Assembly (NCBI GenBank): GCA_022340665.1
Contig: JAJDNM010000062.1
Location: 1 to 64,000, forward strand
Length of the DNA: 64,000 bases
From: Acidobacteriota bacterium
GTDB lineage: Bacteria > Acidobacteriota > Thermoanaerobaculia > Thermoanaerobaculales > Sulfomarinibacteraceae
Direction of reading: 5' to 3'
The translations under genes and the position numbers were made by a program. Below the pieces are notes generated by a model that did not search any database, was not told the DNA's origin, and saw nothing but the letters and a program-made list of their open reading frames with translations. Position 1 is the stretch's first letter; each line of letters begins with the position of its first letter. This document shows positions 1 through 64,000 of this stretch, piece by piece.

Positions 1-158
1 GGCACCGCACGTTCCGGTGTTCGGCCCCCCGGCTCTTCGTGGGGAAGCCGTAACGGCTGCTCCACATCCGGCCCGGAAATCATCACCCACGAATCGTTGG
101 GCACGTGTCTCGCGTGTCGGGCAGCCGATCGACGACAATCCTCTAGAGCGTGCTCGAT
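1..158. other. Left edge, no gene recognised
   Basis: This stretch lies downstream of the first minus-strand gene. Only short frames without recognisable protein character cross it. I see no RNA gene, terminator with a T-run or repeat. It may hold the 3' flank of the operon that ends at 159. Confidence 0.5.
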
Positions 159-572
159 TTAACCGGACCCGGTGCCGTCGAGGAGGGTGTCGAGCACCGC
201 CAGCAGGGTTTCGCGGTCGACCGGTTTGCCGAGCACGCCGTCCGGACCGCGAACACCTTCGTGCGCACCGAGGTACGACTGGCAGTCGTCCTCGAGCAGG
301 GTGTCGTTGCCCGTCACAACGACCATCGGCACCTCGCTCCATTTCGGATCGCGGCGCAACGACACCAGGAGGTCGAGGCCGGACTTGCCCGGCAGCAGGG
401 CATCGATGAGGATCACCTCCGGTTGGAACTCATCCAACATTCCGCGAGCGGTCGAGCAGCGGCCGGCGGTCTTCACCGCGAAGCCCTCATCCTCCAGGAA
501 GAACGAAAGGTAATCGACAATATCGGGGTCGTCGTCGACGATCAGAACCCGCCGCTCGGATCCCGCCATCAC
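159..572 (-). CDS. Single-domain response regulator (receiver only)
   Basis: 137 aa CheY-like receiver with no output domain. The acidic pair (VDDDPD, near residue 13), the phospho-acceptor Asp in LIDALLPG, the Thr in VVVTGN and the Lys in LGKPVD are all present, so it should be phosphorylatable. Its start ATG overlaps the stop of the upstream histidine kinase by 4 nt (ATGA), so the two are translationally coupled and this is probably the kinase's partner. Its C-terminal LGKPVDRETL closely resembles LGKPVDEDKL in the receiver fused to the iron-sulfur protein two genes upstream, suggesting they share kinase or phosphatase. With no DNA-binding domain, it probably acts by protein contact or phosphate relay. 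Confidence 0.9.
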   Translation of the reverse strand: MMAGSERRVLIVDDDPDIVDYLSFFLEDEGFAVKTAGRCSTARGMLDEFQPEVILIDALLPGKSGLDLLVSLRRDPKWSEVPMVVVTGNDTLLEDDCQSYLGAHEGVRGPDGVLGKPVDRETLLAVLDTLLDGTGSG

Positions 573-2047
573 TCGATGGCCTCTTCCTCGGGCTGGATGC
601 TCGGCTTGGCGTCCAGCGGCACGCGGACCAGGAAGCGGGTACCGCGACCTGGCTCGGATTCAACCTCGATCGTTCCGCCATGCTTGTCGACGATCTTGTT
701 CGAGATGAAGAGACCGAGCCCGGTGCCCTTGATGCCCTTGGACGAGAAGAACAGCGAGAAGATCTTTTCGCGCGTCTCTCGATCCATCCCGAGGCCGTTG
801 TCCTCCACCTCGATGATCATCCACGGCTCCTCGCGCCGGACATCGAGCCGGATCCAGTGGTCGCCCTTGTCCTTGTCCATCCGACACGCGTCCAAGGAGT
901 TCTCGAGCAGGTTCAGCAGCATCGCGCGAATCGCCTGCGGATCGCCAGCAAAGATGCCGGTATCCTCGGCAAGATCGATCCTGACCTCGGTGTCGGCATC
1001 GCTCGCCTTCTTTTCAAGGCCTGCCCGAAACTCGGCGACGATGGCCTGTAGATCGACATCCTCGACCACCAGCTCGCGGTCCTTGGCGTAGTAGAGAATG
1101 TCGAGCACCATCGAGCGAATCCTCTCCACGTTGCGCTGGACCATCTCCCAGCCCTTCTCGACCCGCTCCGGCTTGTCTTTGGCGAATCCCGAATTGACCA
1201 TGTAGATGCCGCCGTCGAGACCCGTGAGCAGGCCCTTGATGCCGTGCGAGATTGAACCCACCAGCAGACCGATCGACGCCAGCTGCGATTGCAGCTCGCG
1301 AATCTGGGTGATGTCGATACACATCTCGATCACTGCCTCGACCTCGCCATCAGCGTTGCGGAGGGGCGCCGTCGTGCAGAGACCGTTGAGCTTTTCGCCA
1401 TCCTCGGTGAAAAGGATTTCTTCGTGCTCCCTGGTCACTCCGTCGTCGAAGGTCTGCTGCATGGGACACACCAGGCACTGCTCGTCCCGGTGCTTGTACA
1501 TCTTGAAGCAGCTCTGACCGATCGGATCGCCGAAGGTCTCGCGGAAGCGGCGGTTGGCGTGCTGGATGACCCGGTCCGGGCCCTGCACGGTGATGAAGCA
1601 GGGCACTTCCTCGAAGAGCTGGGCGAGTCGTTCCTGGGACCGCTGAAGTTCGCTTTGAAGCTGCTTGACCTCGGCGATGTCGGTGTGCATCTCCATCACG
1701 GCGACGATCTCCTCGGAATCATCCCTGATGGCGGTTGTGTGGACCATGACCGGCACTTCCCGCCCGTCCTTGGTCGTCAGGAGTTGCTCTGAGGGGTGGG
1801 TCTGGCCGTCCAAGAAGGTCGCCTCGACCGGGCAGTTTGGGCAGACCTCGTCTCGTCCCTTGTAGACCCTGTAACAGTACTGCCCGATCCGCTCACCAAA
1901 ATCCTCACGAAACTTTCGGTTCCCGTCGATGATCCGGAAATCCCGGTCGTGCACTGACAGGTAACAGGGCATTTCCTCCCAATACTTCTGGTACGGGGAC
2001 TCTGGCTCGCCCAGCCCTTTGGGAATGGTCAGCTGGACCTTGTCCAC
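569..2047 (-). CDS. Double-PAS soluble histidine kinase with duplicated four-Cys pattern
   Basis: 492 aa cytoplasmic sensor kinase; no membrane segment is visible. PAS 1 covers about residues 20-125 and PAS 2 about 143-250, joined by a short coiled coil. Each PAS carries cysteines in the same spacing: C28/C58/C69/C72 and C150/C180/C191/C194 (gaps 30, 11, 3), with the shared context RDExCxxCP. This suggests a metal or iron-sulfur site in each. The HisKA His is H268 (SISHGIKGLL). The ATPase domain has the N box (LLENSLDAC), G1 (EDNGLGMD), F box (FSSKGIKGTG) and G2 (GTGLGLFIS). It follows the HdrD-like/receiver fusion by 39 nt and overlaps the downstream receiver gene. Redox sensing is inferred from the cysteines and the operon. 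Confidence 0.9.
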   Translation of the reverse strand: MDKVQLTIPKGLGEPESPYQKYWEEMPCYLSVHDRDFRIIDGNRKFREDFGERIGQYCYRVYKGRDEVCPNCPVEATFLDGQTHPSEQLLTTKDGREVPVMVHTTAIRDDSEEIVAVMEMHTDIAEVKQLQSELQRSQERLAQLFEEVPCFITVQGPDRVIQHANRRFRETFGDPIGQSCFKMYKHRDEQCLVCPMQQTFDDGVTREHEEILFTEDGEKLNGLCTTAPLRNADGEVEAVIEMCIDITQIRELQSQLASIGLLVGSISHGIKGLLTGLDGGIYMVNSGFAKDKPERVEKGWEMVQRNVERIRSMVLDILYYAKDRELVVEDVDLQAIVAEFRAGLEKKASDADTEVRIDLAEDTGIFAGDPQAIRAMLLNLLENSLDACRMDKDKGDHWIRLDVRREEPWMIIEVEDNGLGMDRETREKIFSLFFSSKGIKGTGLGLFISNKIVDKHGGTIEVESEPGRGTRFLVRVPLDAKPSIQPEEEAIE

Positions 2048-2086
2048 GCGGTCACTTCCTTTCTCGTCCAGGCAGGTCGGGTCGGC

Positions 2087-3853
2087 TCAGTTTGCCTTTT
2101 CCTTCCGGTGCTCGACGATGTGATGGGCGTAGGCCACCAGTTTGTCCTCGTCCACTGGCTTGCCGAGATATCCCTCGGGCGGCGGCACCGGCCGATCGTA
2201 GATCACCTGCCGGAATTCCGGGTGACCGGTGACCACACACACCGGGATTTCCTCGGTGGCCGGATCCGACCGCAGCTCGACGAAAGCTTCAACGCCGTCC
2301 TTGCCCGGCATAGACAGATCGAGGCTGATGAGGTCCGGCTGATACTCGCGTGCCTTGGCGAGGGCTTCGTCGCCGTCGGTCGCCGTCTCGACCTCGGCCC
2401 CGGCATCCTCGAAGACCATCGTGAGGAAGGCTCGAACGTCCTCCTCGTCATCCACCACCAGAATCTTGCGGCCGGCGAGCGGTTCCTTCTCCGCTACCTT
2501 CTTCACCTCGAGGTCGCCCGGCTTCAGCTCGTCGGGGATCTTCTCCGGCTCTTCGATGATCAGCGCGTTGGCGACCAGGTTGACCAGCTGCTTGACCTCG
2601 CAGTCGAGCTTGTAATGCTTAATCAGGTCGTTGAGGCCGTCGACGCAGTTGTGGCAACTGGTGACCACCACCTTGGCTCCGGTGGCGCGGATCTGGTCGG
2701 CCTTGATCTTGGCCGACTCTAGACGCCGCGGCGTGTACTCCGACATCGACATCGCGCCGCCGCCGCCCGTGCAGCAGTAGTTTTCGGCACGATTCGGATA
2801 CATCTCCTGAAAGTCCATCGACACCAGTTTCAGGAGCTCTCGTGGCTCCTCGAAGAAACCACCGCTGCGTGCGTTGTTGCACGAGTCATGGAAGGTCATC
2901 CTCTCCGGGTTCTTGGTCGGGTCGACCTTGATCTTGCCCTCCTTGATGTAGTCCAGCATCGTCTGGACCGACGTCTCCATCGGCACCGGTTCGGTCTCAG
3001 CAGCCCAGTTGACACCTTCGAAGCGGGTCGAGCGGAAGCCATGGCCACACTCGGAGATGACGATCTTGTCCACGCCGAGTTCGCGCGCCTTTTCATACTC
3101 CCTCTTGGCGCACGCACCACCGAGCTGATCATCGCCCGAGAACAGGCCGAAATTGGTGTTATCCCAACCCTCCTCGGGCATGGTCCAGTCCTCACCCGCC
3201 GCCCAGAAGATCAGCGCCGCCTCCTTGATGGTACGCGGGTCGTACTTCACCTCACGGGGATTGATGCAATACATTACATTGGCGCCCTTCTTCTCGACCG
3301 GGATCGTGGCTTCGTCGTGGCCAAGGTCCTCCTCGAGCTCCTCCGACATCCACTCAAGGGTGTCGAGGTAGTCCTCCTTGAGGACGCCCATCTGATTGCC
3401 GAGCTCCCACTGGTCTTTGGAAACCACCCGCACCCCCTCGGGCATGACGCCGACGTGTGCCAGCAAACCGCGCATGATGCGGTTGAGGGTCGCCGTATCG
3501 ACACCCATCGGGCAGCTGAGGGTGCAGCGGCGACAGTTGGTGCACGTGCCGAAGGCGATGTCCTTGAGCGTCTCGAGGTCATCGTCGGTCAGCGGTACTT
3601 TGTCCGCTCCCACCCACCAGGGAAAGGTCTTGCCCGTCCAATCGTGGTTGGCCTTGAAGAGCTTGCGCAGCTGGTCGGCCTTGTACGACGGGGTCATCTT
3701 GTGGTCATCCGGAAATGCGAGCACGTAGTGACAGGATTCGTCACACATCCCGCAGTGCACGCAGCCAACCAACGAGCCGACCACCTGACGATTGAGCTTC
3801 TTCGCCAGCTGCTCTTCCATCATCTTGATTTTGTGTGTCTTTTGCCTTGCCAC
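2087..3853 (-). CDS. HdrD/DsrK-like iron-sulfur oxidoreductase fused to a C-terminal receiver domain
   Basis: 588 aa. N-terminal ferredoxin-type cysteines C31/C34/C37/C41 and C104/C107/C110/C114 should bind two [4Fe-4S] clusters. One full CCG domain follows (C325, C360-C361, C400, C403), the type that holds the catalytic noncubane cluster in heterodisulfide reductase HdrB/HdrD and DsrK. An earlier half-domain (C196, C269) is degenerate. After a linker near 440-460, residues 462-585 form a complete receiver: D468/D469, phospho-acceptor D512 (SLDLSMPG), T542, K565 (LGKPVD). HdrD, DsrK and HmeD proteins normally end after the CCG domains, so the receiver is a fusion. The gene lies 9 nt after the DsrM-like membrane subunit and 39 nt before the histidine kinase. 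RBS GGAGGC precedes the ATG. The thiol/disulfide substrate is unknown. Confidence 0.9.
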   Translation of the reverse strand: MARQKTHKIKMMEEQLAKKLNRQVVGSLVGCVHCGMCDESCHYVLAFPDDHKMTPSYKADQLRKLFKANHDWTGKTFPWWVGADKVPLTDDDLETLKDIAFGTCTNCRRCTLSCPMGVDTATLNRIMRGLLAHVGVMPEGVRVVSKDQWELGNQMGVLKEDYLDTLEWMSEELEEDLGHDEATIPVEKKGANVMYCINPREVKYDPRTIKEAALIFWAAGEDWTMPEEGWDNTNFGLFSGDDQLGGACAKREYEKARELGVDKIVISECGHGFRSTRFEGVNWAAETEPVPMETSVQTMLDYIKEGKIKVDPTKNPERMTFHDSCNNARSGGFFEEPRELLKLVSMDFQEMYPNRAENYCCTGGGGAMSMSEYTPRRLESAKIKADQIRATGAKVVVTSCHNCVDGLNDLIKHYKLDCEVKQLVNLVANALIIEEPEKIPDELKPGDLEVKKVAEKEPLAGRKILVVDDEEDVRAFLTMVFEDAGAEVETATDGDEALAKAREYQPDLISLDLSMPGKDGVEAFVELRSDPATEEIPVCVVTGHPEFRQVIYDRPVPPPEGYLGKPVDEDKLVAYAHHIVEHRKEKAN

Positions 3854-3862
3854 CGTTGCCTC

Positions 3863-4555
3863 CTAACCTCGAACGACCGGATAGCTGCCGCGCTGCCCGA
3901 GGGCCCGACCGATGTATGTCCGGGTGAATGGATAGTAGAGATAGTGTGAGATTTTCGAGAACGGAACATAGAGCAGGAAAAAGCTCGTCAGGTAGAGGTA
4001 AGCGATCAGCAGGTTTTCGCTCGTCATTCCCCAGATTCCCATCAGATAGGCCTGCGTGCATGCGCCGAGCCCGAACCAGATGGTCAGCATCACGAGCGAG
4101 AAGTAATCGTCGGGAGTGCTGATCAACTTCATCAGTGGCCGCAAGACTCTTCGCCCAATCCGGTAGAGCGCGACGATGAACGCAGCGACGAGAAAGACGA
4201 TCATCGTCCAACCCACCACCGGGATGCGCAGGAAGTCGGGCGCGATAGTGCTGACGAAGGCGAGGGTGATGCCCGCTACGACCCCGAGGTGGAAGATCAC
4301 GAAGCTGAGGTAGAAGATGAAGCCCTTGGGCTTGCGGGTGCTCTCCATCGACCATGGCATGGCGACGTTGAACAAGGAGTAACGGGCTCCTCGTTTCTTG
4401 TCCGATTGCGTCGGGTTGCCAGGCATCGATCTGTCCTTGGCAAGCGTGAACGACGTCAGCCAGCGAATCTTCAGTGTGTAGACGATTGCCATCACCACGA
4501 GTGAGATCCAATGGACAACCTCCGCGGTGTGCAGTGCAGTACTCACTTCGTGCAT
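3863..4555 (-). CDS. DsrM/HmeC/NarI-like membrane cytochrome b subunit
   Basis: 230 aa with about five hydrophobic segments (roughly 13-31, 80-101, 112-133, 150-172, 178-203). Candidate heme ligands are His near H15 and H89 (IFHLG) and the conserved-looking SHYLYYPF near 207, the pattern at the end of NarI- and DsrM-type subunits. Family role: a b-type cytochrome that exchanges electrons between the quinone pool and a cytoplasmic iron-sulfur partner, here surely the HdrD-like protein encoded 9 nt downstream. One nucleotide separates it from the macro-domain gene upstream, so they are co-transcribed. There is no DsrJ, DsrO or DsrP-like gene nearby, so this is a minimal two-subunit (MK-type) complex rather than the full sulfite-reduction complex. 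Confidence 0.85.
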   Translation of the reverse strand: MHEVSTALHTAEVVHWISLVVMAIVYTLKIRWLTSFTLAKDRSMPGNPTQSDKKRGARYSLFNVAMPWSMESTRKPKGFIFYLSFVIFHLGVVAGITLAFVSTIAPDFLRIPVVGWTMIVFLVAAFIVALYRIGRRVLRPLMKLISTPDDYFSLVMLTIWFGLGACTQAYLMGIWGMTSENLLIAYLYLTSFFLLYVPFSKISHYLYYPFTRTYIGRALGQRGSYPVVRG

Positions 4556-4556
4556 C

Positions 4557-5084
4557 TCACTCTCCTTCCTCGATCTTCGCCTTGAACGGATTGAACTCTC
4601 GATTGTCGGGCGCGACGATCAACACCTCTACGAGCGTGCCGCCGTTGGCCAGATGCTTCGAGATCGTGTCTACCATCACTCTGCTGCACATATCGAGCGG
4701 GACCTGGTAGAGCCCGGTGCCGATCGGCGGAAAAGCCAGTCGTTTGATACCCTTCTCCTCGGCCCGAGACAGGGCCGATTTAACGGTCTTGCGAAGCTTT
4801 CCCTCCTCATCCTCTTCGCGGAACTTCGGGCCGTTGGCATGGATGATCCAGTCGGCCTTGAGGGCGCCGGCCTCGGTCACCACCGCCTCACCCGTCGGGC
4901 AGCTGCCAATTTCGTCAAGCTGCTTCTGGATGACGATGCCCCCACGCTGCTGTATGGCACTACCGAAGCCCGATCCCAGTTTGACGTCTTCGGTGATGTC
5001 GAAGACGAAGGCCTCGACATCCATGTCCGTGATGTCTTCCCGAACCAGCCGCAGGACCTTGTTGCCGATCTGTTTCTCCGCCAT
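4557..5084 (-). CDS. Macro-domain protein (ADP-ribose-binding fold)
   Basis: 175 aa from the ATG at 5084, which has a strong RBS (GGAGGA); the open frame continues upstream but that part overlaps the Rrf2 gene. The macro fold is seen in the glycine-rich GSGFGSAIQQRGG loop and in PPIGTGLYQVPLD, both of which contact ADP-ribose in the family, and in IIHANGP. The usual catalytic/substrate Asn segment (NAAN) is replaced by FDIT, so classic hydrolase activity is doubtful and a binding role is more likely. It lies between the Rrf2 regulator (29 nt upstream) and the cytochrome subunit (1 nt downstream). It may sense an NAD-derived ligand for the redox operon; this is inference. Confidence 0.8.
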   Translation of the reverse strand: MAEKQIGNKVLRLVREDITDMDVEAFVFDITEDVKLGSGFGSAIQQRGGIVIQKQLDEIGSCPTGEAVVTEAGALKADWIIHANGPKFREEDEEGKLRKTVKSALSRAEEKGIKRLAFPPIGTGLYQVPLDMCSRVMVDTISKHLANGGTLVEVLIVAPDNREFNPFKAKIEEGE

Positions 5085-5113
5085 GACTGTCCTCCATGCT
5101 CTTATGAGTCCTA

Positions 5114-5578
5114 TTACCCCGTTTCGAGTCCGACCAGCCTGCCGGTCACGGATCTGCCGGTTTCCTTCATCCATCCCGGATCGATGAGATCGGCCAGGTT
5201 GTACTCTTCCAAAACCTCTCCAACCCGAAGGTTGATCATCGCGTAGACGACTCGACACTCACAGGATTCAGCCCTCGGGCATGATTCGGGTTCCTCGATG
5301 CAGTCGACGACGCAGATCGGACCGATGGTTGCCTCGATAATTTGGCGGATGGAGATGTCCTCCGGCGACGAGGAGAGCTTGTAGCCCCCGTGGCGCCCCG
5401 CGACACCGCGAACCAGTCCGGCGTTGCGGAGAGACAACGCGACTTGCTCGAGGTACCCGTGAGAGATTCCTGTGCGTTCGGCGACCGACGCCAGGCTGAT
5501 TGGCGTATCGGCGCCGCCTCTCCGTGCAAGATCGAGCATCATCCGGAGGGCATAACGGCCGCGAGTTGAAATCTTCAT
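5114..5578 (-). CDS. Rrf2-family (IscR-type) transcriptional regulator
   Basis: 154 aa. The N-terminal winged helix starts MKISTRGRYALRMML, typical of Rrf2/IscR. The central loop holds C89, C93, C100, C106 and C108; IscR, NsrR and RsrR use three such cysteines to bind an iron-sulfur cluster, so a redox-, iron- or NO-responsive cluster is likely. It is first in the minus-strand redox operon and is divergent from a receiver gene at 5731, so it may control both. No Shine-Dalgarno precedes the ATG, and a plausible -10 ends only about 9 nt upstream, so the transcript may be almost leaderless. The start matches the family's usual N-terminus. Confidence 0.9.
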   Translation of the reverse strand: MKISTRGRYALRMMLDLARRGGADTPISLASVAERTGISHGYLEQVALSLRNAGLVRGVAGRHGGYKLSSSPEDISIRQIIEATIGPICVVDCIEEPESCPRAESCECRVVYAMINLRVGEVLEEYNLADLIDPGWMKETGRSVTGRLVGLETG

Positions 5579-5587
5579 CGTGGACTG

Positions 5588-5616
5588 AAGATATTCCTAT
5601 TATTCATACCTGTCAA
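5588..5616 (-). promoter_or_regulatory. Putative promoter of the Rrf2-led redox operon
   Basis: On the minus strand a perfect -35 TTGACA (5611-5616) and TATCTT (5588-5593) are separated by 17 nt. The whole 5579-5665 stretch is strikingly AT-rich for this genome and contains the related strings CCTATTATT and AGGAAATAAT flanking the -35, a possible Rrf2 operator. Inferred, not proven. Confidence 0.5.
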
Positions 5617-5730
5617 CTAGGAAATAATATATTCATCATTAATCTCAATCTCAACAAAATATTGACATTGTGGCGCCTTCGTTGGAGGTGCTATCGTGTT
5701 GCCGGAGAATGGCCGATCGAGGAGGCATTG

Positions 5731-6120
5731 ATGGCACCGAAAACAGCCGTGATCATCGACGACGAACCGGATATCACGACCTATTTCTCGACTCTCTTGA
5801 CCGATGCTGGATGGAAGGTTCGCACCGCCAACGATCCCAACGAGGGCATCACACTGGCCCGGGAGGATCCGCCTGCGGTCGTCATGTTGGATGTGATGAT
5901 GCCCGAACGCGGGGGCCTCAGCACCCTGATCGCACTGCGCAAGGACGAGCGGACGGCTAAGATCCCGGTCGTGCTCGTGACCGGCATCCAGGAAAGCCTC
6001 AAAGCGGATTTCGGCGACTTTCTCGATCGGTTCAAGAAATACCACCCAGATGCATACCTGCAGAAACCGATCAACGAGGATGAACTGCTTCAGACCCTGG
6101 CCAAGGTCACTGGCGAGTAG
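5731..6120 (+). CDS. Single-domain response regulator, divergent from the redox operon
   Basis: 129 aa receiver with no output domain. The ATG at 5731 is chosen because GGAGG lies 6 nt upstream; the longer open frame runs into the AT-rich promoter region. Acidic pair in IIDDEPD, phospho-acceptor Asp in VMLDVMMPERGG, Thr in LVTGI and Lys in LQKPINEDEL are all present. It is divergent from the Rrf2 gene and is the third receiver of the same sub-type within 6 kb. Its 3' end overlaps the convergent glycosylase gene by 14 nt. No kinase adjoins it on this strand, so the PAS kinase at 569-2047 is the obvious candidate donor. Confidence 0.88.
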   Translation: MAPKTAVIIDDEPDITTYFSTLLTDAGWKVRTANDPNEGITLAREDPPAVVMLDVMMPERGGLSTLIALRKDERTAKIPVVLVTGIQESLKADFGDFLDRFKKYHPDAYLQKPINEDELLQTLAKVTGE

Positions 6121-6733
6121 GCCGCACGCTTTCCCGAACCTGCACGAGGCGCAGCGGCCACGAGGCCGCATCACCGGCGTAATTGACTCCAACCCTCGGT
6201 GTGCGGCGCACGTGATCTTCCGGCACCTCGATGCCGTCATCGCAGATTCTGATTGGGGAGTCCGGAACGCACAGATCGATTCCGTTGTCGGCAGTGGTGA
6301 TCGCGAGAGCCTGGCACAGCTTGCCCGGGCCGTCAGTCAGCGACCCCTCCCCCACCCTCGGACCACGGCGTAATCGAGCGAGTTCGAGGCCCTCTTGAAC
6401 GATACCGCCACGGATGAGGACCGCCTCCGGCCGACCGGGGCCGACCGTCACCACGTTGAGGCAGCTGTGGAGTCCGTAGACGAGGTAAACGTAGGCATGG
6501 CCAGCCTCACCCCACATGGTCTCGGTGCGCAACGTCCGACGGCCACCGAAGGTGTGGCAGGCGGGATCCTCGATCCCGAGATATGCTTCGACCTCGGTGA
6601 GTCTCAAAACGACATTTCCTGCGGGGCCGGTGCGGATCAGCAGCTTGCCGAGGAGTTCGCGCGCGACCGCCTCGGTGTTACGCTGGTAGAAGTCGCGCAG
6701 AATCACAGGAGGATACGACATGGGTTCAACCAT
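6107..6733 (-). CDS. DNA-3-methyladenine glycosylase, AAG/MPG type
   Basis: About 208 aa. Excises alkylated purines in base excision repair. Family motifs: RELLGKLL near the N-terminus, TEVEAYLG with the catalytic Glu, DPACHTFGG, the MWGEAGHAYVYLVYGLH block, and the C-terminal TPRVGVNYAGDAA. Two starts are possible: ATG 6733 (MVEPMSYPP) with GGTGA 5 nt upstream, or ATG 6721 with no clear RBS. Either way the gene is divergent from, and overlaps, the epimerase gene at 6720: the internal start at 6721 and the epimerase ATG share the tetranucleotide CATG. Confidence 0.92.
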   Translation of the reverse strand: MVEPMSYPPVILRDFYQRNTEAVARELLGKLLIRTGPAGNVVLRLTEVEAYLGIEDPACHTFGGRRTLRTETMWGEAGHAYVYLVYGLHSCLNVVTVGPGRPEAVLIRGGIVQEGLELARLRRGPRVGEGSLTDGPGKLCQALAITTADNGIDLCVPDSPIRICDDGIEVPEDHVRRTPRVGVNYAGDAASWPLRLVQVRESVRPTRQ

Positions 6734-7646
6734 CTGTGTCACCGGCGGTGCCGGCTTTATCGGCAGCCACGTCGCCGATGCCCTGGTCCGTGACGGCCAC
6801 CGGGTGCTGATTGTGGACGACCTTTCGAGCGGGAGCAAGGACAACGTCCCGAAGGATTCGGAGCTTTTCGTGCTCGACGTGCGCTCCGAAGAGGCGGCCA
6901 AGCTCCTGGTTGAGCGAGAGGTCGAGATTCTCGTTCACCACGCGGCTCAGATGGACGTGCGGCGATCGGTCGCCGACCCTGTCTTCGACGCGGACGTCAA
7001 CATCCTCGGCCTGCTCAATCTCCTCGAAACAGCTCGAGGCCAGGCTTTGCGGCAGGTCATTTTCGCATCGACCGGCGGTGCGATCTACGGCGAGCAGGAG
7101 GAGTTCCCCGCCGACGAGAATCACCCCGTTCGACCGCTTTCGCCGTACGGGGTTGCCAAGCTGGCGTGCGAGCGGTACCTCTACTTCTTCCACTCGGAGT
7201 ACGGTCTCGATGCCACATGCCTCCGCTACGCAAACGTTTACGGCCCTCGGCAGAACCCGCACGGCGAAGCCGGGGTGGTGGCGATCTTCAGCCGCCGCCT
7301 GCTCGACGGAGAGGAGGCGGTTATCAACGGGGACGGGCTCCAGACACGCGACTATGTCTTCGTCGAGGACGTGGTTCGCGCGAATCTCGCGGCCCTCGAT
7401 CGGCCGGGATTCTTCATCTACAACGTGGGCACGGGGGTCGAAACCGACGTCAACAGCTTGTTCGACTACATCGCACAGGCGGTCGGATTCGACGGCGTTC
7501 CGACGCACGGCCCCGCCGCTGCCGGTGAACAACGACGGTCGAGCATCAGCTCCGAGCGGATCCTCGAGGAGCTGAGCGTGACGGCGGACACTCCGCTGTC
7601 GGAGGGCATCCCGACGACCGTCGAGTGGTTCAGAGATAACGTTTGA
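6720..7646 (+). CDS. NAD-dependent sugar epimerase/dehydratase (GalE-like)
   Basis: 308 aa extended short-chain dehydrogenase. NAD-binding GGAGFIGS is at residues 8-15, STGGAIYG places the catalytic Ser/Thr region, and YGVAK supplies the Tyr-Lys pair. The C-terminal part binds a nucleotide sugar; UDP-glucose 4-epimerase is the closest generic match but the exact substrate cannot be read from sequence. AGGAGG lies 7 nt before the ATG, inside the glycosylase coding region. The stop codon (7644-7646) is the first word of an AACGTTC-type repeat. It stands alone rather than in a sugar operon. Confidence 0.88.
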   Translation: MGSTICVTGGAGFIGSHVADALVRDGHRVLIVDDLSSGSKDNVPKDSELFVLDVRSEEAAKLLVEREVEILVHHAAQMDVRRSVADPVFDADVNILGLLNLLETARGQALRQVIFASTGGAIYGEQEEFPADENHPVRPLSPYGVAKLACERYLYFFHSEYGLDATCLRYANVYGPRQNPHGEAGVVAIFSRRLLDGEEAVINGDGLQTRDYVFVEDVVRANLAALDRPGFFIYNVGTGVETDVNSLFDYIAQAVGFDGVPTHGPAAAGEQRRSSISSERILEELSVTADTPLSEGIPTTVEWFRDNV

Positions 7647-7691
7647 CGTTCAACGTTCTAACGTTCAACGTTTAACGTTTAACGTTTAAAC
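7645..7691. repeat. Heptamer-word repeat, AACGTTC dialect (single arm)
   Basis: Seven consecutive degenerate words of the ACGTTCA/ACGTTTA type, almost all spaced 7 nt. It begins inside the epimerase stop codon. No complementary second arm is seen before the ferritin-like gene. The remaining gap to 7801 holds a 5-bp hairpin with a TTCG loop (7770-7783). Confidence 0.8.
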
Positions 7692-7801
7692 GATTCTTAC
7701 CAGTGCACCCGGCAGCGCGCCACCCTTGACATCGGCGGCCTGTCGAGGCACAGTCGCCGTCGACCAGGGCTGCCTTCGGGCAGGCTCGATGCGGAGGCAA
7801 C

Positions 7802-8272
7802 ATGACGATTGATCTCGATTTTTCCAAGCTCTCGGGGAGCGACGTGCTCGACATGGCGATTGCCATCGAGGACGAGGCCACGATCTACTATGAGCAGCTC
7901 GCCGATTGGGTCGGGGACGACAATCCGGACGTCGTCGATTTCTTCAAGCGTATGGCTGTGCGTGAGAAGCGCCACCACGACCAGATCGTCGCGCTGCGTG
8001 ACCACCTGTTCGCCGAGGCTGTGAAGAGCCACGCCGACAAGGTCTCGTGGGCGGTCGAAGCTCCTGATGTCTACAAGGTGCCGGACGACGTCAATCTCCG
8101 ACAGGCGTTCGAGGTCGCGATGGACGCCGAGACGCGGGCCCACGACTTCTACGCCGGCGCCCTCGAGTACGCCACCGATGATCAGGTGACCGAGCTCTTC
8201 GAGGGCCTGCGCCAGGCCGAGGCGGATCACAAGCGAATGCTCAAGGAGGAGATGGAGAAGCGTCTGGTCTGA
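7802..8272 (+). CDS. Ferritin-like / rubrerythrin-family diiron protein
   Basis: 156 aa four-helix bundle. Likely metal ligands are E..Y in IEDEATIYYEQL, EKRHH in helix 2, ETRAHDFY in helix 3 and EADHKRM in helix 4, the E/ExxH pairs of ferritin-like diiron carboxylate proteins. There is no C-terminal rubredoxin CxxC domain, so it is not a full rubrerythrin. Expected role: iron handling or peroxide reduction in the cytoplasm. RBS GGAGG precedes the ATG and a small TTCG-loop hairpin lies in the leader. The gene is convergent with the Mth938-like gene, with only 34 nt between them, all of it repeat. Confidence 0.85.
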   Translation: MTIDLDFSKLSGSDVLDMAIAIEDEATIYYEQLADWVGDDNPDVVDFFKRMAVREKRHHDQIVALRDHLFAEAVKSHADKVSWAVEAPDVYKVPDDVNLRQAFEVAMDAETRAHDFYAGALEYATDDQVTELFEGLRQAEADHKRMLKEEMEKRLV

Positions 8273-8308
8273 ACGTTCAACCTTGGAACGTTTCAACGTG
8301 TGAACCTT
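8271..8308. repeat. Heptamer-word inverted element, AACGTTC dialect (fills a convergent gap)
   Basis: Words GAACGTTCAACC and GGAACGTTTCAAC form imperfect complementary arms. The element spans the whole gap between two convergent stop codons; TGA of the ferritin-like gene is its first word. It may act as a bidirectional terminator, although it has no T-run. Confidence 0.75.
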
Positions 8309-8654
8309 AGCAGGTGAGGTGGAGTGCAGCGGCGACGTCGCGGCCCTCGGCCGATAGCCGGTTGTAGCTGTCGACTGCTACGCCGGTCTTCTCGACCACC
8401 ACCTCCGAGCCGGCCCGTGCCAGCGCCTCCAACGTCTCGTCGAGCACTCTGACACGGCCGAAGTACCCCGTCCCGAGCACCACCACTTCCGGAGCGGCCG
8501 CGATCAACTCTCGCAAATCCTCGACGGCATAGACGTGGCCGCCCGCCGCACGCCACCACGGGCCCTTGACCCCGCCGCCGGCCAGGATCACATCTGCTGA
8601 AAACTCTCGTCCGTCGACCCAGATACGGCCAAACGAGTAGGCATCTATGTGCAT
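8307..8654 (-). CDS. Mth938-like domain protein (NDUFAF3/DUF498 family)
   Basis: 115 aa from the ATG at 8654; the longer open frame upstream is the shadow of the Usp gene. Family features: IDAYSFGRIWVDGREF at the start, the VVVLGTGYFGRV core and the C-terminal YNRLSAEGRDVAAALHLTC, typical of this small family whose bacterial function is unsettled (the human relative NDUFAF3 assists complex I assembly). It follows the Usp gene by 11 nt on the same strand, so they form a two-gene operon. Confidence 0.85.
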   Translation of the reverse strand: MHIDAYSFGRIWVDGREFSADVILAGGGVKGPWWRAAGGHVYAVEDLRELIAAAPEVVVLGTGYFGRVRVLDETLEALARAGSEVVVEKTGVAVDSYNRLSAEGRDVAAALHLTC

Positions 8655-8665
8655 GCCGCGCCTGA

Positions 8666-9145
8666 TCAACCGTAGGGAAAGACGACGGGATAGCGCGGGA
8701 TCATCAACTCGCGAGCCTTCTCCTGGTCCGCCTCCGTCGGGCGAACCGTTATCACGGTCGTCTCGAGGTCCCTGAGAAGGGCCAACGCAGTGCTTCCGAG
8801 GCCGACGTCGAGCGGTCCCCTCTTCGAGTGACTGCCAATCACGAGCACATCGGCGCCGACCTCTTCCATATGAGCGAGAATCTCTCGGCTCGGCTTGCCC
8901 TTGCGAATTCGTGTCTCGACCTCGAGGCCTTTCGACCTGAGAGGCTCGGCATAACGGTCCATCTTTTCTTCCATCGTCTCGACATCGGGCAGCAGCTCTA
9001 CCGGTGCCTCCACCGACAACACCGATACAGGAGCGTCGTAGGCGACCGCAACCACCTCTGCGAGGTCCCGAATCCTGGCCGCGATCGGGGTGATGTCGAG
9101 GTAGCGTTGCAGCGCCGCTGCTACACAGATCTTCTCGTAAACCAT
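8666..9145 (-). CDS. Universal stress protein, single UspA domain
   Basis: 159 aa from the ATG at 9145, supported by GGGAGGA 4 nt upstream. One UspA domain: start KICVAAAL, then DVLVIGSHSKRGPLDVGLGSTA, matching the G-2x-G-9x-G(S/T) nucleotide-binding loop, and a final VITVRP strand. Role in the family: stress survival, often ATP-binding. A terminator-like hairpin lies on the same strand 68 nt upstream of this start, so expression may be attenuated. The Mth938-like gene follows after 11 nt. Confidence 0.9.
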   Translation of the reverse strand: MVYEKICVAAALQRYLDITPIAARIRDLAEVVAVAYDAPVSVLSVEAPVELLPDVETMEEKMDRYAEPLRSKGLEVETRIRKGKPSREILAHMEEVGADVLVIGSHSKRGPLDVGLGSTALALLRDLETTVITVRPTEADQEKARELMIPRYPVVFPYG

Positions 9146-9212
9146 GGTCCTCCCTATGCATTCATCATATCTCGAAGCAGGCACAAATCCTGAAGACACA
9201 GCTGAGGGTGCG

Positions 9213-9239
9213 AAAAAACTCCCGTGCTCGCGACACGGG
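9213..9239 (-). terminator. Rho-independent terminator or leader attenuator upstream of the Usp gene
   Basis: Read on the minus strand: stem CCCGTG/CACGGG (9221-9226 with 9234-9239, 7-nt loop) followed within two bases by six T. It points toward the Usp start at 9145, yet no minus-strand gene lies upstream of it: the next gene, at 9317, is on the plus strand. Hence it either ends antisense or sRNA transcription or attenuates the Usp operon. Confidence 0.65.
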
Positions 9240-9316
9240 CGACCGAACAGGCAGATATCGAGTCCTGTCGTTTTCGGAGAATCCAGGCATTTGTTCTACA
9301 CTGTTGGATTGTGGAT

Positions 9317-11140
9317 ATGGAACGCTTCGGAAAATACATCCTGGTCGACAAAATCTCCTCTGGGGGTATGGCCGACGTCTATCGGGCAAAGGTGCTCGGA
9401 ATTCGCGGCTTCACCAAAACGGTGGCGATCAAGCGGATTCACCCTCACCTCCTCGAACGAAAGAGGTTTCTTAGGATGTTCACGGACGAGGCGAAGATCG
9501 CATCTCGCCTCGTCCACCCGAACATCGTTCAGATCTACGACCTCGGCGAGGCCGACGGGACGCCCTATATCGCGATGGAGTATGTGCCCGGGCGCGACCT
9601 GTTTCGAGTTCTCCAACGCCTCGGATCCCTCGACCGGCGGTGCCCGTGGCGGCTGGCCACCAAGATTGTCAAGGAGGTCTGCACCGGTCTCCAATTTGCA
9701 CACGACTTTCGTTCACCGGACGGACAGCCCCAGGAGATCGTCCACCGCGACGTCAGCCCGCGGAACATCATCATCACATACAACGGTGAGATCAAGCTGA
9801 CTGACTTCGGGGTGGCGAGGGCGCGTGATCGTGAGGAGCACACCGAGCACGGAGTCATCAAAGGCAAGGTTCGGTACCTGAGCCCTGAGGCGGCCTACGC
9901 CAAAGAAGTGGACCGGCGTTCAGACCTGTTCTCCCTCGGGATCGTCTTCGGTGAGATGTTGCTGATGGCCCCGCTCCGTACCGGCGACAACGAAATGGCT
10001 ATGCTGCTCGACATCCGCAAGGGCGAGTTTGACCGCAAGCGTTTCAACACGATTCCAAAACCCCTGCGGTCAGTTCTCGAAAGGGCTCTCGAGGTCGAAC
10101 GGGACGACCGGTTCCCCACGGCGGTGGATTTTGCCGAAACCCTCGAGGCGAAGTCCGACGAAAACTCGGCACCGATGAGCGAAGCGGAGGTCGCGACCTT
10201 CATGCACTCGCTCTTCGCAGACGACATTGAACAGGAGAAGCTGAGGGACGACGAGGTTGAAAAGGAGCTGCGCAGGGTTCCTGGAGACGACGATATTCTC
10301 CAGAGGGCGGCTGCAAGTGGCACCCCCAGGGCGCCCTCGGGCTCCCTCAAGAACCCTCTCAATATCTTCGCCGCGAGGGGCGCAGGCCCGGTGGCGGTGC
10401 CCGCCGTTGATGCGGTTGACAAGAGACCCCCTCAAGCGACCAAGGAGGGGCTGCTGCACGAGAGTTCGTTGTGCAGGGTGCTGCATCAGATAGCGGATGG
10501 TTCGGTGACCGGAATCCTCGATTTTCACCGCGACCCGATCAAGAAATCGATCCAGTTCGAGAACGGAAACCCAGTGTTCGCAGACTCGAACATCGAAAGT
10601 GAGCTGTTCGGCGAGCACCTCGTCGCGCAGGGCGTTTTGTCGCGAGGTCAGCACGGCGAGACGCTTGACTTCGCGGCAAGGAAAGGGCTGCGATTCACTG
10701 AGGCGTTGCTGGCCCTCAACGCCTGCACCCCCAACGTGCTGTTTCAGCAGCTCGGGGGTCAGGTTCGCAACCGTATTCTCGATCTCTTCAGCTGGATCAC
10801 GGGTTCGTTCGAGCTCTATGAAGACGCGCCGATCACACAATCAGGCCTCCCACTGAATCTCCGCACCCACACGTTGATTCACGAGGGAGTCCAGGAGCGA
10901 CTCCCGCTGGTGGTCGTGCGCCGTTTCATGGAGGGCCGCACTCCTCAAACGGTACTGCGGGTACCGGGCAGCATCCCCGCGGACCTCCAGCTTTCCGGTC
11001 GACAACAGCGGATCCTGCGCACCATCGAAGCCGAAGAGACGACCGTCGAAGAATTGGTCCGGCAGGAGAAGGACGAGGAGTGGCTGCTGCGCCTCCTCTT
11101 CATGCTGCACGAGATCCAGCGCATCGTTTTCCGTGACTAA
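9317..11140 (+). CDS. Ser/Thr protein kinase with C-terminal DUF4388 (PATAN) domain
   Basis: 607 aa from the ATG at 9317. Eukaryotic-type kinase at about 6-265: glycine loop KISSGGMADVY, K39, HRDVSPRN (D145, N150) and DFG (D163). All catalytic residues are present, so it should be active. A charged, Pro-rich linker (about 290-370) leads to a PATAN/DUF4388 domain at about 375-490 (SVTGILDFHRDPIKKSIQF, then NGNPVFADS), a domain found with two-component and gliding regulators. The final 115 residues are uncharacterised and helical. No transmembrane segment is seen, so it is cytosolic. It is transcribed alone and divergent from the Usp operon; its targets are unknown. Confidence 0.9.
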   Translation: MERFGKYILVDKISSGGMADVYRAKVLGIRGFTKTVAIKRIHPHLLERKRFLRMFTDEAKIASRLVHPNIVQIYDLGEADGTPYIAMEYVPGRDLFRVLQRLGSLDRRCPWRLATKIVKEVCTGLQFAHDFRSPDGQPQEIVHRDVSPRNIIITYNGEIKLTDFGVARARDREEHTEHGVIKGKVRYLSPEAAYAKEVDRRSDLFSLGIVFGEMLLMAPLRTGDNEMAMLLDIRKGEFDRKRFNTIPKPLRSVLERALEVERDDRFPTAVDFAETLEAKSDENSAPMSEAEVATFMHSLFADDIEQEKLRDDEVEKELRRVPGDDDILQRAAASGTPRAPSGSLKNPLNIFAARGAGPVAVPAVDAVDKRPPQATKEGLLHESSLCRVLHQIADGSVTGILDFHRDPIKKSIQFENGNPVFADSNIESELFGEHLVAQGVLSRGQHGETLDFAARKGLRFTEALLALNACTPNVLFQQLGGQVRNRILDLFSWITGSFELYEDAPITQSGLPLNLRTHTLIHEGVQERLPLVVVRRFMEGRTPQTVLRVPGSIPADLQLSGRQQRILRTIEAEETTVEELVRQEKDEEWLLRLLFMLHEIQRIVFRD

Positions 11141-11165
11141 CGCGACGTCTGGCGCATCCACGTGA

Positions 11166-11278
11166 GAGCCGCAAAGACGCGAAGAGCGCAAAGAAGATCA
11201 TTTGTGTTTCCGAAACGAAATGGGATTCCTTTGCGCGGCCTCTGCGATCTTCGCGCAGTTGGCGGTTCAAAAACCGCG
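11166..11278. repeat. Inverted word-repeat element, CGCAAAGA dialect
   Basis: Left arm 11166-11198 is words of the GCCGCAAAGACGCGAAG type (about 9 nt). Right arm 11228-11268 (TTTGCGCGG..CTTCGCGC..GGCGGTT) is its approximate reverse complement. The arms flank a 29-nt centre, and a perfect GCGGTT/AACCGC hairpin with a CAAA loop ends the element (11262-11277). It lies between two tandem genes. Confidence 0.8.
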
Positions 11279-11292
11279 GCTAACTTATATTC

Positions 11293-13497
11293 GTGGCGAT
11301 GGGGCATTTCGAGTCGAAGAAGCTGTTGGTCTGGGGAATGGCAGCGATCCTCCTGTGGCTCGTGGCCGGGGTCATCGATCGCCGGACTGAGATCCAGGTC
11401 AGCACATTCGGCCAACGGCTCCAACTCGAGGTTGCCGGCGCGACCCTCTCGGCCCCAATCGCCTTTGACCATCTGACGTCGATCGAAATTCGTGCGATGG
11501 ATTCCATCGATCCTTTGCGCGGAGTCGAACTCACCATCGAGGACTCCCGGGGCGAGGTCATGCGTCGGCGCCTGCCACGGAGGTTCCAGTTCCCGGCCGG
11601 CGACATCGTCCCCGTCGGTGACTGGGAGCTCGACGAGCTCGCCGGTTACGGTCCGGTGTGGCGAACCGTGGCGGAAGTGGAAGGACCATTCACGCTCACC
11701 GCCTCCTTCCGTGGCAGGTTTCACCACGACCTCGAGGTGATCCTGCACGGGGAACCCGGCGTATCAGTTGCGGCTCGGCGGGGGTTGATCAACAACGACG
11801 CGTTCATTCGCACGGCCGGCGGTGTGACCCTGGCGTCTGCGAGCATCGACCCGACGCCGCTGGCAGATTCGGGCGCCATTGCCGCCAGTGCACTCAGGGC
11901 GGTGGCCGTCGCCTGCCTCTTGATATCGGTCTTCACGGTCATTGGATCTTCTCGGTCATCCTCCACGCCCGTAGCTTCGAAACCCTCGAACATGTTGCCG
12001 TTGGCCTTCGCCCTAGCCGTAGGAGCCATGGGCATCTCGATCTGGATGGCGACGAGTGTTCTGGAATGTCTCCCCCACCTTCCGGATTCGGTGACCTATC
12101 TCCTGCAGGCGCGTTGGATGCTCGACGGTGCACTGTGGGGATCTGTGTCGACTGCTCAGGACGGGCTCACCGTGCCATTCACCTACGTCCTCGGCGATCG
12201 TTGGCTCGGGCACTATCCCCCGGGTTGGCCCTTCCTGATGGCGATCGGCCTCGCACTTGGAGCACCGTGGCTGGTGGCACCGGTTCTCGGCGGAATCTTC
12301 GTGATGCTCCTCTACCTCACCGGTCGCGAGCTCGATCGACCGTCCACCGGTTTGGTCGCCGCGTCGCTCGGCCTGCTGTCACCGATGGTTCGCATTATTT
12401 TCAGCAGTATGCTGTCGCATGCGGCTGCCGCCACTCTCATTCTCGCGGGCCTCTGGTTGTTCCTCATATCACGCCGGACCGGGGGATGGTCGCCAGCCGC
12501 CATTTCGGGGGCGTGCTTCGGATTGGCCTTCGGGATCCGGCCCCTTTCTACAATGGCTGCGGCCGTTCCCGTGGCAGCCGCTTGCGGCGCCGTCTTCCTG
12601 ATGCGCCACCGATCCGCCTCACGAACGCCGGCGATCGGTTGGTTTGCCGGGGCCGTTGTGGCGGCCCTGCCCACTCTGGCCGCCAATCTCGCCATCACCG
12701 GCAACGCTTTTGCGTTTCCCTATTCGCTGGCCGGCAAGTCGATGTATCTCCCATCGAATCTGCCGTTCGGGATCCGCAATCTCGACGTTCTGTTGTACAC
12801 AGCCGGCAATGTGTTGCACGGCTGGGGCTGGCCATACTTCCATGGACCATTCTGGGTAGCTCTCGCGTTTGCCTTCGGCCTGTTGCCGTTCCTGCTCCGC
12901 CGGCAAACGGCAACCGACCTTCTCCTGGCGATGGTGATCGGATCCGTGGCGATTGCCCATCTCGGCAGTCGCGGCCACGGTCTCCACGGCTTTGGCCCGC
13001 GATACCTCTTCGAGGTGTTCGGCCCCCTCTTGCTGCTCAATGCGAGGGGTTTCACCGAGCTCGCACGCCATGGTCGTCAGGGGGCCCACTCGGGCAGTCG
13101 GGCCGCCACAGCGATCGCAGCGGGCCTGTTTGTGGTCCTGTGCGGCTTCGCCGCAGCTGCCCTCCCGCAGCGGCTCGCCCTCTATCACGGTTACAACGGG
13201 ATCGACGGGTCTCTCGAACAGCAGATTATGGAGGCAGGTCTCGAGCGGGCTCTGATTCTGCTGCCCAAAGGAGATTGGCGTGGCTGGGCGATGGCGTCTC
13301 GGATGATCGATCCAGCGCCTGATGCCGACCTGATCTTCCTCCAGGCCGAGCCTAAGGACGCGGTGGTCACCCAGGTCGCCGGTGGCCGCCCGATCTTCGC
13401 CTGGCGCGACGGCCGGCTGATTGAAGTCAAGCATTTTGTCAACATTGTCGAGGCCCAAGCCGACTCATGTCGCCCTGGCCCCGACCACCCTCCCTGA
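11293..13497 (+). CDS. Polytopic membrane protein, ArnT/PMT-like glycosyltransferase
   Basis: 734 aa; starts GTG 11293 or ATG 11299 (two codons later). One hydrophobic segment at the N-terminus (about 11-25) is followed by a soluble, beta-rich region to about 195. Then come many membrane helices with the luminal loop LPDSVTYLLQARWMLDG, which resembles the acidic first loop of GT-C lipid-dependent glycosyltransferases (ArnT, PMT, GT39/GT83), and HYPPGWPFLMAIG. The C-terminal 90 residues are soluble. It probably transfers sugar from a polyprenyl carrier to an envelope acceptor. The large N-terminal domain before the GT-C core is unusual for ArnT. No partner gene adjoins it. Confidence 0.7.
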   Translation: MAMGHFESKKLLVWGMAAILLWLVAGVIDRRTEIQVSTFGQRLQLEVAGATLSAPIAFDHLTSIEIRAMDSIDPLRGVELTIEDSRGEVMRRRLPRRFQFPAGDIVPVGDWELDELAGYGPVWRTVAEVEGPFTLTASFRGRFHHDLEVILHGEPGVSVAARRGLINNDAFIRTAGGVTLASASIDPTPLADSGAIAASALRAVAVACLLISVFTVIGSSRSSSTPVASKPSNMLPLAFALAVGAMGISIWMATSVLECLPHLPDSVTYLLQARWMLDGALWGSVSTAQDGLTVPFTYVLGDRWLGHYPPGWPFLMAIGLALGAPWLVAPVLGGIFVMLLYLTGRELDRPSTGLVAASLGLLSPMVRIIFSSMLSHAAAATLILAGLWLFLISRRTGGWSPAAISGACFGLAFGIRPLSTMAAAVPVAAACGAVFLMRHRSASRTPAIGWFAGAVVAALPTLAANLAITGNAFAFPYSLAGKSMYLPSNLPFGIRNLDVLLYTAGNVLHGWGWPYFHGPFWVALAFAFGLLPFLLRRQTATDLLLAMVIGSVAIAHLGSRGHGLHGFGPRYLFEVFGPLLLLNARGFTELARHGRQGAHSGSRAATAIAAGLFVVLCGFAAAALPQRLALYHGYNGIDGSLEQQIMEAGLERALILLPKGDWRGWAMASRMIDPAPDADLIFLQAEPKDAVVTQVAGGRPIFAWRDGRLIEVKHFVNIVEAQADSCRPGPDHPP

Positions 13498-13603
13498 TTG
13501 AACCGCAAAGACGCAAAGGCCGCAAATAAAATCCCCGGTGTATCCGAACTCAATTGCATAGCTTCGCGCGGACTTAGCGACCTTGGCGGTCCTGGCGGCT
13601 CGT
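13498..13603. repeat. Inverted word-repeat element, CGCAAAGA dialect (second copy)
   Basis: Left arm 13499-13532 (AACCGCAAAGACGCAAAGG words) begins right after the stop codon of the membrane protein. Right arm 13561-13602 (GCGCGGACTTAGCGACC..GGCGG) is its approximate reverse complement. It shares words and architecture with the copy at 11166-11278, including a centre with GTnTnTCCGAA-like text. Confidence 0.8.
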
Positions 13604-13658
13604 AAACACGCGGGTTGAACTTGAATCTCGAATCTTGGACCAGCATGATTGGCGAACG

Positions 13659-14618
13659 ATGAACGGCGTGACGAAATCCTGGCGCGCGGGCTATGTGCGG
13701 CTCCTGAAGAATGGTGAGCTCGAGCAACGGGCACAAAAGCTTGGTGCCATGCTGACCGACTGTGAAGTATGCCCTCGCTCGTGCAGGGTGGATCGGCGCC
13801 GCGATGTCGGCGAGTGCGCCACCGGCTCCGACGCCGTCATCGCGTCCTGGAACCCGCACCACGGAGAAGAACCTGTCATTTCCTGCAGACGCGGTTCGGG
13901 GACCGTCTTCCTCGCCAACTGCAACCTTCGCTGTGTCTTTTGCCAGAACCACGACATCTCCCAGCAGCCACGTTCGTTTGCAGGGCAGTCCATCGCCGAC
14001 GAGGAGCTCGCCTCCATCTTCCTCGAACTCCAGGATCGCGGCTGCCACAACATCAACTGGGTCTCCCCATCGCATCAGGTTCCGCAGCTCGTACGGGCCC
14101 TACAGGTGGCCGCGACCCGCGGCCTCTCGATTCCGATCGTCTACAACACGAACGGGTATGATTCGGTCGAGACTCTGCGGCTGCTCGACGGCATCGTCGA
14201 CATCTACATGCCGGACCTCAAGTACGCGGATCCCGAAACGGGGCGGCGGCTGTCAACCGTCGGGGACTATCCAACTCATGCGCGCAGGGCGCTGGTCGAG
14301 ATGTTCCGCCAGATAGGTAGCGAATGGGAGCTCGGCCCCGAGGGTGAGCTGAGGCGTGGTCTGTTGGTGAGGATGTTGGTCCTCCCGGGCGACCTCGCCG
14401 GCATCGAGGAAAATCTCGCATGGATCGCCTCTACGCTGTCGCCCGAAGTCGCAATCTCCCTCCTTGCACAGTACCGGCCAGCCCACCGAGCACTGCGCTC
14501 GCCGGACCTCGGCGACATCGCCCGCGGAATCAACCGCGAGGAATGGCGGAGTGCGGTCACGGCGCTCGAAAAGAACATGAGTGGCGATCGGCATCATGTG
14601 CAAGGAGTGTGGCTTTGA
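13659..14618 (+). CDS. Radical SAM protein, pyruvate formate-lyase-activase-like (PflX/YjjW type)
   Basis: 319 aa from ATG 13659; an in-frame TTG at 13635 is an alternative. The radical SAM cluster motif CNLRCVFCQNHD is near residue 88. Before it an N-terminal cysteine set (CEVCPRSCRVDR..GEC) resembles the extra metal-binding region of PflA-like proteins that act alone. TNGYDS, DIYMPDLKYAD and RMLVLPGD are the SAM-binding barrel strands of this group. No glycyl-radical enzyme lies nearby, so the substrate is unknown. The stop TGA is part of a TTTTGAA repeat word. Confidence 0.88.
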   Translation: MNGVTKSWRAGYVRLLKNGELEQRAQKLGAMLTDCEVCPRSCRVDRRRDVGECATGSDAVIASWNPHHGEEPVISCRRGSGTVFLANCNLRCVFCQNHDISQQPRSFAGQSIADEELASIFLELQDRGCHNINWVSPSHQVPQLVRALQVAATRGLSIPIVYNTNGYDSVETLRLLDGIVDIYMPDLKYADPETGRRLSTVGDYPTHARRALVEMFRQIGSEWELGPEGELRRGLLVRMLVLPGDLAGIEENLAWIASTLSPEVAISLLAQYRPAHRALRSPDLGDIARGINREEWRSAVTALEKNMSGDRHHVQGVWL

Positions 14619-14686
14619 ATTTTGAATTATGAGTTTTGAGTTTTGAATTCCTACCCACCTCCGCGAAATACGGGAGGAAGGGCGGG
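14614..14686. repeat. Heptamer-word element, TTTTGAA dialect with GC hairpin
   Basis: Words TTTTGAA, TTATGAG, TTTTGAG, TTTTGAA at 7-nt spacing start in the radical SAM stop codon, followed by CCTACCCACCTCC..GGGAGG..GGGCGGG, a GC-rich hairpin. A similar CCnACCC...GGGnGG centre occurs in the copies at 21572 and 25819. The rest of the convergent gap (14687-14797) contains small inverted strings (GCGCCGGAGGCGC, GCCGCGAAGCGGC). Confidence 0.75.
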
Positions 14687-14797
14687 TTTTCCGAGCGCCG
14701 GAGGCGCGACAGATGTTTAGCCCCAGTTTCATGGGCCTCCAAATCCTCGAGCCGCGAAGCGGCGACAGAGATCCGGCTTCGACCACGGCGAGGCGAC

Positions 14798-16204
14798 CTA
14801 ACGCGCTCGCTTCCTCGGGCCGGTCATCTTCTCGGGGTCGAGGACTGCTGTCATTTCCTCCTCCGTCAGAAGACCCTTCTCGCGCACCAGTTCGACGATC
14901 CCACGTCCGGTTTCGAGGGCCTCCTTGGCGAGCTCGGTCGTGGCATCGTAGCCGAGCACCGGGTTGAGGGCGGTCACGACGCCGATGCTGCGCTCTATGT
15001 ACTCGCGGCACACATCGGTGTTCGCAGTGATGCCGTCGACGCAATGAACCCGCAGGGTCGATGCAGCATTCATGAACATTGTCTGCGACTCGAGAATGCA
15101 GTCCGCAATCACCGGCTCCATGACGTTGAGCTCGAGCTGGCCAGCTTCCGCAGCCAGGGTCACCGCCAGGTCATTGCCGATCGCACGGAAGCACACCTGG
15201 TTGACGACCTCGGGAATCACCGGGTTGACCTTGCCAGGCATGATCGACGACCCGGGCTGCAGGCGAGGGAGATTGATCTCGTTGATCCCGGCCCTCGGGC
15301 CGGAGGACAGCAAGCGGAGATCGTTGCAGATCTTTGACAGCTTGATGGCAACGCTCTTCTGGCAGGCCGAGTAGAGCACGAACGGCTGTGTGTCCTGCGT
15401 AGCCTCCACCAGGTCCGGCGCGAGCCGGATCGCCTTGCCGGTGATCTCGACGAGATGTTCGACACAGCGCTCCGCGTAGCCTTCTGGTGCGTTGAGTCCG
15501 GTGCCGATGGCAGTGCCGCCCATGTTGACCTCGAGCAGCGTCTCCTCGCACTCGGAAAGTGCGTCGATCTCGTTGTCGAGGCTCTCCGCCCAGGCATCGA
15601 ACTCCTGGCCGAGTGTCATCGGGACGGCGTCTTGAAGCTGGGTTCGACCCATTTTGAGCACACCCGCAAACTCCTCCCCCTTCGTTCGAAGGGCCGCCAC
15701 CAGTGCTCGAAGTTCGCAGACGAGACGCGTGTTGCCGAGCGCGATGGCGACGTGCAGAGCGCTCGGATAGACGTCATTGGTGGACTGCGAGCAGTTGACG
15801 TGGTCGTGTGGATCGCAGTGTGCGTACTCGCCCTTGGCATGACCCATCAGCTCGAGTGCACGGTTGGCGATGACCTCGTTGGCGTTCATGTTGGTCGAGG
15901 TGCCGGCTCCGCCCTGAATCACGTCGACCGGAAACTGGTCGTGGAGCGCACCATCGATGATCTCGCGGCACGCGCCTTCGATGCCCTCGAGAACGCTGGC
16001 GGATAGTCTGCCGCATTCGTGGTTGGCGCGCGCCGCCGCGAGCTTGACCATGGCGAGGGCCCGAATGAGTTCCGGGTACTGACTGATCGGAACCCCCGTG
16101 ATGTGAAAGTTTTCGATCGCCCGCTGCGTCTGAATGCCGTAGTAGGCGTCGGTCGGCACGGCCTTCTCACCGAGCAGATCATGTTCGATTCGGGATGAGG
16201 GCAT
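14798..16204 (-). CDS. aspA: Aspartate ammonia-lyase
   Basis: 468 aa, the usual length. Catalyses aspartate to fumarate plus ammonia. It starts RIEHDLLGEKAVPTDAYYG as in AspA; the fumarate-lyase signature GSSIMPGKVNP contains the catalytic Ser, and GGAGTSTNMNANEVIANRA and DHVNCSQSTNDV supply the other active-site segments. Fumarase class II is the nearest alternative, but the N-terminal sequence favours AspA. It stands alone: convergent with the radical SAM gene and divergent from polA across a long repeat. Confidence 0.92.
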   Translation of the reverse strand: MPSSRIEHDLLGEKAVPTDAYYGIQTQRAIENFHITGVPISQYPELIRALAMVKLAAARANHECGRLSASVLEGIEGACREIIDGALHDQFPVDVIQGGAGTSTNMNANEVIANRALELMGHAKGEYAHCDPHDHVNCSQSTNDVYPSALHVAIALGNTRLVCELRALVAALRTKGEEFAGVLKMGRTQLQDAVPMTLGQEFDAWAESLDNEIDALSECEETLLEVNMGGTAIGTGLNAPEGYAERCVEHLVEITGKAIRLAPDLVEATQDTQPFVLYSACQKSVAIKLSKICNDLRLLSSGPRAGINEINLPRLQPGSSIMPGKVNPVIPEVVNQVCFRAIGNDLAVTLAAEAGQLELNVMEPVIADCILESQTMFMNAASTLRVHCVDGITANTDVCREYIERSIGVVTALNPVLGYDATTELAKEALETGRGIVELVREKGLLTEEEMTAVLDPEKMTGPRKRAR

Positions 16205-16245
16205 GTCGAAGCCTCCAGGTTCGGGATAGGAGCCTTATAGCACGT

Positions 16246-16516
16246 GGATGCTGGATGCTGGATGCTGGATGCTGGATGCTGGATGCTGGATGCTGGATGC
16301 TGGATGCTGGATGCTGGATGCTGGATGCTGGATGCATCAAATCGATAAGTCGTCTCGCTGACGTGTCAAGGGGTGGGTGGGCGTATCGAGAATCCAGTAT
16401 CTAGGATCCAGCATCGGGTGGTCGGGGGGATCGAGCAGCGAGTATCGATAGAAGGACCTCAGTCGGGCGGGTGGGCGAGAAACTCGAAATCCGAAATCCC
16501 AATTTCAAAAATCGCC
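16246..16516. repeat. GGATGCT heptamer array and complementary arm, divergent aspA-polA gap
   Basis: The 339-nt gap between aspA and polA is almost all repeat. 16246-16335 is a perfect 7-bp tandem (GGATGCT, about 12.9 copies). A core follows (ATCGATAAGTCGTCT..CTGACGTGTCAAGGGG), then an approximately complementary arm at 16384-16416 (TATCGAGAATCCAGTATC, then CCAGCATCGGG). Another arm, 16480-16516, uses CGAAATC words. No gene or tRNA is present; the promoters of aspA and polA must lie in or beside the repeats. Confidence 0.9.
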
Positions 16517-16543
16517 TGAACAGGCACGGTTACACTGTCCGGC

Positions 16544-19213
16544 ATGGGAAAAAAGCACCGCAAGACGTTGTATCTAGTTGACGGCCCCAACATGGCGTTT
16601 CGCGCCTTCTACGCGATCGGGGGTATGACCAACTCGCAGGGCCTGCCGACCAATGCTCTCTTCGGCTTCACCAATATGCTGCTCAAGCTCATCCGGGACG
16701 AAAGACCGGATTATCTCGCTATCACCTGGGACCCCAAGGGCGGTTCCTTCAGAGAAAGCGTCTACCCCGACTACAAGGGAACACGAGCGGAAATGCCCGA
16801 CGCGTTGCGCGCCCAGATGCCTCATTTCACGCGCATCGCCGAAGCCTTCGACGTGCCGTTTCTCTGCATCGAGAATTTCGAAGCTGACGACGTGATGGGC
16901 ACGCTCGCCCGCCGCCACGAAGGCGAGCTCGATGTCGTGCTCGTGACCTCAGACAAGGACCTCATGCAGCTGGTGTCGGACAACGTCACCCTTTTCGACT
17001 CGATGAAGGATCGACGCATCTCTTTTCCCGAAGTGGACGAGAAGTTCGGATGCACTCCCGAGCTGGTACCGGACGCGCTTGGCATCTGGGGCGACTCGTC
17101 GGACAACATTCCGGGCGTCAAGGGCATCGGCGAGAAGGGGGCCAAGGCCCTGCTCGCGAAGTGGAATGGCCTCGACGACATCTACGAGCACATCGACGAG
17201 ATCACGCCGCCGGGCACCAGGGCCAAGCTCGAAAACGACCGCGACAACGCCTACCTTTCCCGTGATCTCGCGACAATTCGTGTCGACGCTCCGGTCGACG
17301 TCGAGCTTGAAGCACTCGCCCTCCAGTACCCACCGCCCGAGGACCGCGCCCAGGAGCTGTTCACCGAACTCGAGTTCCGTACGCTGCTCAAGCAGTTCGG
17401 CGGCGAGATGGCGTCGATCAAGCGCGATGCGTATCGCCTGGTAACGACTGCCGAAGAGCTCGAGGAGCTTCGGTCGGTGCTGGCTGCAGCCGAACGATTC
17501 GCGCTCGACACCGAGACGACGTCGCTCGACGCCCTGCAGGCAGGCCTCGTCGGCCTTTCTTTCTGCGCTGACCAGGAGGTCGCCTGGTACGTTCCGGTGG
17601 CCCATGCAGTTCTCGAACCACAGCTCACCTGGGATGCCGTTCGCGAATCGCTCGCGCCGCTGATCGAAAGCCCCGAAGTGGGCATCGTTGGCCAGCACCT
17701 CAAGTACGATCTCAAGGTCCTCGCGAAGCACGGTGTCGAGCTCGGCGGCATCGACGGCGACACTCTGATCGCCGACTACCTCCTGAGCCCTGATCGACGC
17801 TCGCACAAGCTCGACGATCTCGCTTTGATCCACCTTTCCCACCGAATGATTCCGTACGACGAGGTCGCCGGCGGCAAGGGAAGTTTCGCCGAGGTCGGTC
17901 TCGAGGATGCCCGCGATTACGCTGCCGAGGACGCGCATGTGACCTGGTTGCTCGATGCCAAGCTCGAGCCGATGCTCGCGGAGGCGGAGCTCGACCGCCT
18001 TTACCACGAACTCGAACTACCCCTGATCCCGGTCCTGGCACAGATGGAAACCAACGGAATTGCAGTCGACCGGGCGGTCCTCGAAGACCTGTCAATCGAG
18101 CTTGCGAAACGCGTGGCGGAGGCAGAGGCACAGTGTCATGAGGCCGCCGGCCAGGAGTTCAACATCGGCTCCGTCAAACAGCTGCGCGAAATCCTCTTCG
18201 ACAAGCTCGACCTGCCGGTAATCAGGAAGACAAAGACTGGGCCCTCGACGAATGAGGCGGTGTTGTCCGAGCTCGCGCTACAGCATCCTCTGCCGCGGGC
18301 AATCCTCGACTACCGTTCTCTGGTCAAGCTCAAGAACACCTACGTCGATCCGTTGCCCGAACTGATCAACCCGGAGACCGGCCGCATCCACACCCATTTC
18401 TCGCAGACCACCGCGGCCACCGGACGGCTCTCTTCCACCGATCCCAACATGCAGAACATTCCGGTTCGCACCGAGGAGGGCCGCCGCATCAGAACTGCGT
18501 TCATCGCTCCGCCCGGGCGCGTCCTGCTTGCCGCGGACTACTCGCAGATCGAACTGAGGATACTCGCCCATCTCTGCGGTGGTACCGGTGGTTTCGCCGA
18601 TGCCTTCTCCCGCGGAGTCGACGTGCATGCCGAAACTGCCGTCGGGCTCTTCGACGTGCCGGCGTCCGAGGTCACCCGCGAGATGCGAACCATCGCCAAG
18701 GCGGTGAACTTCGGGATCGTCTATGGCCAGAGCGCCTTCGGACTCGCACAAACGCAGCGGATCTCGAGGGGTGAAGCGGCCGAGTACATCAGGCGATTCA
18801 AGGAACGGTTCCCCGAGATCGAAGAGTACCGGCAACGGACCCTGGAAGAGGCAGCTGTGAACGGCTACGTCGAAACCTTGATGGGCCGCAAGCGACCGGT
18901 ACCCGATCTCCAGAGCGGCAACTTCGCGGCACGCGCGGCGGCCGAACGGGTCGCCATCAATACACCGGTTCAGGGCAGCGCCGCCGACCTCATCAAGAAG
19001 GCGATGCTCACCATCGATGCCCGCCTGCGAACGGAGTTCCCCGACCAGCTGCTCCTCCTCCAGGTGCACGACGAACTCCTTCTCGAGGTCGACGAAGACA
19101 AGGCCGACGAGGTCGGCGAAATGGTGCAGGAAGAAATGGCTTCGGCGATGGAGCTGTCCGTGCCGCTGGTGGTCGACCTGGGCACGGGCCAGAACTGGGA
19201 AGAAGCGCACTGA
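16544..19213 (+). CDS. polA: DNA polymerase I
   Basis: 889 aa. 5'-3' exonuclease at about 5-290 (VDGPNMAFRAFYA, YKGTRAEMPD, IENFEADDVMG). The 3'-5' exonuclease is intact: DTETTSLDAL holds the metal-binding Asp/Glu and YAAEDAHVT the third motif; many bacterial homologues have lost these. The polymerase domain is about 510-889, with motif A (AADYSQIELRILAHL), the O helix (TIAKAVNFGIVYG) and motif C (VHDELLLEV). It performs repair and Okazaki-fragment processing. Monocistronic. The stop TGA touches a GAATTCG word repeat. Confidence 0.96.
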   Translation: MGKKHRKTLYLVDGPNMAFRAFYAIGGMTNSQGLPTNALFGFTNMLLKLIRDERPDYLAITWDPKGGSFRESVYPDYKGTRAEMPDALRAQMPHFTRIAEAFDVPFLCIENFEADDVMGTLARRHEGELDVVLVTSDKDLMQLVSDNVTLFDSMKDRRISFPEVDEKFGCTPELVPDALGIWGDSSDNIPGVKGIGEKGAKALLAKWNGLDDIYEHIDEITPPGTRAKLENDRDNAYLSRDLATIRVDAPVDVELEALALQYPPPEDRAQELFTELEFRTLLKQFGGEMASIKRDAYRLVTTAEELEELRSVLAAAERFALDTETTSLDALQAGLVGLSFCADQEVAWYVPVAHAVLEPQLTWDAVRESLAPLIESPEVGIVGQHLKYDLKVLAKHGVELGGIDGDTLIADYLLSPDRRSHKLDDLALIHLSHRMIPYDEVAGGKGSFAEVGLEDARDYAAEDAHVTWLLDAKLEPMLAEAELDRLYHELELPLIPVLAQMETNGIAVDRAVLEDLSIELAKRVAEAEAQCHEAAGQEFNIGSVKQLREILFDKLDLPVIRKTKTGPSTNEAVLSELALQHPLPRAILDYRSLVKLKNTYVDPLPELINPETGRIHTHFSQTTAATGRLSSTDPNMQNIPVRTEEGRRIRTAFIAPPGRVLLAADYSQIELRILAHLCGGTGGFADAFSRGVDVHAETAVGLFDVPASEVTREMRTIAKAVNFGIVYGQSAFGLAQTQRISRGEAAEYIRRFKERFPEIEEYRQRTLEEAAVNGYVETLMGRKRPVPDLQSGNFAARAAAERVAINTPVQGSAADLIKKAMLTIDARLRTEFPDQLLLLQVHDELLLEVDEDKADEVGEMVQEEMASAMELSVPLVVDLGTGQNWEEAH

Positions 19214-19242
19214 CGAATTCGGAATTCGGATTTCGGAATTCG
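19214..19242. repeat. Heptamer-word repeat, GAATTCG dialect
   Basis: Four words (GAATTCG, GAATTCG, GATTTCG, GAATTCG) at exact 7-nt spacing directly after the polA stop, ending in GGGCCCGGCC. Single arm. Confidence 0.75.
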
Positions 19243-19274
19243 GGCCCGGCCGGCGCTTCTCGCTTCGGTGTGCA

Positions 19275-19406
19275 AGGTGCCACCCGTCACATTGTCTTGG
19301 TTGCTCTACCATCAGGTGCGCGCCTATGACAATGCGACGAGTGGCACCTGTGTCGTCGATGCAGTTCGCGCTTTTTACCGTGGAAGGGTGGCACCTGTGT
19401 CGTCGA
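19275..19406. repeat. REP-like inverted and direct repeats downstream of polA
   Basis: 19275-19296 and 19328-19349 are reverse complements over 22 nt with two mismatches (AGGTGCCACCCGTCACATTG type), giving a long hairpin with a 31-nt loop. The 19-mer starting GTGGCACCTGTGTCG occurs twice identically (19341-19359 and 19388-19406). No T-run follows. The 450-nt gap between polA and the receptor gene holds this element and then the cobalamin riboswitch. Confidence 0.8.
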
Positions 19407-19442
19407 AGCGGCAGTGCGCTCTCCATTGAGGGGCGAAATGTG

Positions 19443-19471
19443 TTGACGCCTCCTTGGCGCGGTCGTAGGGT
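19443..19471 (+). promoter_or_regulatory. Possible promoter of the cobalamin-riboswitch transcript
   Basis: TTGACG (19443-19448), 17-nt spacer, TAGGGT (19466-19471). The -10 match is poor; position just ahead of the riboswitch is the main support. Confidence 0.3.
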
Positions 19472-19640
19472 GGCGTAGGCGGAACGGTGAAGGGAAGCCG
19501 GTGAAAATCCGGCGCGGCCCCCGCCACTGTGACCGGGGACGAGCCGCTCATGCTGCCACTGGTTGAATCGGTCTGCGGGCTGACAAACTGGGAAGGCGAG
19601 CGGTTGCGATCGATCCGGGAGTCAGGAGACCTGCCGTTCC
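19468..19640 (+). promoter_or_regulatory. Cobalamin (adenosylcobalamin-class) riboswitch
   Basis: The conserved core is unmistakable: AAGCCGGTGAAAATCCGGC, then GCGGCCCCCGCCACTGTGA, the later CACTGG and GGGAAGGCG, and the terminal GAGTCAGGAGACCTGCC. The 3' hairpin CCGTT/AACGG (19634-19638 with 19650-19654) sits directly before the RBS GGGAGG of the receptor gene, as expected for translational control via the kissing loop. Vitamin B12 should repress the downstream TonB receptor. Confidence 0.95.
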
Positions 19641-19664
19641 AATTAGAGAAACGGGAGGTTTCGC

Positions 19665-21566
19665 ATGCCGAACACTGTCAGGCCACCCCTTGTGCCAACC
19701 ATGACTTCGGTCGTGTTAATGACTGTGGCCTCACTGGCGTTCAGCCAGCAACCGTCCAAAGCTCAGTCGCCGTCAAAACCGTCGTTCGCGGAGGAAGTCA
19801 CGGTCACCGCGACCGGAATCGAAATCGATATCGACGAGGCTCCGGCTGCGGTCACAGTCATCGCCCGGGACGAAATGGATGATGCCCAGGCGGACAGGGT
19901 CGTCGACATGCTACGAAGAGTGCCGTCCGTGGCGGTCGTCGGCTCCGGTAACGAGGGCAAGCTGACCTCGATCTTCACCCGTGGCACGAATTCAAACCAG
20001 ACCCTGGTCATGCTCGACGGTGTGCGGCTCAACACGCCGTTCTTCGGCGGTTTCGACTGGAGCCGACTGAGCACCGGCGGTCTGGAACAGATCGAGATCG
20101 TTAGAGGTCCCTACTCATCTCTCTGGGGAGCAGACGCGGTCGGGGGAGTCGTCCACCTGCGATCGCGGCAGGCCCGGGAGGGCTTCGAAGGTCGGCTCTT
20201 GGGCGAGGGCGGCTCGAACGGCTGGCAACGTCTGGAAGCGGAAGTCGGTTGGGGCAACCAGATGCTCGACGTCTTTGCGTCCGGCTACGATCGGCAAGGA
20301 GACGGCGAGCTCGATAACTCTGACTTTTCAAGCCGTCAGTTTCTGATCAACGCAGGCGTCAACTTCGGCAAGCGTGGGAGCCGTCTCGGCGTGGTGGCCC
20401 AGAGCGTCGAGACCGAAACCGGAATCCCCTTCGCCTCTCCGGGCGACCTGCGACCGAATCGACGCCAGTGGGGAGAGCACACCCTGATCGCCTTGCCAGT
20501 CACGTGGCACATCAACGATCGTTGGAGTCTCGAGGCCGTTGGTGCTCGGATAGACGCCAGCGTCGATTTCTCGGACCCAGATGACCTCTTCATGAGCGAG
20601 TCCCGGACCGACACCACCTCAGAACAGCTCCGCCTTGCATCACATCATCATCTCAGGGGTCATGTGTTGACCTGGGGTGGCGAGTGGCGGTCCGAAAAGG
20701 TCGATGATGTCTCGAATATCGGTCCCAACCTCGACCACGAGCAGGTCGAGGTGACCAGCTTCTTCCTGCAAGAGGCATGGACCCCGAGCCGGGCCCTGCG
20801 CCTCTTACTCGGTGCCCGCTGGGACGACGCTGACACCTGGGGCTCTGAAACCTCGCCGCGCGCAAACCTCGCCTGGCGCCTGTCCGAAAGGCTCGAGTTG
20901 ACCGCCGGCTACGGCACTGCCTTTCGCCCACCATCGATCGGTGAGCTCTACTATCCCTTCTCGGGCAACCCGAAGCTGCGTGCCGAAACCTCCACGTCCG
21001 CCGACTTCGGTTTCGTTTTCACAAAACGCGGTGGCGTTTCGCGCCTCGAGGTAACGGGATTCTCCACCGAGCTCGACAATCTCATCGAGTTCGATTACGC
21101 GACGTACCAGAACCACAACATCGGCTCGGCCACGATCAACGGCGCCGAGATGGCCTGGACACGCTCTCTCGGTCGGCGAGGTGCTTTGTTCATCCAGGCG
21201 ACCTACCTCGACACCGAGGGCGACGACGGTCTGCCGTTGCTGCGCCGCCCCGAGTGGAGCGGAACATGGACCCTTCACGGCCAGCTTTCGCAGTACATCA
21301 GCGGCGATCTGACGCTGATGTATGTGGGCGCAAGAGACGACGTCGATCCGATCACCTACCAACGCGTGAGCGCACCCAGCTACACGACAGCCGATATTGC
21401 CCTCGCCTACAGCCTTTGGCAAGGCGTCGAGGCAACCGCTCGGGCACTCAACGTTTTCGACGAGAAGTACTCCGAGGTCCTCGGATATCCGGCCCCCGGT
21501 CGCCGATTTTTCTTCGGTCTGCGCCTCGGAGTCGACACACCATCGCGCTGGCGCGGCAATCCATAG
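19665..21566 (+). CDS. TonB-dependent outer-membrane receptor, BtuB-like
   Basis: 633 aa. Signal peptide about 1-30 (LMTVASLAFSQQ). The TonB-box region and plug follow (EEVTVTATGIEIDIDEAPAA, MLDGVRLNTPFFGG, IEIVRGPYSSLWGADAVGG), then a 22-strand barrel ending in the Phe-rich GRRFFFGLRLGV. Regulation by the cobalamin riboswitch directly upstream identifies the cargo as cobalamin or a corrinoid. RBS GGGAGG. No BtuCDF genes lie nearby, so the inner-membrane importer is elsewhere. Confidence 0.92.
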   Translation: MPNTVRPPLVPTMTSVVLMTVASLAFSQQPSKAQSPSKPSFAEEVTVTATGIEIDIDEAPAAVTVIARDEMDDAQADRVVDMLRRVPSVAVVGSGNEGKLTSIFTRGTNSNQTLVMLDGVRLNTPFFGGFDWSRLSTGGLEQIEIVRGPYSSLWGADAVGGVVHLRSRQAREGFEGRLLGEGGSNGWQRLEAEVGWGNQMLDVFASGYDRQGDGELDNSDFSSRQFLINAGVNFGKRGSRLGVVAQSVETETGIPFASPGDLRPNRRQWGEHTLIALPVTWHINDRWSLEAVGARIDASVDFSDPDDLFMSESRTDTTSEQLRLASHHHLRGHVLTWGGEWRSEKVDDVSNIGPNLDHEQVEVTSFFLQEAWTPSRALRLLLGARWDDADTWGSETSPRANLAWRLSERLELTAGYGTAFRPPSIGELYYPFSGNPKLRAETSTSADFGFVFTKRGGVSRLEVTGFSTELDNLIEFDYATYQNHNIGSATINGAEMAWTRSLGRRGALFIQATYLDTEGDDGLPLLRRPEWSGTWTLHGQLSQYISGDLTLMYVGARDDVDPITYQRVSAPSYTTADIALAYSLWQGVEATARALNVFDEKYSEVLGYPAPGRRFFFGLRLGVDTPSRWRGNP

Positions 21567-21571
21567 GCATC

Positions 21572-21692
21572 TTCAATTATGGGTTTTGAATTTTGGGTCG
21601 TGAGTTCCCACCCTGCCCCCCACCCTTCTTCGGTTGAGGGTGGTGATCTGAAATCCTCAACTCTGAACTTTTAACTCTTCATTCTCGAGCCC
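21572..21692. repeat. Inverted word-repeat element with internal GC hairpin
   Basis: Left arm 21572-21607 uses TTTTGAA/GTGAGTT words; right arm 21650-21692 uses CAACTCT/GAACTTT words, the approximate reverse complement. Between them lies a perfect 7-bp hairpin CCACCCT/AGGGTGG (21620-21626 with 21637-21643, 10-nt loop). It starts 5 nt after the receptor stop and could end its transcript. Confidence 0.8.
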
Positions 21693-21715
21693 CGTCCAGG
21701 CCTGTTGACAAAACA

Positions 21716-21744
21716 TTGACAGCCTCGCTGCGTATGTTTATGGT
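21716..21744 (+). promoter_or_regulatory. Promoter of the Cys-repeat protein gene
   Basis: Perfect -35 TTGACA (21716-21721), 17-nt spacer, TATGGT (21739-21744). A second TTGACA is at 21705-21710. The region to the RBS is AT-rich, unlike the genome average. Confidence 0.6.
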
Positions 21745-21761
21745 AGATTGAGGTTGAGACT

Positions 21762-21780
21762 ATGAATCATTTTCATTAAT
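21762..21780 (+). promoter_or_regulatory. Fur-like operator candidate
   Basis: Inverted repeat ATGAA-N5-TTCAT in an AT-rich context, lying after the -10 and before the RBS. It resembles half-sites of Fur boxes (AATGATT) but is not a full 19-bp match; other metal or redox repressors are possible. Confidence 0.3.
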
Positions 21781-21803
21781 TTGCTTTTGAAAGGAGCCTG
21801 GAA

Positions 21804-22400
21804 ATGAAAAAGACGATGATGGCGTCCGGAGTGGTTTTCTGTGCGGCGTTGCTGGTCAGTCCTGCGATGGCGGACAACTGCAGCAAGGACAAGCAGGTGA
21901 GCAACGAAGGCTCGTCCTGCGCGAAGACCACCGCAGTGCACGCCAATGCCGAGGGGGTCTCGTGTTCCAAGTCGGCGGCAAAGGCCGCCTACGCCAAGGC
22001 ACTCGAGGAGACTGGCTGTGAAAATACAGCGAGGGCCGCCTACAACAACACCCTGGCTGAAAACACCTACGCCCAGAGTTTTGCCGCCACCGGCTGCAGC
22101 AAAACCGCGCAGAAGGCTTCGTACGAAGCGGTGTACGCCTCTACCAGCTGTGAAAAGACGTCTCAGGTGGCGGCCACACATGCCGTTGCTCAGGCGACGT
22201 ACGATGCGACCCTCGCCAAAACCGGCTGCGAGAAGACCGCAGAGGCCGCCTACGCGAGCATGATCAAGACGGCTGGCTCGAGCTGCGATCTCACTGGCGT
22301 GAAGGCCAGCTGTGACAAGAGCGAAGCCAAAACTACCTCCGGCCAGGTGGCCGACGCCAGTGAAAAGCTTGCATCCAACCAGACAGGATCCTCTCGATAA
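21804..22400 (+). CDS. Secreted Cys-repeat protein, unknown function
   Basis: 198 aa, RBS AAGGAG. Signal peptide to about residue 23 (VSPAMA-DN). The mature part has nine cysteines (26, 39, 54, 72, 98, 116, 142, 161, 170). Their spacing of 18, 26, 18, 26, 19 reveals a 44-residue tandem repeat (units starting C54, C98 and C142; the third partial), each made of CxKTAxxAxY-type Ala-rich helical segments. I recognise no family. An odd number of exported cysteines suggests disulfide bonding plus a free thiol, or metal binding. It has its own promoter and a strong terminator, so it is a monocistronic, probably well-expressed gene beside the B12 receptor. Confidence 0.85.
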   Translation: MKKTMMASGVVFCAALLVSPAMADNCSKDKQVSNEGSSCAKTTAVHANAEGVSCSKSAAKAAYAKALEETGCENTARAAYNNTLAENTYAQSFAATGCSKTAQKASYEAVYASTSCEKTSQVAATHAVAQATYDATLAKTGCEKTAEAAYASMIKTAGSSCDLTGVKASCDKSEAKTTSGQVADASEKLASNQTGSSR

Positions 22401-22428
22401 TCTTCTGAAGACATCGCAACCTGCATCA

Positions 22429-22452
22429 CCCGGGCTCGTGCCCGGGTTTTTT
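22429..22452 (+). terminator. Rho-independent terminator of the Cys-repeat gene
   Basis: Perfect stem CCCGGGC/GCCCGGG (22429-22435 with 22440-22446), TCGT loop, six T. It lies 28 nt after the stop codon and is the clearest intrinsic terminator in the window. Confidence 0.92.
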
Positions 22453-22543
22453 CGTTGTGACCGGGAGCACAGAATCCCCGGCAACGGGGTGCGACATTGT
22501 GAGCGTGGAAGGCGTTGGAGGGCAAACGAGAGGAGAGAATAAA

Positions 22544-22879
22544 ATGGCGCCACAAAGATCGCGACGCCTCCGATTGCTCGAGAGCCTACGCCGGACGATC
22601 AGCGAAAAGCTGCACGATCGGGTGCACCGCCGGGCCATGGCCCGGGGTCGGGGCGTGCCGCAGAACACGAACTCCATCTACACGTCGGCATCCGAAGATG
22701 CTCCCGAACTGCTCGATCAGCTTTTTCTGGTCCACCGCAGAGTCGGCGAGGAAAAGGGCGAGACGGTGGATCCGGCGACCCCCGACCAGCTCGATGAAAT
22801 CGAGAGGAAAGCCATGCTTTCAGCCGTCCGGGCCGCGGTCAATCGTTCGCGAGAAAACCTGCGGTCGACAACCGAATAG
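22544..22879 (+). CDS. Hypothetical small basic/acidic protein
   Basis: 111 aa from the ATG at 22544 (RBS GAGGAGA). The N-terminal 40 residues are Arg-rich (RSRRLRLLESLRRT, HDRVHRRAMARGR). The C-terminal half is acidic and helical (RRVGEEKGETVDPATPDQLDEIERKAML). No membrane segment or known motif is seen. The good RBS and codon use like its neighbours support a real gene. It ends 18 nt before the convergent plsC gene. Confidence 0.6.
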   Translation: MAPQRSRRLRLLESLRRTISEKLHDRVHRRAMARGRGVPQNTNSIYTSASEDAPELLDQLFLVHRRVGEEKGETVDPATPDQLDEIERKAMLSAVRAAVNRSRENLRSTTE

Positions 22880-22897
22880 GACGGGACAGGCTCTTTT

Positions 22898-23644
22898 TCA
22901 GCCCTCGTCCCCGGGCAGGCTCGAGGCGATCACCTCGCGGACACGACGGGAGAGTTGCGCACAATCCTCAACGGTCATCCCTTCCACCGATATCGGCGGG
23001 TGGATGATCAGGCGGGCCGACCCGGGCATCAGATCGATGGTGCCCGCCGGCAGCACATCTCTCGTTCCCGTCACCGTCAGTGGAAGAATCGGCAACCCGA
23101 GGTCCAGCGCCATGCGAAACGCGCCCTTTTTGAAGGGCTTGAGCTTGCCATCACGGCTCCGCGTGCCTTCCGGGAAAAACATGACCGACGTTCCGTCGAC
23201 GATCTTCTCTTTGGCGGATTCGAGGGCCGCCATTGCCGCGGTATGGTTCGATCGATCGATGAAGATATGACCGAGGCGCTGACACGACATTCCGATCAAC
23301 GGCACCGATCGCAGCTCCTCCTTCATGACCCATTTGAAATCGATGCCGAGCCAGCCGTAGAGCAGAAAGATGTCGTACTGGCTCTGGTGATTCGACACCA
23401 GGACGTAGGATTGTTGCGGATCGATATTCTCGCGGCCCTCGACCGCGACCACCATCGGAGTCATGGCGGCGAGAACGCGAGCCCATGGCACGGCAGCCGT
23501 CCGGCTCGCAGTGCGCGGCGAGGTGACCATGCTGAGCGCCAGGGCGACGCCGGCTTGAATCGCCGTCACCAAACCCAGGCCCGGCGCGAAGACCAGGTAT
23601 TTGTATGGCTGGTACAACCACCATGCGATTCCGCGTCGCCTCAT
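22898..23644 (-). CDS. plsC: 1-acyl-sn-glycerol-3-phosphate acyltransferase
   Basis: 248 aa membrane-associated acyltransferase making phosphatidic acid. Catalytic HxxxxD is in NHQSQYD, the phosphate-binding motif is FPEGTRSRDG, and VTGTRDVLPAG is the later family block. N-terminal hydrophobic segments lie at about 14-45. A GGATGCT-family repeat occupies the divergent gap to metG. Confidence 0.92.
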   Translation of the reverse strand: MRRRGIAWWLYQPYKYLVFAPGLGLVTAIQAGVALALSMVTSPRTASRTAAVPWARVLAAMTPMVVAVEGRENIDPQQSYVLVSNHQSQYDIFLLYGWLGIDFKWVMKEELRSVPLIGMSCQRLGHIFIDRSNHTAAMAALESAKEKIVDGTSVMFFPEGTRSRDGKLKPFKKGAFRMALDLGLPILPLTVTGTRDVLPAGTIDLMPGSARLIIHPPISVEGMTVEDCAQLSRRVREVIASSLPGDEG

Positions 23645-23680
23645 AGCGTGGAATCATACCCGAGCAGACTTGGGGCCGGG

Positions 23681-23872
23681 ATGCTCGATGCTCGATGCTC
23701 GATTCTCGATTCTCGATTCTCGATTCTCGATTCTCGATTCAAGCAATCGATAAATCGTCTTGGTGAATTGTCAATGCATGGGAGGGCGGTTCGAGAGACG
23801 AGTATCGAGTATCCAGTATCGGGTGGGCGGGCGGATCGCGTATCCAGTATCCAGCATCGAGGATCGGGCGGG
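23681..23872. repeat. Heptamer-word inverted element in the divergent plsC-metG gap
   Basis: Left arm 23681-23740: about 8.6 units of TCGATGC drifting to TCGATTC at 7-nt spacing. Core: AATCGATAAATCGTCT, then GAATTGTCAA and GGGAGGGCGG. Right arm 23797-23867: GAGTATCGAGTATCCAGTATC words, partly complementary. It shares core text with the copies at 16246 and 52240. Confidence 0.88.
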
Positions 23873-23915
23873 CGGTGGTGATATCCTTTCTCACCGTGCG
23901 AACACCGGAGGATCT

Positions 23916-25826
23916 GTGAGCGAGAGTTTCTACATCACGACCCCGATCTACTATGTCAACGATATGCCCCATATCGGGCATATCTACACGACCGTCATGG
24001 CCGATATCTTCGCCCGGTACAAGCGGATGACCGGCGCTGAAGTGCGCTTCCTCACGGGAACCGACGAACACGGCCAGAAAATCGAGAAGGCGGCCAAGGA
24101 CCAGGGCATCGAACCGATCCAACTTGCCGACCGGGTGGTCGCACGGTACCACTCGTTGTGGAAGACCCTCGAGATTTCGCACGACGACTTCATCCGCACA
24201 TCGGAACCTCGTCACAAGCGGAGCGTAGCCGAGATCATCCGCCGCATCACCGCGGCCGGTGATATCTACGACGGGGAGTACGAGGGGTGGTACCTCGCGG
24301 CGGACGAGGCATTTGTCCCCGACTCACAGGTCAAGGACGGGCGTGACATCGAGAGCGGGATGCCCGTCGAAAGGCTTTCCGAGCCGAGCTACTTTTTTCG
24401 CCTCTCCGCCTACCAGGAACCGCTGCTTCGCTGGTATCGAGAAAACCCCGAGTGCATCCGACCACGTACTCGGTACAACGAAGTCGTCAGCTTCGTTGAA
24501 GGCGGCCTTCGGGACCTGTCGGTCTCCAGAACCTCCCTGAATTGGGGAGTCCCCTACCCCGGCGACGACGACCACGTCGTCTATGTCTGGCTGGACGCCC
24601 TCACCAACTACATATCTGCCCTCGGTTTCGGCGCCGAAGACGAGACGCTATACGAAAAGTTCTGGCCGGCATCGGTTCACCTCGTGGGCAAGGACATTCT
24701 GCGTTTTCACTGTGTCTACTGGCCGGCCTTTCTGATGTCCGCCGGGCTCCCCCTACCCAAAGAGATATTTGGCCACGGGTGGTGGTTGCAGGACGAGGCC
24801 AAAATGTCGAAGTCGATTGGGAACGTCGTCCGGCCCGATTACCTCATCGAGCGCTTCGGCGCGGACTCGCTTCGCTATTTCCTGGCCCGCGAAATGTCCT
24901 TCGGCCATGACGCCTCGTTTTCGGACGAAGTGTTCCTCGAACGCTTCAACGCCGACCTCGCCAACGCCCTTGGCAACACAGCCTCCCGAACCCTTTCGAT
25001 GACCGGCCGCTACCTCGACGGCAGAGTCCCGGCCGTGTCTTCCGACGGCCCTGTGCCGGAGGCGGCGGCTGCCGCGGTGGCCAACTACCTCCTCCACCTC
25101 GAACAGGCTGAACCGAACCGCGCACTCGAGGCCGCGTGGCAGCTGCTCAAGGCGATTGATGGCCACATTCAGGAGCGGCAACCGTGGGCGCGTGCCAAGG
25201 AAGGCGAAACTGGGCGAACATCGCTCGAGGCCACCCTGTACGTTTCACTCGAAGGGCTCCGCATAACGGCGCTGATGATCGAGCCGTTCATGCCCGTCAT
25301 CGCCGAACGGCTCAGGCAGCAGCTCGGAGTCGGCGACATGGCCCGAAATTTCGGTGAGGCTACGAATTGGGGTGGCCTCGCAGAAGGCACCACTATCGGC
25401 AAGACCGAACCCCTGTTTCCACGAGTCGATATCAACGCCTACATCAAGGAGCTACGGATGAACACCACGAAAGAAGAGACCGAAAAGTCGCCCGAGGGTG
25501 AACTCCTTTCCATCGATGATTTCTTCAAAACCAAGCTGGTGGTCGGCACCATTCGCGAGGCCGAGAAGGTACCGAATTCGAAAAAGCTGGTGCGGCTGAT
25601 GGTCGATCTCGGTGAGCCCGAGCTGCGGCAGCTCGTCGCAGGCATCGCCGAGCGCTACGAGGCCGCCGACCTCGTTGGTCGCCAGATCGTGGTGGTTGCC
25701 AATCTCAAACCGGCCAAGTTGATGGGCGTCGAATCCCAGGGAATGTTGCTGGCGGCCAACCTCGAGGGAGCACCCTTCCTGCTTTCACCTGACGCTGAAG
25801 TGCCGCCTGGCACAGCGGTGAGTTGA
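23916..25826 (+). CDS. metG: Methionyl-tRNA synthetase
   Basis: 636 aa from GTG 23916, which has GGAGG 5 nt upstream; the frame upstream of it is repeat. Class I signatures HIGH (PHIGHIY) and KMSKS (AKMSKSIGN). A C-terminal OB-fold tRNA-binding domain (from about residue 530, DFFKTKLVVGTI) is fused, allowing dimerisation. The zinc-knuckle region usually carrying CxxC pairs reads EGWYLAADEAFVPDSQ here, without any cysteine, so this is a zinc-free variant. The stop TGA lies within a GAGTTGA repeat word. Confidence 0.95.
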   Translation: MSESFYITTPIYYVNDMPHIGHIYTTVMADIFARYKRMTGAEVRFLTGTDEHGQKIEKAAKDQGIEPIQLADRVVARYHSLWKTLEISHDDFIRTSEPRHKRSVAEIIRRITAAGDIYDGEYEGWYLAADEAFVPDSQVKDGRDIESGMPVERLSEPSYFFRLSAYQEPLLRWYRENPECIRPRTRYNEVVSFVEGGLRDLSVSRTSLNWGVPYPGDDDHVVYVWLDALTNYISALGFGAEDETLYEKFWPASVHLVGKDILRFHCVYWPAFLMSAGLPLPKEIFGHGWWLQDEAKMSKSIGNVVRPDYLIERFGADSLRYFLAREMSFGHDASFSDEVFLERFNADLANALGNTASRTLSMTGRYLDGRVPAVSSDGPVPEAAAAAVANYLLHLEQAEPNRALEAAWQLLKAIDGHIQERQPWARAKEGETGRTSLEATLYVSLEGLRITALMIEPFMPVIAERLRQQLGVGDMARNFGEATNWGGLAEGTTIGKTEPLFPRVDINAYIKELRMNTTKEETEKSPEGELLSIDDFFKTKLVVGTIREAEKVPNSKKLVRLMVDLGEPELRQLVAGIAERYEAADLVGRQIVVVANLKPAKLMGVESQGMLLAANLEGAPFLLSPDAEVPPGTAVS

Positions 25827-25917
25827 GAGTTGAGAGTGACGAGTTCTATCCACTCCCCTGAGAAATTTAGGGTGGGCGGTCGGCAACTCTCAACTCTAAA
25901 CTCTTGACTCTCGACTA
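25819..25917. repeat. Heptamer-word inverted element, GAGTTGA dialect, spanning both convergent stops
   Basis: Left arm 25819-25848 (GAGTTGA, GAGTTGA, GAGTGAC, GAGTTCT) and right arm 25884-25917 (CAACTCT, CAACTCT, AAACTCT, TGACTCT, CGACTAT) are reverse complements in the same 7-nt register. The centre is CCACTCCCC..GGGTGGGCGG. The metG stop TGA and the folA stop TAG both lie inside the arms. Confidence 0.9.
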
Positions 25918-26415
25918 TTGCCCTCTTTCATAAACCAAAAAGCTGTAATCGAACTCGTTCTTTTCGTCAGCTTCGTGGTGCTCCTCGGAGACAAGTTCCC
26001 ATAGGTCGAAATCAATTTCCGGGAGGCGGGTATCGCCCTCGATCTCGGCATGGATCCGGGTCAGATAGATCCGATCCACCAGGCCGTGCGCGAGGGCGGC
26101 GCGATAGATCTGCGATCCTCCACCGATGAACGGCTCGTCGTCCGCGGCCGCCACCTCGAGAGCCTCTTTGATCGACGAGACAACCTGCGCACCCTCGAGA
26201 GCGAGTTGCCGGCTACGGGTCACTACTACCATCGTCCTGCCCGGCAGCGGCTTGCCGAGCTCATCCCAGGTTCGCCGGCCAATGATCAGGTGGTGCCCCA
26301 TCGTGGTCCGTTTGAAATGCCTGAGATCAGCCGGCAGAGACCACGGCAGGCCACCGTCACGCCCGATGACTCCGTTCGACGACACGGCGACGATCATCGA
26401 AACCTCCATCATCAC
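25915..26415 (-). CDS. folA: Dihydrofolate reductase
   Basis: 166 aa. Reduces dihydrofolate with [28 protein letters not shown] is the substrate loop; the Asp/Glu-type catalytic residue lies in [20 protein letters not shown] and the C-terminal [11 protein letters not shown] are typical. Its start overlaps the thyA stop by 4 nt, coupling the two enzymes of the thymidylate cycle. Its stop codon lies in a repeat arm. Confidence 0.95.
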
Positions 26416-27206
26416 ACCGCAATCGGAGCCTTGATGTGGGGCTGAGGGTCATAACCATCGAGCCGAAAATCTTCATAAACGAAATCGAAGATGCTGTCTG
26501 GCGTACGTTCGATATGCATCGTGGGCAGGCCGCGCGGCTCCCGTGCGAGTTGGGTTCTCGCCTGTTCAAGGTGGTTGCGGTACAGATGGACATCGCCAAA
26601 CGAGTGCACGAACTCACGCGGCTCGAGTCCACAGACGCGGGCGACCATCATCGTCAGCAATGCGTACGAGGCGATATTGAACGGCACCCCGAGAAAGAGG
26701 TCCGCGCTCCGCTGATAGAGCTGGCACGAGAGGCCCCCCTGGGCCACCCAGAACTGGAAGAGACAGTGACACGGAGGCAACGCCATCTCCTCGATGTCCG
26801 CCACGTTCCACGCCGATACGATGTGACGCCGTGAATTTGGGTCATTCCGAATGCCATTCACAACTCGTTCGATCTGATCCACCGCACCGCCTTCTGTGGT
26901 GGGCCACGAACGCCACTGGTGGCCATATATCGGACCGAGATCGTCGTTCGCGTCGGCCCACTCGTCCCAGATCGTCACTCCGTGCTCGTGCAGATAGGTG
27001 AGATTGGTATCTCCGGCGAGAAACCACAAAAGCTCATGGATGATCGAACGCAGGTGGAGCCTCTTTGTCGTCAGGGCCGGGAAACCGTCGCGCAGATCGA
27101 ATCGCATCTGGTAACCGAAGGCGCTGAGGGTCCCAGTGCCGGTTCGGTCCTCCTTCTCCACACCGCTTTTGAGGACGTGATCGAGCAGGTCCAGGTATTG
27201 CCTCAT
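26412..27206 (-). CDS. thyA: Thymidylate synthase
   Basis: 264 aa, the usual ThyA length. Converts dUMP to dTMP and produces dihydrofolate for FolA. Active-site Cys in [12 protein letters not shown]; Arg-rich phosphate site [10 protein letters not shown]-terminal HIKAPIAV closes the active site. It overlaps kdsC upstream (ATGA) and folA downstream (ATGA), a three-gene operon. Confidence 0.97.
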
Positions 27207-27766
27207 CCGCGCTGTTGTCCCGAGTCAATCCAACCGCTCACCAGCTCGATCCAGCGACCCTGTCCTTTGAGCAGCACCTCGGCGAACTCCCGCACCGCGC
27301 CGTGCCCGCCTGTCATGCCGCAAACCATATCGCAGGCAGCGATCACCTCCGGCGCGGCATCAGCGGGGCATGCAGTGAACGCTGCACGGGCGAGTAGCGG
27401 CAGATCAGGCAGGTCGTCGCCCATAGCCGCCACCGCGGAATCGTTTATCTGGAGGATCTCTTCCACGCGATCGAGATCGGCCGGTTTGTCGTGTGAACCG
27501 ACAAGTATGAGTTCGGAGCGCATCCCGAGCTCCGTGCACCGCTTCACCACCGCTTCGCTTGATCGACCGCTGATGACGGCAACCTGTATTCCTGCTCGCA
27601 GGAGGAGCTTGATGGCAACACCGTCTCGAGCCGAAAAGCGTTTGCGGTCTTCACCGTCAGCCGAATAGTCGAGGCTGCCGTCCGTAAGCACCCCGTCGAC
27701 ATCGAGGGCGATCAGGCGGATCGGCTCGAGCTTCTCGCGGACGTCGGCTGGCAAACGACTTGGCAT
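27203..27766 (-). CDS. kdsC: KdsC-type HAD phosphatase (Kdo 8-phosphate phosphatase)
   Basis: 187 aa C0-type HAD hydrolase without cap. Motif [10 protein letters not shown], motif II ISGRSS, motif III Lys in KPADLDR, motif IV GDDLPDL. KdsC releases Kdo for lipopolysaccharide. CMP-sugar synthetase-linked relatives look alike, so the substrate is inferred. First gene of kdsC-thyA-folA; its promoter side is a GGATGCT repeat. No kdsA, kdsB or kdsD lies nearby. Confidence 0.88.
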
Positions 27767-27792
27767 GGGGAGATGCTAACAGAACGCGGCGA

Positions 27793-27966
27793 GATGCGAG
27801 ATACAAGATGCTGGATGCTAGATGCTGGATGCTGGATGCTGGATGCACAATATTGAATGTTAGATGTTGGATGTTGGATGCCACGAGACGGTGGTTTTTG
27901 CTGATTTTTGATCAACGGGAAGGCGAATCCAAAATCAAACATCAAATATCCAATATCTCAAATCAG
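27793..27966. repeat. GGATGCT/TTGGATG heptamer element upstream of kdsC
   Basis: Left arm 27793-27880 mixes GGATGCT and GATGTTG words at 7-nt spacing. A core with GCTGATTTTTGATCAACGGG follows. Right arm 27923-27960 (AATCCAAAATCAAACATC, then CAATATC) is the reverse-complement dialect. The same text type continues to 28001, where TTTGAACGTTAG supplies the stop of the next gene. Confidence 0.85.
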
Positions 27967-27998
27967 GCGCAAGCGTCAGCAATCGTCGCCTCGACGAC

Positions 27999-30848
27999 CT
28001 AACGTTCAAACGAGAAGCAGGCAATCACCGGGTCGTGGTCGGAGGCGCGTTCACTAGCCGGCCACTCGGCGTTTACGTGCACCATGTCGACTTCGGCCTC
28101 CCGTGCCAGCGTGCCGCTGGCAAGGACATGATCGAGGACCTGTGAGTTGCCGAGATGGACATAGCTGTAACGATCTTCGATCTCCACCCGCTTCACGAGA
28201 TCCTCGAGGCCCGCCGTTTCGAGCACCCGCAGGGGTGGCGAATCTTCGAAGTCGTTGAGATCTCCAAGCACCACGATCCTGGCCGACGGATCTGCCTCGG
28301 TCAGTTTTCTGACGAAATCCGCCACCAGGTCCGCCTGATCGGTGCGCCGTTTGACCGTGTTCTCCAATCGAGGCTGTCGTCGCCCAAAGATCGGGTCGTC
28401 GCCGCCCTTGGAGCTCAGGTGGAGATTGATGATGAAGAACCGCTTACCGGCGAACTCGAACTCTCCCACCAGCGGTTTTCGACTGCCACCGTGACCATCT
28501 TCTCCCGCTCGAAAGGCCGGGTTGCCCGGCTCGACCAGGCCCGGGCTGCACGACAGGCTGAGGCCGCGGTCAACGGTCGTGCTCTTGTCATCAGCGCAAT
28601 CGACCCGATCGACAAACCGCACCCTTTCCGGATTGAAGAGGAAAGCGGTTCTGATGTTGGCACCGGGCTGGCCCCCGTCGGCCCCATCGACGGGATCGAT
28701 CGATCGACTCTCGTAGCGCGGCCCGCCGGCCCTTTCGATGCTCACAATGAGTCGATCCAAGGTCGCCGTTGCCCTCACCGTGCCGTCGTCCTCGGCGCCA
28801 GAGTCGTCCTGGATCTCCTGGACCGCCAGGACGTCCGGCCCGCCGAGGTTCTCGACTACGGTTTCCGCCAGGCTCACGAATTTACTCTCCGCCGACACCA
28901 CCGACAGGTTCTCGACGTTGAAGGTCGCCACTGTGAAATTCTCCGTGTCTCCGGTGATATCGGTGCGCTCGCGTCTGATCTCGCTCCGGTACGCGGGCGG
29001 CAGCGGATCGGTGTTGAGCAGCTTGTAGCTGCCGAAGCTGTAGTGGAGGATTCCGTCCGCGTGGGCCTGGAGCGTGTCGCCCACCTGCAGCTGCGGTGGG
29101 TCGGCGACCAACCGATCGTCGATCACAATGCGTTGTGGATTGGGGTTGTCGGGTCGAAGGCGCAGTCCGTGACGGTCTGTCCTCGTGCGCGCACCCGCGC
29201 CGAATTCCGGCAACACCGTCACCTCTCCGTAGCGCGAGGTCGGTCCGACGACGACCGGCCTCTCGACCCTGATCAGCATCCCCTCGAGGCTTTCGAAGGC
29301 GTCCGCGGCGAAGACCGCCGGATCGTACGTCTGGTAATCATCCGAAGCGACCTCCGGTTGAGGGATCGTTCTTCCGCCATTGCCGATCACCTCGGGAGGT
29401 GGAAGATTCTGCCCCCGGTTTTTGATCTCGAGATCGGTCGAGAAGAGGCGGGTCACCGGGAGTTCCAACCCCCATCCACGCTCCTCCACCCGCCCTCCGA
29501 CACTGATTCGATCACCAACCCGGACCAATGGCAGCCCCTTGGACGCCATGACCAACAGCCCCTCCGAGGTTCCCGAATCTCCGTCCCCGACAGGATCCTG
29601 CATCCAGAAGGCTTGGCCACCCCTGCTGCCGAGAATCGCGGTCACCAGCCCGCCGACCCGCGAAACGCAGCGCCCGGCGAGCGGCGACACATGACCCGAG
29701 CCCTGTATCTGATGAATCGTTGCATCGAGCCGTACAGCCTGCGGGGGATCGACCCCGGAGACTGCAAAGAACACGATCTGATTGGCCTGAACCGAGGGTT
29801 GAAAGTTGTTGTCCGAGATCATCACGAGCAATCGCCGGCCGTCACCGAGATCGGGTCCGAGCGCCATCCCCTCGATGTTATCCGGCACCAGTCCACGTTG
29901 ACCGAGATCGGCGATCAACGCTTTGTCGGCCATCACAGGTCGCGGGCCGTCCATCTCTAGAATGCCGTCGACACCGTTGATATTCGTCGCCCTGCTCAGA
30001 TCCACTTGGTACAGGCGCACCCGATTGCCGACCCCGGCCGAAAACGACCGTTCGACCACCAGCAGTCTATGCGTGTCGAGGGCGACGATCTCGGAGATGC
30101 CGTTGGTCCGGAAGGCCGACGCCGGTTCCGGCTGGTCCGGAACCGGACCCACCTCGTAGAGAAACTCGGCAATCGGTCGGCCCCCGGGCAGCTCGAACAC
30201 CAGCAGTCGAGCCGGGCTACCGCGATCGGTGTCCGCCAACGGACCGTCCTGAGCGAGAGCGTTTTCAGCGGCGACGAAGAGCCTCTTGCCGTCGGGGCTG
30301 AGGGCGAGACCCTCGAAACCGAGATTGTCGCGAACCCCCCGCGTGCCGTCGGCGTTCGGCAGGAAATAGTCGGGCAGCGCAAGCTCGTCAATCATCGTCC
30401 CTTCGAGCCCGAATCGAGCCACCATGGGCGGGATGCCCCGATGCGGCACGCCTTCAGAGGCCAGAAACAGGGTCCCGTCCGGCGACAGGGCGAGGGCCTC
30501 GGAATCGAGGACACCGCGAGCAAAAGGTACACCCCCCGAATCGCGCAAGACCGTCGCTCCGCGCACGGTTGCATCCGCCTTCTCCCCGTCGAGCCGGACC
30601 TTCAGCGTGTAGAAACGCGGGGGATCGATGCTGCCGCGATCGTCCGATACGACGTAGAAGAGGTCGCATCCGGGATCGTAGGTCAGGCCGGAGAGCCCGC
30701 CTACCAGGGTCCCGTCAACTCGAAGATGTCCCGGCAGGCTGCTTTCGCCCAACAGGTCCAGCTCCAGATCAGTCGACGCGGCCGACGCCGCCATGGCGAG
30801 GGCTGCGACGAAAACGTTGAGTGTCTTTTCGATCCGGCCCGGCCTCAA
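27999..30848 (-). CDS. Exported phytase-like / endonuclease-exonuclease-phosphatase (EEP) fusion
   Basis: 949 aa starting at TTG 30848, which overlaps the TerB-like gene's stop. Signal peptide about 1-26 (FVAALAMAASAAS). Residues about 35-390 match the esterase-like/phytase-like propeller (GGLSGLTYDPGCD, GFEGLALSPDG, NIEGMALGPD). About 390-620 are OB-like beta segments typical of extracellular nucleases. About 640-948 form an EEP domain (TVATFNVENL, VLAVQEIQDD, VVLGDLNDFEDSP, SDHDPVIA). It is probably a periplasmic or secreted nuclease or phosphodiesterase used in phosphate scavenging. The combination of both domains in one chain is noteworthy. Confidence 0.85.
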   Translation of the reverse strand: MRPGRIEKTLNVFVAALAMAASAASTDLELDLLGESSLPGHLRVDGTLVGGLSGLTYDPGCDLFYVVSDDRGSIDPPRFYTLKVRLDGEKADATVRGATVLRDSGGVPFARGVLDSEALALSPDGTLFLASEGVPHRGIPPMVARFGLEGTMIDELALPDYFLPNADGTRGVRDNLGFEGLALSPDGKRLFVAAENALAQDGPLADTDRGSPARLLVFELPGGRPIAEFLYEVGPVPDQPEPASAFRTNGISEIVALDTHRLLVVERSFSAGVGNRVRLYQVDLSRATNINGVDGILEMDGPRPVMADKALIADLGQRGLVPDNIEGMALGPDLGDGRRLLVMISDNNFQPSVQANQIVFFAVSGVDPPQAVRLDATIHQIQGSGHVSPLAGRCVSRVGGLVTAILGSRGGQAFWMQDPVGDGDSGTSEGLLVMASKGLPLVRVGDRISVGGRVEERGWGLELPVTRLFSTDLEIKNRGQNLPPPEVIGNGGRTIPQPEVASDDYQTYDPAVFAADAFESLEGMLIRVERPVVVGPTSRYGEVTVLPEFGAGARTRTDRHGLRLRPDNPNPQRIVIDDRLVADPPQLQVGDTLQAHADGILHYSFGSYKLLNTDPLPPAYRSEIRRERTDITGDTENFTVATFNVENLSVVSAESKFVSLAETVVENLGGPDVLAVQEIQDDSGAEDDGTVRATATLDRLIVSIERAGGPRYESRSIDPVDGADGGQPGANIRTAFLFNPERVRFVDRVDCADDKSTTVDRGLSLSCSPGLVEPGNPAFRAGEDGHGGSRKPLVGEFEFAGKRFFIINLHLSSKGGDDPIFGRRQPRLENTVKRRTDQADLVADFVRKLTEADPSARIVVLGDLNDFEDSPPLRVLETAGLEDLVKRVEIEDRYSYVHLGNSQVLDHVLASGTLAREAEVDMVHVNAEWPASERASDHDPVIACFSFER

Positions 30849-31420
30849 GTGAAGGCCTGTTCGAGCTCTTCGATCATCTTCTTCTCGGCCGCAGAAATGG
30901 TGGCCACCCCGAGAAATCCCCCGGCAGCATCCGCGATCTCTCGGGCGCGGTCCAGCGTCCCGTCCCTGAGATGAGCCTTTGCACGGTCACCGAGAGACGG
31001 CTTCAACGCCTCGACGTAGCTCTTCCAGACCTCCAGAAGCTCCGGGCTCGGCTTGGTCTGCAGCCAGTTTCTGAGCAGGTTACAGGTCGGACTGGTCTCG
31101 TCCACCCCTCGCTCGACCGCAGCCTTGATGATGGCCTCCCTCTCCCCCTGCTGTATCTCACCATCCGCCCACGCCACCTCCACCAGGGGAACCAGAGAAA
31201 AGGCGACCAACGTCTCGGGTTCTACCTCGAGATCAACGAGCGCATTGACGATCTCGTCGTCATCGATATCGAGGTACTCCCGAAATTCCTTCTTCTTCTC
31301 CTCGCGCACGCTCGCCTCGCGCAACTCCCTCAGGATCCGCTCGTTTTCCTTGGCGAAAAAGCTTTCTTCGAGGGCCTTGGCCTTGGATTTCAGTACCGGG
31401 ACGTCGTCGGTGTAACTCAT
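30845..31420 (-). CDS. TerB-like (tellurite-resistance fold) helical protein
   Basis: 191 aa from the ATG at 31420 (RBS AAGGAGA). The central helical block VAFSLVPLVEVAWADGEIQQGEREAI is the TerB/DjlA-type motif with its acidic metal-contact residues (ADGEI). The N-terminal part is a charged coiled coil (residues 10-50). TerB proteins bind divalent metal and occur in stress modules, but no other ter gene is here. It overlaps the downstream exported nuclease gene by 4 nt (TTGA). Confidence 0.75.
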   Translation of the reverse strand: MSYTDDVPVLKSKAKALEESFFAKENERILRELREASVREEKKKEFREYLDIDDDEIVNALVDLEVEPETLVAFSLVPLVEVAWADGEIQQGEREAIIKAAVERGVDETSPTCNLLRNWLQTKPSPELLEVWKSYVEALKPSLGDRAKAHLRDGTLDRAREIADAAGGFLGVATISAAEKKMIEELEQAFT

Positions 31421-31576
31421 GGGTGCCGTCTCCTTAGGCGTTGAGTGTCGGGGCGGTTTGTCTCGCCGCCGAGAGTGATTATGCCATGGTCTATTTGACC
31501 CGGCGCACTGGTGCCGCGGCAAATAGATGCGTAGAATACGCCGGGCCTGATCAAAAACAGGCATCGAGAGGAGAAC

Positions 31577-34147
31577 ATGGCCGAGCACAGCTACCAACCA
31601 TCAGTCATCGAGCCCAAGTGGCAGGAGATATGGGCTGAACGTCGCACGTTCAGGACACCGTCGGATCCCGAGGAACTACATTCGAAGCCCAAGTTCTACG
31701 TGCTCGATATGTTCCCCTACCCCTCTGGCGCAGGCCTCCACGTCGGACACCCCGAGGGATACACCGCAACCGATGTCGTGGCGCGGATGAAACGTGCCCA
31801 GGGGTTCAACGTTCTCCACCCGATGGGCTGGGATGCTTTCGGCCTACCCGCCGAGCGCGCCGCGGTGCGTGAGGGTCTCCATCCCGCCGCGATCACCGAG
31901 CGCAACGTCGACACCTTTCGCAAGCAGATCCAGCGACTCGGCTTCTCATACGACTGGGACCGGGAGGTCAATACCTCCGCTCCTGACTACTACCGATGGA
32001 CCCAGTGGATCTTCCTCCAGCTCTATGACAGGGGCCTCGCCTACATGGCCGACGTCCCCGTCAACTGGTGCCCGGCCCTGGGAACGGTGCTCGCCAACGA
32101 GGAGGTGAAAGACGGCGCCTATGTCGAAACCGGTGACCCGGTCGAACGTCGGTTGATGCGCCAATGGATGCTCAAGATCACCGATTACGCGGAGCGCCTG
32201 CTCGATGATCTCGAACTGGTCGACTGGCCGGAGAGCGTCAAGGAGATGCAGCGCAACTGGATCGGCAAGAGCCACGGTGCCGATGTCATCTTCCAAATCG
32301 ACGGAATGGACAGGGACTTCACCGTCTTCACCACCCGGCCCGACACGCTCTTCGGCGCGACCTATTGCGTCTTCGCTCCCGAGCACCCGATGGTCACCGA
32401 ATTCACCACGGACGGACAGCGGCAGGCGGTCGAGACATACGTCGCGGAAGCAGCGCAGAAAACCGATCTCGACCGGACCGACCTTGCCAGGTCGAAGACC
32501 GGCGTGTTCACCGGCGCCTACGCGATCAACCCGGTCAACGACGAGAAGGTCCCGATCTGGGTGGCGGACTACGTCCTCATGGGCTATGGCACCGGAGCCA
32601 TCATGGCGGTGCCCGGCCACGACGAGCGGGACCACGAGTTCGCTCGCGCGTACGGCCTGCCGATCGTCGAAGTGGTGTCGGGATCGGACTTTCCGATCGA
32701 AGAGGCCGCCTTCGTCGACAACGTCGACGGCGTACTGGTGAACTCGACCGCCCGGGATGGTTTTTCGATCGACGGCCTCAAGGTGCCGGACGCGATCGCC
32801 AAGATCACTGCCTGGCTGAGCCAACGCGGCCTTGGCGAAGAAAGGGTCCAATATCGGCTGCGCGACTGGCTCTTCTCCCGCCAGCGCTACTGGGGCGAGC
32901 CGTTCCCGGTCGTCCACACGGATGACGGCGAGGTCCTACCCTTACCGGAGGACGCGCTGCCCGTCGGACTGCCGGTCATCGACGAATATAAACCGACCGA
33001 CGACGGCCGCCCGCCTCTCGCCCGCGCCGGAGACGACTGGCTCCGGGTCGAGCTGCCCGACGGCCGCATGGCGACGCGCGAGACCAACACCATGCCGCAG
33101 TGGGCCGGCTCGTGCTGGTACTACCTGCGCTACCTCGATCCCCACAATGACCGTGAAGCGTGGTCGCAGGAGGCCGAGAACTACTGGATGCCGGTCGACC
33201 TCTACGTCGGCGGGGTCGAGCACGCGGTGCTCCACCTGCTCTACGCCCGCTTCTGGCACAAGGTCCTCTACGATTGCGGCTACGTCCACACGAAGGAGCC
33301 GTTTCCGAGGCTCTTCAACCAGGGCATGATCCTCGCCTACTCTTACCGTGACGCAGGAGGAAAGTACTACCTTCCCTCTGATGTCGAGGGACGGGACGGC
33401 CGCTTCTTCACCAGGGACGGTGGCATCGAGCTCGAGGCCCAGGTCGAGAAGATGTCGAAGTCCAAGCTCAACGTCGTCAACCCTGACGACGTCATCGAAG
33501 CCTACGGTGCCGACGCCATGCGTCTCTACGAGCTCTTCATGGGTCCGCTCGAAGTGCAGAAACCGTGGCAGATGAAGGACGTCGAAGGCGTCAATCGCTT
33601 CCTCCAGAGGGTCTGGCGACTCGCGGTAGACGAGAAATCGGGAAACCTCAACCCGAAGCTGACCGACCGAGCCGCCTCCACCGAACCGGAACTCGAACGC
33701 TGCCTCCACAAGACCATCAAAAAGGTCACGTCGGATACCGAGACACTGCAGATGAACACAGCCATCGCCCAGATGATGATCTTCACCAACGACGCCACCA
33801 GCGCCTCGACCTTGCCGTTGGAGATCGTCGGCGCCTTCCTGCGCCTGCTCTCGCCCTACGCGCCCCACCTCTGCGAGGAGCTGTGGCAGCGGCTCGGCAA
33901 GGAGGAGCTCATCGCCCACGCCGCATGGCCGAGCTGGGACCCCGAGCTGGCACGGGACGAAACCATCACGATAGTCGTCCAGGTCAACGGCAAGAAACGG
34001 GACGAGCTGCAGGTCGACCGCGAAACCGCAAAGGAAGATCTCGAACGTCTCGCTCTGGCCTCGGAAAACGCGCAGCGCTTCCTCGATGGCAAGGAACCGA
34101 AAAAGGTGATCGTGGTTCCGGGCAGGTTGGTCAACATCGTCGTTTGA
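31577..34147 (+). CDS. leuS: Leucyl-tRNA synthetase
   Basis: 856 aa. HIGH equivalent HVGH ([10 protein letters not shown]), KMSKS ([11 protein letters not shown]). The CP1 editing domain (about 220-420) contains the threonine-rich [17 protein letters not shown] and the conserved Asp region [16 protein letters not shown]-terminal anticodon-binding and [11 protein letters not shown] domains close the protein. RBS GAGGAG. It is convergent with the sensor kinase gene across a repeat element. Confidence 0.97.
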
Positions 34148-34176
34148 AGCCGAAATCTCCACCTGTCACCGAGGAG

Positions 34177-34250
34177 ACGTTGAACGTTTGAACGTTGAAA
34201 CGTTCCGCCCGGCCTCGTCTATACGGTCTCCAACGTTCTAACGTGTAACG
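34177..34250. repeat. Heptamer-word inverted element, AACGTTC dialect, in the leuS-kinase gap
   Basis: Left arm 34177-34205 (ACGTTGA, ACGTTTG, AACGTTG words) and right arm 34229-34250 (CAACGTTCTAACGTGTAACG) are reverse complements. The kinase's last three codons and its TAG stop (34238-34240) are written in the right arm. Confidence 0.85.
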
Positions 34251-35620
34251 GCCTCGCGTTCGAGCGGAAGGCGGATAGAGACTTCGAGACCACCGTCAGG
34301 GTGGTTGCGGGCGCTGACGGTGCCGCCGTGGACTTCGATTGCACGGCGGGCGATGGCGAGGCCGAGGCCGGCACCGCCGGTCGAGCGTTCGCGCGCTTCG
34401 CCGACCCTGGCGAACGGTTCGAACACGGCTTCGAGCTGTTTTTCGGGTACACCGGAACCGTGATCTCGGATCGTGATCCCCGCCGTTTCCCCGCGACGGT
34501 CGACCGCCACCTCGACGGAAGCCCCTTCAAGGGTGTGGCGGACGGCATTACGGATCACGTTGTCGAGAGCGCTTCGAACGAGGGCCGGATGGCCCTTCAT
34601 GAGGCAGCGGGACCCGGAATCGAGCTCCACGGTGCGGCGAGATGAAGACGCCTCGAAGGAGGCGTCGTCGACGACCTCGTTGACGAGTTCGCCGAGATCG
34701 AAGGTAATCGCCTCGGCCTCCGGCGTTCGGGCCTCGAGGCGTTCGAGGAGAAGCAACTGACCGATGAGATTGTCGAGCCGACCGGTTTCGCGCTCGATAC
34801 GGTCGAAGGCTTCGGTCGCGCGGGCGCCGTCGCGATCGCGGGCGAGTTGCAGTGCTACCGTCAACCGCGCGAGCGGCGAGCGTAGCTCGTGTGAGACGTC
34901 TCGCAGTAGGCGCCGCTGAGACCCGACCAGATTTTCGAGGCGACCAGCCATGGCGTCGAAGTCGCGCGCGAGTCCCCCGATTTCGTCGCGCCGTCGGTCA
35001 ACCGGCGATCCGACCCGCGCCGATAGGTTGCCGGCGCTGAGGCTCTGGGTCGCCCGTCGTAGCTCGCCCACCGGCGACGACAGGTAGCGGGCGAGCACGA
35101 GGCTGAATACCCCGACCACCAGCGCCAACAATCCGAGCCGCCACCATAGCGCTCCAGGTTCGAGGAGATCGATCAGGCGCGGCGGCCGATGGAGGGTCGA
35201 AACCACCACCAGGCTACGGCCGTCGGGGTCCGTGACCGGCCGCGCCGCCAGGTGCAAGCCCCCGCGGCGAGCTGACTCTTTCGAACCGCTCGCCGCCACC
35301 GTCTGCGCGAGGTCGACGACCGGTTCGGGAGCCTCACCGCCGAGCAGTCTCCGGCCGCTCAAATCAAAAACATAGATCTCCGAGCCTCGCCGCCCCGGAC
35401 CCCTGTGTCCACGCAGCCGGGATTCGTCGATGCCAGATTCCGCAATCCGTTGTGCCGCCCGATTGACTCGCTCCTCCGCCCATTCCTCCGCACCGCGCTC
35501 CCATCGTTCGATCCGCGGCCGCGATTTGGTGAAAAATGGCGAGGTCACCACCAGCACACCACCGAGCACCAGCATTGCGACCCAGAACCAGAGGAAGATG
35601 CGGAGGAAGAGGCTTTTCAC
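34238..35620 (-). CDS. CpxA-like sensor histidine kinase
   Basis: 460 aa. Two membrane segments (about 7-28 and 172-192) flank a periplasmic sensor domain of about 140 residues. HAMP about 193-245, HisKA H-box DVSHELRSPLARL, N-box NVIRNAVRHT, G1 DHGSGVP, G2 GGAGLGLAIARRAIEVHGG. The arrangement and the N-terminal LFLRIFLWFWVAML resemble CpxA, the envelope-stress kinase. The regulator gene lies upstream, but a 211-nt repeat region separates the two. Cognate pair by position. Confidence 0.88.
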   Translation of the reverse strand: MKSLFLRIFLWFWVAMLVLGGVLVVTSPFFTKSRPRIERWERGAEEWAEERVNRAAQRIAESGIDESRLRGHRGPGRRGSEIYVFDLSGRRLLGGEAPEPVVDLAQTVAASGSKESARRGGLHLAARPVTDPDGRSLVVVSTLHRPPRLIDLLEPGALWWRLGLLALVVGVFSLVLARYLSSPVGELRRATQSLSAGNLSARVGSPVDRRRDEIGGLARDFDAMAGRLENLVGSQRRLLRDVSHELRSPLARLTVALQLARDRDGARATEAFDRIERETGRLDNLIGQLLLLERLEARTPEAEAITFDLGELVNEVVDDASFEASSSRRTVELDSGSRCLMKGHPALVRSALDNVIRNAVRHTLEGASVEVAVDRRGETAGITIRDHGSGVPEKQLEAVFEPFARVGEARERSTGGAGLGLAIARRAIEVHGGTVSARNHPDGGLEVSIRLPLEREAVTR

Positions 35621-35628
35621 GCAGCGTC

Positions 35629-35790
35629 TCGATTTCGCAATGCGAATTTCGAATTTCGGATTTCGAATTTGCCGCCCATCCGCCCTGATGCTGGATTCCT
35701 GATACTGAATTCTCGATCCACCAAACCACCCGTCGAGAATCTGTCAGAGGCAGAATACCGAGTATCCAGCATCCAGCATCCAGCATCTGA
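35629..35790. repeat. Two heptamer-word elements between regulator and kinase genes
   Basis: 35629-35671: TTTCGAA words at 7-nt spacing. 35686-35790: the GGATGCT dialect in reverse orientation (right side: ATCCAGC, ATCCAGC, ATCCAGC), with the complementary arm TGATGCTGGATTCCTGATAC and a core matching the copy at 16246 (CTGACAGATTCTCGACGGGTGG on the minus strand, in segments). It interrupts an otherwise tight regulator-kinase operon. Confidence 0.85.
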
Positions 35791-35831
35791 CCCGCCGTGG
35801 AGGAACCCGCCAGCCACCGTGGGGTCCCGCC

Positions 35832-36533
35832 TCACGATGCGCTCCCGCTTGGCTTGACGTAGAGATATCCGACGCCGCGAACGGTCTTGATGCGCTCTCC
35901 CCCATCGGGCAGCGGGCCGAGCTTGCGCCGCAGATTGGACAGATGCACGTCGAGGCTTCGATCGTAGGCGGACGCACGGCGGCCCAGCGCCTGGCGAGAC
36001 AGGTCGTCGCGGGCTACCACAGTACCCGCGGCTCGCACCAGGGTCTCGAGGACGCCGAACTCCGCACCCGTGAGATCGATCTCTCCGGCAGCGGTCCGGA
36101 TCTGCCTCGAACCGAGGTCCATTTCGAGGTCATCAACGGTCAGGACCGCCGAATCACCGTCCCCTGCAAACGTCTCCGAGGTTCGCCGGAGGATGGCCCG
36201 AATGCGGGCCACCAGTTCACGCGGATTGAATGGCTTCGAGAGGTAGTCGTCGGCACCCATTTCGAGCCCGACGATCCGGTCAACATCCTCGCCCCGGGCG
36301 GTGAGCATGATGACTGGAACTTTCGAAACCTCGCGGATCTTGCTCAGTACTGCAAATCCGCCGAGACCTGGTAGCATGACATCGAGGATCACGAGCTCTG
36401 GTTCGTCAGTCAGACACCGCTCGACTCCCTTGACGCCGTCGTACACCGAGGTGGCATCGAAGCCCTCGTCCTCCAGATAATCCGTCACAAGCTCGCAGAG
36501 CTCGACGTCGTCATCGATGATCAGAATCGACAT
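35832..36533 (-). CDS. CpxR-like OmpR-family response regulator
   Basis: 233 aa. Receiver about 1-120: acidic IIDDDVEL, phospho-acceptor Asp in VILDVMLPG, Thr in MLTARGED, Lys in YLSKPFNPREL. Winged-helix DNA-binding domain about 135-228 (LTGAEFGVLETLV, SAYDRSLDVHLSNLRRKLG, IKTVRGVGYLY). It is divergent from the cpxP-like gene across 154 nt, as in enterobacterial cpxRA/cpxP. I see no clean GTAAA-N5-GTAAA CpxR box in that gap. Confidence 0.92.
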   Translation of the reverse strand: MSILIIDDDVELCELVTDYLEDEGFDATSVYDGVKGVERCLTDEPELVILDVMLPGLGGFAVLSKIREVSKVPVIMLTARGEDVDRIVGLEMGADDYLSKPFNPRELVARIRAILRRTSETFAGDGDSAVLTVDDLEMDLGSRQIRTAAGEIDLTGAEFGVLETLVRAAGTVVARDDLSRQALGRRASAYDRSLDVHLSNLRRKLGPLPDGGERIKTVRGVGYLYVKPSGSAS

Positions 36534-36687
36534 CTCGACCCGATCCTATCAGCCCGTCGGCCCTCTTGACCTTTCTTTACGAAACCCGTGCGTTTCCTTG
36601 CGTTAAACGATCAACAATAAAGGTGTTGCGGTCGTTCTATACGATGACCGAACACAGCCGCATGAGCGGCAACATATGGAGGCTGAC

Positions 36688-37194
36688 ATGAAAGTACGAA
36701 ACATTGTATTGACCATCACCACGGCGATTCTCTGCGCTGTGCCCATGGCGTCCCTCGCCCAACAGGGGCCCGGCGGAGGACCCGGTTGGCACAGCCACGG
36801 CGTCGTCAACGATCATCTCGGCTTTTTCGAGCGCAGACTTCCCCGGATGGCGGAAGAGCTCGGCTTGAGCGACGAGCAGCTCGAGAAAATACAGGCCATT
36901 GCAGACGCCGCGCGGCCCGAGATCGAGGCGTACGCCGAGGAGCTGCGGGAAAATCGCGAAGCCTACCGCGCTGCCAACGATGATCCGACGGTTTTCGATG
37001 AGGCATCGTTCCGTAAGCATACGGCGGCCCAAAACGAGATTCAGACCGATCTCATGGTGGCAGTCCAGAAGGCGAAGGCCGAGGTCTTCTCGGTCTTGAC
37101 AGCAGAGCAGATCGAACACCTCGATGAACTGCACGGCAGCTTTGGGGGACGGAAATCAGCCCACCGCGGAACTGGCCGTGGTTGGAACAAGTAG
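36688..37194 (+). CDS. CpxP/Spy-like periplasmic stress protein (LTxxQ family)
   Basis: 168 aa from ATG 36688 (RBS GGAGG 6 nt upstream; an in-frame ATG at 36676 lies within the RBS region). Signal peptide about 1-24 (AVPMASLAQ). Two LTxxQ-type motifs (LSDEQLEKIQ and LTAEQIEHL) mark the Spy/CpxP/CnrX helical fold, which buffers misfolded periplasmic proteins or senses metal and inhibits the sensor kinase. The Gly/His-rich N-terminus (GPGGGPGWHSHG) and HRGTGRG tail could bind metal. Divergent from the CpxR-like gene and upstream of the efflux genes. Confidence 0.88.
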   Translation: MKVRNIVLTITTAILCAVPMASLAQQGPGGGPGWHSHGVVNDHLGFFERRLPRMAEELGLSDEQLEKIQAIADAARPEIEAYAEELRENREAYRAANDDPTVFDEASFRKHTAAQNEIQTDLMVAVQKAKAEVFSVLTAEQIEHLDELHGSFGGRKSAHRGTGRGWNK

Positions 37195-37223
37195 GGAGAC
37201 CCTCCTCCTCCCTCCTCACTGAA

Positions 37224-37259
37224 GTGCGGCGGCCGATGATCTGGTTACGGCCGCCGCAC
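37224..37259. terminator. Perfect 12-bp GC hairpin after the cpxP-like gene
   Basis: GTGCGGCGGCCG (37224-37235) and CGGCCGCCGCAC (37248-37259) with a 12-nt loop. No T-run follows, so it may be a rho-assisted terminator, an mRNA-end stabiliser or an operator. It separates cpxP from the RND gene by position. Confidence 0.7.
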
Positions 37260-37343
37260 GCTATTGCCAGGACGCGAGGTTCTATCCAGTTCCGAGGATT
37301 CATGTTTCAATAGCGAGATTGAGCGGAAGGAGCGGCGCCGAAC

Positions 37344-40300
37344 ATGAAAGTCAATCCGATCATCCGCTTTGCGGTCGAGCGGCGGGTCACGATGGCGATG
37401 GCGGTGCTCGGTGTGCTTGTTCTCGGATGGCTCTCCCTCAATCGACTGCCGCTCGAATTCCTCCCGACATTTTCGTCGTCGTTCATTTCGGTCGACGCCC
37501 CGTACCGCTCGTCCTCACCGGCCGAAACCGAACGTCTGATCGTCCGGCCCCTCGAGGACAGCCTCAGCACCATCAATGGCATCGATACACTGACCGCAGT
37601 ATCGACTGCCTCTTCCGGGAACGTCAGCGTTAGGTTCGTCGATGGCACCGATATGGATCTGGCGGCGGTCGACGTGCGCGACCGCGTGGACCGGGTGCGA
37701 CCCCGCCTTCCGGACGATCTCGAGCGTGTTCGGATCCGGAGGTTTCAGTCCTCCGACCGGCCAGTGCTCAGGTTCCATCTCAGCGCCGATTGGCCGCGTG
37801 AACGCCTCTACCGCTTCACCAACGATGTGATCGTTCGCCGACTGCAGCGTCTCGACGGCGTCGCCGACGTTCAAGTGCGAGGCGATGAAACCCGGGAGGT
37901 TCAGGTCAATCTGATTCCAGACCGTATGGCTTCACTCGGGATCGATGTTCGTGACGTCGCGTCGGTCATCCGTTCGAACCATCAGGCAGTGTCGGCCGGC
38001 ACCGTTCGCGAAGGATCGCGGAGCTTTTTCTTCCGGGTCGAAGGTAAGCTCACGAGTCTTGACGAGATTCGGGCCCTGCCGCTTGGCGGCGGGTTGCGAC
38101 TCGGCGACGTCGCCGAGGTCGTCATGGCCTACCCCGAGCAGGAGGAGTGGGATTTCCTCAATGGTCAGGAAGCACTCAGCGTTCAAATCTACAAGGCTTC
38201 CACCGCAAACCTGCTCGAGATGATCGACGCCGCCAGGGAGGAGATCGAGGCCATCCAAGGGATGCCCGAGGCGAAAGGGCTTCAGATCAACATTTACCGT
38301 GACGACTCTGAGGACGTACGAAACGGCCTCAAAGAGCTACGCAACACGGGCCTGCTCGGCGGAGCTCTTGCGGTCGTCTTCATGTACCTGTTCCTGCGCC
38401 GATTCCGCAGCACCTTGCTAGTGACAATCGCCATTCCTGTATCAGTGGTCATGACCTTGGTCTTCATGTACCTCTCGCGCCAAGCGGGATGGTCGGACCT
38501 CACCCTCAACATCATGTCGCTGATGGGCCTGATGCTCTCGATCGGGATGCTGGTGGACAACTCGATCGTCGTCATCGAGTCGATCTTCCGCCACCACGAG
38601 GACCTCGGTGAGGACGCACGCACGGCGACCCTCCAGGGCGCATCCGAGGTGGCCCTGCCGATCGCCGCCTCGACCTTGACGACGATGTGCGTATTCCTGC
38701 CGATAGTCTTCATGTCATCCGGCGGCCGATTCGCCTTCTTCATGAAAAACATCGGACTCACCGTGGTGGTGGTCATGGCCGCCTCACTGGTGGTCGCAAT
38801 CACGGTTGTGCCGATGGTGGCAGCTCGGCTGCTGGGCGGCGAACGGGCCAGCAAAGGCACGCTGTGGAACCGATTCTCTGGTGCCTACGCGAAATCCCTC
38901 CGCTTCATGCTCCGCCACAGGCTCGCGTTCTCGGCAGTGGTTATTCTCGCCCTGGTCGGCTCGTGGCACCTTTATCAGAGCATCGAGCGCTCCTACTCGA
39001 GTCCATCCTTCGAACGCCAGATGACGATCCTGGTCGACACGCCCAAGAGCTACACGGTAGAACAGAAGCGCGAGCTCTATGACGAGGTCTACGCCCTGCT
39101 GGACGAAAATCGAGATGAGCTCGAGATCGCGACCATCACCCACAGCTTCCGGCGCGGGAGTGGTCGTTCCCGCGGATGGAGCAGGGACAACCGATTCAAC
39201 GTCTACCTCGTCGACGAGGAGCACAGCAAGCTCGACACCGGCCAGATTCGCGACCGGATCGAGGCGCTGATGCCGACGAAACCGGGAGTCACCTTCACCC
39301 TCACGCGTTCTCGACGGGGTCACTCCGGCTCGGGATCGAGCATCGAGGTCCGAATTCGCGGCGATCGTTTCGAGATCCTCGAGCTCTACGCGAAACGGGC
39401 CATGACCGCGTTGTCGGCGATGCCCGGAATCAGTGACGCCGACTCCTCCCTCGAGAGCGGCGACGAAGAGGTGTTGGTCCGACCGGACCGGGAGCGGATC
39501 CTCGCGTCCGGTCTCTCGTCACAGGCAGTGGGCCAGAGTGTCTCGTCGGCACTGTCCTCTCGAGCCGTCTCGTATTTCGAGGTCGAGGACCGCGAGCTCG
39601 ACGTTGTGGTTCAGCATCGGGAACAGGACCGGCAGACCCTCGACCAACTCAAGAAGATACCGGTCGGGTTCGGAGATGGCAGACAAACGATCGGTGCTGT
39701 CGCCGAGTTCGAGACCGCCCAGGGCGCGCGATCGATTGAACGCATCGACCGCCAGTCTACGATCACCGTGACGGCCGATACCGAGACCGGAACCCCTGCC
39801 TTCGTGGCGCAACGGATGGCCCAAGGGGTTATCGAGGGCCTTAACCTCCCGGCGGGTTACGAGGTGGTCGAGGGCGAAGACTGGATGCGGGGCGAGCAAG
39901 ACGCGAGCGATGCCGTCTTCCTGCTGCTCTTCGCGCTGGCCCTGATTTACATGGTGATGGCATCCCTCTTCGAGAGCTTCGCCCAACCGTTCACGATCAT
40001 GTTCTCGGTGCCCTTCGCCTTCATCGGCGTAGGTGTCATCATGAGTCTCGTCGGCCAGCCCCGGTCATCGAGCTCGGACATGGGTTTGATCATTCTCGCC
40101 GGCATCGTAGTCAACAACGCGATCGTCCTAGTGGACCAGATCAACCGGCTCCGCAGCCAGGGCATGCCGCGCGACGAGGCGATCGTTCTCGGTGGCCGTC
40201 ATCGACTGCGACCGATACTGATGACCGCGATGACGACGGTGCTCGGCCTTTCACCGATGGTCGCCGGCTACATCCTCCCAAGCGTTTTCGGCGCACCTGA

Positions 40301-40532
40301 CGGTCGCGCGGCGTTCTGGGCTCCGGTCGGTCTGGTGATTCTCGGGGGCATGACGACCTCCACCTTCTTCACCGTGATGGTTATTCCAACGATCTACTCG
40401 CTGATCGACGACCTCACCGTATTCACGAGCCGTATCGCCGCCGCCGCATTCGAAAAGACACCCGTGCCCATCCCTGTTCCGGTCTCCGACAGCGATGGCC
40501 CGTCAACCGACTCACAACGGATGAACCCATGA
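37344..40532 (+). CDS. RND efflux pump inner-membrane subunit (first)
   Basis: 1062 aa, usual RND length. N-terminal helix 15-33, porter loops, a membrane bundle about 340-550, a second porter block, and a C-terminal bundle about 870-1030. The proton-relay segment reads GMLVDNSIVVIES, keeping one Asp as in HAE-type pumps lacking the second. Sequence such as EFLPTFSSSFISVDAPY matches HAE1/HAE2-like exporters rather than metal-specific CusA (no Met relay seen). It overlaps the membrane-fusion gene by 4 nt. The export substrate is unknown. Confidence 0.9.
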   Translation: MKVNPIIRFAVERRVTMAMAVLGVLVLGWLSLNRLPLEFLPTFSSSFISVDAPYRSSSPAETERLIVRPLEDSLSTINGIDTLTAVSTASSGNVSVRFVDGTDMDLAAVDVRDRVDRVRPRLPDDLERVRIRRFQSSDRPVLRFHLSADWPRERLYRFTNDVIVRRLQRLDGVADVQVRGDETREVQVNLIPDRMASLGIDVRDVASVIRSNHQAVSAGTVREGSRSFFFRVEGKLTSLDEIRALPLGGGLRLGDVAEVVMAYPEQEEWDFLNGQEALSVQIYKASTANLLEMIDAAREEIEAIQGMPEAKGLQINIYRDDSEDVRNGLKELRNTGLLGGALAVVFMYLFLRRFRSTLLVTIAIPVSVVMTLVFMYLSRQAGWSDLTLNIMSLMGLMLSIGMLVDNSIVVIESIFRHHEDLGEDARTATLQGASEVALPIAASTLTTMCVFLPIVFMSSGGRFAFFMKNIGLTVVVVMAASLVVAITVVPMVAARLLGGERASKGTLWNRFSGAYAKSLRFMLRHRLAFSAVVILALVGSWHLYQSIERSYSSPSFERQMTILVDTPKSYTVEQKRELYDEVYALLDENRDELEIATITHSFRRGSGRSRGWSRDNRFNVYLVDEEHSKLDTGQIRDRIEALMPTKPGVTFTLTRSRRGHSGSGSSIEVRIRGDRFEILELYAKRAMTALSAMPGISDADSSLESGDEEVLVRPDRERILASGLSSQAVGQSVSSALSSRAVSYFEVEDRELDVVVQHREQDRQTLDQLKKIPVGFGDGRQTIGAVAEFETAQGARSIERIDRQSTITVTADTETGTPAFVAQRMAQGVIEGLNLPAGYEVVEGEDWMRGEQDASDAVFLLLFALALIYMVMASLFESFAQPFTIMFSVPFAFIGVGVIMSLVGQPRSSSSDMGLIILAGIVVNNAIVLVDQINRLRSQGMPRDEAIVLGGRHRLRPILMTAMTTVLGLSPMVAGYILPSVFGAPDGRAAFWAPVGLVILGGMTTSTFFTVMVIPTIYSLIDDLTVFTSRIAAAAFEKTPVPIPVPVSDSDGPSTDSQRMNP

Positions 40533-41932
40533 AATTTCAGTACACAGTTCTTGCCACGATTCTGCTCATGTTTTCCGCCTGTGGCGGTTCCGATATGACC
40601 CAGCCCGAAGAGCGCGGAGGCAGTCCGGCGGGCATGGGAGGCCGTATGTCCGGCGGCGAGCCGGTGGCCGCGGTCCCGGTCCAGGTCGAAGCCGTGCCAC
40701 GGCAGTCGGTCTCCCAGTATCTCGAAACAAACGGTACCCTCGAGGCCGAGAACGAAGTCGACATCGTCGCGCGAACCACGGGCCCGGTGATCGAGATCAA
40801 CACCGAAGAGGGTCGCCTGATCCGCGCCGGCCAGGTGATCGCCCGGATCGACGAGCGTGAGGCTCGAAACCAGGTCACCATCGCCACCGTGGCGCGAGAT
40901 GAAGCACAGCTGGCATTTGACCGCGCCAAGAGCTCCTGGGACGAGGGCCTGGTCAGCCGCGAGGCCTTTGACAACGCGTTTTCGCAACTCAACTCTGCCA
41001 AGGCCCAGCTCGAGAGCGCCGAGATCCAGCTCGCCTACACTCGGATCACGGCGCCGTTCGACGCGCTGGTTGTGACCCGGAACATCAAGCTCGCACAGTA
41101 CGTCACACCCGGAATGACCCTTTTCCGCATCTCGGATTTCACGCCGCTCCTGTGCCGCATCGAGGTCCCCGAAAAGGACTTTCCGCGCATCCAGATTGGT
41201 CAGGTGGCTCACCTCAGGGTCGAGGCCTACCCGGGCGAGCGGTTCGCCGCCAAGGTAGCCCGGCTCCGACCGACCGTCGATGCCGCCACTGGGACCTTCA
41301 CAGTGACCCTCGAGGTCGACGGCTCGGGCAAGCTGCGGCCCGGGATGTTCGCCTCGGTCTTTCTGCAGACTGACACTCACGATGACGCGATCGTCATACC
41401 ACGCAGCGCGCTGGTCCTCGACTCTCTCGGCGACACCGTTTACGTCAAATCCGGTGACGAGGCCGAGCGGCGCGAGGTGCGTCTTGGCCTTCGCTCGGAG
41501 GATTTGGTCGAGGTGCTCGAAGGGCTTTCCGAGGGCGAGTTGTTGATCGTGGTCGGCCAGGATGGCCTCGCCGACGGCACCCCGGTGACGGTCATCGGGG
41601 ACGAGCCCTCCGAGCCACCTGCGACGACTGGCCTATCATCCGGTCCACCACCGGAAGCGATCGAGCGGATGCGGCAGCGGATGAAAGAGCGCGGCCTCTC
41701 GGACGAAGAAATCGAGCAACGACTGCAGCAGATCCGCGAAGGAGGCGGCTCGCCCAGCGGTGGAAAGGGCAGCGCAGCGGCTGGAAGCATTCCACCCCAG
41801 ATGGCCGAGCGAATCAAGAATGCCTCGCCTGAAGAACTGGAGAAGATCAAACAGCGCATGAAGCAGTTCGGCATGTCCAATGGGCAGATCGAGGAGATCG
41901 TCAAGCGGGTTCGCGGCGAGGGCGGGTCGTGA
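40529..41932 (+). CDS. RND membrane-fusion (periplasmic adaptor) lipoprotein with repeated C-terminal tail
   Basis: 467 aa. Lipoprotein-like signal ending FSAC (C18). The lipoyl/hairpin core (about 45-165) carries EAENEVDIVARTTGPV and ITAPFDALV; beta-barrel and membrane-proximal domains run to about 350. After that, two copies of a motif of about 28 residues (QRMKERGLSDEEIEQRLQQI and QRMKQFGMSNGQIEEIVKRV) form an extra charged tail not found in AcrA. It overlaps the upstream pump gene and probably serves both flanking pumps, because only one adaptor is present. No TolC-type gene lies in the window. Confidence 0.88.
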   Translation: MKFQYTVLATILLMFSACGGSDMTQPEERGGSPAGMGGRMSGGEPVAAVPVQVEAVPRQSVSQYLETNGTLEAENEVDIVARTTGPVIEINTEEGRLIRAGQVIARIDEREARNQVTIATVARDEAQLAFDRAKSSWDEGLVSREAFDNAFSQLNSAKAQLESAEIQLAYTRITAPFDALVVTRNIKLAQYVTPGMTLFRISDFTPLLCRIEVPEKDFPRIQIGQVAHLRVEAYPGERFAAKVARLRPTVDAATGTFTVTLEVDGSGKLRPGMFASVFLQTDTHDDAIVIPRSALVLDSLGDTVYVKSGDEAERREVRLGLRSEDLVEVLEGLSEGELLIVVGQDGLADGTPVTVIGDEPSEPPATTGLSSGPPPEAIERMRQRMKERGLSDEEIEQRLQQIREGGGSPSGGKGSAAAGSIPPQMAERIKNASPEELEKIKQRMKQFGMSNGQIEEIVKRVRGEGGS

Positions 41933-41950
41933 CTCCTCACGTGATCTCCA

Positions 41951-42047
41951 CTCGCTCCCGCTCCCGCTCCTGCTCCCGGATAATTCGGGTGGATTTCGGC
42001 ATTACCGGTGAAGAGACCGTCCGGAACGGGATCGGGTTCGGGATCGG
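41951..42047. repeat. Hexamer-word inverted element, GCTCCC/CGGGAT dialect
   Basis: Left arm 41951-41979 (GCTCCC words at 6-nt spacing) and right arm 42019-42047 (CGGGAT/CGGGTT words) are approximate reverse complements. It lies in the only gap of the pump operon and just before the second pump's ATG (42054), over its RBS region. Confidence 0.75.
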
Positions 42048-42053
42048 AATGTC

Positions 42054-45000
42054 ATGAAAATCGTCGAGCTGTCGATTCGCAGACCCGTCACGGTCTTCAT
42101 CTTCTCGGTGGCAGCTGTCGTGTTCGGGATAGTGGCTTTCCGTAATCTCGCGGTCAATCTCCTTCCCGATATCTCCTACCCCTCACTCACGGTTCGCACC
42201 ACCTACGAGGGCACGGCTCCAGTTGAGATCGAGTCGCTGCTCAGCCGCCCGATCGAGAACGCGGTCGGGGTGGTAAACAACGTCGTTCGGGTCACCTCGT
42301 CTTCGCGCGCGGACGTCTCGGAGGTCACCCTCGAGTTCGCCTGGAACACCAACATGGATTTCGCCGCGCTCGACGTTCGTGATCGGCTCGACCGTGTGCG
42401 ATTGCCGACCGGCGCCGAGCTGCCGGTGCTTCTGAAGTACGACCCATCACTCGATCCGATCATGCGCGTCGGCCTCATTGGATCGGACGACCTCGCGCAC
42501 CTCAGGTTCCTTGGAGAAGAGGACATCAAACGCGCTCTGGAGCGGATCGAGGGCGTCGCAGCGGTGGTGGTTTCGGGTGGTCTCGAAGAAGAGATTCAGG
42601 TCGAACTCGATGAACGCAAGCTGGCAGCCCTCGGACTCTCGGTGAACGAGGTCGCCGCCCGATTGGCGGCCGAGAACGTGAACATTACCGGAGGAACTCT
42701 CCGGGACGGCCACACCGAGTACCTCGTCCGAACCCTCAACGAATTCGCGCGGCCGGAGGACATGCGCTCGATCGTCGTCGATCGAAGCGGAGATGCAATT
42801 GTCCGTCTCTCCGATGTGGCAAGGGTCTACACCGGTCACAAGGAGCGCGAGATCATCACCCGTATCGACGGCGCCGAATCGGTCGAGCTGGCAATTTACA
42901 AGGAGGGTGGAACCAACACAGTTACGGTATCCAATGCGGTTACCGAACGTCTCGCCAGCCTGCGCGAGGATCTCAACCGGCTCGACCCCAACCTTCGGAT
43001 GGAAATCATCACCGACCAGGCGCGGTACATCCGGCAGGCGGTACGCGAGGTTTTGGAGACCGCTCTGTTCGGTGGCCTGCTTGCCATTCTGGTGCTCTTT
43101 TTATTCCTGCGGTCGATCAAGAAGACCCTCATCATCTCGGTTTCGATTCCGGTCTCGGTGATCGCCACATTCTTCCTGATGTACGTCTCCGACATCTCGC
43201 TCAACATCATGTCCCTCGGGGGACTGACCCTGGGCGTCGGCCTGTTGGTCGATAACGCCATCGTGGTCCTCGAGTCGGTTCAGCGAAAACGGGACGAGGG
43301 CCTCGGAGAGGTCGAAGCGGCGCGGGTCGGCACGTCGGAGGTCGGTCGGGCGATCACAGCATCGACGCTCACCACCATCTGTGTCTTCGTACCGATCGTG
43401 TTCGTCGAAGGCGTGGCGGCTCAGCTCTTTCGGGACCAGGCCTTGACCGTCGCATTTTCGCTGATGGTGTCGCTGATCGTTGCTCTCACCCTGATTCCGA
43501 TGCTTGTGTCCCGCGAGTTCCGGCCCGAAGCGAGTCCGTCAGAGTTGGACTCGAGGAGTCAGGCAGCCGCACCGATCCGTTGGCTCGGCGACGCGGTGTT
43601 TTTCGTCACCACGAAGCTGATCTCCGCTGCTTCCGTGATCGTCCGTGCCGTCGGTCGTCTCGCGTCCTTGTTGTTCAACCCTATTCTCGACCTGTTCGAC
43701 CGGTCTCTCGAAGCACTCGGCAACTGGTACTCGAGGGCCGTCAAACGGGTGCTTTCCAATCCGGCAGCGGTAGTCGCGGTGGCAGTGTTGCTTTTCGTCG
43801 GTAGTCTGGGTCTCTACGGCCGCCTCGGGTCCGAGCTGATCCCAGAGCTCGTCCAAGGTGAGTTCTTTGCCGATATCGAGCTTCCGCCGGGGACCCGCCT
43901 CGAGGTCACCGATCGGAGGCTGGTGGAACTCACTGAGGTTGCGGACACGATCCCGACCGCCCGCACGGTGTACACCATCGCCGGAACATCCAACAAACAG
44001 GGCGGCACCGCGGGGGAGCTGCGCGAGTACCTCGGACAGATCACCGTCACGCTCGATCCTCCGGTCTCGCGGGAGATCGAAGACGAGGCGATGAAGGTCA
44101 TTCGGGAAGACATCGACGCCGACAACCGAGCCCTTGGTGCCACCGCCAACCAGATTTTACCCGGCGCACGGCCGCCAATAGTCTCCCGCTTCGGGCGGCC
44201 CTCTTACTTCAGCTTCAAAGAAGCTATAGAGGTCGAGATCCGCGGCTTCAACCTCACCCTGCTCGATCGGCTCGCCGATGAAGCGGTGGCGCGGTTCCAG
44301 GAAATTGACGGCCTGATCGACATCAGCTCTTCGACCGAGGGTGGACACCCCGAGCTGCAGGTCCGACTCAACCGAGATCGGCTTGCCGCCTACGGCCTCG
44401 GGGTCTCCGACGTGGCATCGGTTCTCCGGTCGATGGTGCAGGGCGACGTCGCCACAGACATCACCCGGTCGGACCGAACCATCGATATCCGCATACGGGC
44501 AGCAGAAAGGTTCCGGGGTTCCGCGGATGCTCTTGAAAATCTGACCGTTACGCATGCCGGGACGACGCCGATTCCCCTGTCCGCGGTTGCGGAGATAGTG
44601 GAACTGGAGGGCCCGGCCGAAATCAGGCGCGCAGACGGGAGCCGGATCGCCCGCATCACGGCCAACCTCGAGGGTGACCGTGACCTCGGATCGGTCACCG
44701 GTGATGTCAGAAACTCCCTCGAAGAAATGAGCTGGCCGTCCGGCTACGACTGGCGCCTCGGCGGCCAGCAAGAAGAAATGGCCACCTCCTTCAGTTCGAT
44801 GAAACTCGCATTCGGACTCGCGGTTTTCATGGTCTACCTGGTCATGGCTTCACAGTTCGAGAGTCTGTTGCATCCCTTCGTCATCATGTTCTCGGTTCCG
44901 TTCGCGATCATCGGCGTCCTCGCCACGATGTGGATCTTCGGAGTCACCGTGAGCGTCGTGTCGTTAATCGGTTTCATCCTCCTCGCGGGAATCGTGGTCA

Positions 45001-45281
45001 ACGATGCCATCGTGCTGGTCGATTACGCGAACCAGCTCCGCAGGCAGGGCATGGCCAAACTCGAAGCCCTGGCGAAGGCCGGAAGGGTACGCCTCCGCCC
45101 CATCCTCATGACCACGGCCACAACCGTTTTCGGCCTCTTGCCGATGGCCCTCGGGCTCGGCGAAGGAGCCGAACTCCGGACACCGATGGCGCTGACCGTA
45201 ATCGGCGGGATGATCACGTCGACTCTGCTGACCTTGTTGGTGGTCCCCGCAGTGTATGCAGTTCTCGACCGGCGCGATTGA
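42054..45281 (+). CDS. RND efflux pump inner-membrane subunit (second)
   Basis: 1075 aa. Same fold as the first pump but clearly divergent; N-terminal SIRRPVTVFIFSVAAVVFGIVAF and NLLPDISYPSLTVRTTYEG are of the HAE1/AcrB-like and CzcA-like group. Proton-relay segment GLLVDNAIVVLES. An insertion (about 485-560) between membrane blocks is Ser/Ala-rich and hydrophobic. It follows the adaptor gene by 121 nt of word repeat. Two pumps around one adaptor suggests a heteromultimeric pump (as in MdtBC) or two pumps sharing an adaptor; the distance between the two proteins favours the latter. Confidence 0.9.
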   Translation: MKIVELSIRRPVTVFIFSVAAVVFGIVAFRNLAVNLLPDISYPSLTVRTTYEGTAPVEIESLLSRPIENAVGVVNNVVRVTSSSRADVSEVTLEFAWNTNMDFAALDVRDRLDRVRLPTGAELPVLLKYDPSLDPIMRVGLIGSDDLAHLRFLGEEDIKRALERIEGVAAVVVSGGLEEEIQVELDERKLAALGLSVNEVAARLAAENVNITGGTLRDGHTEYLVRTLNEFARPEDMRSIVVDRSGDAIVRLSDVARVYTGHKEREIITRIDGAESVELAIYKEGGTNTVTVSNAVTERLASLREDLNRLDPNLRMEIITDQARYIRQAVREVLETALFGGLLAILVLFLFLRSIKKTLIISVSIPVSVIATFFLMYVSDISLNIMSLGGLTLGVGLLVDNAIVVLESVQRKRDEGLGEVEAARVGTSEVGRAITASTLTTICVFVPIVFVEGVAAQLFRDQALTVAFSLMVSLIVALTLIPMLVSREFRPEASPSELDSRSQAAAPIRWLGDAVFFVTTKLISAASVIVRAVGRLASLLFNPILDLFDRSLEALGNWYSRAVKRVLSNPAAVVAVAVLLFVGSLGLYGRLGSELIPELVQGEFFADIELPPGTRLEVTDRRLVELTEVADTIPTARTVYTIAGTSNKQGGTAGELREYLGQITVTLDPPVSREIEDEAMKVIREDIDADNRALGATANQILPGARPPIVSRFGRPSYFSFKEAIEVEIRGFNLTLLDRLADEAVARFQEIDGLIDISSSTEGGHPELQVRLNRDRLAAYGLGVSDVASVLRSMVQGDVATDITRSDRTIDIRIRAAERFRGSADALENLTVTHAGTTPIPLSAVAEIVELEGPAEIRRADGSRIARITANLEGDRDLGSVTGDVRNSLEEMSWPSGYDWRLGGQQEEMATSFSSMKLAFGLAVFMVYLVMASQFESLLHPFVIMFSVPFAIIGVLATMWIFGVTVSVVSLIGFILLAGIVVNDAIVLVDYANQLRRQGMAKLEALAKAGRVRLRPILMTTATTVFGLLPMALGLGEGAELRTPMALTVIGGMITSTLLTLLVVPAVYAVLDRRD

Positions 45282-45296
45282 AATCCGTTTCGCGGG

Positions 45297-45337
45297 TTGA
45301 CCCGAGGCTGCTCACGTGATATATGCATATGCGCATA
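45297..45337 (+). promoter_or_regulatory. argR promoter with overlapping palindromes (possible ARG operator)
   Basis: TTGACC (45297-45302), 17-nt spacer, TATATG (45320-45325). The overlapping palindromes ATATGCATAT and TATGCGCATA (45321-45337) sit on the -10 and start region, where an autoregulating ArgR would bind. They do not match the E. coli ARG box closely. Confidence 0.45.
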
Positions 45338-45817
45338 ATGACTGCGATGCCACGTGACCGATCCGCAGCCCGACGAATCCTGATCCGCAACCTGCTGGCG
45401 GAAAGGGCAATATCCAGCCAGGCCGAGTTGGTCGAGCTTCTTCTCGAGGCGGGCCACAGGGTCACGCAATCGACGATCTCGCGCGATCTCGCCGAAATCG
45501 GCGCGGTCAAGGCGGACGAGGGGACCGAGAACGAACGCTACGTCCTGGTTGATCAGAAACGGGGCGCGAACGAACGCTTCGAAGTGCTGCGCCGGACACT
45601 TGAGGATTATCTCGAGGGGGCCGTGCCCTCCGGCAATCTCGTTGTGTTGAAGGTCCGATCTGCGACTGCGGGCGCGGTGGCCGCCGCCCTCGACGCTTCC
45701 CCCCCCAACGGCGTGGTGGGCACCCTGGCCGGCGATGACACGGTCGTCGTGATTGCCGACGAGTCGCTCGGCGGAGGGGCGGTGGCAAAAACGATCATGG
45801 GAATTTTGGAGGCTTGA
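45338..45817 (+). CDS. argR: Arginine repressor
   Basis: About 159 aa from ATG 45338; ATG 45323 or 45347 are alternatives and none has a clear RBS, so the mRNA may be nearly leaderless. N-terminal winged helix (SQAELVELLLEAG, then QSTISRDLAEIGAVK with the recognition helix). C-terminal oligomerisation/arginine-binding domain, whose GTLAGDDTVVVIADE carries the Asp pair that binds arginine. It leads argG and argH with 1-nt and overlap spacing, so it probably regulates its own operon. Confidence 0.92.
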   Translation: MTAMPRDRSAARRILIRNLLAERAISSQAELVELLLEAGHRVTQSTISRDLAEIGAVKADEGTENERYVLVDQKRGANERFEVLRRTLEDYLEGAVPSGNLVVLKVRSATAGAVAAALDASPPNGVVGTLAGDDTVVVIADESLGGGAVAKTIMGILEA

Positions 45818-45818
45818 G

Positions 45819-47024
45819 TTGAAAGTTGTCCTCGCCTACTCCGGCGGTCTCGACACTTCGATCATTCTGCACTGGATCAAACAGACCTACAACGCCGACG
45901 TGATCTCCTACACCGGGAACGTCGGCCAGATCGACGAGGATCTCGACGAGGTGCGTGAGGCAGCACTCGCGACCGGCGCCTCGGAGGCGATCGTCGAGGA
46001 TCTGCGCGAAGCCCTCGTTACCGAGTGCGTCTTTCCTGCGCTCAAGGCGAATGCGGTGTATGAGTGGTACTACCTCCTCGGTACTGCCCTTGCCCGGCCG
46101 GTTCTCGCTCGGGGACTGGTCACGACTGCCGAACGTTTCGGAGCCGACGCGATTGCCCATGGCGCAACCGGGAAGGGCAACGATCAGGTCCGATTCGAGC
46201 TGTCGGCCTATGCGCTCCAACCCGAGATCCGCGTGATCGCACCGTGGCGGGAATGGGACATGAAGGGTCGCACCGACCTCGTTGCCTACGCCAACGAGCA
46301 CGGAGTACCGATCCCTGCGGCCCCCAAACCATCGTATTCGATGGACGCAAACCTCATGCACGTCTCGTACGAGGGAGGTGTTCTCGAGGATCCCTGGGCG
46401 AGTCCACCGGAAGGCATGTTTCGTATGACCACTGACCCGGAGATCGCACCCGACGAGGCGGAGATCGTCACGGTCCGCTTCGAAAAGGGCGTGCCGAAAG
46501 AGATCAACGGGAGCAAGATGGACCCGGTCACCCTGCTCGAAACTCTCAACACGATCGGCGGCCGCCACGGAGTCGGACGAGTCGACATCGTCGAAAACAG
46601 GTTTCTCGGCATGAAGAGCCGTGGCGTGTACGAGACCCCCGGGGGCACAATTCTGCACCATGCCCATCGTGCGGTCGAGTCGATCACCCTCGATCGCGAG
46701 GTGCAGCACCTGCGCGATGAGCTTGTGCCCCGGTACGCCGAAATGGTGTACAACGGCCTCTGGTTCAGCCCCGAACGCGAGGCACTGCAGCGGTTCATGG
46801 ACACTGTTCAGGAGCGGGTCAACGGTGAGGCCCGGCTCAAGCTCTTCAAGGGTGGCGTGACGGTGCAAGGTCGCAGGTCGGAGACCCACACTCTTTATGA
46901 CGAAGCGGTCGCAACCTTCGAGGCAGACGAGGTCTATGACCAGGCGGACGCAAACGGTTTCATCCGGCTCAACGCCCTGCGCTTGCGGACACTCGGGGGC
47001 AAGAGAATCTCGGAAGGCGAATGA
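45819..47024 (+). CDS. argG: Argininosuccinate synthase
   Basis: 401 aa from TTG 45819: GGAGG lies 6 nt upstream, the gene begins one base after the argR stop, and the protein then starts as LKVVLAYSGGLDTSI, the family N-terminus. Joins citrulline and aspartate using ATP. The ATP P-loop SGGLDTS and GATGKGNDQVRFE are present, as are SYSMDANLMH and NTIGGRHGVGRVDIVENR. Overlaps argH by 4 nt. The rare TTG start and short spacing suggest translational coupling to argR. Confidence 0.96.
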   Translation: MKVVLAYSGGLDTSIILHWIKQTYNADVISYTGNVGQIDEDLDEVREAALATGASEAIVEDLREALVTECVFPALKANAVYEWYYLLGTALARPVLARGLVTTAERFGADAIAHGATGKGNDQVRFELSAYALQPEIRVIAPWREWDMKGRTDLVAYANEHGVPIPAAPKPSYSMDANLMHVSYEGGVLEDPWASPPEGMFRMTTDPEIAPDEAEIVTVRFEKGVPKEINGSKMDPVTLLETLNTIGGRHGVGRVDIVENRFLGMKSRGVYETPGGTILHHAHRAVESITLDREVQHLRDELVPRYAEMVYNGLWFSPEREALQRFMDTVQERVNGEARLKLFKGGVTVQGRRSETHTLYDEAVATFEADEVYDQADANGFIRLNALRLRTLGGKRISEGE

Positions 47025-48406
47025 GCCTCCTGCGAGACCTTTTTGACCGCGGGGAGGACGGACTTTTTCGCGCCTTCGCTTCGTCGCTCGAGATCGACCG
47101 ATGGATCGCCGAGGAAGACATCGAGGGGTCGATTGCGCACGTGACCATGCTGGGCGATGCAGGAATCCTACCCCCGGGCGAGGCAGAAACCTTGATTCAG
47201 GGTCTCCGGCAGATCCTCGAAGAGTTCCAGGAGGGAACCTGGACTCTCGACGGATCGGAGGAGGACATCCACATGGCGGTGGAGGCGCGTCTCACCGGTC
47301 TTGTTGGTGAGGTTGGGGGCAAGCTTCACACTGCCCGCTCACGAAACGACCAGGTGGCAACGGACGTCCGGCTGTGGATGAGACGGCGGCTCGGAAATCT
47401 CGCATCTGCGGTCAGCGGTCTCGCCACCGTCCTCCTCGATCGCACCGTCAAAGACGGCCAGGTGCTCATTCCGGGCTACACGCATCTCCAGCGCGGACAG
47501 CCCATTCTCCTCGGCCACCACCTGCTTGCGCACGCCTGGGCGTTGAGCCGAGATCTCGAGCGAATACGCGAGGCAACCCTCAGAATCAATCGAAGTCCTC
47601 TCGGCTCGGGCGCCCTCGCCGGGACTTCCCACCCCATCGACCGTCATCGTACAGCCAGCCTGCTGGGCTTTTCCGGGCCAATAGAGAACGCCATGGATGC
47701 TGTGGCGGCAAAGGATCATCTGCAGGAGGCCGTTTCGGTGTGCGCCATTTGCATGTCGAACCTGTCACGGATGGCCGAGGAGCTCGTCCTCTGGTCGTCA
47801 GCCGAATTCGCCCTGGTTCGCCTCGCCGAGCAACACACAACCAGCTCGAGCATCATGCCGCAGAAGCGCAACCCCGACGGCGCCGAACTCATTCGGGGCG
47901 AATCCGGGGTGGTTTACGGGCATCTGCAGGCCCTCTTGACCCTCACCAAGGCGATGCCGCTCGCCTACAACCGTGATCTGCAAACGGAGCGGAAACCTCT
48001 GATCGAGACGATACTGCTGACCACGGCATCCACCCGGCTGCTTGCTGCAATGTGGCGGGCACTGGAAATCAAGTCTGCGCGATTCGAGAGCGAGCTTTGG
48101 GGTGATTTCAGCCTTGCGACCGAACTCGCGGATCTCCTGGTAGAAAGAGGGGTTCCGTTCCGGGAGGCACACGGCGCCGTAGCGCGAGCCGTGAAATGGT
48201 GCGAAGAAGAGGGAGGGAACCTCACCCTCCTCAACGGTGGCAATGCCCAGCAATTCCACCCCGACTTCCCCACCGATCTGAGCCAGTGGCTCGATCCGCG
48301 GGCAGCTGCGGAGCGTCGAAGGTCCTTCGGAGGGACAGCCTCGGCCGAAATCGCTCGTCAGGTCACTCTCCTGCGAGATCTACTCGCACAGGAAGGCGGG
48401 GACTGA
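47021..48406 (+). CDS. argH: Argininosuccinate lyase
   Basis: 461 aa. Cleaves argininosuccinate to arginine and fumarate, the last step of arginine synthesis. Superfamily signature SSIMPQKRNPDGAELIRG with the catalytic Ser; TARSRNDQVATDVRL and HLQRGQPILLGHHLLA are the other active-site blocks. The ATG overlaps the argG stop. Third gene of argRGH. Confidence 0.97.
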   Translation: MSLLRDLFDRGEDGLFRAFASSLEIDRWIAEEDIEGSIAHVTMLGDAGILPPGEAETLIQGLRQILEEFQEGTWTLDGSEEDIHMAVEARLTGLVGEVGGKLHTARSRNDQVATDVRLWMRRRLGNLASAVSGLATVLLDRTVKDGQVLIPGYTHLQRGQPILLGHHLLAHAWALSRDLERIREATLRINRSPLGSGALAGTSHPIDRHRTASLLGFSGPIENAMDAVAAKDHLQEAVSVCAICMSNLSRMAEELVLWSSAEFALVRLAEQHTTSSSIMPQKRNPDGAELIRGESGVVYGHLQALLTLTKAMPLAYNRDLQTERKPLIETILLTTASTRLLAAMWRALEIKSARFESELWGDFSLATELADLLVERGVPFREAHGAVARAVKWCEEEGGNLTLLNGGNAQQFHPDFPTDLSQWLDPRAAAERRRSFGGTASAEIARQVTLLRDLLAQEGGD

Positions 48407-48452
48407 CCTCGCTCTCCTACTGAGAAAGTCAAAAACACATACAATTACGAGA

Positions 48453-50723
48453 GTGTCGAAACCGACGAAGGACGCTTTCCGTAAATTGGGCATGTGTCGA
48501 CCAGCTGTTGTCCTTCTGCTCACCCTTTTCCCCCCAGTCGTTTCTTTAGCCGATTCGCGGAACGAGAGCTTGGATGGGTCACAGACTCCAGGCCAGATTC
48601 CACGGGTCGAGTCCCGGATCGAGGTCGACGGCGTACTCGACGAGGCGTTGTGGGAGAGGGCGTGGACGATGCCTCTGGACTATGAAGTCAGTCCCGGAGA
48701 AAATACGCCGGCGCTCGCCCAGACGGAAGTCCTCGTGATGCACGATGCCAACCGCATCTACGTGGGTTTTCGAGCGCACGATCCAGATCCGGGTGCGATT
48801 CGCGCGCACCTCTCGGATCGCGACGAGGCGTGGAGCGACGACTGGGTCGGAGTCGTCCTCGACACATTCAACGACGAACGCCGCGACTATCTCTTCGTGG
48901 TGAATCCGTTCGGCGTACAAATGGACGTCATCGAGGTCGAATCGACCGGCGGAACGCCGTGGGACGGAATCTGGAAATCGGCTGCCACGATCACGGACTG
49001 GGGCTGGTCAGCCGAAATCGAGATCCCTTTCTCCACCCTTCGATTCCAGCGCAGCACGGGACCTCAGGTCTGGGGTTTCGACGCGATTCGTGGCTACCCC
49101 CGAAATGTATCCCACCAGATGGGCGCCTTTCCGCGCGACCGGAGCAACAACTGCTATCTCTGTCAGGCGCTGAAGATCGAGGGCTTTGCCGGCGTCTCTC
49201 CCGGGCGCAACATCGAGATCGACCCGACCTTGACCACTTTCCGCACCGACGAACGGGAGGAAATCCCGGATGGTCCGATGGACACGGGAGATACAGAGAT
49301 CGACCTCGGCCTCACCGCGCGCTGGGGCGTGACGCCGAACCTCACGCTGAGCGGGACGATCAATCCGGATTTTTCGCAGGTCGAAGCCGACGCGTTGCAG
49401 CTCACCGTCAACCGCCCATTCGCGATCTTCTTCCCCGAGCTGCGTCCATTCTTCATGGAGGGCGCCGATTTCTTCGATACCTCGATGGACGTCGTCTACA
49501 CCCGAGTGATGCGCGATCCAGAGTGGGGCTTGAAACTGACCGGTAAAGAAGGATCACACACGGTCGGCGCCTACGTGGTCGAAGACGAGATCACCAATCT
49601 GATCATGCCCGGCAGCGAAAGCTCGGATTTCACCGTCCTCGAACAACCGAACACGGCGACAGTGTTGCGCTACAAGTACGATGTGGGGAACCGGTTCACC
49701 CTCGGCGGCATATTCACCAACCGCGATGGGACGGATTATCTCAACCGCGTCGTCGGCATCGATGGCGACCTCCGCCTGACGGCGAAGGACCGCGTCTGGC
49801 TTCAGCTCCTGCGTTCGAGTACCCGATACCCGGATTCGGTGGTGGAAGAGTTCGACCAACCGGAGGGCACCCTCGACGACTGGACCGCCGAAGTCGTTTA
49901 CGTCCACGAGACCCGCACCTGGGAGTGGTGGGCAGCGTTCCAAGACGTCGGCACAGATTTCCGGGCCGACCTCGGATTCATGCCACGGGTGGATCACCAG
50001 CACCGCGAGGTCGGCCTCGGCTACCAGTGGAACGCGACCGACACGAGCTGGTACTCACGAATGGACATCAAGGCCAAGGTCGAGGACACCGTCGACCAGA
50101 CCGGTTTCCTCCTCTTCCACGAGGATGTCGTCCAGTTCACCATCGAAGGACCGTATCAATCACACTCCGTCATCCGACCGAGCAGGGCACGAGAGGGATT
50201 CGGTGGGAAGGAGTTCGACGTCAGCCGTCTTCGGCTCCACGTCTGCGGCAACCCCAACCGCCACAGCCATGCCTACCTGAACCTCGAGGGAGGCGGGAAG
50301 GTCGATTATGCCAACACGCGGCTTGGCGATTTCCTCAACCTGAACCTCGGTCTCTCCTATCGCTTCGGAAGGCATCTCTCCGTCGAACCCTCCTATGTCT
50401 GGGAGCGAATGGACGTTGACGAAGGGTGGCTCTACACCACCTCCATCGCCAAGCTCTACGCCTCTTGGCAGTTCAACGCCCGTTGTTTCGCGCGCGCCAT
50501 CCTCCAGTACGTGGACGATGAGTTCAACACCGGCCTCTACTCCGATGACCGCGACCCGAAGACACGATGGCTCTTTTCCCAGCTGCTTTTTTCCTACAAG
50601 CTGAACCCGCGCACCGTTTTTTTCCTCGGTTACTCGGACAACTCGGTCGCCAACCAGGATTACGGCCTCACGCAGGTGGATCGCACGATTTTCGCCAAGA
50701 TTGGCTACGCCTGGGTGTTGTGA
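48453..50723 (+). CDS. CBM9-like / DUF5916 outer-membrane barrel protein
   Basis: 756 aa starting GTG 48453 (ATG 48492 is an alternative). Signal peptide to about residue 34 (VVLLLTLFPPVVSLA). About 45-230 is a carbohydrate-binding family 9-like beta sandwich (IEVDGVLDEALWERA, IYVGFRAHDPDP, WGWSAEIEIPFSTLRF). From about 250 it is DUF5916, a predicted outer-membrane barrel (FFPELRPFFMEGADFFD) with alternating aromatic strands to the end. Function is not established; a role in polysaccharide or surface processing is usually guessed. Stand-alone; its stop nearly abuts the convergent membrane-protein gene. Confidence 0.82.
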   Translation: MSKPTKDAFRKLGMCRPAVVLLLTLFPPVVSLADSRNESLDGSQTPGQIPRVESRIEVDGVLDEALWERAWTMPLDYEVSPGENTPALAQTEVLVMHDANRIYVGFRAHDPDPGAIRAHLSDRDEAWSDDWVGVVLDTFNDERRDYLFVVNPFGVQMDVIEVESTGGTPWDGIWKSAATITDWGWSAEIEIPFSTLRFQRSTGPQVWGFDAIRGYPRNVSHQMGAFPRDRSNNCYLCQALKIEGFAGVSPGRNIEIDPTLTTFRTDEREEIPDGPMDTGDTEIDLGLTARWGVTPNLTLSGTINPDFSQVEADALQLTVNRPFAIFFPELRPFFMEGADFFDTSMDVVYTRVMRDPEWGLKLTGKEGSHTVGAYVVEDEITNLIMPGSESSDFTVLEQPNTATVLRYKYDVGNRFTLGGIFTNRDGTDYLNRVVGIDGDLRLTAKDRVWLQLLRSSTRYPDSVVEEFDQPEGTLDDWTAEVVYVHETRTWEWWAAFQDVGTDFRADLGFMPRVDHQHREVGLGYQWNATDTSWYSRMDIKAKVEDTVDQTGFLLFHEDVVQFTIEGPYQSHSVIRPSRAREGFGGKEFDVSRLRLHVCGNPNRHSHAYLNLEGGGKVDYANTRLGDFLNLNLGLSYRFGRHLSVEPSYVWERMDVDEGWLYTTSIAKLYASWQFNARCFARAILQYVDDEFNTGLYSDDRDPKTRWLFSQLLFSYKLNPRTVFFLGYSDNSVANQDYGLTQVDRTIFAKIGYAWVL

Positions 50724-50724
50724 C

Positions 50725-51198
50725 CTATTGTGAGCCCTCCTGGAGCCTGAAGCGAGTCCAATACGCGTCCGCGCTGTCGGTGAAGCGCATGATTTCGCCG
50801 GACTCATCGAGAAGGAGATCGAGCACGTGCTGTTTGCCCGCCAGGTCGTGGTAAAAAATGGTGTATTGGTCGAGATCTCCGACCTCGTGCGTGTCCATCC
50901 CATCGACCTCGTACTTGACGACTCCGGTGCCACCGGTCCCGATGGTGACGGTGTCCTTCCGGAACTCGTAGTATTGATCGTTGAAATCGGGGTGCGAGGT
51001 CGTCCACAGGCCGTGAAGACGCGGGGTCACCTCTGAGAACTCAGGTCGCTGCCACAGGACCAATCGAGCCACAGCTATTGCGAGAATGACGACCACCAGC
51101 AAACCCACCAGAATTCTGGTTGTGCTCAGTACTCCTGGTTCCTGCTCCTCGAGATCCTCGAGGTCGTCCCAATCATCGTCATCGTATTTTCTTGCCAT
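50725..51198 (-). CDS. Hypothetical membrane-anchored protein
   Basis: 157 aa from the ATG at 51198. A very acidic N-terminus (DDDDWDDLEDLEEQEPG) precedes one membrane helix (about 27-47), then a small soluble domain of about 110 residues (LHGLWTTSHPDFNDQYYEF, TFFYHDL-like strands) that looks like a beta-rich lipocalin-sized fold. I recognise no family. Its stop is 1 nt from the convergent DUF5916 gene's stop. It could be a membrane-tethered ligand-binding protein; this is speculation. Confidence 0.65.
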   Translation of the reverse strand: MARKYDDDDWDDLEDLEEQEPGVLSTTRILVGLLVVVILAIAVARLVLWQRPEFSEVTPRLHGLWTTSHPDFNDQYYEFRKDTVTIGTGGTGVVKYEVDGMDTHEVGDLDQYTIFYHDLAGKQHVLDLLLDESGEIMRFTDSADAYWTRFRLQEGSQ

Positions 51199-51238
51199 GG
51201 CCGCCCCCACTGCGGACTATGGGATCGCGCTCGCCCGC

Positions 51239-52162
51239 CTACTTAATACGATACCTCGCCACGTCCGGGTTGACCCCAACGGGCTTGAATTTCTCCCAGA
51301 GATAGAATCCGGAACCGGTCTTTGCACCGAGCTGCCCGGACTCGACCAGCCGCTTGAGTAGGGGACTTGGTTTGTAGAAGCTGCCGAACTCATCCTCGAT
51401 CACCTCGCAGATAAAGAGCATGGTGTCGAGGCCCACATAGTCTGCAGTCATCAGCGGCCCCATTTTGTGACCGAGACAGTAGGTACATTTGTCGACGTCA
51501 TCGACCGCCGCGATCCCCTCCTCGACCACGCGAATGGCTTCATTGACGAAAGGAACGAACATCCGGTTGATGGCAAATCCGGCCTTGTCTTCGGCCGGGA
51601 TCTCGATCTTCCCCAGGTCGTGACAGAGCGCGACCACTGTTTCATAGGTCTGGTCGGACGTGGCGAGACCACGAATGATCTCGACACCCTGCTGCATCGG
51701 CACCGGGTTCATGAAGTGCATACCCATGAAGAGGTCCGGCTTCCCATAGGCCGCTCCGAGTCGGGTGATGCTGATCCCGGAGGTGTTGGAAACGAGGATT
51801 TTGTCGTAACTCTTTGCAGCCAGATCGCGGTTGATCTTTTCCTTGAGTTCGGGACGCTCGGGCACTGCCTCGATGATGAGATCGCAGCCCAATAGATCTT
51901 CGATGGCACTGGTGGTCGTCAGCCGGCCGAGCGCCTCGTCCTTGGCTTCGCCGGTGATTCCCTTTTCGCCCCCTGACTTCTCGAACGCCTTGACCAACCG
52001 GTCGAGACTCCTGGATATCGCCTCGAGCCCGCGCTCGAGCACGTCCGCGTCAACATCCATCACAACGACATCGAAACCGTTCTGGGCAACCACCTGGGCA
52101 ATACCGTTGCCCATGGTGCCAATGCCGATCACGCCAATCTTCCTGAGTCCGCTTTCACTCAT
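51239..52162 (-). CDS. 3-hydroxyacyl-CoA (3-hydroxybutyryl-CoA) dehydrogenase
   Basis: 307 aa, monofunctional length. NAD-binding GIGTMGNGIAQVVAQNGFDVVVMD at the N-terminus, the catalytic His/Glu region MHFMNPVPMQQGVEIIRG, and the C-terminal dimer domain (NRMFVPFVNEAIRVVEEG, then CTYCLGHKMGPLMTADYVGLD). Acts in beta-oxidation or butyrate metabolism. RBS AGGAGG. Monocistronic, divergent from the Sua5-like gene across a heptamer repeat. Confidence 0.93.
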   Translation of the reverse strand: MSESGLRKIGVIGIGTMGNGIAQVVAQNGFDVVVMDVDADVLERGLEAISRSLDRLVKAFEKSGGEKGITGEAKDEALGRLTTTSAIEDLLGCDLIIEAVPERPELKEKINRDLAAKSYDKILVSNTSGISITRLGAAYGKPDLFMGMHFMNPVPMQQGVEIIRGLATSDQTYETVVALCHDLGKIEIPAEDKAGFAINRMFVPFVNEAIRVVEEGIAAVDDVDKCTYCLGHKMGPLMTADYVGLDTMLFICEVIEDEFGSFYKPSPLLKRLVESGQLGAKTGSGFYLWEKFKPVGVNPDVARYRIK

Positions 52163-52239
52163 GCAGTGCCTCCTTTTCGAATCAGCGACATTCTACGCTT
52201 CCCCGGACATACGTGAAGAAGCTCGGGACGCCGGACGGA

Positions 52240-52404
52240 GGATCTTGGATCTTGGATGTTGGATGTTGGATGTTGGATGTTGGATGCAACTAGTGATGGC
52301 TTCGTCTTACGGATTTGTCAAGGGCTTGCCATGGCGAAGCCAAACGGGCGAAGCCGGGTGGATGGGTGGATCGAGTATCCAGTATCCAGCATCGGGCGGG
52401 AGCG
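52240..52404. repeat. Heptamer-word inverted element in the divergent hbd-like/Sua5-like gap
   Basis: Left arm 52240-52287: GGATCTT then GGATGTT, about 6.9 units. Core: GGCTTCGTCTTACGGATTTGTCAAGGG, in part, as in the copies at 16246 and 23681. A GGCGAAGCC/GGCTTCGCC-type inverted string follows. Right arm 52366-52396: GAGTATCCAGTATCCAGC, then ATCGGGCGGG. The 296-nt gap holds nothing else recognisable. Confidence 0.88.
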
Positions 52405-52458
52405 GGGGGTCGTCAGTTGACGCGGCGATCGGCTGCAGGTATACACGTTGGGCTTGAG

Positions 52459-53076
52459 ATGATTCTGGAAATCGACCCCACCGAACCGGAACCGTGGTTG
52501 CTCGCTCGCGCAGCACAGGTGCTGCGTGAAGGTGGCGTCGTTGTCATGCCGACAGACACGGTGTACGGCATGGCGTGCGGCATCACCCACCCGGAGGCGA
52601 TCCAACGGATATACACGCTCAAGGACATGGATCCGAAGAAACCATTGTCTATCTTGGTGAGCGACATGACAATGGTCGGCCGCTACGCTCGAGGCGTCTC
52701 GAATCCGGCCTTCCGCCTCATGAAACGGGTGCTGCCCGGGCCGTACACGTTCATCTTTCAAGCCAGCCCTGAAGTGCCCAAAGTCATGCTCCGCAAACGG
52801 CGCACGATCGGCATAAGGATGCCTGACAACCCAATTGTCCTGGCGTTACTCGACGAACTCGGCGAGCCATTGCTCAGCTCTTCGATTCGAAGTCCCGAAC
52901 AGGATTTCGTCAATGACCCTGAGGAGATCGACGCTGCTCTCGGCGACGACGTCGACATGGTTATCGATGGCGGGATCCTTCTCCCCGTGCCGTCAACCGT
53001 GGTCGACCTGTCCGGAAGCCAACCGGTCCTGCTCCGCGAAGGCAAGGGAGACGTCGAAACCCTCGAGCTGTTCTGA
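52459..53076 (+). CDS. L-threonylcarbamoyladenylate synthase-like protein (Sua5/YciO/YrdC)
   Basis: 205 aa. Makes threonylcarbamoyl-AMP for the t6A37 modification of ANN-decoding tRNAs. YrdC fold motifs: VVVMPTDTVYGMACG, KDMDPKKPLSILV, LPGPYTFIF, RTIGIRMPDN, PSTVVDLSG. The KxR/SxN catalytic set fits, and the YciO branch (IRRIYxLK...KPLSIL) is the nearest sub-type, so TsaC activity is likely but not certain. Weak RBS. It lacks Sua5's C-terminal domain. Confidence 0.9.
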   Translation: MILEIDPTEPEPWLLARAAQVLREGGVVVMPTDTVYGMACGITHPEAIQRIYTLKDMDPKKPLSILVSDMTMVGRYARGVSNPAFRLMKRVLPGPYTFIFQASPEVPKVMLRKRRTIGIRMPDNPIVLALLDELGEPLLSSSIRSPEQDFVNDPEEIDAALGDDVDMVIDGGILLPVPSTVVDLSGSQPVLLREGKGDVETLELF

Positions 53077-53125
53077 GCTCATCCAGCTGCTTCGAGCGAT
53101 GCGTCCTTACGATGGGTACGTATGC

Positions 53126-53225
53126 AGGAATTAGGAATGCCGCTCGCCCTCCCGTATAGATCCGAGCACCGGGCGGGCTCAGCGGCGGGGGAATCCGAAT
53201 TGCTGACTCCCGATTCTCAATTCGC
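53126..53225. repeat. Heptamer-word element, GGAATTA/GAATCCG dialect, in a convergent gap
   Basis: Short left arm 53126-53140 (GGAATTAGGAATGCC) and longer right arm 53190-53225 (GAATCCGAATTGC..CCCGATTCTCAATTCGC), approximately complementary, with a GC-rich CCCTCCCG..CGGGCGGG centre. The glycosyltransferase stop (53217-53219) is a word of the right arm. Confidence 0.7.
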
Positions 53226-54386
53226 TGCGCCCACCGCTTCTTCCACCGCATTCCGGATCTGTTCTGCAACGCGAGCTGGGTGATAAAACCGATCCCACAG
53301 TGACCTTCCACGGTGGCCGATCTCCTGCGCCGCGGATGGATCGCTCAGCAGCTGTTTGATCCTCTCGACCCACTGATCGGCATCATCGGCCTGGACCACG
53401 GCTTCACGCGCCTCATCGACAAGACCATTTGCCGCCCACGGGTGGACAACCGTTGCAACTCCGGCCGCCATCGCCTCGAGCACCTTCATCGGCACTCCGG
53501 AGCCAGAATTCATCGGTGCTATCGCTACCCGCGCACCCGCCAAGAACGGCTCCAGGTCCGGCACATCGGCGTGTACTTCAACCCCAGCCAATTTTCCAAG
53601 CCGTCGCACTGCCCGACTTGGCCGGGCCCCTGCCAACACCCATCGTGCCCCGGGCACGGCTATACGCAGATGCGGCCAGATTTCTTTAGCGAACCAAAGC
53701 GCCCCTCGAATCGTAGGCCGATAGCCGAGATTCCCGGACAACAGCACGACCGGTGCGCCGGGCTGTGAAACACCTGCAGTCATCTCGCGTCCCGAGACCG
53801 GAATCACGCACGCCCGTCCCCCCGGGACCGAAAGGAAGGCGAGATCCCTTTCTGAAACAGCCGCCGTGATTGTTGCCTTTTCGGCGATCTCCCGCTCGCG
53901 CAGCCGGCAACGCAGAGCTTCTGATCGGTAGGCGAACGAGAGAGTCGGCCCTACCGATCTGGCCGCGCGTTCGAAATGAAGCCCCATCGCATCGATGGCG
54001 TCGAAGATCAGGGGGATATGCGGTGAGAACTGGCGGACGAGATCCGCGGCCCAGCCGCAGCGCACCATCTGAACAATCACAACCTCTGGCCTGAAGTCTC
54101 CCAGCCCTCTGCGCACGACCCTTCGCGCCGCGCCCGAGTCATAGAGCCCTTCCTGCAACGGGTGGCCGGCGATTGCGGCCCTGGCCAGGCCCAAGCTCCT
54201 GGCGGCCGGGCTCAGGCTGTGCGGCATCCAGGTGACCCTCGCGGGTACCTGGAACGGCTCACTAGTGCCCGGGCAAACCAGCGCAAGGTCGTGCCCGGCA
54301 AGCGCTTCGAGCCATTCGACCGTACGCGCCTGGTTGCCGCGCCACGCTGGCACCGGGCTCCGGCTGGCAACCAACAATACCCGCAT
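53217..54386 (-). CDS. GT-B glycosyltransferase (group 1/GT4-like)
   Basis: 389 aa from the ATG at 54386, which overlaps the DegT gene's stop by 1 nt (TGATG). N-terminal Rossmann domain (VLLVASRSPVPAWRGNQART) and C-terminal donor-binding domain (VVLLSGNLGYRPTIRGALWF, then PMNSGSGVPMKVLEAMAAGVAT), as in GT4-family transferases, including those of exopolysaccharide clusters that use this GN-x-R-T type N-terminus. Sugar and acceptor are unknown. Second gene of a two-gene polysaccharide unit. Confidence 0.86.
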   Translation of the reverse strand: MRVLLVASRSPVPAWRGNQARTVEWLEALAGHDLALVCPGTSEPFQVPARVTWMPHSLSPAARSLGLARAAIAGHPLQEGLYDSGAARRVVRRGLGDFRPEVVIVQMVRCGWAADLVRQFSPHIPLIFDAIDAMGLHFERAARSVGPTLSFAYRSEALRCRLREREIAEKATITAAVSERDLAFLSVPGGRACVIPVSGREMTAGVSQPGAPVVLLSGNLGYRPTIRGALWFAKEIWPHLRIAVPGARWVLAGARPSRAVRRLGKLAGVEVHADVPDLEPFLAGARVAIAPMNSGSGVPMKVLEAMAAGVATVVHPWAANGLVDEAREAVVQADDADQWVERIKQLLSDPSAAQEIGHRGRSLWDRFYHPARVAEQIRNAVEEAVGAAN

Positions 54387-55495
54387 CAGTTCGCGTAGAA
54401 CTCCTCGATCGCTCGCACGACCTGCTCTTGTTCTTCTTCCATCAGCTCCGGGAAGATCGGCAATGCCAACACCTCGCGGCTCGCCTGTTCGGCCACAGGG
54501 AAATCTCCCTCGCCGTAACCGAGGAACTCGAAGCAGGGCTGGAGATGGAGCGGCAGTGGATAGTAAACGGCTGCACCGATTCCCAGTTCGGCGAGAAAAG
54601 CGCGCAGCTCGTCTCGACGTGGGGCCCTGATCACGTACTGATTGAAGGTGTGGCCCCGACCGTCGATCGCCTGCGGTAGGCGAACGATCTGATCGAGGCC
54701 GGTGTTTGAAAACAGATGCCGGTAAAACTCCGCATTCGCTCGCCGTCCATCCACCCAACCGCCAACATGAGGCATCTTGACCCTGAGAACTGCTGCCTGA
54801 AGGGCATCGAGCCGGAAGTTGCCACCGACAGCCGGGTGCTGATACGGGCCCGACTGGCCGTGCACCCGGAGTTCCCGAACGATCCTCTCGAGCTCGGAAT
54901 GCGCCGTCGTCACCAGCCCGCCGTCACCGAAACACCCGATGTTCTTCGAGGGAAAAAACGAAAAGGCGCCCATCACGCCGATCGAGCCAACCTGTTTGCC
55001 ATCGAAGCTCGCTCCCCAAGCCTGGGCACAGTCCTCCAGGACCGGCACGTCACCGGCGACTTCGACGATCTGATCCATCGCCGCCGCCTGGCCGAACAGG
55101 TGCACCGGGATGATCGCCCGGGTGCGATCTCCGATCCTCGCTCGGAGGTCCCGCGGGTCCATGCAGTAATCGACCGGATCCACGTCAACGAAGACCGGCG
55201 TCGCGCCGAGGCGGGCCACCACGCCGGCAGTGGCGAAGAAGGTGAAGGTCGGCAGCACGACCTCGTCGCCTCGACCGATGCCGAGCGCCATCAGCGCAAC
55301 GAGGAGGGCATCTGTGCCCGACGCGACACCAACGGTGTGGGCGACCTCGAGCGCCGCGGCCGCTTCGGTTTCGAATGCCTGGACTTCGTCGCCGAGGATG
55401 AAACGCTGCGATTCACACACCCGGTCGATCGCCTGGCGGAATTCCTCGCGCAGGGGTTTGTACTGTCGTGTCAGATCGAGCAAAGGCACGGCCAT
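54386..55495 (-). CDS. DegT/DnrJ/EryC1/StrS-family sugar aminotransferase
   Basis: 369 aa from the ATG at 55495 (RBS GAGGAGG). PLP-dependent transamination of a keto-sugar nucleotide. PLP Lys in SFFPSKNIGCFGDGG, Asp in VLEDCAQAWGA, and VGVASGTDALLVALMALG and VDVDPVDYCMDP are family blocks. Pairs with the downstream glycosyltransferase and is divergent from UDP-glucose dehydrogenase, so the group probably makes and transfers an amino or uronic sugar. Confidence 0.94.
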   Translation of the reverse strand: MAVPLLDLTRQYKPLREEFRQAIDRVCESQRFILGDEVQAFETEAAAALEVAHTVGVASGTDALLVALMALGIGRGDEVVLPTFTFFATAGVVARLGATPVFVDVDPVDYCMDPRDLRARIGDRTRAIIPVHLFGQAAAMDQIVEVAGDVPVLEDCAQAWGASFDGKQVGSIGVMGAFSFFPSKNIGCFGDGGLVTTAHSELERIVRELRVHGQSGPYQHPAVGGNFRLDALQAAVLRVKMPHVGGWVDGRRANAEFYRHLFSNTGLDQIVRLPQAIDGRGHTFNQYVIRAPRRDELRAFLAELGIGAAVYYPLPLHLQPCFEFLGYGEGDFPVAEQASREVLALPIFPELMEEEQEQVVRAIEEFYAN

Positions 55496-55541
55496 GACTT
55501 TCCTCCTCGGGCAGGAACCGATGACAGGGTACCTCGTGCAT

Positions 55542-55662
55542 CGGGAATTAGGAATGAGGAATAAGGAAATGGGTATGCAGACAACCCACTTCACAAACGT
55601 GGCACCGTCAAGCAGAGCGGGCGGCAATCGGGATTCCGAATTCCGAGCTCGAAATTCATCTT
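55542..55662. repeat. Heptamer-word inverted element, GGAATTA dialect, in a divergent gap
   Basis: Left arm 55542-55572 (GGAATTA, GGAATGA, GGAATAA, GGAAATGGG at 7-nt spacing). Right arm 55628-55659 (CGGGATTCCGAATTCCGAG, CTCGAAATTC) is its approximate reverse complement. Between DegT and UDP-glucose dehydrogenase. Confidence 0.8.
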
Positions 55663-55716
55663 TTGTTAACATGAATATGCGACTTCTTGTCTTCTTGTCG
55701 CGAAAAAGGAGTCTCA

Positions 55717-57042
55717 ATGCACATCTGTGTCGTTGGTACTGGGTACGTCGGACTCGTTACGGGCGCGTGTCTCGCAGACTTCGGCATCAATGTCACCTGC
55801 GTCGACAACGACGAGGACAAGATCGCGATGCTCCTCGCCGGCGAGATCCCGATCTACGAGCCGGGGCTCGACGCTCTGGTCGAGAAAAATGCCAGGGGGG
55901 GCCGTCTCCATTTCTCGACCGACCTCGCACCGGCTATCCAGAATGCTCTCGCGATTTTCATTGCGGTCGGCACACCGCCAAAAGAGGACGGCTCCGCCGA
56001 CCTCTCTTACGTGGTACAGGTCGCAGAGGAAATCGCCGACAATCTGAACGGCTACAAGGTCGTGGTCACCAAGTCCACGGTGCCGATCGGCACCGGGCAA
56101 TTGATCGAGAAGATCATCACCGAGCGCGGAAACGGCGCTCACCCGTTCTCGGTTGTGTCCAACCCGGAGTTCCTGCGTGAAGGTTCGGCCATCGCCGACT
56201 TCATGCGTCCAGACCGAGTCGTGATCGGTGCGCGCGACGCGCAGGCAGTAGCAATCATGAAGGACATCTATTCTCCCCTATACCTGATCGAAACCCCGTT
56301 CGTAATTACCAATGTGGAGTCTTCCGAGCTCATCAAATACGCCTCGAACGCGTTCCTCGCAACCAAGATCACATTCATCAACGAGGTTGCTGAACTTTGC
56401 GATCGGCTTGGTGCGGATGTGCACCACGTATCCAAGGGAATGGGACTCGACAAGCGCATCGGTCCCAAGTTCCTCCATCCTGGGCCCGGTTATGGAGGCT
56501 CCTGCTTTCCCAAGGACACCCAGGCGATGTCGGAGATCGCCCACAAAGCCGGGCGTCCGTTCGAAATCGTTGACACGGTCATCTCGGTCAACGAGCGCAT
56601 CAAGGAACGATCGATCGAACGCGTACGCGAGGCCATCGGGGACGATCTCGAAGGCAAGACGGTCGCCGTGCTCGGCCTCAGCTTCAAGCCCGAGACCGAC
56701 GACATGCGCGAGTCCTCATCGATTCCCCTGGTGACCGCCCTGATCGAGGGAGGAGCCAAGGTCAAGGCATTCGACCCCGTCGCGATGGAAAACGCGAAGA
56801 TGCTGCTACCCGAGAGCGTCGAGTACTGTGACGACTCCTACAATACCGCGGAAGGCGCCGACGCGATGATCATCGTCACCGAATGGAACCAGTTCCGCTC
56901 GCTCGACATGGAGCGGGTCCGCTCCCTGCTGAAGCAGCCTGTGGTGGTCGATCTCCGTAACCTCTACGACCCCCAACGGATGAAGGATCAGGGTTTCCGG
57001 TACTCCTCGGTCGGCCGCGCAGCGGAGAATCTTCCGCAGTGA
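55717..57042 (+). CDS. UDP-glucose 6-dehydrogenase
   Basis: 441 aa from the ATG at 55717 (RBS AAGGAG). NAD-binding GTGYVGLVTGACLADFG; catalytic Cys in GPGYGGSCFPKD; substrate lysine in SNPEFLREGSAIADFM and LIKYASNAFLATKI. Oxidises UDP-glucose to UDP-glucuronate; GDP-mannose dehydrogenase is the less likely alternative. The stop TGA begins a TGAATTTTGAATTC word array. Confidence 0.93.
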   Translation: MHICVVGTGYVGLVTGACLADFGINVTCVDNDEDKIAMLLAGEIPIYEPGLDALVEKNARGGRLHFSTDLAPAIQNALAIFIAVGTPPKEDGSADLSYVVQVAEEIADNLNGYKVVVTKSTVPIGTGQLIEKIITERGNGAHPFSVVSNPEFLREGSAIADFMRPDRVVIGARDAQAVAIMKDIYSPLYLIETPFVITNVESSELIKYASNAFLATKITFINEVAELCDRLGADVHHVSKGMGLDKRIGPKFLHPGPGYGGSCFPKDTQAMSEIAHKAGRPFEIVDTVISVNERIKERSIERVREAIGDDLEGKTVAVLGLSFKPETDDMRESSSIPLVTALIEGGAKVKAFDPVAMENAKMLLPESVEYCDDSYNTAEGADAMIIVTEWNQFRSLDMERVRSLLKQPVVVDLRNLYDPQRMKDQGFRYSSVGRAAENLPQ

Positions 57043-57145
57043 ATTTTGAATTCCCGATTTTGAATTCCCCCCCCACCCCGACTCCAGGCAACGCTAGATA
57101 CTGGTCACTGGATACTGGTTACTGGTCACTCTTGGTCAGTGGGTC
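57040..57145. repeat. Two heptamer-word arrays (TTTTGAA and ACTGGTC dialects)
   Basis: 57040-57068: TTTTGAA words beginning in the upstream stop codon, then a C-run and CACCCCG. 57097-57133: ACTGGTC, ACTGGAT, ACTGGTT, ACTGGTC at exact 7-nt spacing, partly self-complementary to the following CTTGGTCAGTG. No long complementary arm. Confidence 0.75.
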
Positions 57146-57193
57146 GCTCCTCGCGGGTTGACCTGACGGCCGGCGACCGCGAAACTAGGCGGC

Positions 57194-57595
57194 GTGACAT
57201 CTGACGACTCCGTCCGGCTCGATATCTGGCTCGACGTGGCATGTCTTTTCAAGACTCGCTCGCAGGCCCAGACCGCGTGTAAACGCGGCCGGATCGAGGT
57301 CAACGGTGATCACGGCAAACCGCACCGTGCGGTGAGGCCGGGCGATACGATACGGATCAAACTACCCGGCGGCCGGCGCCGCATCATCGAAGTCGTGGAG
57401 CTCGAGTCGACCAACGTATCAAAGGCTCGCGCGCGTGATCTCTACATCGACCACACGCCGCCTCCCAGTCCGGAAGAGATCGAGTTGCGCAAGATGCAGA
57501 GGCTCTCGACACCGCCACGGAGGGTACGAGGTGCCGGGGCGCCCAAAAAGAGGGAGCGCCGCGACCTCCGTCGGCTGAAGGAGGAGTGGGAGTAG
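57194..57595 (+). CDS. S4-domain RNA-binding protein (Hsp15/HslR-like)
   Basis: 133 aa starting GTG 57194 (RBS GGCGG). S4 domain at 8-65: RLDIWLDVACLFKTRSQAQTACKRGRIEVNG matches the family's helix-turn-strand. Basic C-terminal tail (KKRERRDLRRLKEEWE). Hsp15 recycles stalled 50S-nascent-chain complexes in the heat-shock response. The role here is by similarity. Confidence 0.88.
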   Translation: MTSDDSVRLDIWLDVACLFKTRSQAQTACKRGRIEVNGDHGKPHRAVRPGDTIRIKLPGGRRRIIEVVELESTNVSKARARDLYIDHTPPPSPEEIELRKMQRLSTPPRRVRGAGAPKKRERRDLRRLKEEWE

Positions 57596-57696
57596 ACAGG
57601 GCAGTGCGGCCAGACGGCGGATCGGCGTATCGACATTTCGACCTGACACGATTTCAGGGGCCTTGAGGTCCCCACCGGCGATGCGGCCGCACCGAT

Positions 57697-57726
57697 GAGC
57701 CGATTAGCCGTCGAGCCGAAGAGCCG
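57697..57726. repeat. Octamer-word repeat, GAGCCGAT dialect
   Basis: GAGCCGAT, TAGCCGTC, GAGCCGAA, GAGCCG at exact 8-nt spacing, upstream of the amidohydrolase. A TAGAAT (57757-57762) that could be a -10 lies downstream. The rest of 57596-57810 shows no gene. Confidence 0.65.
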
Positions 57727-57810
57727 TGCTGCCCGCGGAGGAGCAGGCGGCCGCGGTAGAATAGCCGGACCCAATCGGGGTGCTGATCGTACAGATCACT
57801 GGAGGTCTGG

Positions 57811-59136
57811 ATGAGCGGAGAGGCCAATTGGGACATGTTGGTGGTTGGCGGCACGGTGCTGACGATGGAACCGGACACCGAGCCAATCAAGAACGGCGCT
57901 GTGGCGGTGGCTGACGGGCGGATTGCCGCAGTTGGGCCGGCCGAGGAACTGCTCGAGGTCGGGCAGCCAGGCGATGTCCTCAACGCTGGAAATTGTCTGG
58001 TGCTCCCCGGCCTGGTCAACACTCACTCGCACCTCGCAATGACGCTTCTCCGAGGTATCGCCGATGACCTGCCCCTTATGCAGTGGCTTGAAGGCCATAT
58101 CTGGCCGGCCGAGAAAGAACACATAAATCGCGAGACCGTCCGCCTCGGCACCGAGTTGGCCGCGGCCGAGCAATTATTGGGTGGCATCACGACCACGACC
58201 GACATGTACTTCTTCGCTGACGAGGTGAGCGAGGTGCTGGCTGCAGCCGGCATGCGGGCAGTAGTCGCCGAATCCCTGATCGGATTCGCCACGCCCCGAT
58301 GCGCGACCTCCGAAGAGATGCTCGCCAAACAACGCGACCTTCTCGAGGCGTACGAAGACCACCCTCTCATCACTCCGTCGGTCGCGGCCCACGCACCGTA
58401 TTCCGTGCAAGCGGCGGATCTGGTCGCGGAAACCGAGCTGGCCGAAGGGTACGAGGTTCCGATGCAGATACATCTCTCAGAGACCGCGTGGGAGGTGGAA
58501 AAGCTGCTCGAAGAGAAGGGCCTGTCACCAGTCGCATACCTCGCAGACCTCGGTGTGTTGTCGGAGCGCACCGTGGCAGCCCATTGCGTTCACGTGTCTC
58601 CACAAGACATCGAGCTGCTTGCCGAGTTCGAGGCAGGCGTGTCGCACAATCCGGTCAGCAATCTCAAGCTCGCCTCGGGTGTCTCGCCGGTGCCGGCCCT
58701 GCTGGACGGCGGAGTGAAGCTCGGTTTGGGCACCGATGGCGCCGCCTCCAACAACACCCTCGATCTGTTGCGGGACATGCAGCTCGCTGCCCTTTTGCAC
58801 AAAGGCGTCTCCGGAGATCCGACGGTTCTGCCCGCCAGACAGATGCTCGAAGTGGTCACCGTCAACGGCGCCAGAGTGCTCGGGCTCGACAAACGGATCG
58901 GCACTCTGGTCGAAGGCCACGACGCTGATCTCATCTGTCTGTCAATCGACGGGCCCCACACGGCTCCAATGTACGATCCGTTTTCGCACGTGGTCTTCGC
59001 CGCCCGTGCGTCTGACGTTCGTCACGTACTCGTCCGTGGCAAGATCCTGGTGCGGAACCGTGAGCTGAAGACTCTTGACCGGGAGCGAATCGAGGCCCAA
59101 GTCCGGGAGTTTTCTGAGACCGTTCGACCGAGCTAG
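57811..59136 (+). CDS. mtaD: Amidohydrolase, MTA/SAH deaminase type
   Basis: 441 aa. Metal ligands HSH in LVNTHSHLAMTLLRG, later His in HLSETAWEVE and AHCVHVS, and catalytic Asp in LGTDGAASNN, the set of 5'-methylthioadenosine/S-adenosylhomocysteine deaminases. PLMQWLEGHIWPAE is typical of that branch. Acts in purine/methionine salvage. Other aminohydrolases of the ATZ/TRZ group (chlorohydrolase, guanine deaminase) are alternatives. RBS GGAGG. Confidence 0.88.
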   Translation: MSGEANWDMLVVGGTVLTMEPDTEPIKNGAVAVADGRIAAVGPAEELLEVGQPGDVLNAGNCLVLPGLVNTHSHLAMTLLRGIADDLPLMQWLEGHIWPAEKEHINRETVRLGTELAAAEQLLGGITTTTDMYFFADEVSEVLAAAGMRAVVAESLIGFATPRCATSEEMLAKQRDLLEAYEDHPLITPSVAAHAPYSVQAADLVAETELAEGYEVPMQIHLSETAWEVEKLLEEKGLSPVAYLADLGVLSERTVAAHCVHVSPQDIELLAEFEAGVSHNPVSNLKLASGVSPVPALLDGGVKLGLGTDGAASNNTLDLLRDMQLAALLHKGVSGDPTVLPARQMLEVVTVNGARVLGLDKRIGTLVEGHDADLICLSIDGPHTAPMYDPFSHVVFAARASDVRHVLVRGKILVRNRELKTLDRERIEAQVREFSETVRPS

Positions 59137-59169
59137 CATGGATCGAACAAAGAATTGAAGGAGGGAGTG

Positions 59170-60060
59170 ATGACCGATATACCCAGATCCATCCTCTCAG
59201 CCACCGATTTTTCGGAAGCCGCGGACCGAGCCAGCCAGTTCGCCCGATCGCTCTCTCGGATTTTCGAGGCGGAGTACCATCTGCTCCACGTTGTCGTCCT
59301 CCTCGATGACCCCCACCTCGAAGACACCCACAGACACCGGCTTGAGGAACTCGTCGCACAGGGAGACGATGCGCGGCAGCGAGACCTCGAGAACAGCGCA
59401 GAAGATCAACCAGGTCTCGAGATTCGCCCGCACATGGTTCGGGGTCTCGCCCCGGCAGAGGTGATCGTGGAAACCGCATCGAATCTCGGCAACGATCTGA
59501 TCGTTGTCGGAACACACGGAAGACGCGGACTATCCCACTTTCTGTTGGGTTCGGTTGCCGAGCGGGTCGTGAGGACCGCGGCCGTACCCGTTCTCACCGT
59601 CCGCGCCGACGCCGATATCGAGCTCGGACAGAAACCAAGCATCTTGGTTCCGCACGACTTTTCGGAGGCGTCAGCCAACGCCGTACGACACGCGGCAGTG
59701 TGGGCACAGGCGATGGGTGCCGACCTGACTCTTCTCCACGTCGTCGAACCGGTGGTCTATCCCGAGTTCTACTCTGTCGACGTGTTGTCTGACGATCTCA
59801 TGGAGCGTTTGGTGGAACGCTCGGAGACAGCACTTTCTGCTGCTGTAGACGATCTCCTCGGGGATTGTGGAGCCCGCGTGGTTGTCGAAGTCGGACGGGC
59901 CGCATCGACAATTGTTGACTCCGCCGACCCGGCCAAGTTTGATCTCGTGATCATGGCGACGCGCGGCCTCTCGGGATTCGAGCAGGTCATGCTTGGTTCG
60001 GTTGCGGAATCGGTCCTCAGGCGTTGCCAGGTACCTCTTCTGGCGGTGCCCTCCGCTTGA
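59170..60060 (+). CDS. Tandem universal stress protein (two Usp domains)
   Basis: 296 aa from the ATG at 59170, with AAGGAGG upstream; the earlier in-frame TTG lies in the RBS region. Domain 1 about 5-148, ending [24 protein letters not shown]; domain 2 about 158-296, ending [24 protein letters not shown]. Both keep the G-2x-G-9x-G-S ATP-binding loop, so both sites may bind nucleotide. It follows the amidohydrolase by 33 nt and is probably in the same transcript. Confidence 0.92.
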
Positions 60061-60074
60061 TCAGGTCAGTCCCC

Positions 60075-60155
60075 GTAGGGGCGGGATATATCCCGCCCTT
60101 GTTCATTGAAGTCCGTTGGGTCGTACAAGGAGGGCGGCATGTATGCCGCCCCTAC
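60075..60155. repeat. Cruciform-type element GTAGGGGCGG...CCGCCCCTAC
   Basis: Outer 10-bp perfect inverted arms (60075-60084 and 60146-60155) enclose two inner palindromes, GGCGGGATATATCCCGCC (60080-60097) and GGGCGGCATGTATGCCGCCC (60132-60151). It fills most of the convergent gap between the Usp and pth genes. No T-run. Confidence 0.85.
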
Positions 60156-60180
60156 AACACTCCGACGCTACAGTCAGTCG

Positions 60181-60747
60181 TCAAGGCGGACGGTTGTAAA
60201 TATTCATCGCCGCCTCGACACCGTTCTGCAGGGCCACCTGCACGGCATCCGCCGCGCGGCTGACCGCGGACTTCGCGAGGTCGACCTCATCCGGGGAGAA
60301 TGGTGACGTCACGTAGTCCGCCAGATCGCCGGACAATTCTTCACCCTGGACCCCGACTCTCAGGCGTGGGAAACCGGTTCCGATCTCGCGACACAGATCC
60401 CGGAGGCCGTTGTGCGTACCGGGGCCGCCCGACGGGCGAATCCGCAGCTGCGCCAGCGGCAGGTCGATATCATCGACCACCACCAGCATCTGTTCGGGCG
60501 ACAGTTCGAACTCTTCGAGCAACCATCCAGCCGCCTCGCCAGAACGATTCATGTACGTCTGGGGGCGGGCCAGCGCCACGAGGCGAGCGGGTCTGATCAC
60601 CGATAGCTCGCACGACGCCCGCTCGAGCCAGTCGACACCGTTATGGCGCCGCAGTAATTCCTGCAGAACCTGGAATCCCACGTTGTGGCGCGTGGAGGCG
60701 TAATTCTCCCCGGGGTTCCCGAGCCCGACCACCAGTTCAATGTCCAT
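60181..60747 (-). CDS. pth: Peptidyl-tRNA hydrolase
   Basis: 188 aa from the ATG at 60747 (a TTG two codons upstream is possible). Releases peptide from drop-off peptidyl-tRNA. GLGNPGENYASTRHNVGF contains the catalytic His; RPQTYMNRSGEA and the Asp in VVVDDIDLPLAQLRIRPSGG, GTHNGLRDL complete the site. It follows rplY with 47 nt between, containing a GCCCG/CGGGC hairpin. rplY-pth pairing is conserved in many bacteria. Confidence 0.96.
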   Translation of the reverse strand: MDIELVVGLGNPGENYASTRHNVGFQVLQELLRRHNGVDWLERASCELSVIRPARLVALARPQTYMNRSGEAAGWLLEEFELSPEQMLVVVDDIDLPLAQLRIRPSGGPGTHNGLRDLCREIGTGFPRLRVGVQGEELSGDLADYVTSPFSPDEVDLAKSAVSRAADAVQVALQNGVEAAMNIYNRPP

Positions 60748-60794
60748 GAGCAAAGAGGGAGGCGCGCCCGCTTGCGGGCGAGCCCAGGCTGGGC

Positions 60795-61499
60795 CTATTC
60801 GCCTCCCTCGCCCCCTTCTTCGCCCTCGTCCTTGCCCTTGCCGATGACCTCCGGCTCGGCGGCCTCGGAAATGACGGCCTCTTCCTCGAGTGCCTCTTCT
60901 TCGGGGACCTCTTCCTCGACGACTCTCGGAGTTTCGACGACAACCACGACGCGGCCTTCGTCCTCGAGGAACTTCGCGTTCTCGGGCAGCTGATCAGCAA
61001 GATCCGCCACTGTCATATGTTCATCGACCTCGAGCTCCGAGATATCGAGAACAAACTTGTCGAACATCTCGCGAGGGAGGATTTCGATTTCGAGTTCGCG
61101 TGACACAAAGTCGACCCGGCCACCGTGGCGGACTCCGACACAATCGCCGATAAGCTCCACCGGCATTTTCACCGTCAGCTTGTGACCGCGGGTGATACGG
61201 ATGAAATCGATGTGGATGAACTGACCGCTGATGGGATCAGTCTGAAGCTCCTTGATCATCGCCAAGCGCTCCTCATCCGTACCCTGGAGCTTGAGCAAAA
61301 AGATCGTGTTTTCGCCCGCAGCGCCCTTGAGTATTTCGCGCACCGCGTGCTCGTCAACCGAGATCGCCACCGGAGGCTTGTCACCTCCGTAAAGCACGGA
61401 AGGCACTCTGCCCTGATTGCGCATCCTACCGGCTTCTCCGCTGCCGCGGCCCTCCCGAGCTTCCACCGTAATCGTAATTTCTGGGGTCTGTGTTGCCAT
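60795..61499 (-). CDS. rplY: 50S ribosomal protein L25 (Ctc/TL5 form)
   Basis: 234 aa from the ATG at 61499 (RBS GGGAG); the upstream extension of the frame is not coding-like. N-terminal 5S rRNA-binding domain (EAREGRGSGEAGRMRNQGRVPSVLYGG, in the first 35 residues) and the C-terminal TL5 domain (FIHIDFIRI, VGVRHGGRVDFV). The last 40 residues are an extreme Glu-rich acidic tail (EEEVPEEEALEEEAV..EGEEGGEGGE). Between prs and pth. Confidence 0.95.
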   Translation of the reverse strand: MATQTPEITITVEAREGRGSGEAGRMRNQGRVPSVLYGGDKPPVAISVDEHAVREILKGAAGENTIFLLKLQGTDEERLAMIKELQTDPISGQFIHIDFIRITRGHKLTVKMPVELIGDCVGVRHGGRVDFVSRELEIEILPREMFDKFVLDISELEVDEHMTVADLADQLPENAKFLEDEGRVVVVVETPRVVEEEVPEEEALEEEAVISEAAEPEVIGKGKDEGEEGGEGGE

Positions 61500-61531
61500 G
61501 AACGTAACTCCCTTGATTCTGTATGTTGTAT

Positions 61532-62479
61532 TCAGACGAAAAGGCTCGAGACCGATGCCCCCTCGTGAATTCGACGGATCGCCTCTCCGAGAAGCACTGC
61601 CAGGGACAGCTGCTCCACCTTTTGGCTCATCCTCGCCTTCTCGTTGAGGGCAATAGTATCGGTCACCACAACCTTTTCGATTGCAGATGCATTCAACCGG
61701 TCGATTGCCGGGCCTGAAAACACCGGGTGGACTCCGGTGGCATAAACTGACCGTGCGCCACGTTCGATCAACGCCTCGGCGGAGTGCACCAGGGTCCCTG
61801 CGGTGTCGATGATGTCGTCGACGATCACACAATCGCATCCTTCGACGTTCCCGATGACATTCATGATCTCGGCCCGGTTGGCCTCCGGTCGGCGCTTATC
61901 CATGATTGCGAGATCGACCTTCAATCGCTTGGCGAAGGCACGAGCCCTTTCGACACCGCCCGCGTCGGGCGACACCAACATCGGTTTGTCGAGCGCCTTG
62001 CGGCGAATCGCCTCGATCAGAACCGGCGCCGCGTAGAGGTGATCGACGGGTATATCGAAGAAGCCCTGGATCTGAGCCGCATGAAGATCGATCGTCAACA
62101 CCCGGTCTGCACCAGCGGTAGTGATCAGGTTCGCGATCAGCTTCGCAGTGATGGGGACCCGCGGCGCATCCTTCCGATCCTGACGGGCGTATCCCATGTA
62201 GGGTATGACGACGCAGACCCGCGCCGGCGATGCGCGACGAAATGCGTCGAGCATGATCAACAGTTCCATCAGGTTTTCGTTTGGCGGGGGACCGGTCGGC
62301 TGGACAATGAAGACATCCGCGCCGCGGGCATTCTCCTCGATCTGGCAGTACAACTCCCCATCCGAGAAGTTCCCGAGGCGAATCCTTCCTATCTCGATCT
62401 GTAGATATCCACAAATCGACTCGGTCAGCGCCGGGTTTGCGCGACCGGAGAAAACGAGCAGCGGTGTTTCCCCAAGCAT
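61532..62479 (-). CDS. prs: Ribose-phosphate pyrophosphokinase
   Basis: 315 aa class I PRPP synthetase. NFSDGELYCQIEENARG, the ATP site YARQDRKDAPRVPITAKL, catalytic/metal DLHAAQIQGFFDIPVDH, and the PRPP-binding VIVDDIIDTAGTL are all intact. Supplies PRPP for nucleotides, His and Trp. It lies directly after tRNA-Gln and before rplY on the same strand, an order also known in delta-type proteobacteria. Confidence 0.97.
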   Translation of the reverse strand: MLGETPLLVFSGRANPALTESICGYLQIEIGRIRLGNFSDGELYCQIEENARGADVFIVQPTGPPPNENLMELLIMLDAFRRASPARVCVVIPYMGYARQDRKDAPRVPITAKLIANLITTAGADRVLTIDLHAAQIQGFFDIPVDHLYAAPVLIEAIRRKALDKPMLVSPDAGGVERARAFAKRLKVDLAIMDKRRPEANRAEIMNVIGNVEGCDCVIVDDIIDTAGTLVHSAEALIERGARSVYATGVHPVFSGPAIDRLNASAIEKVVVTDTIALNEKARMSQKVEQLSLAVLLGEAIRRIHEGASVSSLFV

Positions 62480-62515
62480 GTGCCGTTCGACTCCCTCGAT
62501 CTCTTCCCCATCATG

Positions 62516-62590
62516 TGGCTGGGGCGGCAGGATTCGAACCTGCGAATGCCGGATCCAAAGACCGGTGGCTTACCACTTGCCGACGCCCCA
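62516..62590 (-). tRNA. tRNA-Gln (anticodon TTG)
   Basis: Minus strand, 75 nt including encoded CCA (62516-62518 complement). Acceptor TGGGGCG pairs with CGCCCCA; discriminator G. Anticodon stem CCGGT/TCCGG-type with loop CTTTGGA gives anticodon TTG; T arm GCAGGTTCGAATCCTGC. No variable-arm or intron anomalies. Between spoVG and prs. Confidence 0.97.
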
Positions 62591-62634
62591 AGCGCCGCAG
62601 AGTATACAGGATTTAGCCCTGCTCCTTGTCGGCC

Positions 62635-63033
62635 TTACTCTTTGTCGGCGTTGGCCGCCGGCGCATCGCTCGTCCAGAACTCCTCGTTGAACAGTCTCGC
62701 CGAAAGGCGATCGAGGGCCGATATCTTGGCATCCTTGCCGTCCGACCCCTTCTGGTCTCTGTCACCGACCACCCGGCTCCGACGAGCCGTCTCGTACTCT
62801 TCGAGAACCCGCTTCTCGATGTGCTCACGGATTTCGCTGTTCAACGGATGGGCGATGTCACGCATCTGCCCATTCCGCGTCTTTCTCGCCGGCATCGTCA
62901 CGAAGACCTGTCCTTCACGCCCTTCAATGACCCGTAGATCGTTGACGATGAAGCTGTCGTCGAACACAACGCTGGCAAACGCGCGGACTTTCCCGCCCTT
63001 TGCCGGGCTGACGCGCACCTCGGTCACCTTCAT
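62635..63033 (-). CDS. spoVG: SpoVG-family RNA/DNA-binding regulator
   Basis: 132 aa from the ATG at 63033 (RBS GAGGAG). Starts MKVTEVRVSP, then DDSFIVNDLRVIEGREGQVFV and MPARKTRNGQMRDIAHPLN, the family signature. The C-terminal 40 residues are longer than in Bacillus and charged. SpoVG proteins bind nucleic acids and tune expression post-transcriptionally. Its start overlaps the ispE stop by 4 nt. Confidence 0.95.
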   Translation of the reverse strand: MKVTEVRVSPAKGGKVRAFASVVFDDSFIVNDLRVIEGREGQVFVTMPARKTRNGQMRDIAHPLNSEIREHIEKRVLEEYETARRSRVVGDRDQKGSDGKDAKISALDRLSARLFNEEFWTSDAPAANADKE

Positions 63034-63956
63034 ACAAACTCCTCTCGCTCTCCTTCGGTCTTTTCCGCCACCTGGCGTGCCCGCGTGCGACGTGTAGTCG
63101 CTGCCACGCGAACCTTCCAATGTTCATCAATTCCGCTGGCCGCGCGCCGTGCTGTCGTGACATCGGGGTAAACGGCACACGCGGAAGCGCCAGATCCTGT
63201 CATCCCGGCATGCAGCGGCGAGGTGGTTCGCAGAGCGGTCACTGCTCGCCCCACATCCGGCCATTTTTCAAACACTGCCGGTTCGAGATCGTTTTCGAGA
63301 TCGTGCCATGGCAGCGCCGCGACGGCATTCCCTTTCGATACCGCCACGAAGGTATCCACCGTATCTTTCGACCTCGTCGAGGTCAACCTGGAAAGGGCCG
63401 AATAACACCTGTAAGCGTCGGCTGTCGACACCTCGAACCGCGGGCTGCACAGGACGACTCCGAATTCCTGAAGATCCGGCAACGGCTGGACGAGTTCCCC
63501 ACGCCCAGTCGCCAACGCCAAACCACCAGTGAGAAAGAAGGGGACGTCCGAGCCGAGCCCTGCTGCAAGCCGCTCGAGTTCATCCTTTTCGAGCTGGAGA
63601 TTCCAGAGCTCATCGAGAAGAAGGAGCGTCGCCGCGGCATCCGACGAACCACCGCCGAGGCCAGCACCAACAGGAATGTCTTTCACCAGCGTCAGCCTCG
63701 CCCCCTCGACGACCCCCGAGAGCATGCGAAGGGCATTTGCCGCCCGAATCACGAGGTTTTCGCGACCCGATGGCACGACTCCTCGCGGCTGCACCTCGAG
63801 ACGCAGGTCTCCGACAGGAGAAGGCTCCGCCCGCACCTCGTCCGTGAGGTCGATCGTCTGCTGCAGAATCCTGACCTCGTGGTACCCGTCTTTTCGCCTG
63901 CCCAAAACCCTCAAATCCAGGCTGATCTTCGCCTGGGCAGGCAATGACAAGATCAT
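63030..63956 (-). CDS. ispE: 4-diphosphocytidyl-2-C-methyl-D-erythritol kinase
   Basis: 308 aa GHMP kinase of the MEP isoprenoid pathway. Starts LPAQAKISLDLRVLGRRKDGYHEV with the catalytic Lys; ATP loop PVGAGLGGGSSDAAATLL; C-terminal GMTGSGASACAVY. Overlaps spoVG (ATGA). The 44 nt to the window edge hold no further gene. Confidence 0.95.
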   Translation of the reverse strand: MILSLPAQAKISLDLRVLGRRKDGYHEVRILQQTIDLTDEVRAEPSPVGDLRLEVQPRGVVPSGRENLVIRAANALRMLSGVVEGARLTLVKDIPVGAGLGGGSSDAAATLLLLDELWNLQLEKDELERLAAGLGSDVPFFLTGGLALATGRGELVQPLPDLQEFGVVLCSPRFEVSTADAYRCYSALSRLTSTRSKDTVDTFVAVSKGNAVAALPWHDLENDLEPAVFEKWPDVGRAVTALRTTSPLHAGMTGSGASACAVYPDVTTARRAASGIDEHWKVRVAATTRRTRARQVAEKTEGEREEFV

Positions 63957-64000
63957 CGGTCGGTTTCGACCACACAGCGCGGGAGCGTGGGAAGAGTCGG

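Follow-up and report, generated by a model that had tools for sequence, protein, structure and literature searches.

A receiver domain fused to a CCG-type iron-sulfur subunit in a redox operon of Acidobacteriota, and its association with genes of dissimilatory sulfite reduction

The window analyzed here, a stretch of 64,000 nucleotides from an Acidobacteriota bacterium of the order Thermoanaerobaculales (contig JAJDNM010000062.1), carries a minus-strand operon at positions 159-5578. It encodes an Rrf2 regulator, a macro-domain protein, a cytochrome b, a CCG/4Fe-4S protein fused to a receiver, a PAS-PAS kinase and a free receiver. The features of the locus are as follows.

5731..6120, plus strand: divergent single-domain receiver (Pfam), sharing its intergenic region with rrf2
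5601..5625, minus strand: predicted palindromic operator, ATTTCCTAGTTGACAGGTATGAATA, consensus TACTCCTASTTGACAACTAGGAGTA, conserved upstream of rrf2
5611-5616, minus strand: rrf2 −35 box TTGACA, overlapped by the palindrome
5588-5593, minus strand: rrf2 −10 box TATCTT
5114..5578, minus strand: Rrf2-family regulator, 154 aa (Pfam Rrf2, 2e-34)
4557..5084, minus strand: macro-domain protein, 175 aa (Pfam Macro, 1e-27)
3863..4555, minus strand: TmcC/HmcE-like cytochrome b subunit, 230 aa, about five transmembrane segments (NCBIfam TmcC/HmcE; TM estimate)
2087..3853, minus strand: HmcF/TmcB-like 4Fe-4S/CCG subunit with C-terminal receiver, 588 aa (Pfam, NCBIfam, conservation, tree)
2645..2881, minus strand: CCG catalytic cysteine motif C325-C360C361-C400xxC403, invariant in 45/45
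2480..2548, minus strand: flexible linker, residues 436-458 (low pLDDT, variable length)
2099..2470, minus strand: fused receiver domain, residues 462-585 (Pfam Response_reg, 2e-20; receiver fold)
2318-2320, minus strand: codon of the phospho-acceptor D512, a conserved residue
569..2047, minus strand: PAS-PAS histidine kinase, 492 aa, with H268 (Pfam, conservation)
159..572, minus strand: free single-domain receiver (Pfam), with a 4-nt overlap with the kinase stop

Pfam models matched Rrf2, Macro, Fer4_8 + CCG + Response_reg, two PAS + HATPase_c, and two single-domain receivers. Every gene of the original prediction was found at its place, and the predicted intergenic spacings of 29, 1, 9, 39 and −4 nt were reproduced exactly when the macro gene was taken to start at 5084. 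The divergent receiver is kept near most of the closest cassettes. In high-GC relatives the neighbourhood genes were called by a codon-usage caller.

The central feature of the operon is that Fer4_8, CCG and Response_reg matches lie in a single ORF of 588 aa (receiver match at residues 464-575, 2e-20). The receiver had been described as complete, and the acid pocket D468/D469, the acceptor D512, T542 and K565 were indeed all present. When 45 fusions were aligned, D468, D469, D512 and K565 were nearly invariant, and the eight [4Fe-4S] cysteines, C269 and the CCG cysteine set were invariant (42-45 of 42-45 fusions). Because these residues are kept, both the redox half and the receiver half look functional as judged from sequence. 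The fused receiver also has a conserved alpha4-beta5 segment, GHPEFRQVIYDRPVPPPEGYLGKP (pattern GxPExRxxIYxRxVPPPEGYxxKP); free receivers encoded in these cassettes lack it, unless they are freed copies of the fused receiver. An AlphaFold model (34 sequences) gave a confident receiver and a disordered linker (pLDDT <50 at 436-455) with a pTM of 0.67, and therefore no docking pose of the receiver can be read from it. Foldseek matched the redox part to EtfD and the C-terminus to receivers.

The subunit had been called HdrD/DsrK-like. The HdrD/CCG type was borne out by two 4Fe-4S motifs and the CCG cysteine motif. The closeness to DsrK was not, since HmcF and TmcB (both 1.2e-95) score higher in NCBIfam than DsrK (1.2e-73). 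In a CCG tree of 131 proteins the fused subunits fall into one clade (support 98), which includes 11 unfused members; its sister comprises the Tmc and Hmc subunits, and DsrK-type proteins lie outside. These scores and positions rule out a plain DsrK identity.

A one-off fusion without a conserved neighbourhood would have spoken against a functional system, and this was not what was found. The full fusion was present in 10 of the 37 genomes of the order; in the other nine it is full-length, 55-90% identical and set in the same operon, with one of the genomes of the order (G011) having the fusion without the macro gene and the downstream receiver. A draw of the phylum gave the full fusion in 12/396 Acidobacteriota genomes. 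A scan of named genome contigs yielded 80 loci, 37 of them fused, from about 12 phyla: by their titles, Acidobacteriota, Planctomycetota, Myxococcota, Zixibacteria, Syntrophaceae (Thermodesulfobacteriota), Elusimicrobiota, Bacteroidota/Kapabacteria, Electryoneota, Calditrichota, LCP-89, Ignavibacteriota and Gemmatimonadota, among which single phylum assignments may be wrong because the fused loci are mostly MAGs. The usual order is MACRO-CYT-CCG::REC-HK-receiver. The nine further fusions in the order and the 37 named loci elsewhere exclude chance or an assembly artefact.

Within the CCG tree the fused/unfused label changes four times, for example by one gain and three losses (L101-L108; L095; L096/L097). 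At locus L097 the receiver is a gene of its own directly behind the CCG gene, and this unfused state is a fission. In the receiver tree, in which single-domain receivers offer few columns and many forks are weak, all fused receivers but that of L092 form one group (support 87), close to the free receivers whose genes follow the kinase in these cassettes. Because of this position, an ancestral operon receiver may have been duplicated and then fused.

The cytochrome gave no Pfam match, and NCBIfam assigned it to TmcC (1e-10) and HmcE (2e-9). Canonical Tmc/Hmc cytochromes have His at the equivalents of positions 89, 102, 186 and 204 (19/19), whereas in 42/42 cassette cytochromes H89 and H204 alone are kept and positions 102 and 186 are lost. 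The second haem-ligand pair is thus gone, with two of four haem histidines left. By analogy with NarI, the remaining haem site would correspond to the one nearer the Fe-S subunit, and the H89/H204 pair is predicted to bind haem on that side. Neither a multihaem cytochrome c nor an NrfD-type partner is encoded in the cassettes inspected, and no multihaem cytochrome c gene adjoins them. Because of this and of the position of the remaining haem, the complex is predicted to connect quinone with a partner in the cytoplasm, and not to carry electrons across the membrane from a periplasmic cytochrome c.

H268 of the kinase is kept in 38/38 sequences. Both PAS domains carry an invariant CX10CX2C motif (C58/C69/C72 and C180/C191/C194), and PAS2 has a fourth invariant cysteine, C150. 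The motif was found in 38/40 cassette kinases, one exception being a contig-end fragment. It recurs in kinases encoded next to canonical Tmc/Hmc operons (L160, L162, L163, L165) and next to this genome's other CCG operons (L060, L061), and it was seen in none of the unrelated kinases of the same loci. This spread suggests, at the level of sequence, an Fe-S or thiol-redox sensor common to the kinases of CCG/cytochrome-b complexes. All three receivers of the locus, fused, free and divergent, match the NCBIfam DVU0259 family, DVU0259 being a receiver associated with the D. vulgaris tmc operon. The number of free receivers in the cassettes ranges from one to three. Freed copies of the fused receiver also occur elsewhere in six genomes (L053-L058); as they have no neighbourhood common to different genera, they were dropped as members of the system.

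The Rrf2 protein has the five cysteines that had been reported for it, at positions 89, 93, 100, 106 and 108. The palindrome occurs upstream of rrf2 in at least 10 cassettes and lies over the −35 box in most close relatives. In 6/6 genomes searched it was present as one site per genome, always upstream of rrf2, and a reversed control pattern gave zero matches in the same six. The palindrome is presumably bound by Rrf2, which, since the site occurs once per genome and always at rrf2, looks like a dedicated local regulator. The Rrf2 gene is confined mainly to the closest relatives of the window cassette.

To what extent is this a known system? The canonical Tmc/Hmc operons taken for comparison came from Desulfobacterota genomes, and they carry adjacent separate receivers, kinases, USPs and sometimes Rrf2. 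Like the cassette, Tmc (TmcABCD) combines an HdrD-like CCG subunit and a NarI-like cytochrome b with DVU0259-type receivers, Cys-PAS kinases and USPs alongside; unlike it, Tmc has the receiver as a separate gene, the four-haem TmcA and TmcD, a cytochrome with four conserved histidines, and a separate clade. The fused subunit reached 321 bits with TmcB, equal to HmcF, against an NCBI cut-off of 735; TmcA, present in canonical loci, is absent from the operon; and of the two bis-His haem sites of the Tmc cytochrome b one is left. Hmc (HmcA-F) resembles the cassette in its HmcE/HmcF pair and in having a receiver and Rrf2 in the neighbourhood, a trait also found in the window operon; one Hmc-type locus, L165, has the order CYT-CCG-USP-REC-HK-Rrf2. 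It differs in having no fusion, and in HmcA (16 haems) and the HmcB/HmcC quinone module; HmcA, HmcB and HmcC were absent from the cassettes inspected. The rrf1 and rrf2 genes are known regulators of hmc expression, and Rrf1 is described in that role (PMC10924467). Comparison with the canonical operons, the CCG tree and the lost haem histidines together rule out a plain Tmc or Hmc identity.

DsrMK of DsrMKJOP is similar in pairing a cytochrome b with a CCG subunit, in its quinone to DsrC thiol chemistry and in its dsr context. It differs in that DsrK lies outside the family clade (the window subunit scores 248 bits against a cut-off of 400) and in that DsrMKJOP is present in addition to the cassette complex (L059; L076, L085, L090). 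Single-domain CheY-like receivers are likewise complete and without a DNA-binding output, but here the receiver sits covalently on a redox subunit. Among solved structures, the membrane-bound CCG reductase EtfD (9ojn) alone is related in sequence to the redox part (3e-12), and it is also the best fold match; its chain is longer and no receiver is described for it. It works with a different partner protein, electron-transfer flavoprotein. A literature search, with most subscription journals outside its reach, found no description of the fusion or of a role for the tmc/hmc-side receivers, and the papers found on Acidobacteriota that carry dsr genes, or on sulfite reducers, are silent about response regulators and two-component systems. 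The original prediction knew of no described system of this form. That holds in part: separate receivers, kinases, USPs and Rrf2 already stand in tmc/hmc operons, and the receivers belong to the DVU0259 family. The novel elements are the covalent fusion, which forms an old and widely spread lineage, together with the reduced cytochrome, a macro partner lacking its catalytic motif and the association with dsr genes.

Co-occurrence of the cassette with the dissimilatory sulfite reduction gene set, and its linkage with dsrAB, were confirmed. dsrB was present in 11/12 fused genomes against 18/384 other Acidobacteriota (p=5e-13); within the order the figures were 9/10 with the fusion and 9/27 for the remaining genomes (p=0.003). 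Both p-values overstate the case because genomes are not independent samples. In eight Acidobacteriota genomes where the subunit was matched without a receiver, dsrB was found in 0/8, against the 11/12 above; the receiver therefore marks a physiological difference. Outside Acidobacteriota, dsrB was present with the unfused L101 and L102. Across phyla it was found in 31/37 fused genomes and was not detected in six, which may be incomplete MAGs or may use the complex outside the Dsr pathway. At the Syntrophaceae-type loci L076, L085 and L090, dsrABD, a CbiA/DsrN-like gene and dsrC stand on one side of the cassette and dsrMKJ(OP) on the other; the L045 cassette adjoins dsrABD, and that of L077 adjoins DsrC-like and DsrMK-like genes. 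More distant unfused relatives occur in DsrC-CYT-CCG-aminotransferase-V (cysteine-desulfurase-like) operons. Judging by this gene context, the cytoplasmic electron partner is probably DsrC.

We propose, giving this reading an even chance, that D512 is phosphorylated by the Cys-PAS kinase and that this gates a monohaem quinone-thiol oxidoreductase, whose partner is probably DsrC. The TmcC/HmcE-like cytochrome b, with one bis-His haem site, would exchange electrons with the quinone pool, and the HmcF/TmcB-like subunit would pass them through two [4Fe-4S] clusters and the CCG-type centre to a thiol or disulfide partner in the cytoplasm. The likeliest such partner is the DsrC (tri)sulfide, which belongs to the dissimilatory sulfite reductase pathway. 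The PAS-PAS kinase may read the cellular redox state via CX10CX2C, as an Fe-S cluster or a thiol switch, and transfer phosphate to D512 of the receiver that the Fe-S subunit carries, whereupon the alpha4-beta5 face would dock on the redox core or leave it and thereby change its activity. The genes, the fusion with its conservation and phylogeny, the conserved cysteines and receiver residues, the operator and the dsr association are observed; we infer the electron partner, the pairing of kinase and receiver, and the gating with its direction. The free receivers might serve as competing or branching outputs of the same kinase, and Rrf2 would control operon expression from the operator that overlaps the −35 box of its gene.

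Signals may also run the other way. The CYT/CCG complex would then be mainly a sensor, of the quinone pool or of the DsrC persulfide load, whose redox state passes via the tethered receiver to the kinase and on to the free receivers, catalysis being secondary. That the complex comes on top of DsrMKJOP and does not replace it, that the lost haem-ligand pair fits a low-flux sensing role, that the cassettes offer one to three free receivers as outputs and that a kinase can be restrained by a docked receiver all agree with this. Against it, 45 proteins show no variation in the CCG catalytic cysteines or in either of the [4Fe-4S] sites, the kinase owns Cys-PAS sensors and needs no external one, and the conserved acceptor pocket points to phosphorylation as the input; we consider reverse flow unlikely, though the most serious competitor of gating. 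Less probable still is that the fused receiver only recruits the kinase to the membrane complex or drains phosphate, with electron transfer unaffected. The flexible linker would suit such a role, the freed receiver copies in six genomes are what a tradeable sink would be expected to leave, and the unfused members of the clade (L095, L101-L108) indicate that the enzyme can do without a receiver; but a mere scaffold or sink accounts poorly for the distinctive conserved alpha4-beta5 output face, for one ancient fusion retained across phyla, and for the dsrB contrast among Acidobacteriota.

It might finally be supposed that in an ordinary Tmc/Hmc operon a lost stop codon merely joined the receiver to the neighbouring gene, without any new function arising. 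The homology to TmcB/HmcF and TmcC/HmcE, and the canonical operons with adjacent receivers, kinases and Rrf2, give this idea its starting point. The fused subunits nevertheless form a separate, deep and supported clade, their cassettes are without a multihaem cytochrome c or NrfD-type partner, the second haem-ligand pair is lost, and free receivers persist beside the fused one. Cassette content, CCG tree and haem histidine comparison thus largely refute a simple merger, which we hold to be very improbable.

The regulation of respiratory complexes is mostly attributed to expression, substrate supply and membrane potential. Because the fusion recurs across about a dozen phyla, the present data suggest that respiration may come under direct phosphorylation control, rather than control via gene expression alone. 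Tentatively, and with somewhat less than even confidence, widespread respiratory enzymes would have their electron flow set by phosphorylation of a built-in receiver via a Cys-PAS kinase; by extension, the separate Tmc/Hmc receivers (DVU0259, Rrf1) may act on the complexes and not on transcription. If true, a phospho-switch inside an electron-transfer subunit would let signalling act quickly on anaerobic sulfur respiration. Being natural, the gene fusion further predicts what the single-domain receivers noticed for many years next to hmc and tmc operons would physically bind, and turns this neighbourhood, so far unexplained, into a testable interaction.

The macro protein has no role in the proposed model. 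The ADP-ribosyl hydrolase motif NAAN is absent from the window protein, which has VFDITEDVKL instead, and the glycine loop LGSGFG is retained; in an alignment of 39 macro proteins, only the glycine loops were conserved. The protein may be a sensor of an ADP-ribose-like ligand, and it is encoded in nearly every fused cassette.

Stand-alone paralogues of the fused receiver, unlinked to the cassette, were found in six genomes that carry the fused cassette (loci L053-L058), the copy in the window's own genome lying on contig G000:C28:

L053:6746-7192, stand-alone receiver paralogue

These paralogues share 55-60% identity with the fused receiver, retain part of its linker and are placed inside the fused clade of the receiver tree; they therefore look like freed copies of it. 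No common neighbourhood across genera was observed for them in the six genomes.

Within the cassette, the macro-domain protein lacks the NAAN catalytic motif. Despite this, its gene accompanies those of the complex in almost all phyla.

Window 4557-5084, macro-domain protein

At some loci, regulator genes of two types occur upstream of the cassette, as exemplified by:

L078:5353-7041, sigma-54 activator
L094:4665-5444, MerR-type protein

The former (L078, L079, L080, L082, L089, L091) combines an N-terminal low-molecular-weight phosphatase with a Cys-rich PAS domain (CHxxFPGRFCGGDCSFC); the latter, present in several phyla (L094, L072, L073, L086, L088, L077), has a Cys-rich C-terminal region (CWEYxxxxxxxxxxCxDC). 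A few kb from the window cassette are located:

Window 7802-8272, rubrerythrin-like gene
Window 8666-9145, universal-stress-protein gene

A rubrerythrin-like gene likewise lies near two other cassettes (L040, L044), and canonical Tmc/Hmc operons are accompanied by universal stress proteins.

The window's genome has two more CCG/cytochrome-b operons (L060 and L061, G000:C141), both of which have genes for single-domain receivers and for Cys-PAS kinases at their flanks; that of L061 additionally encodes ferredoxin and NrfD-like subunits. A separate conserved gene order, DsrC/TusE-like - TmcC-like cytochrome - CCG subunit (L048-L052, L118-L140), is possibly a sulfur-transfer respiratory module. 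The genomes carrying it often lack dsrB, and a class-V aminotransferase gene (cysteine-desulfurase-like) often adjoins the operon.
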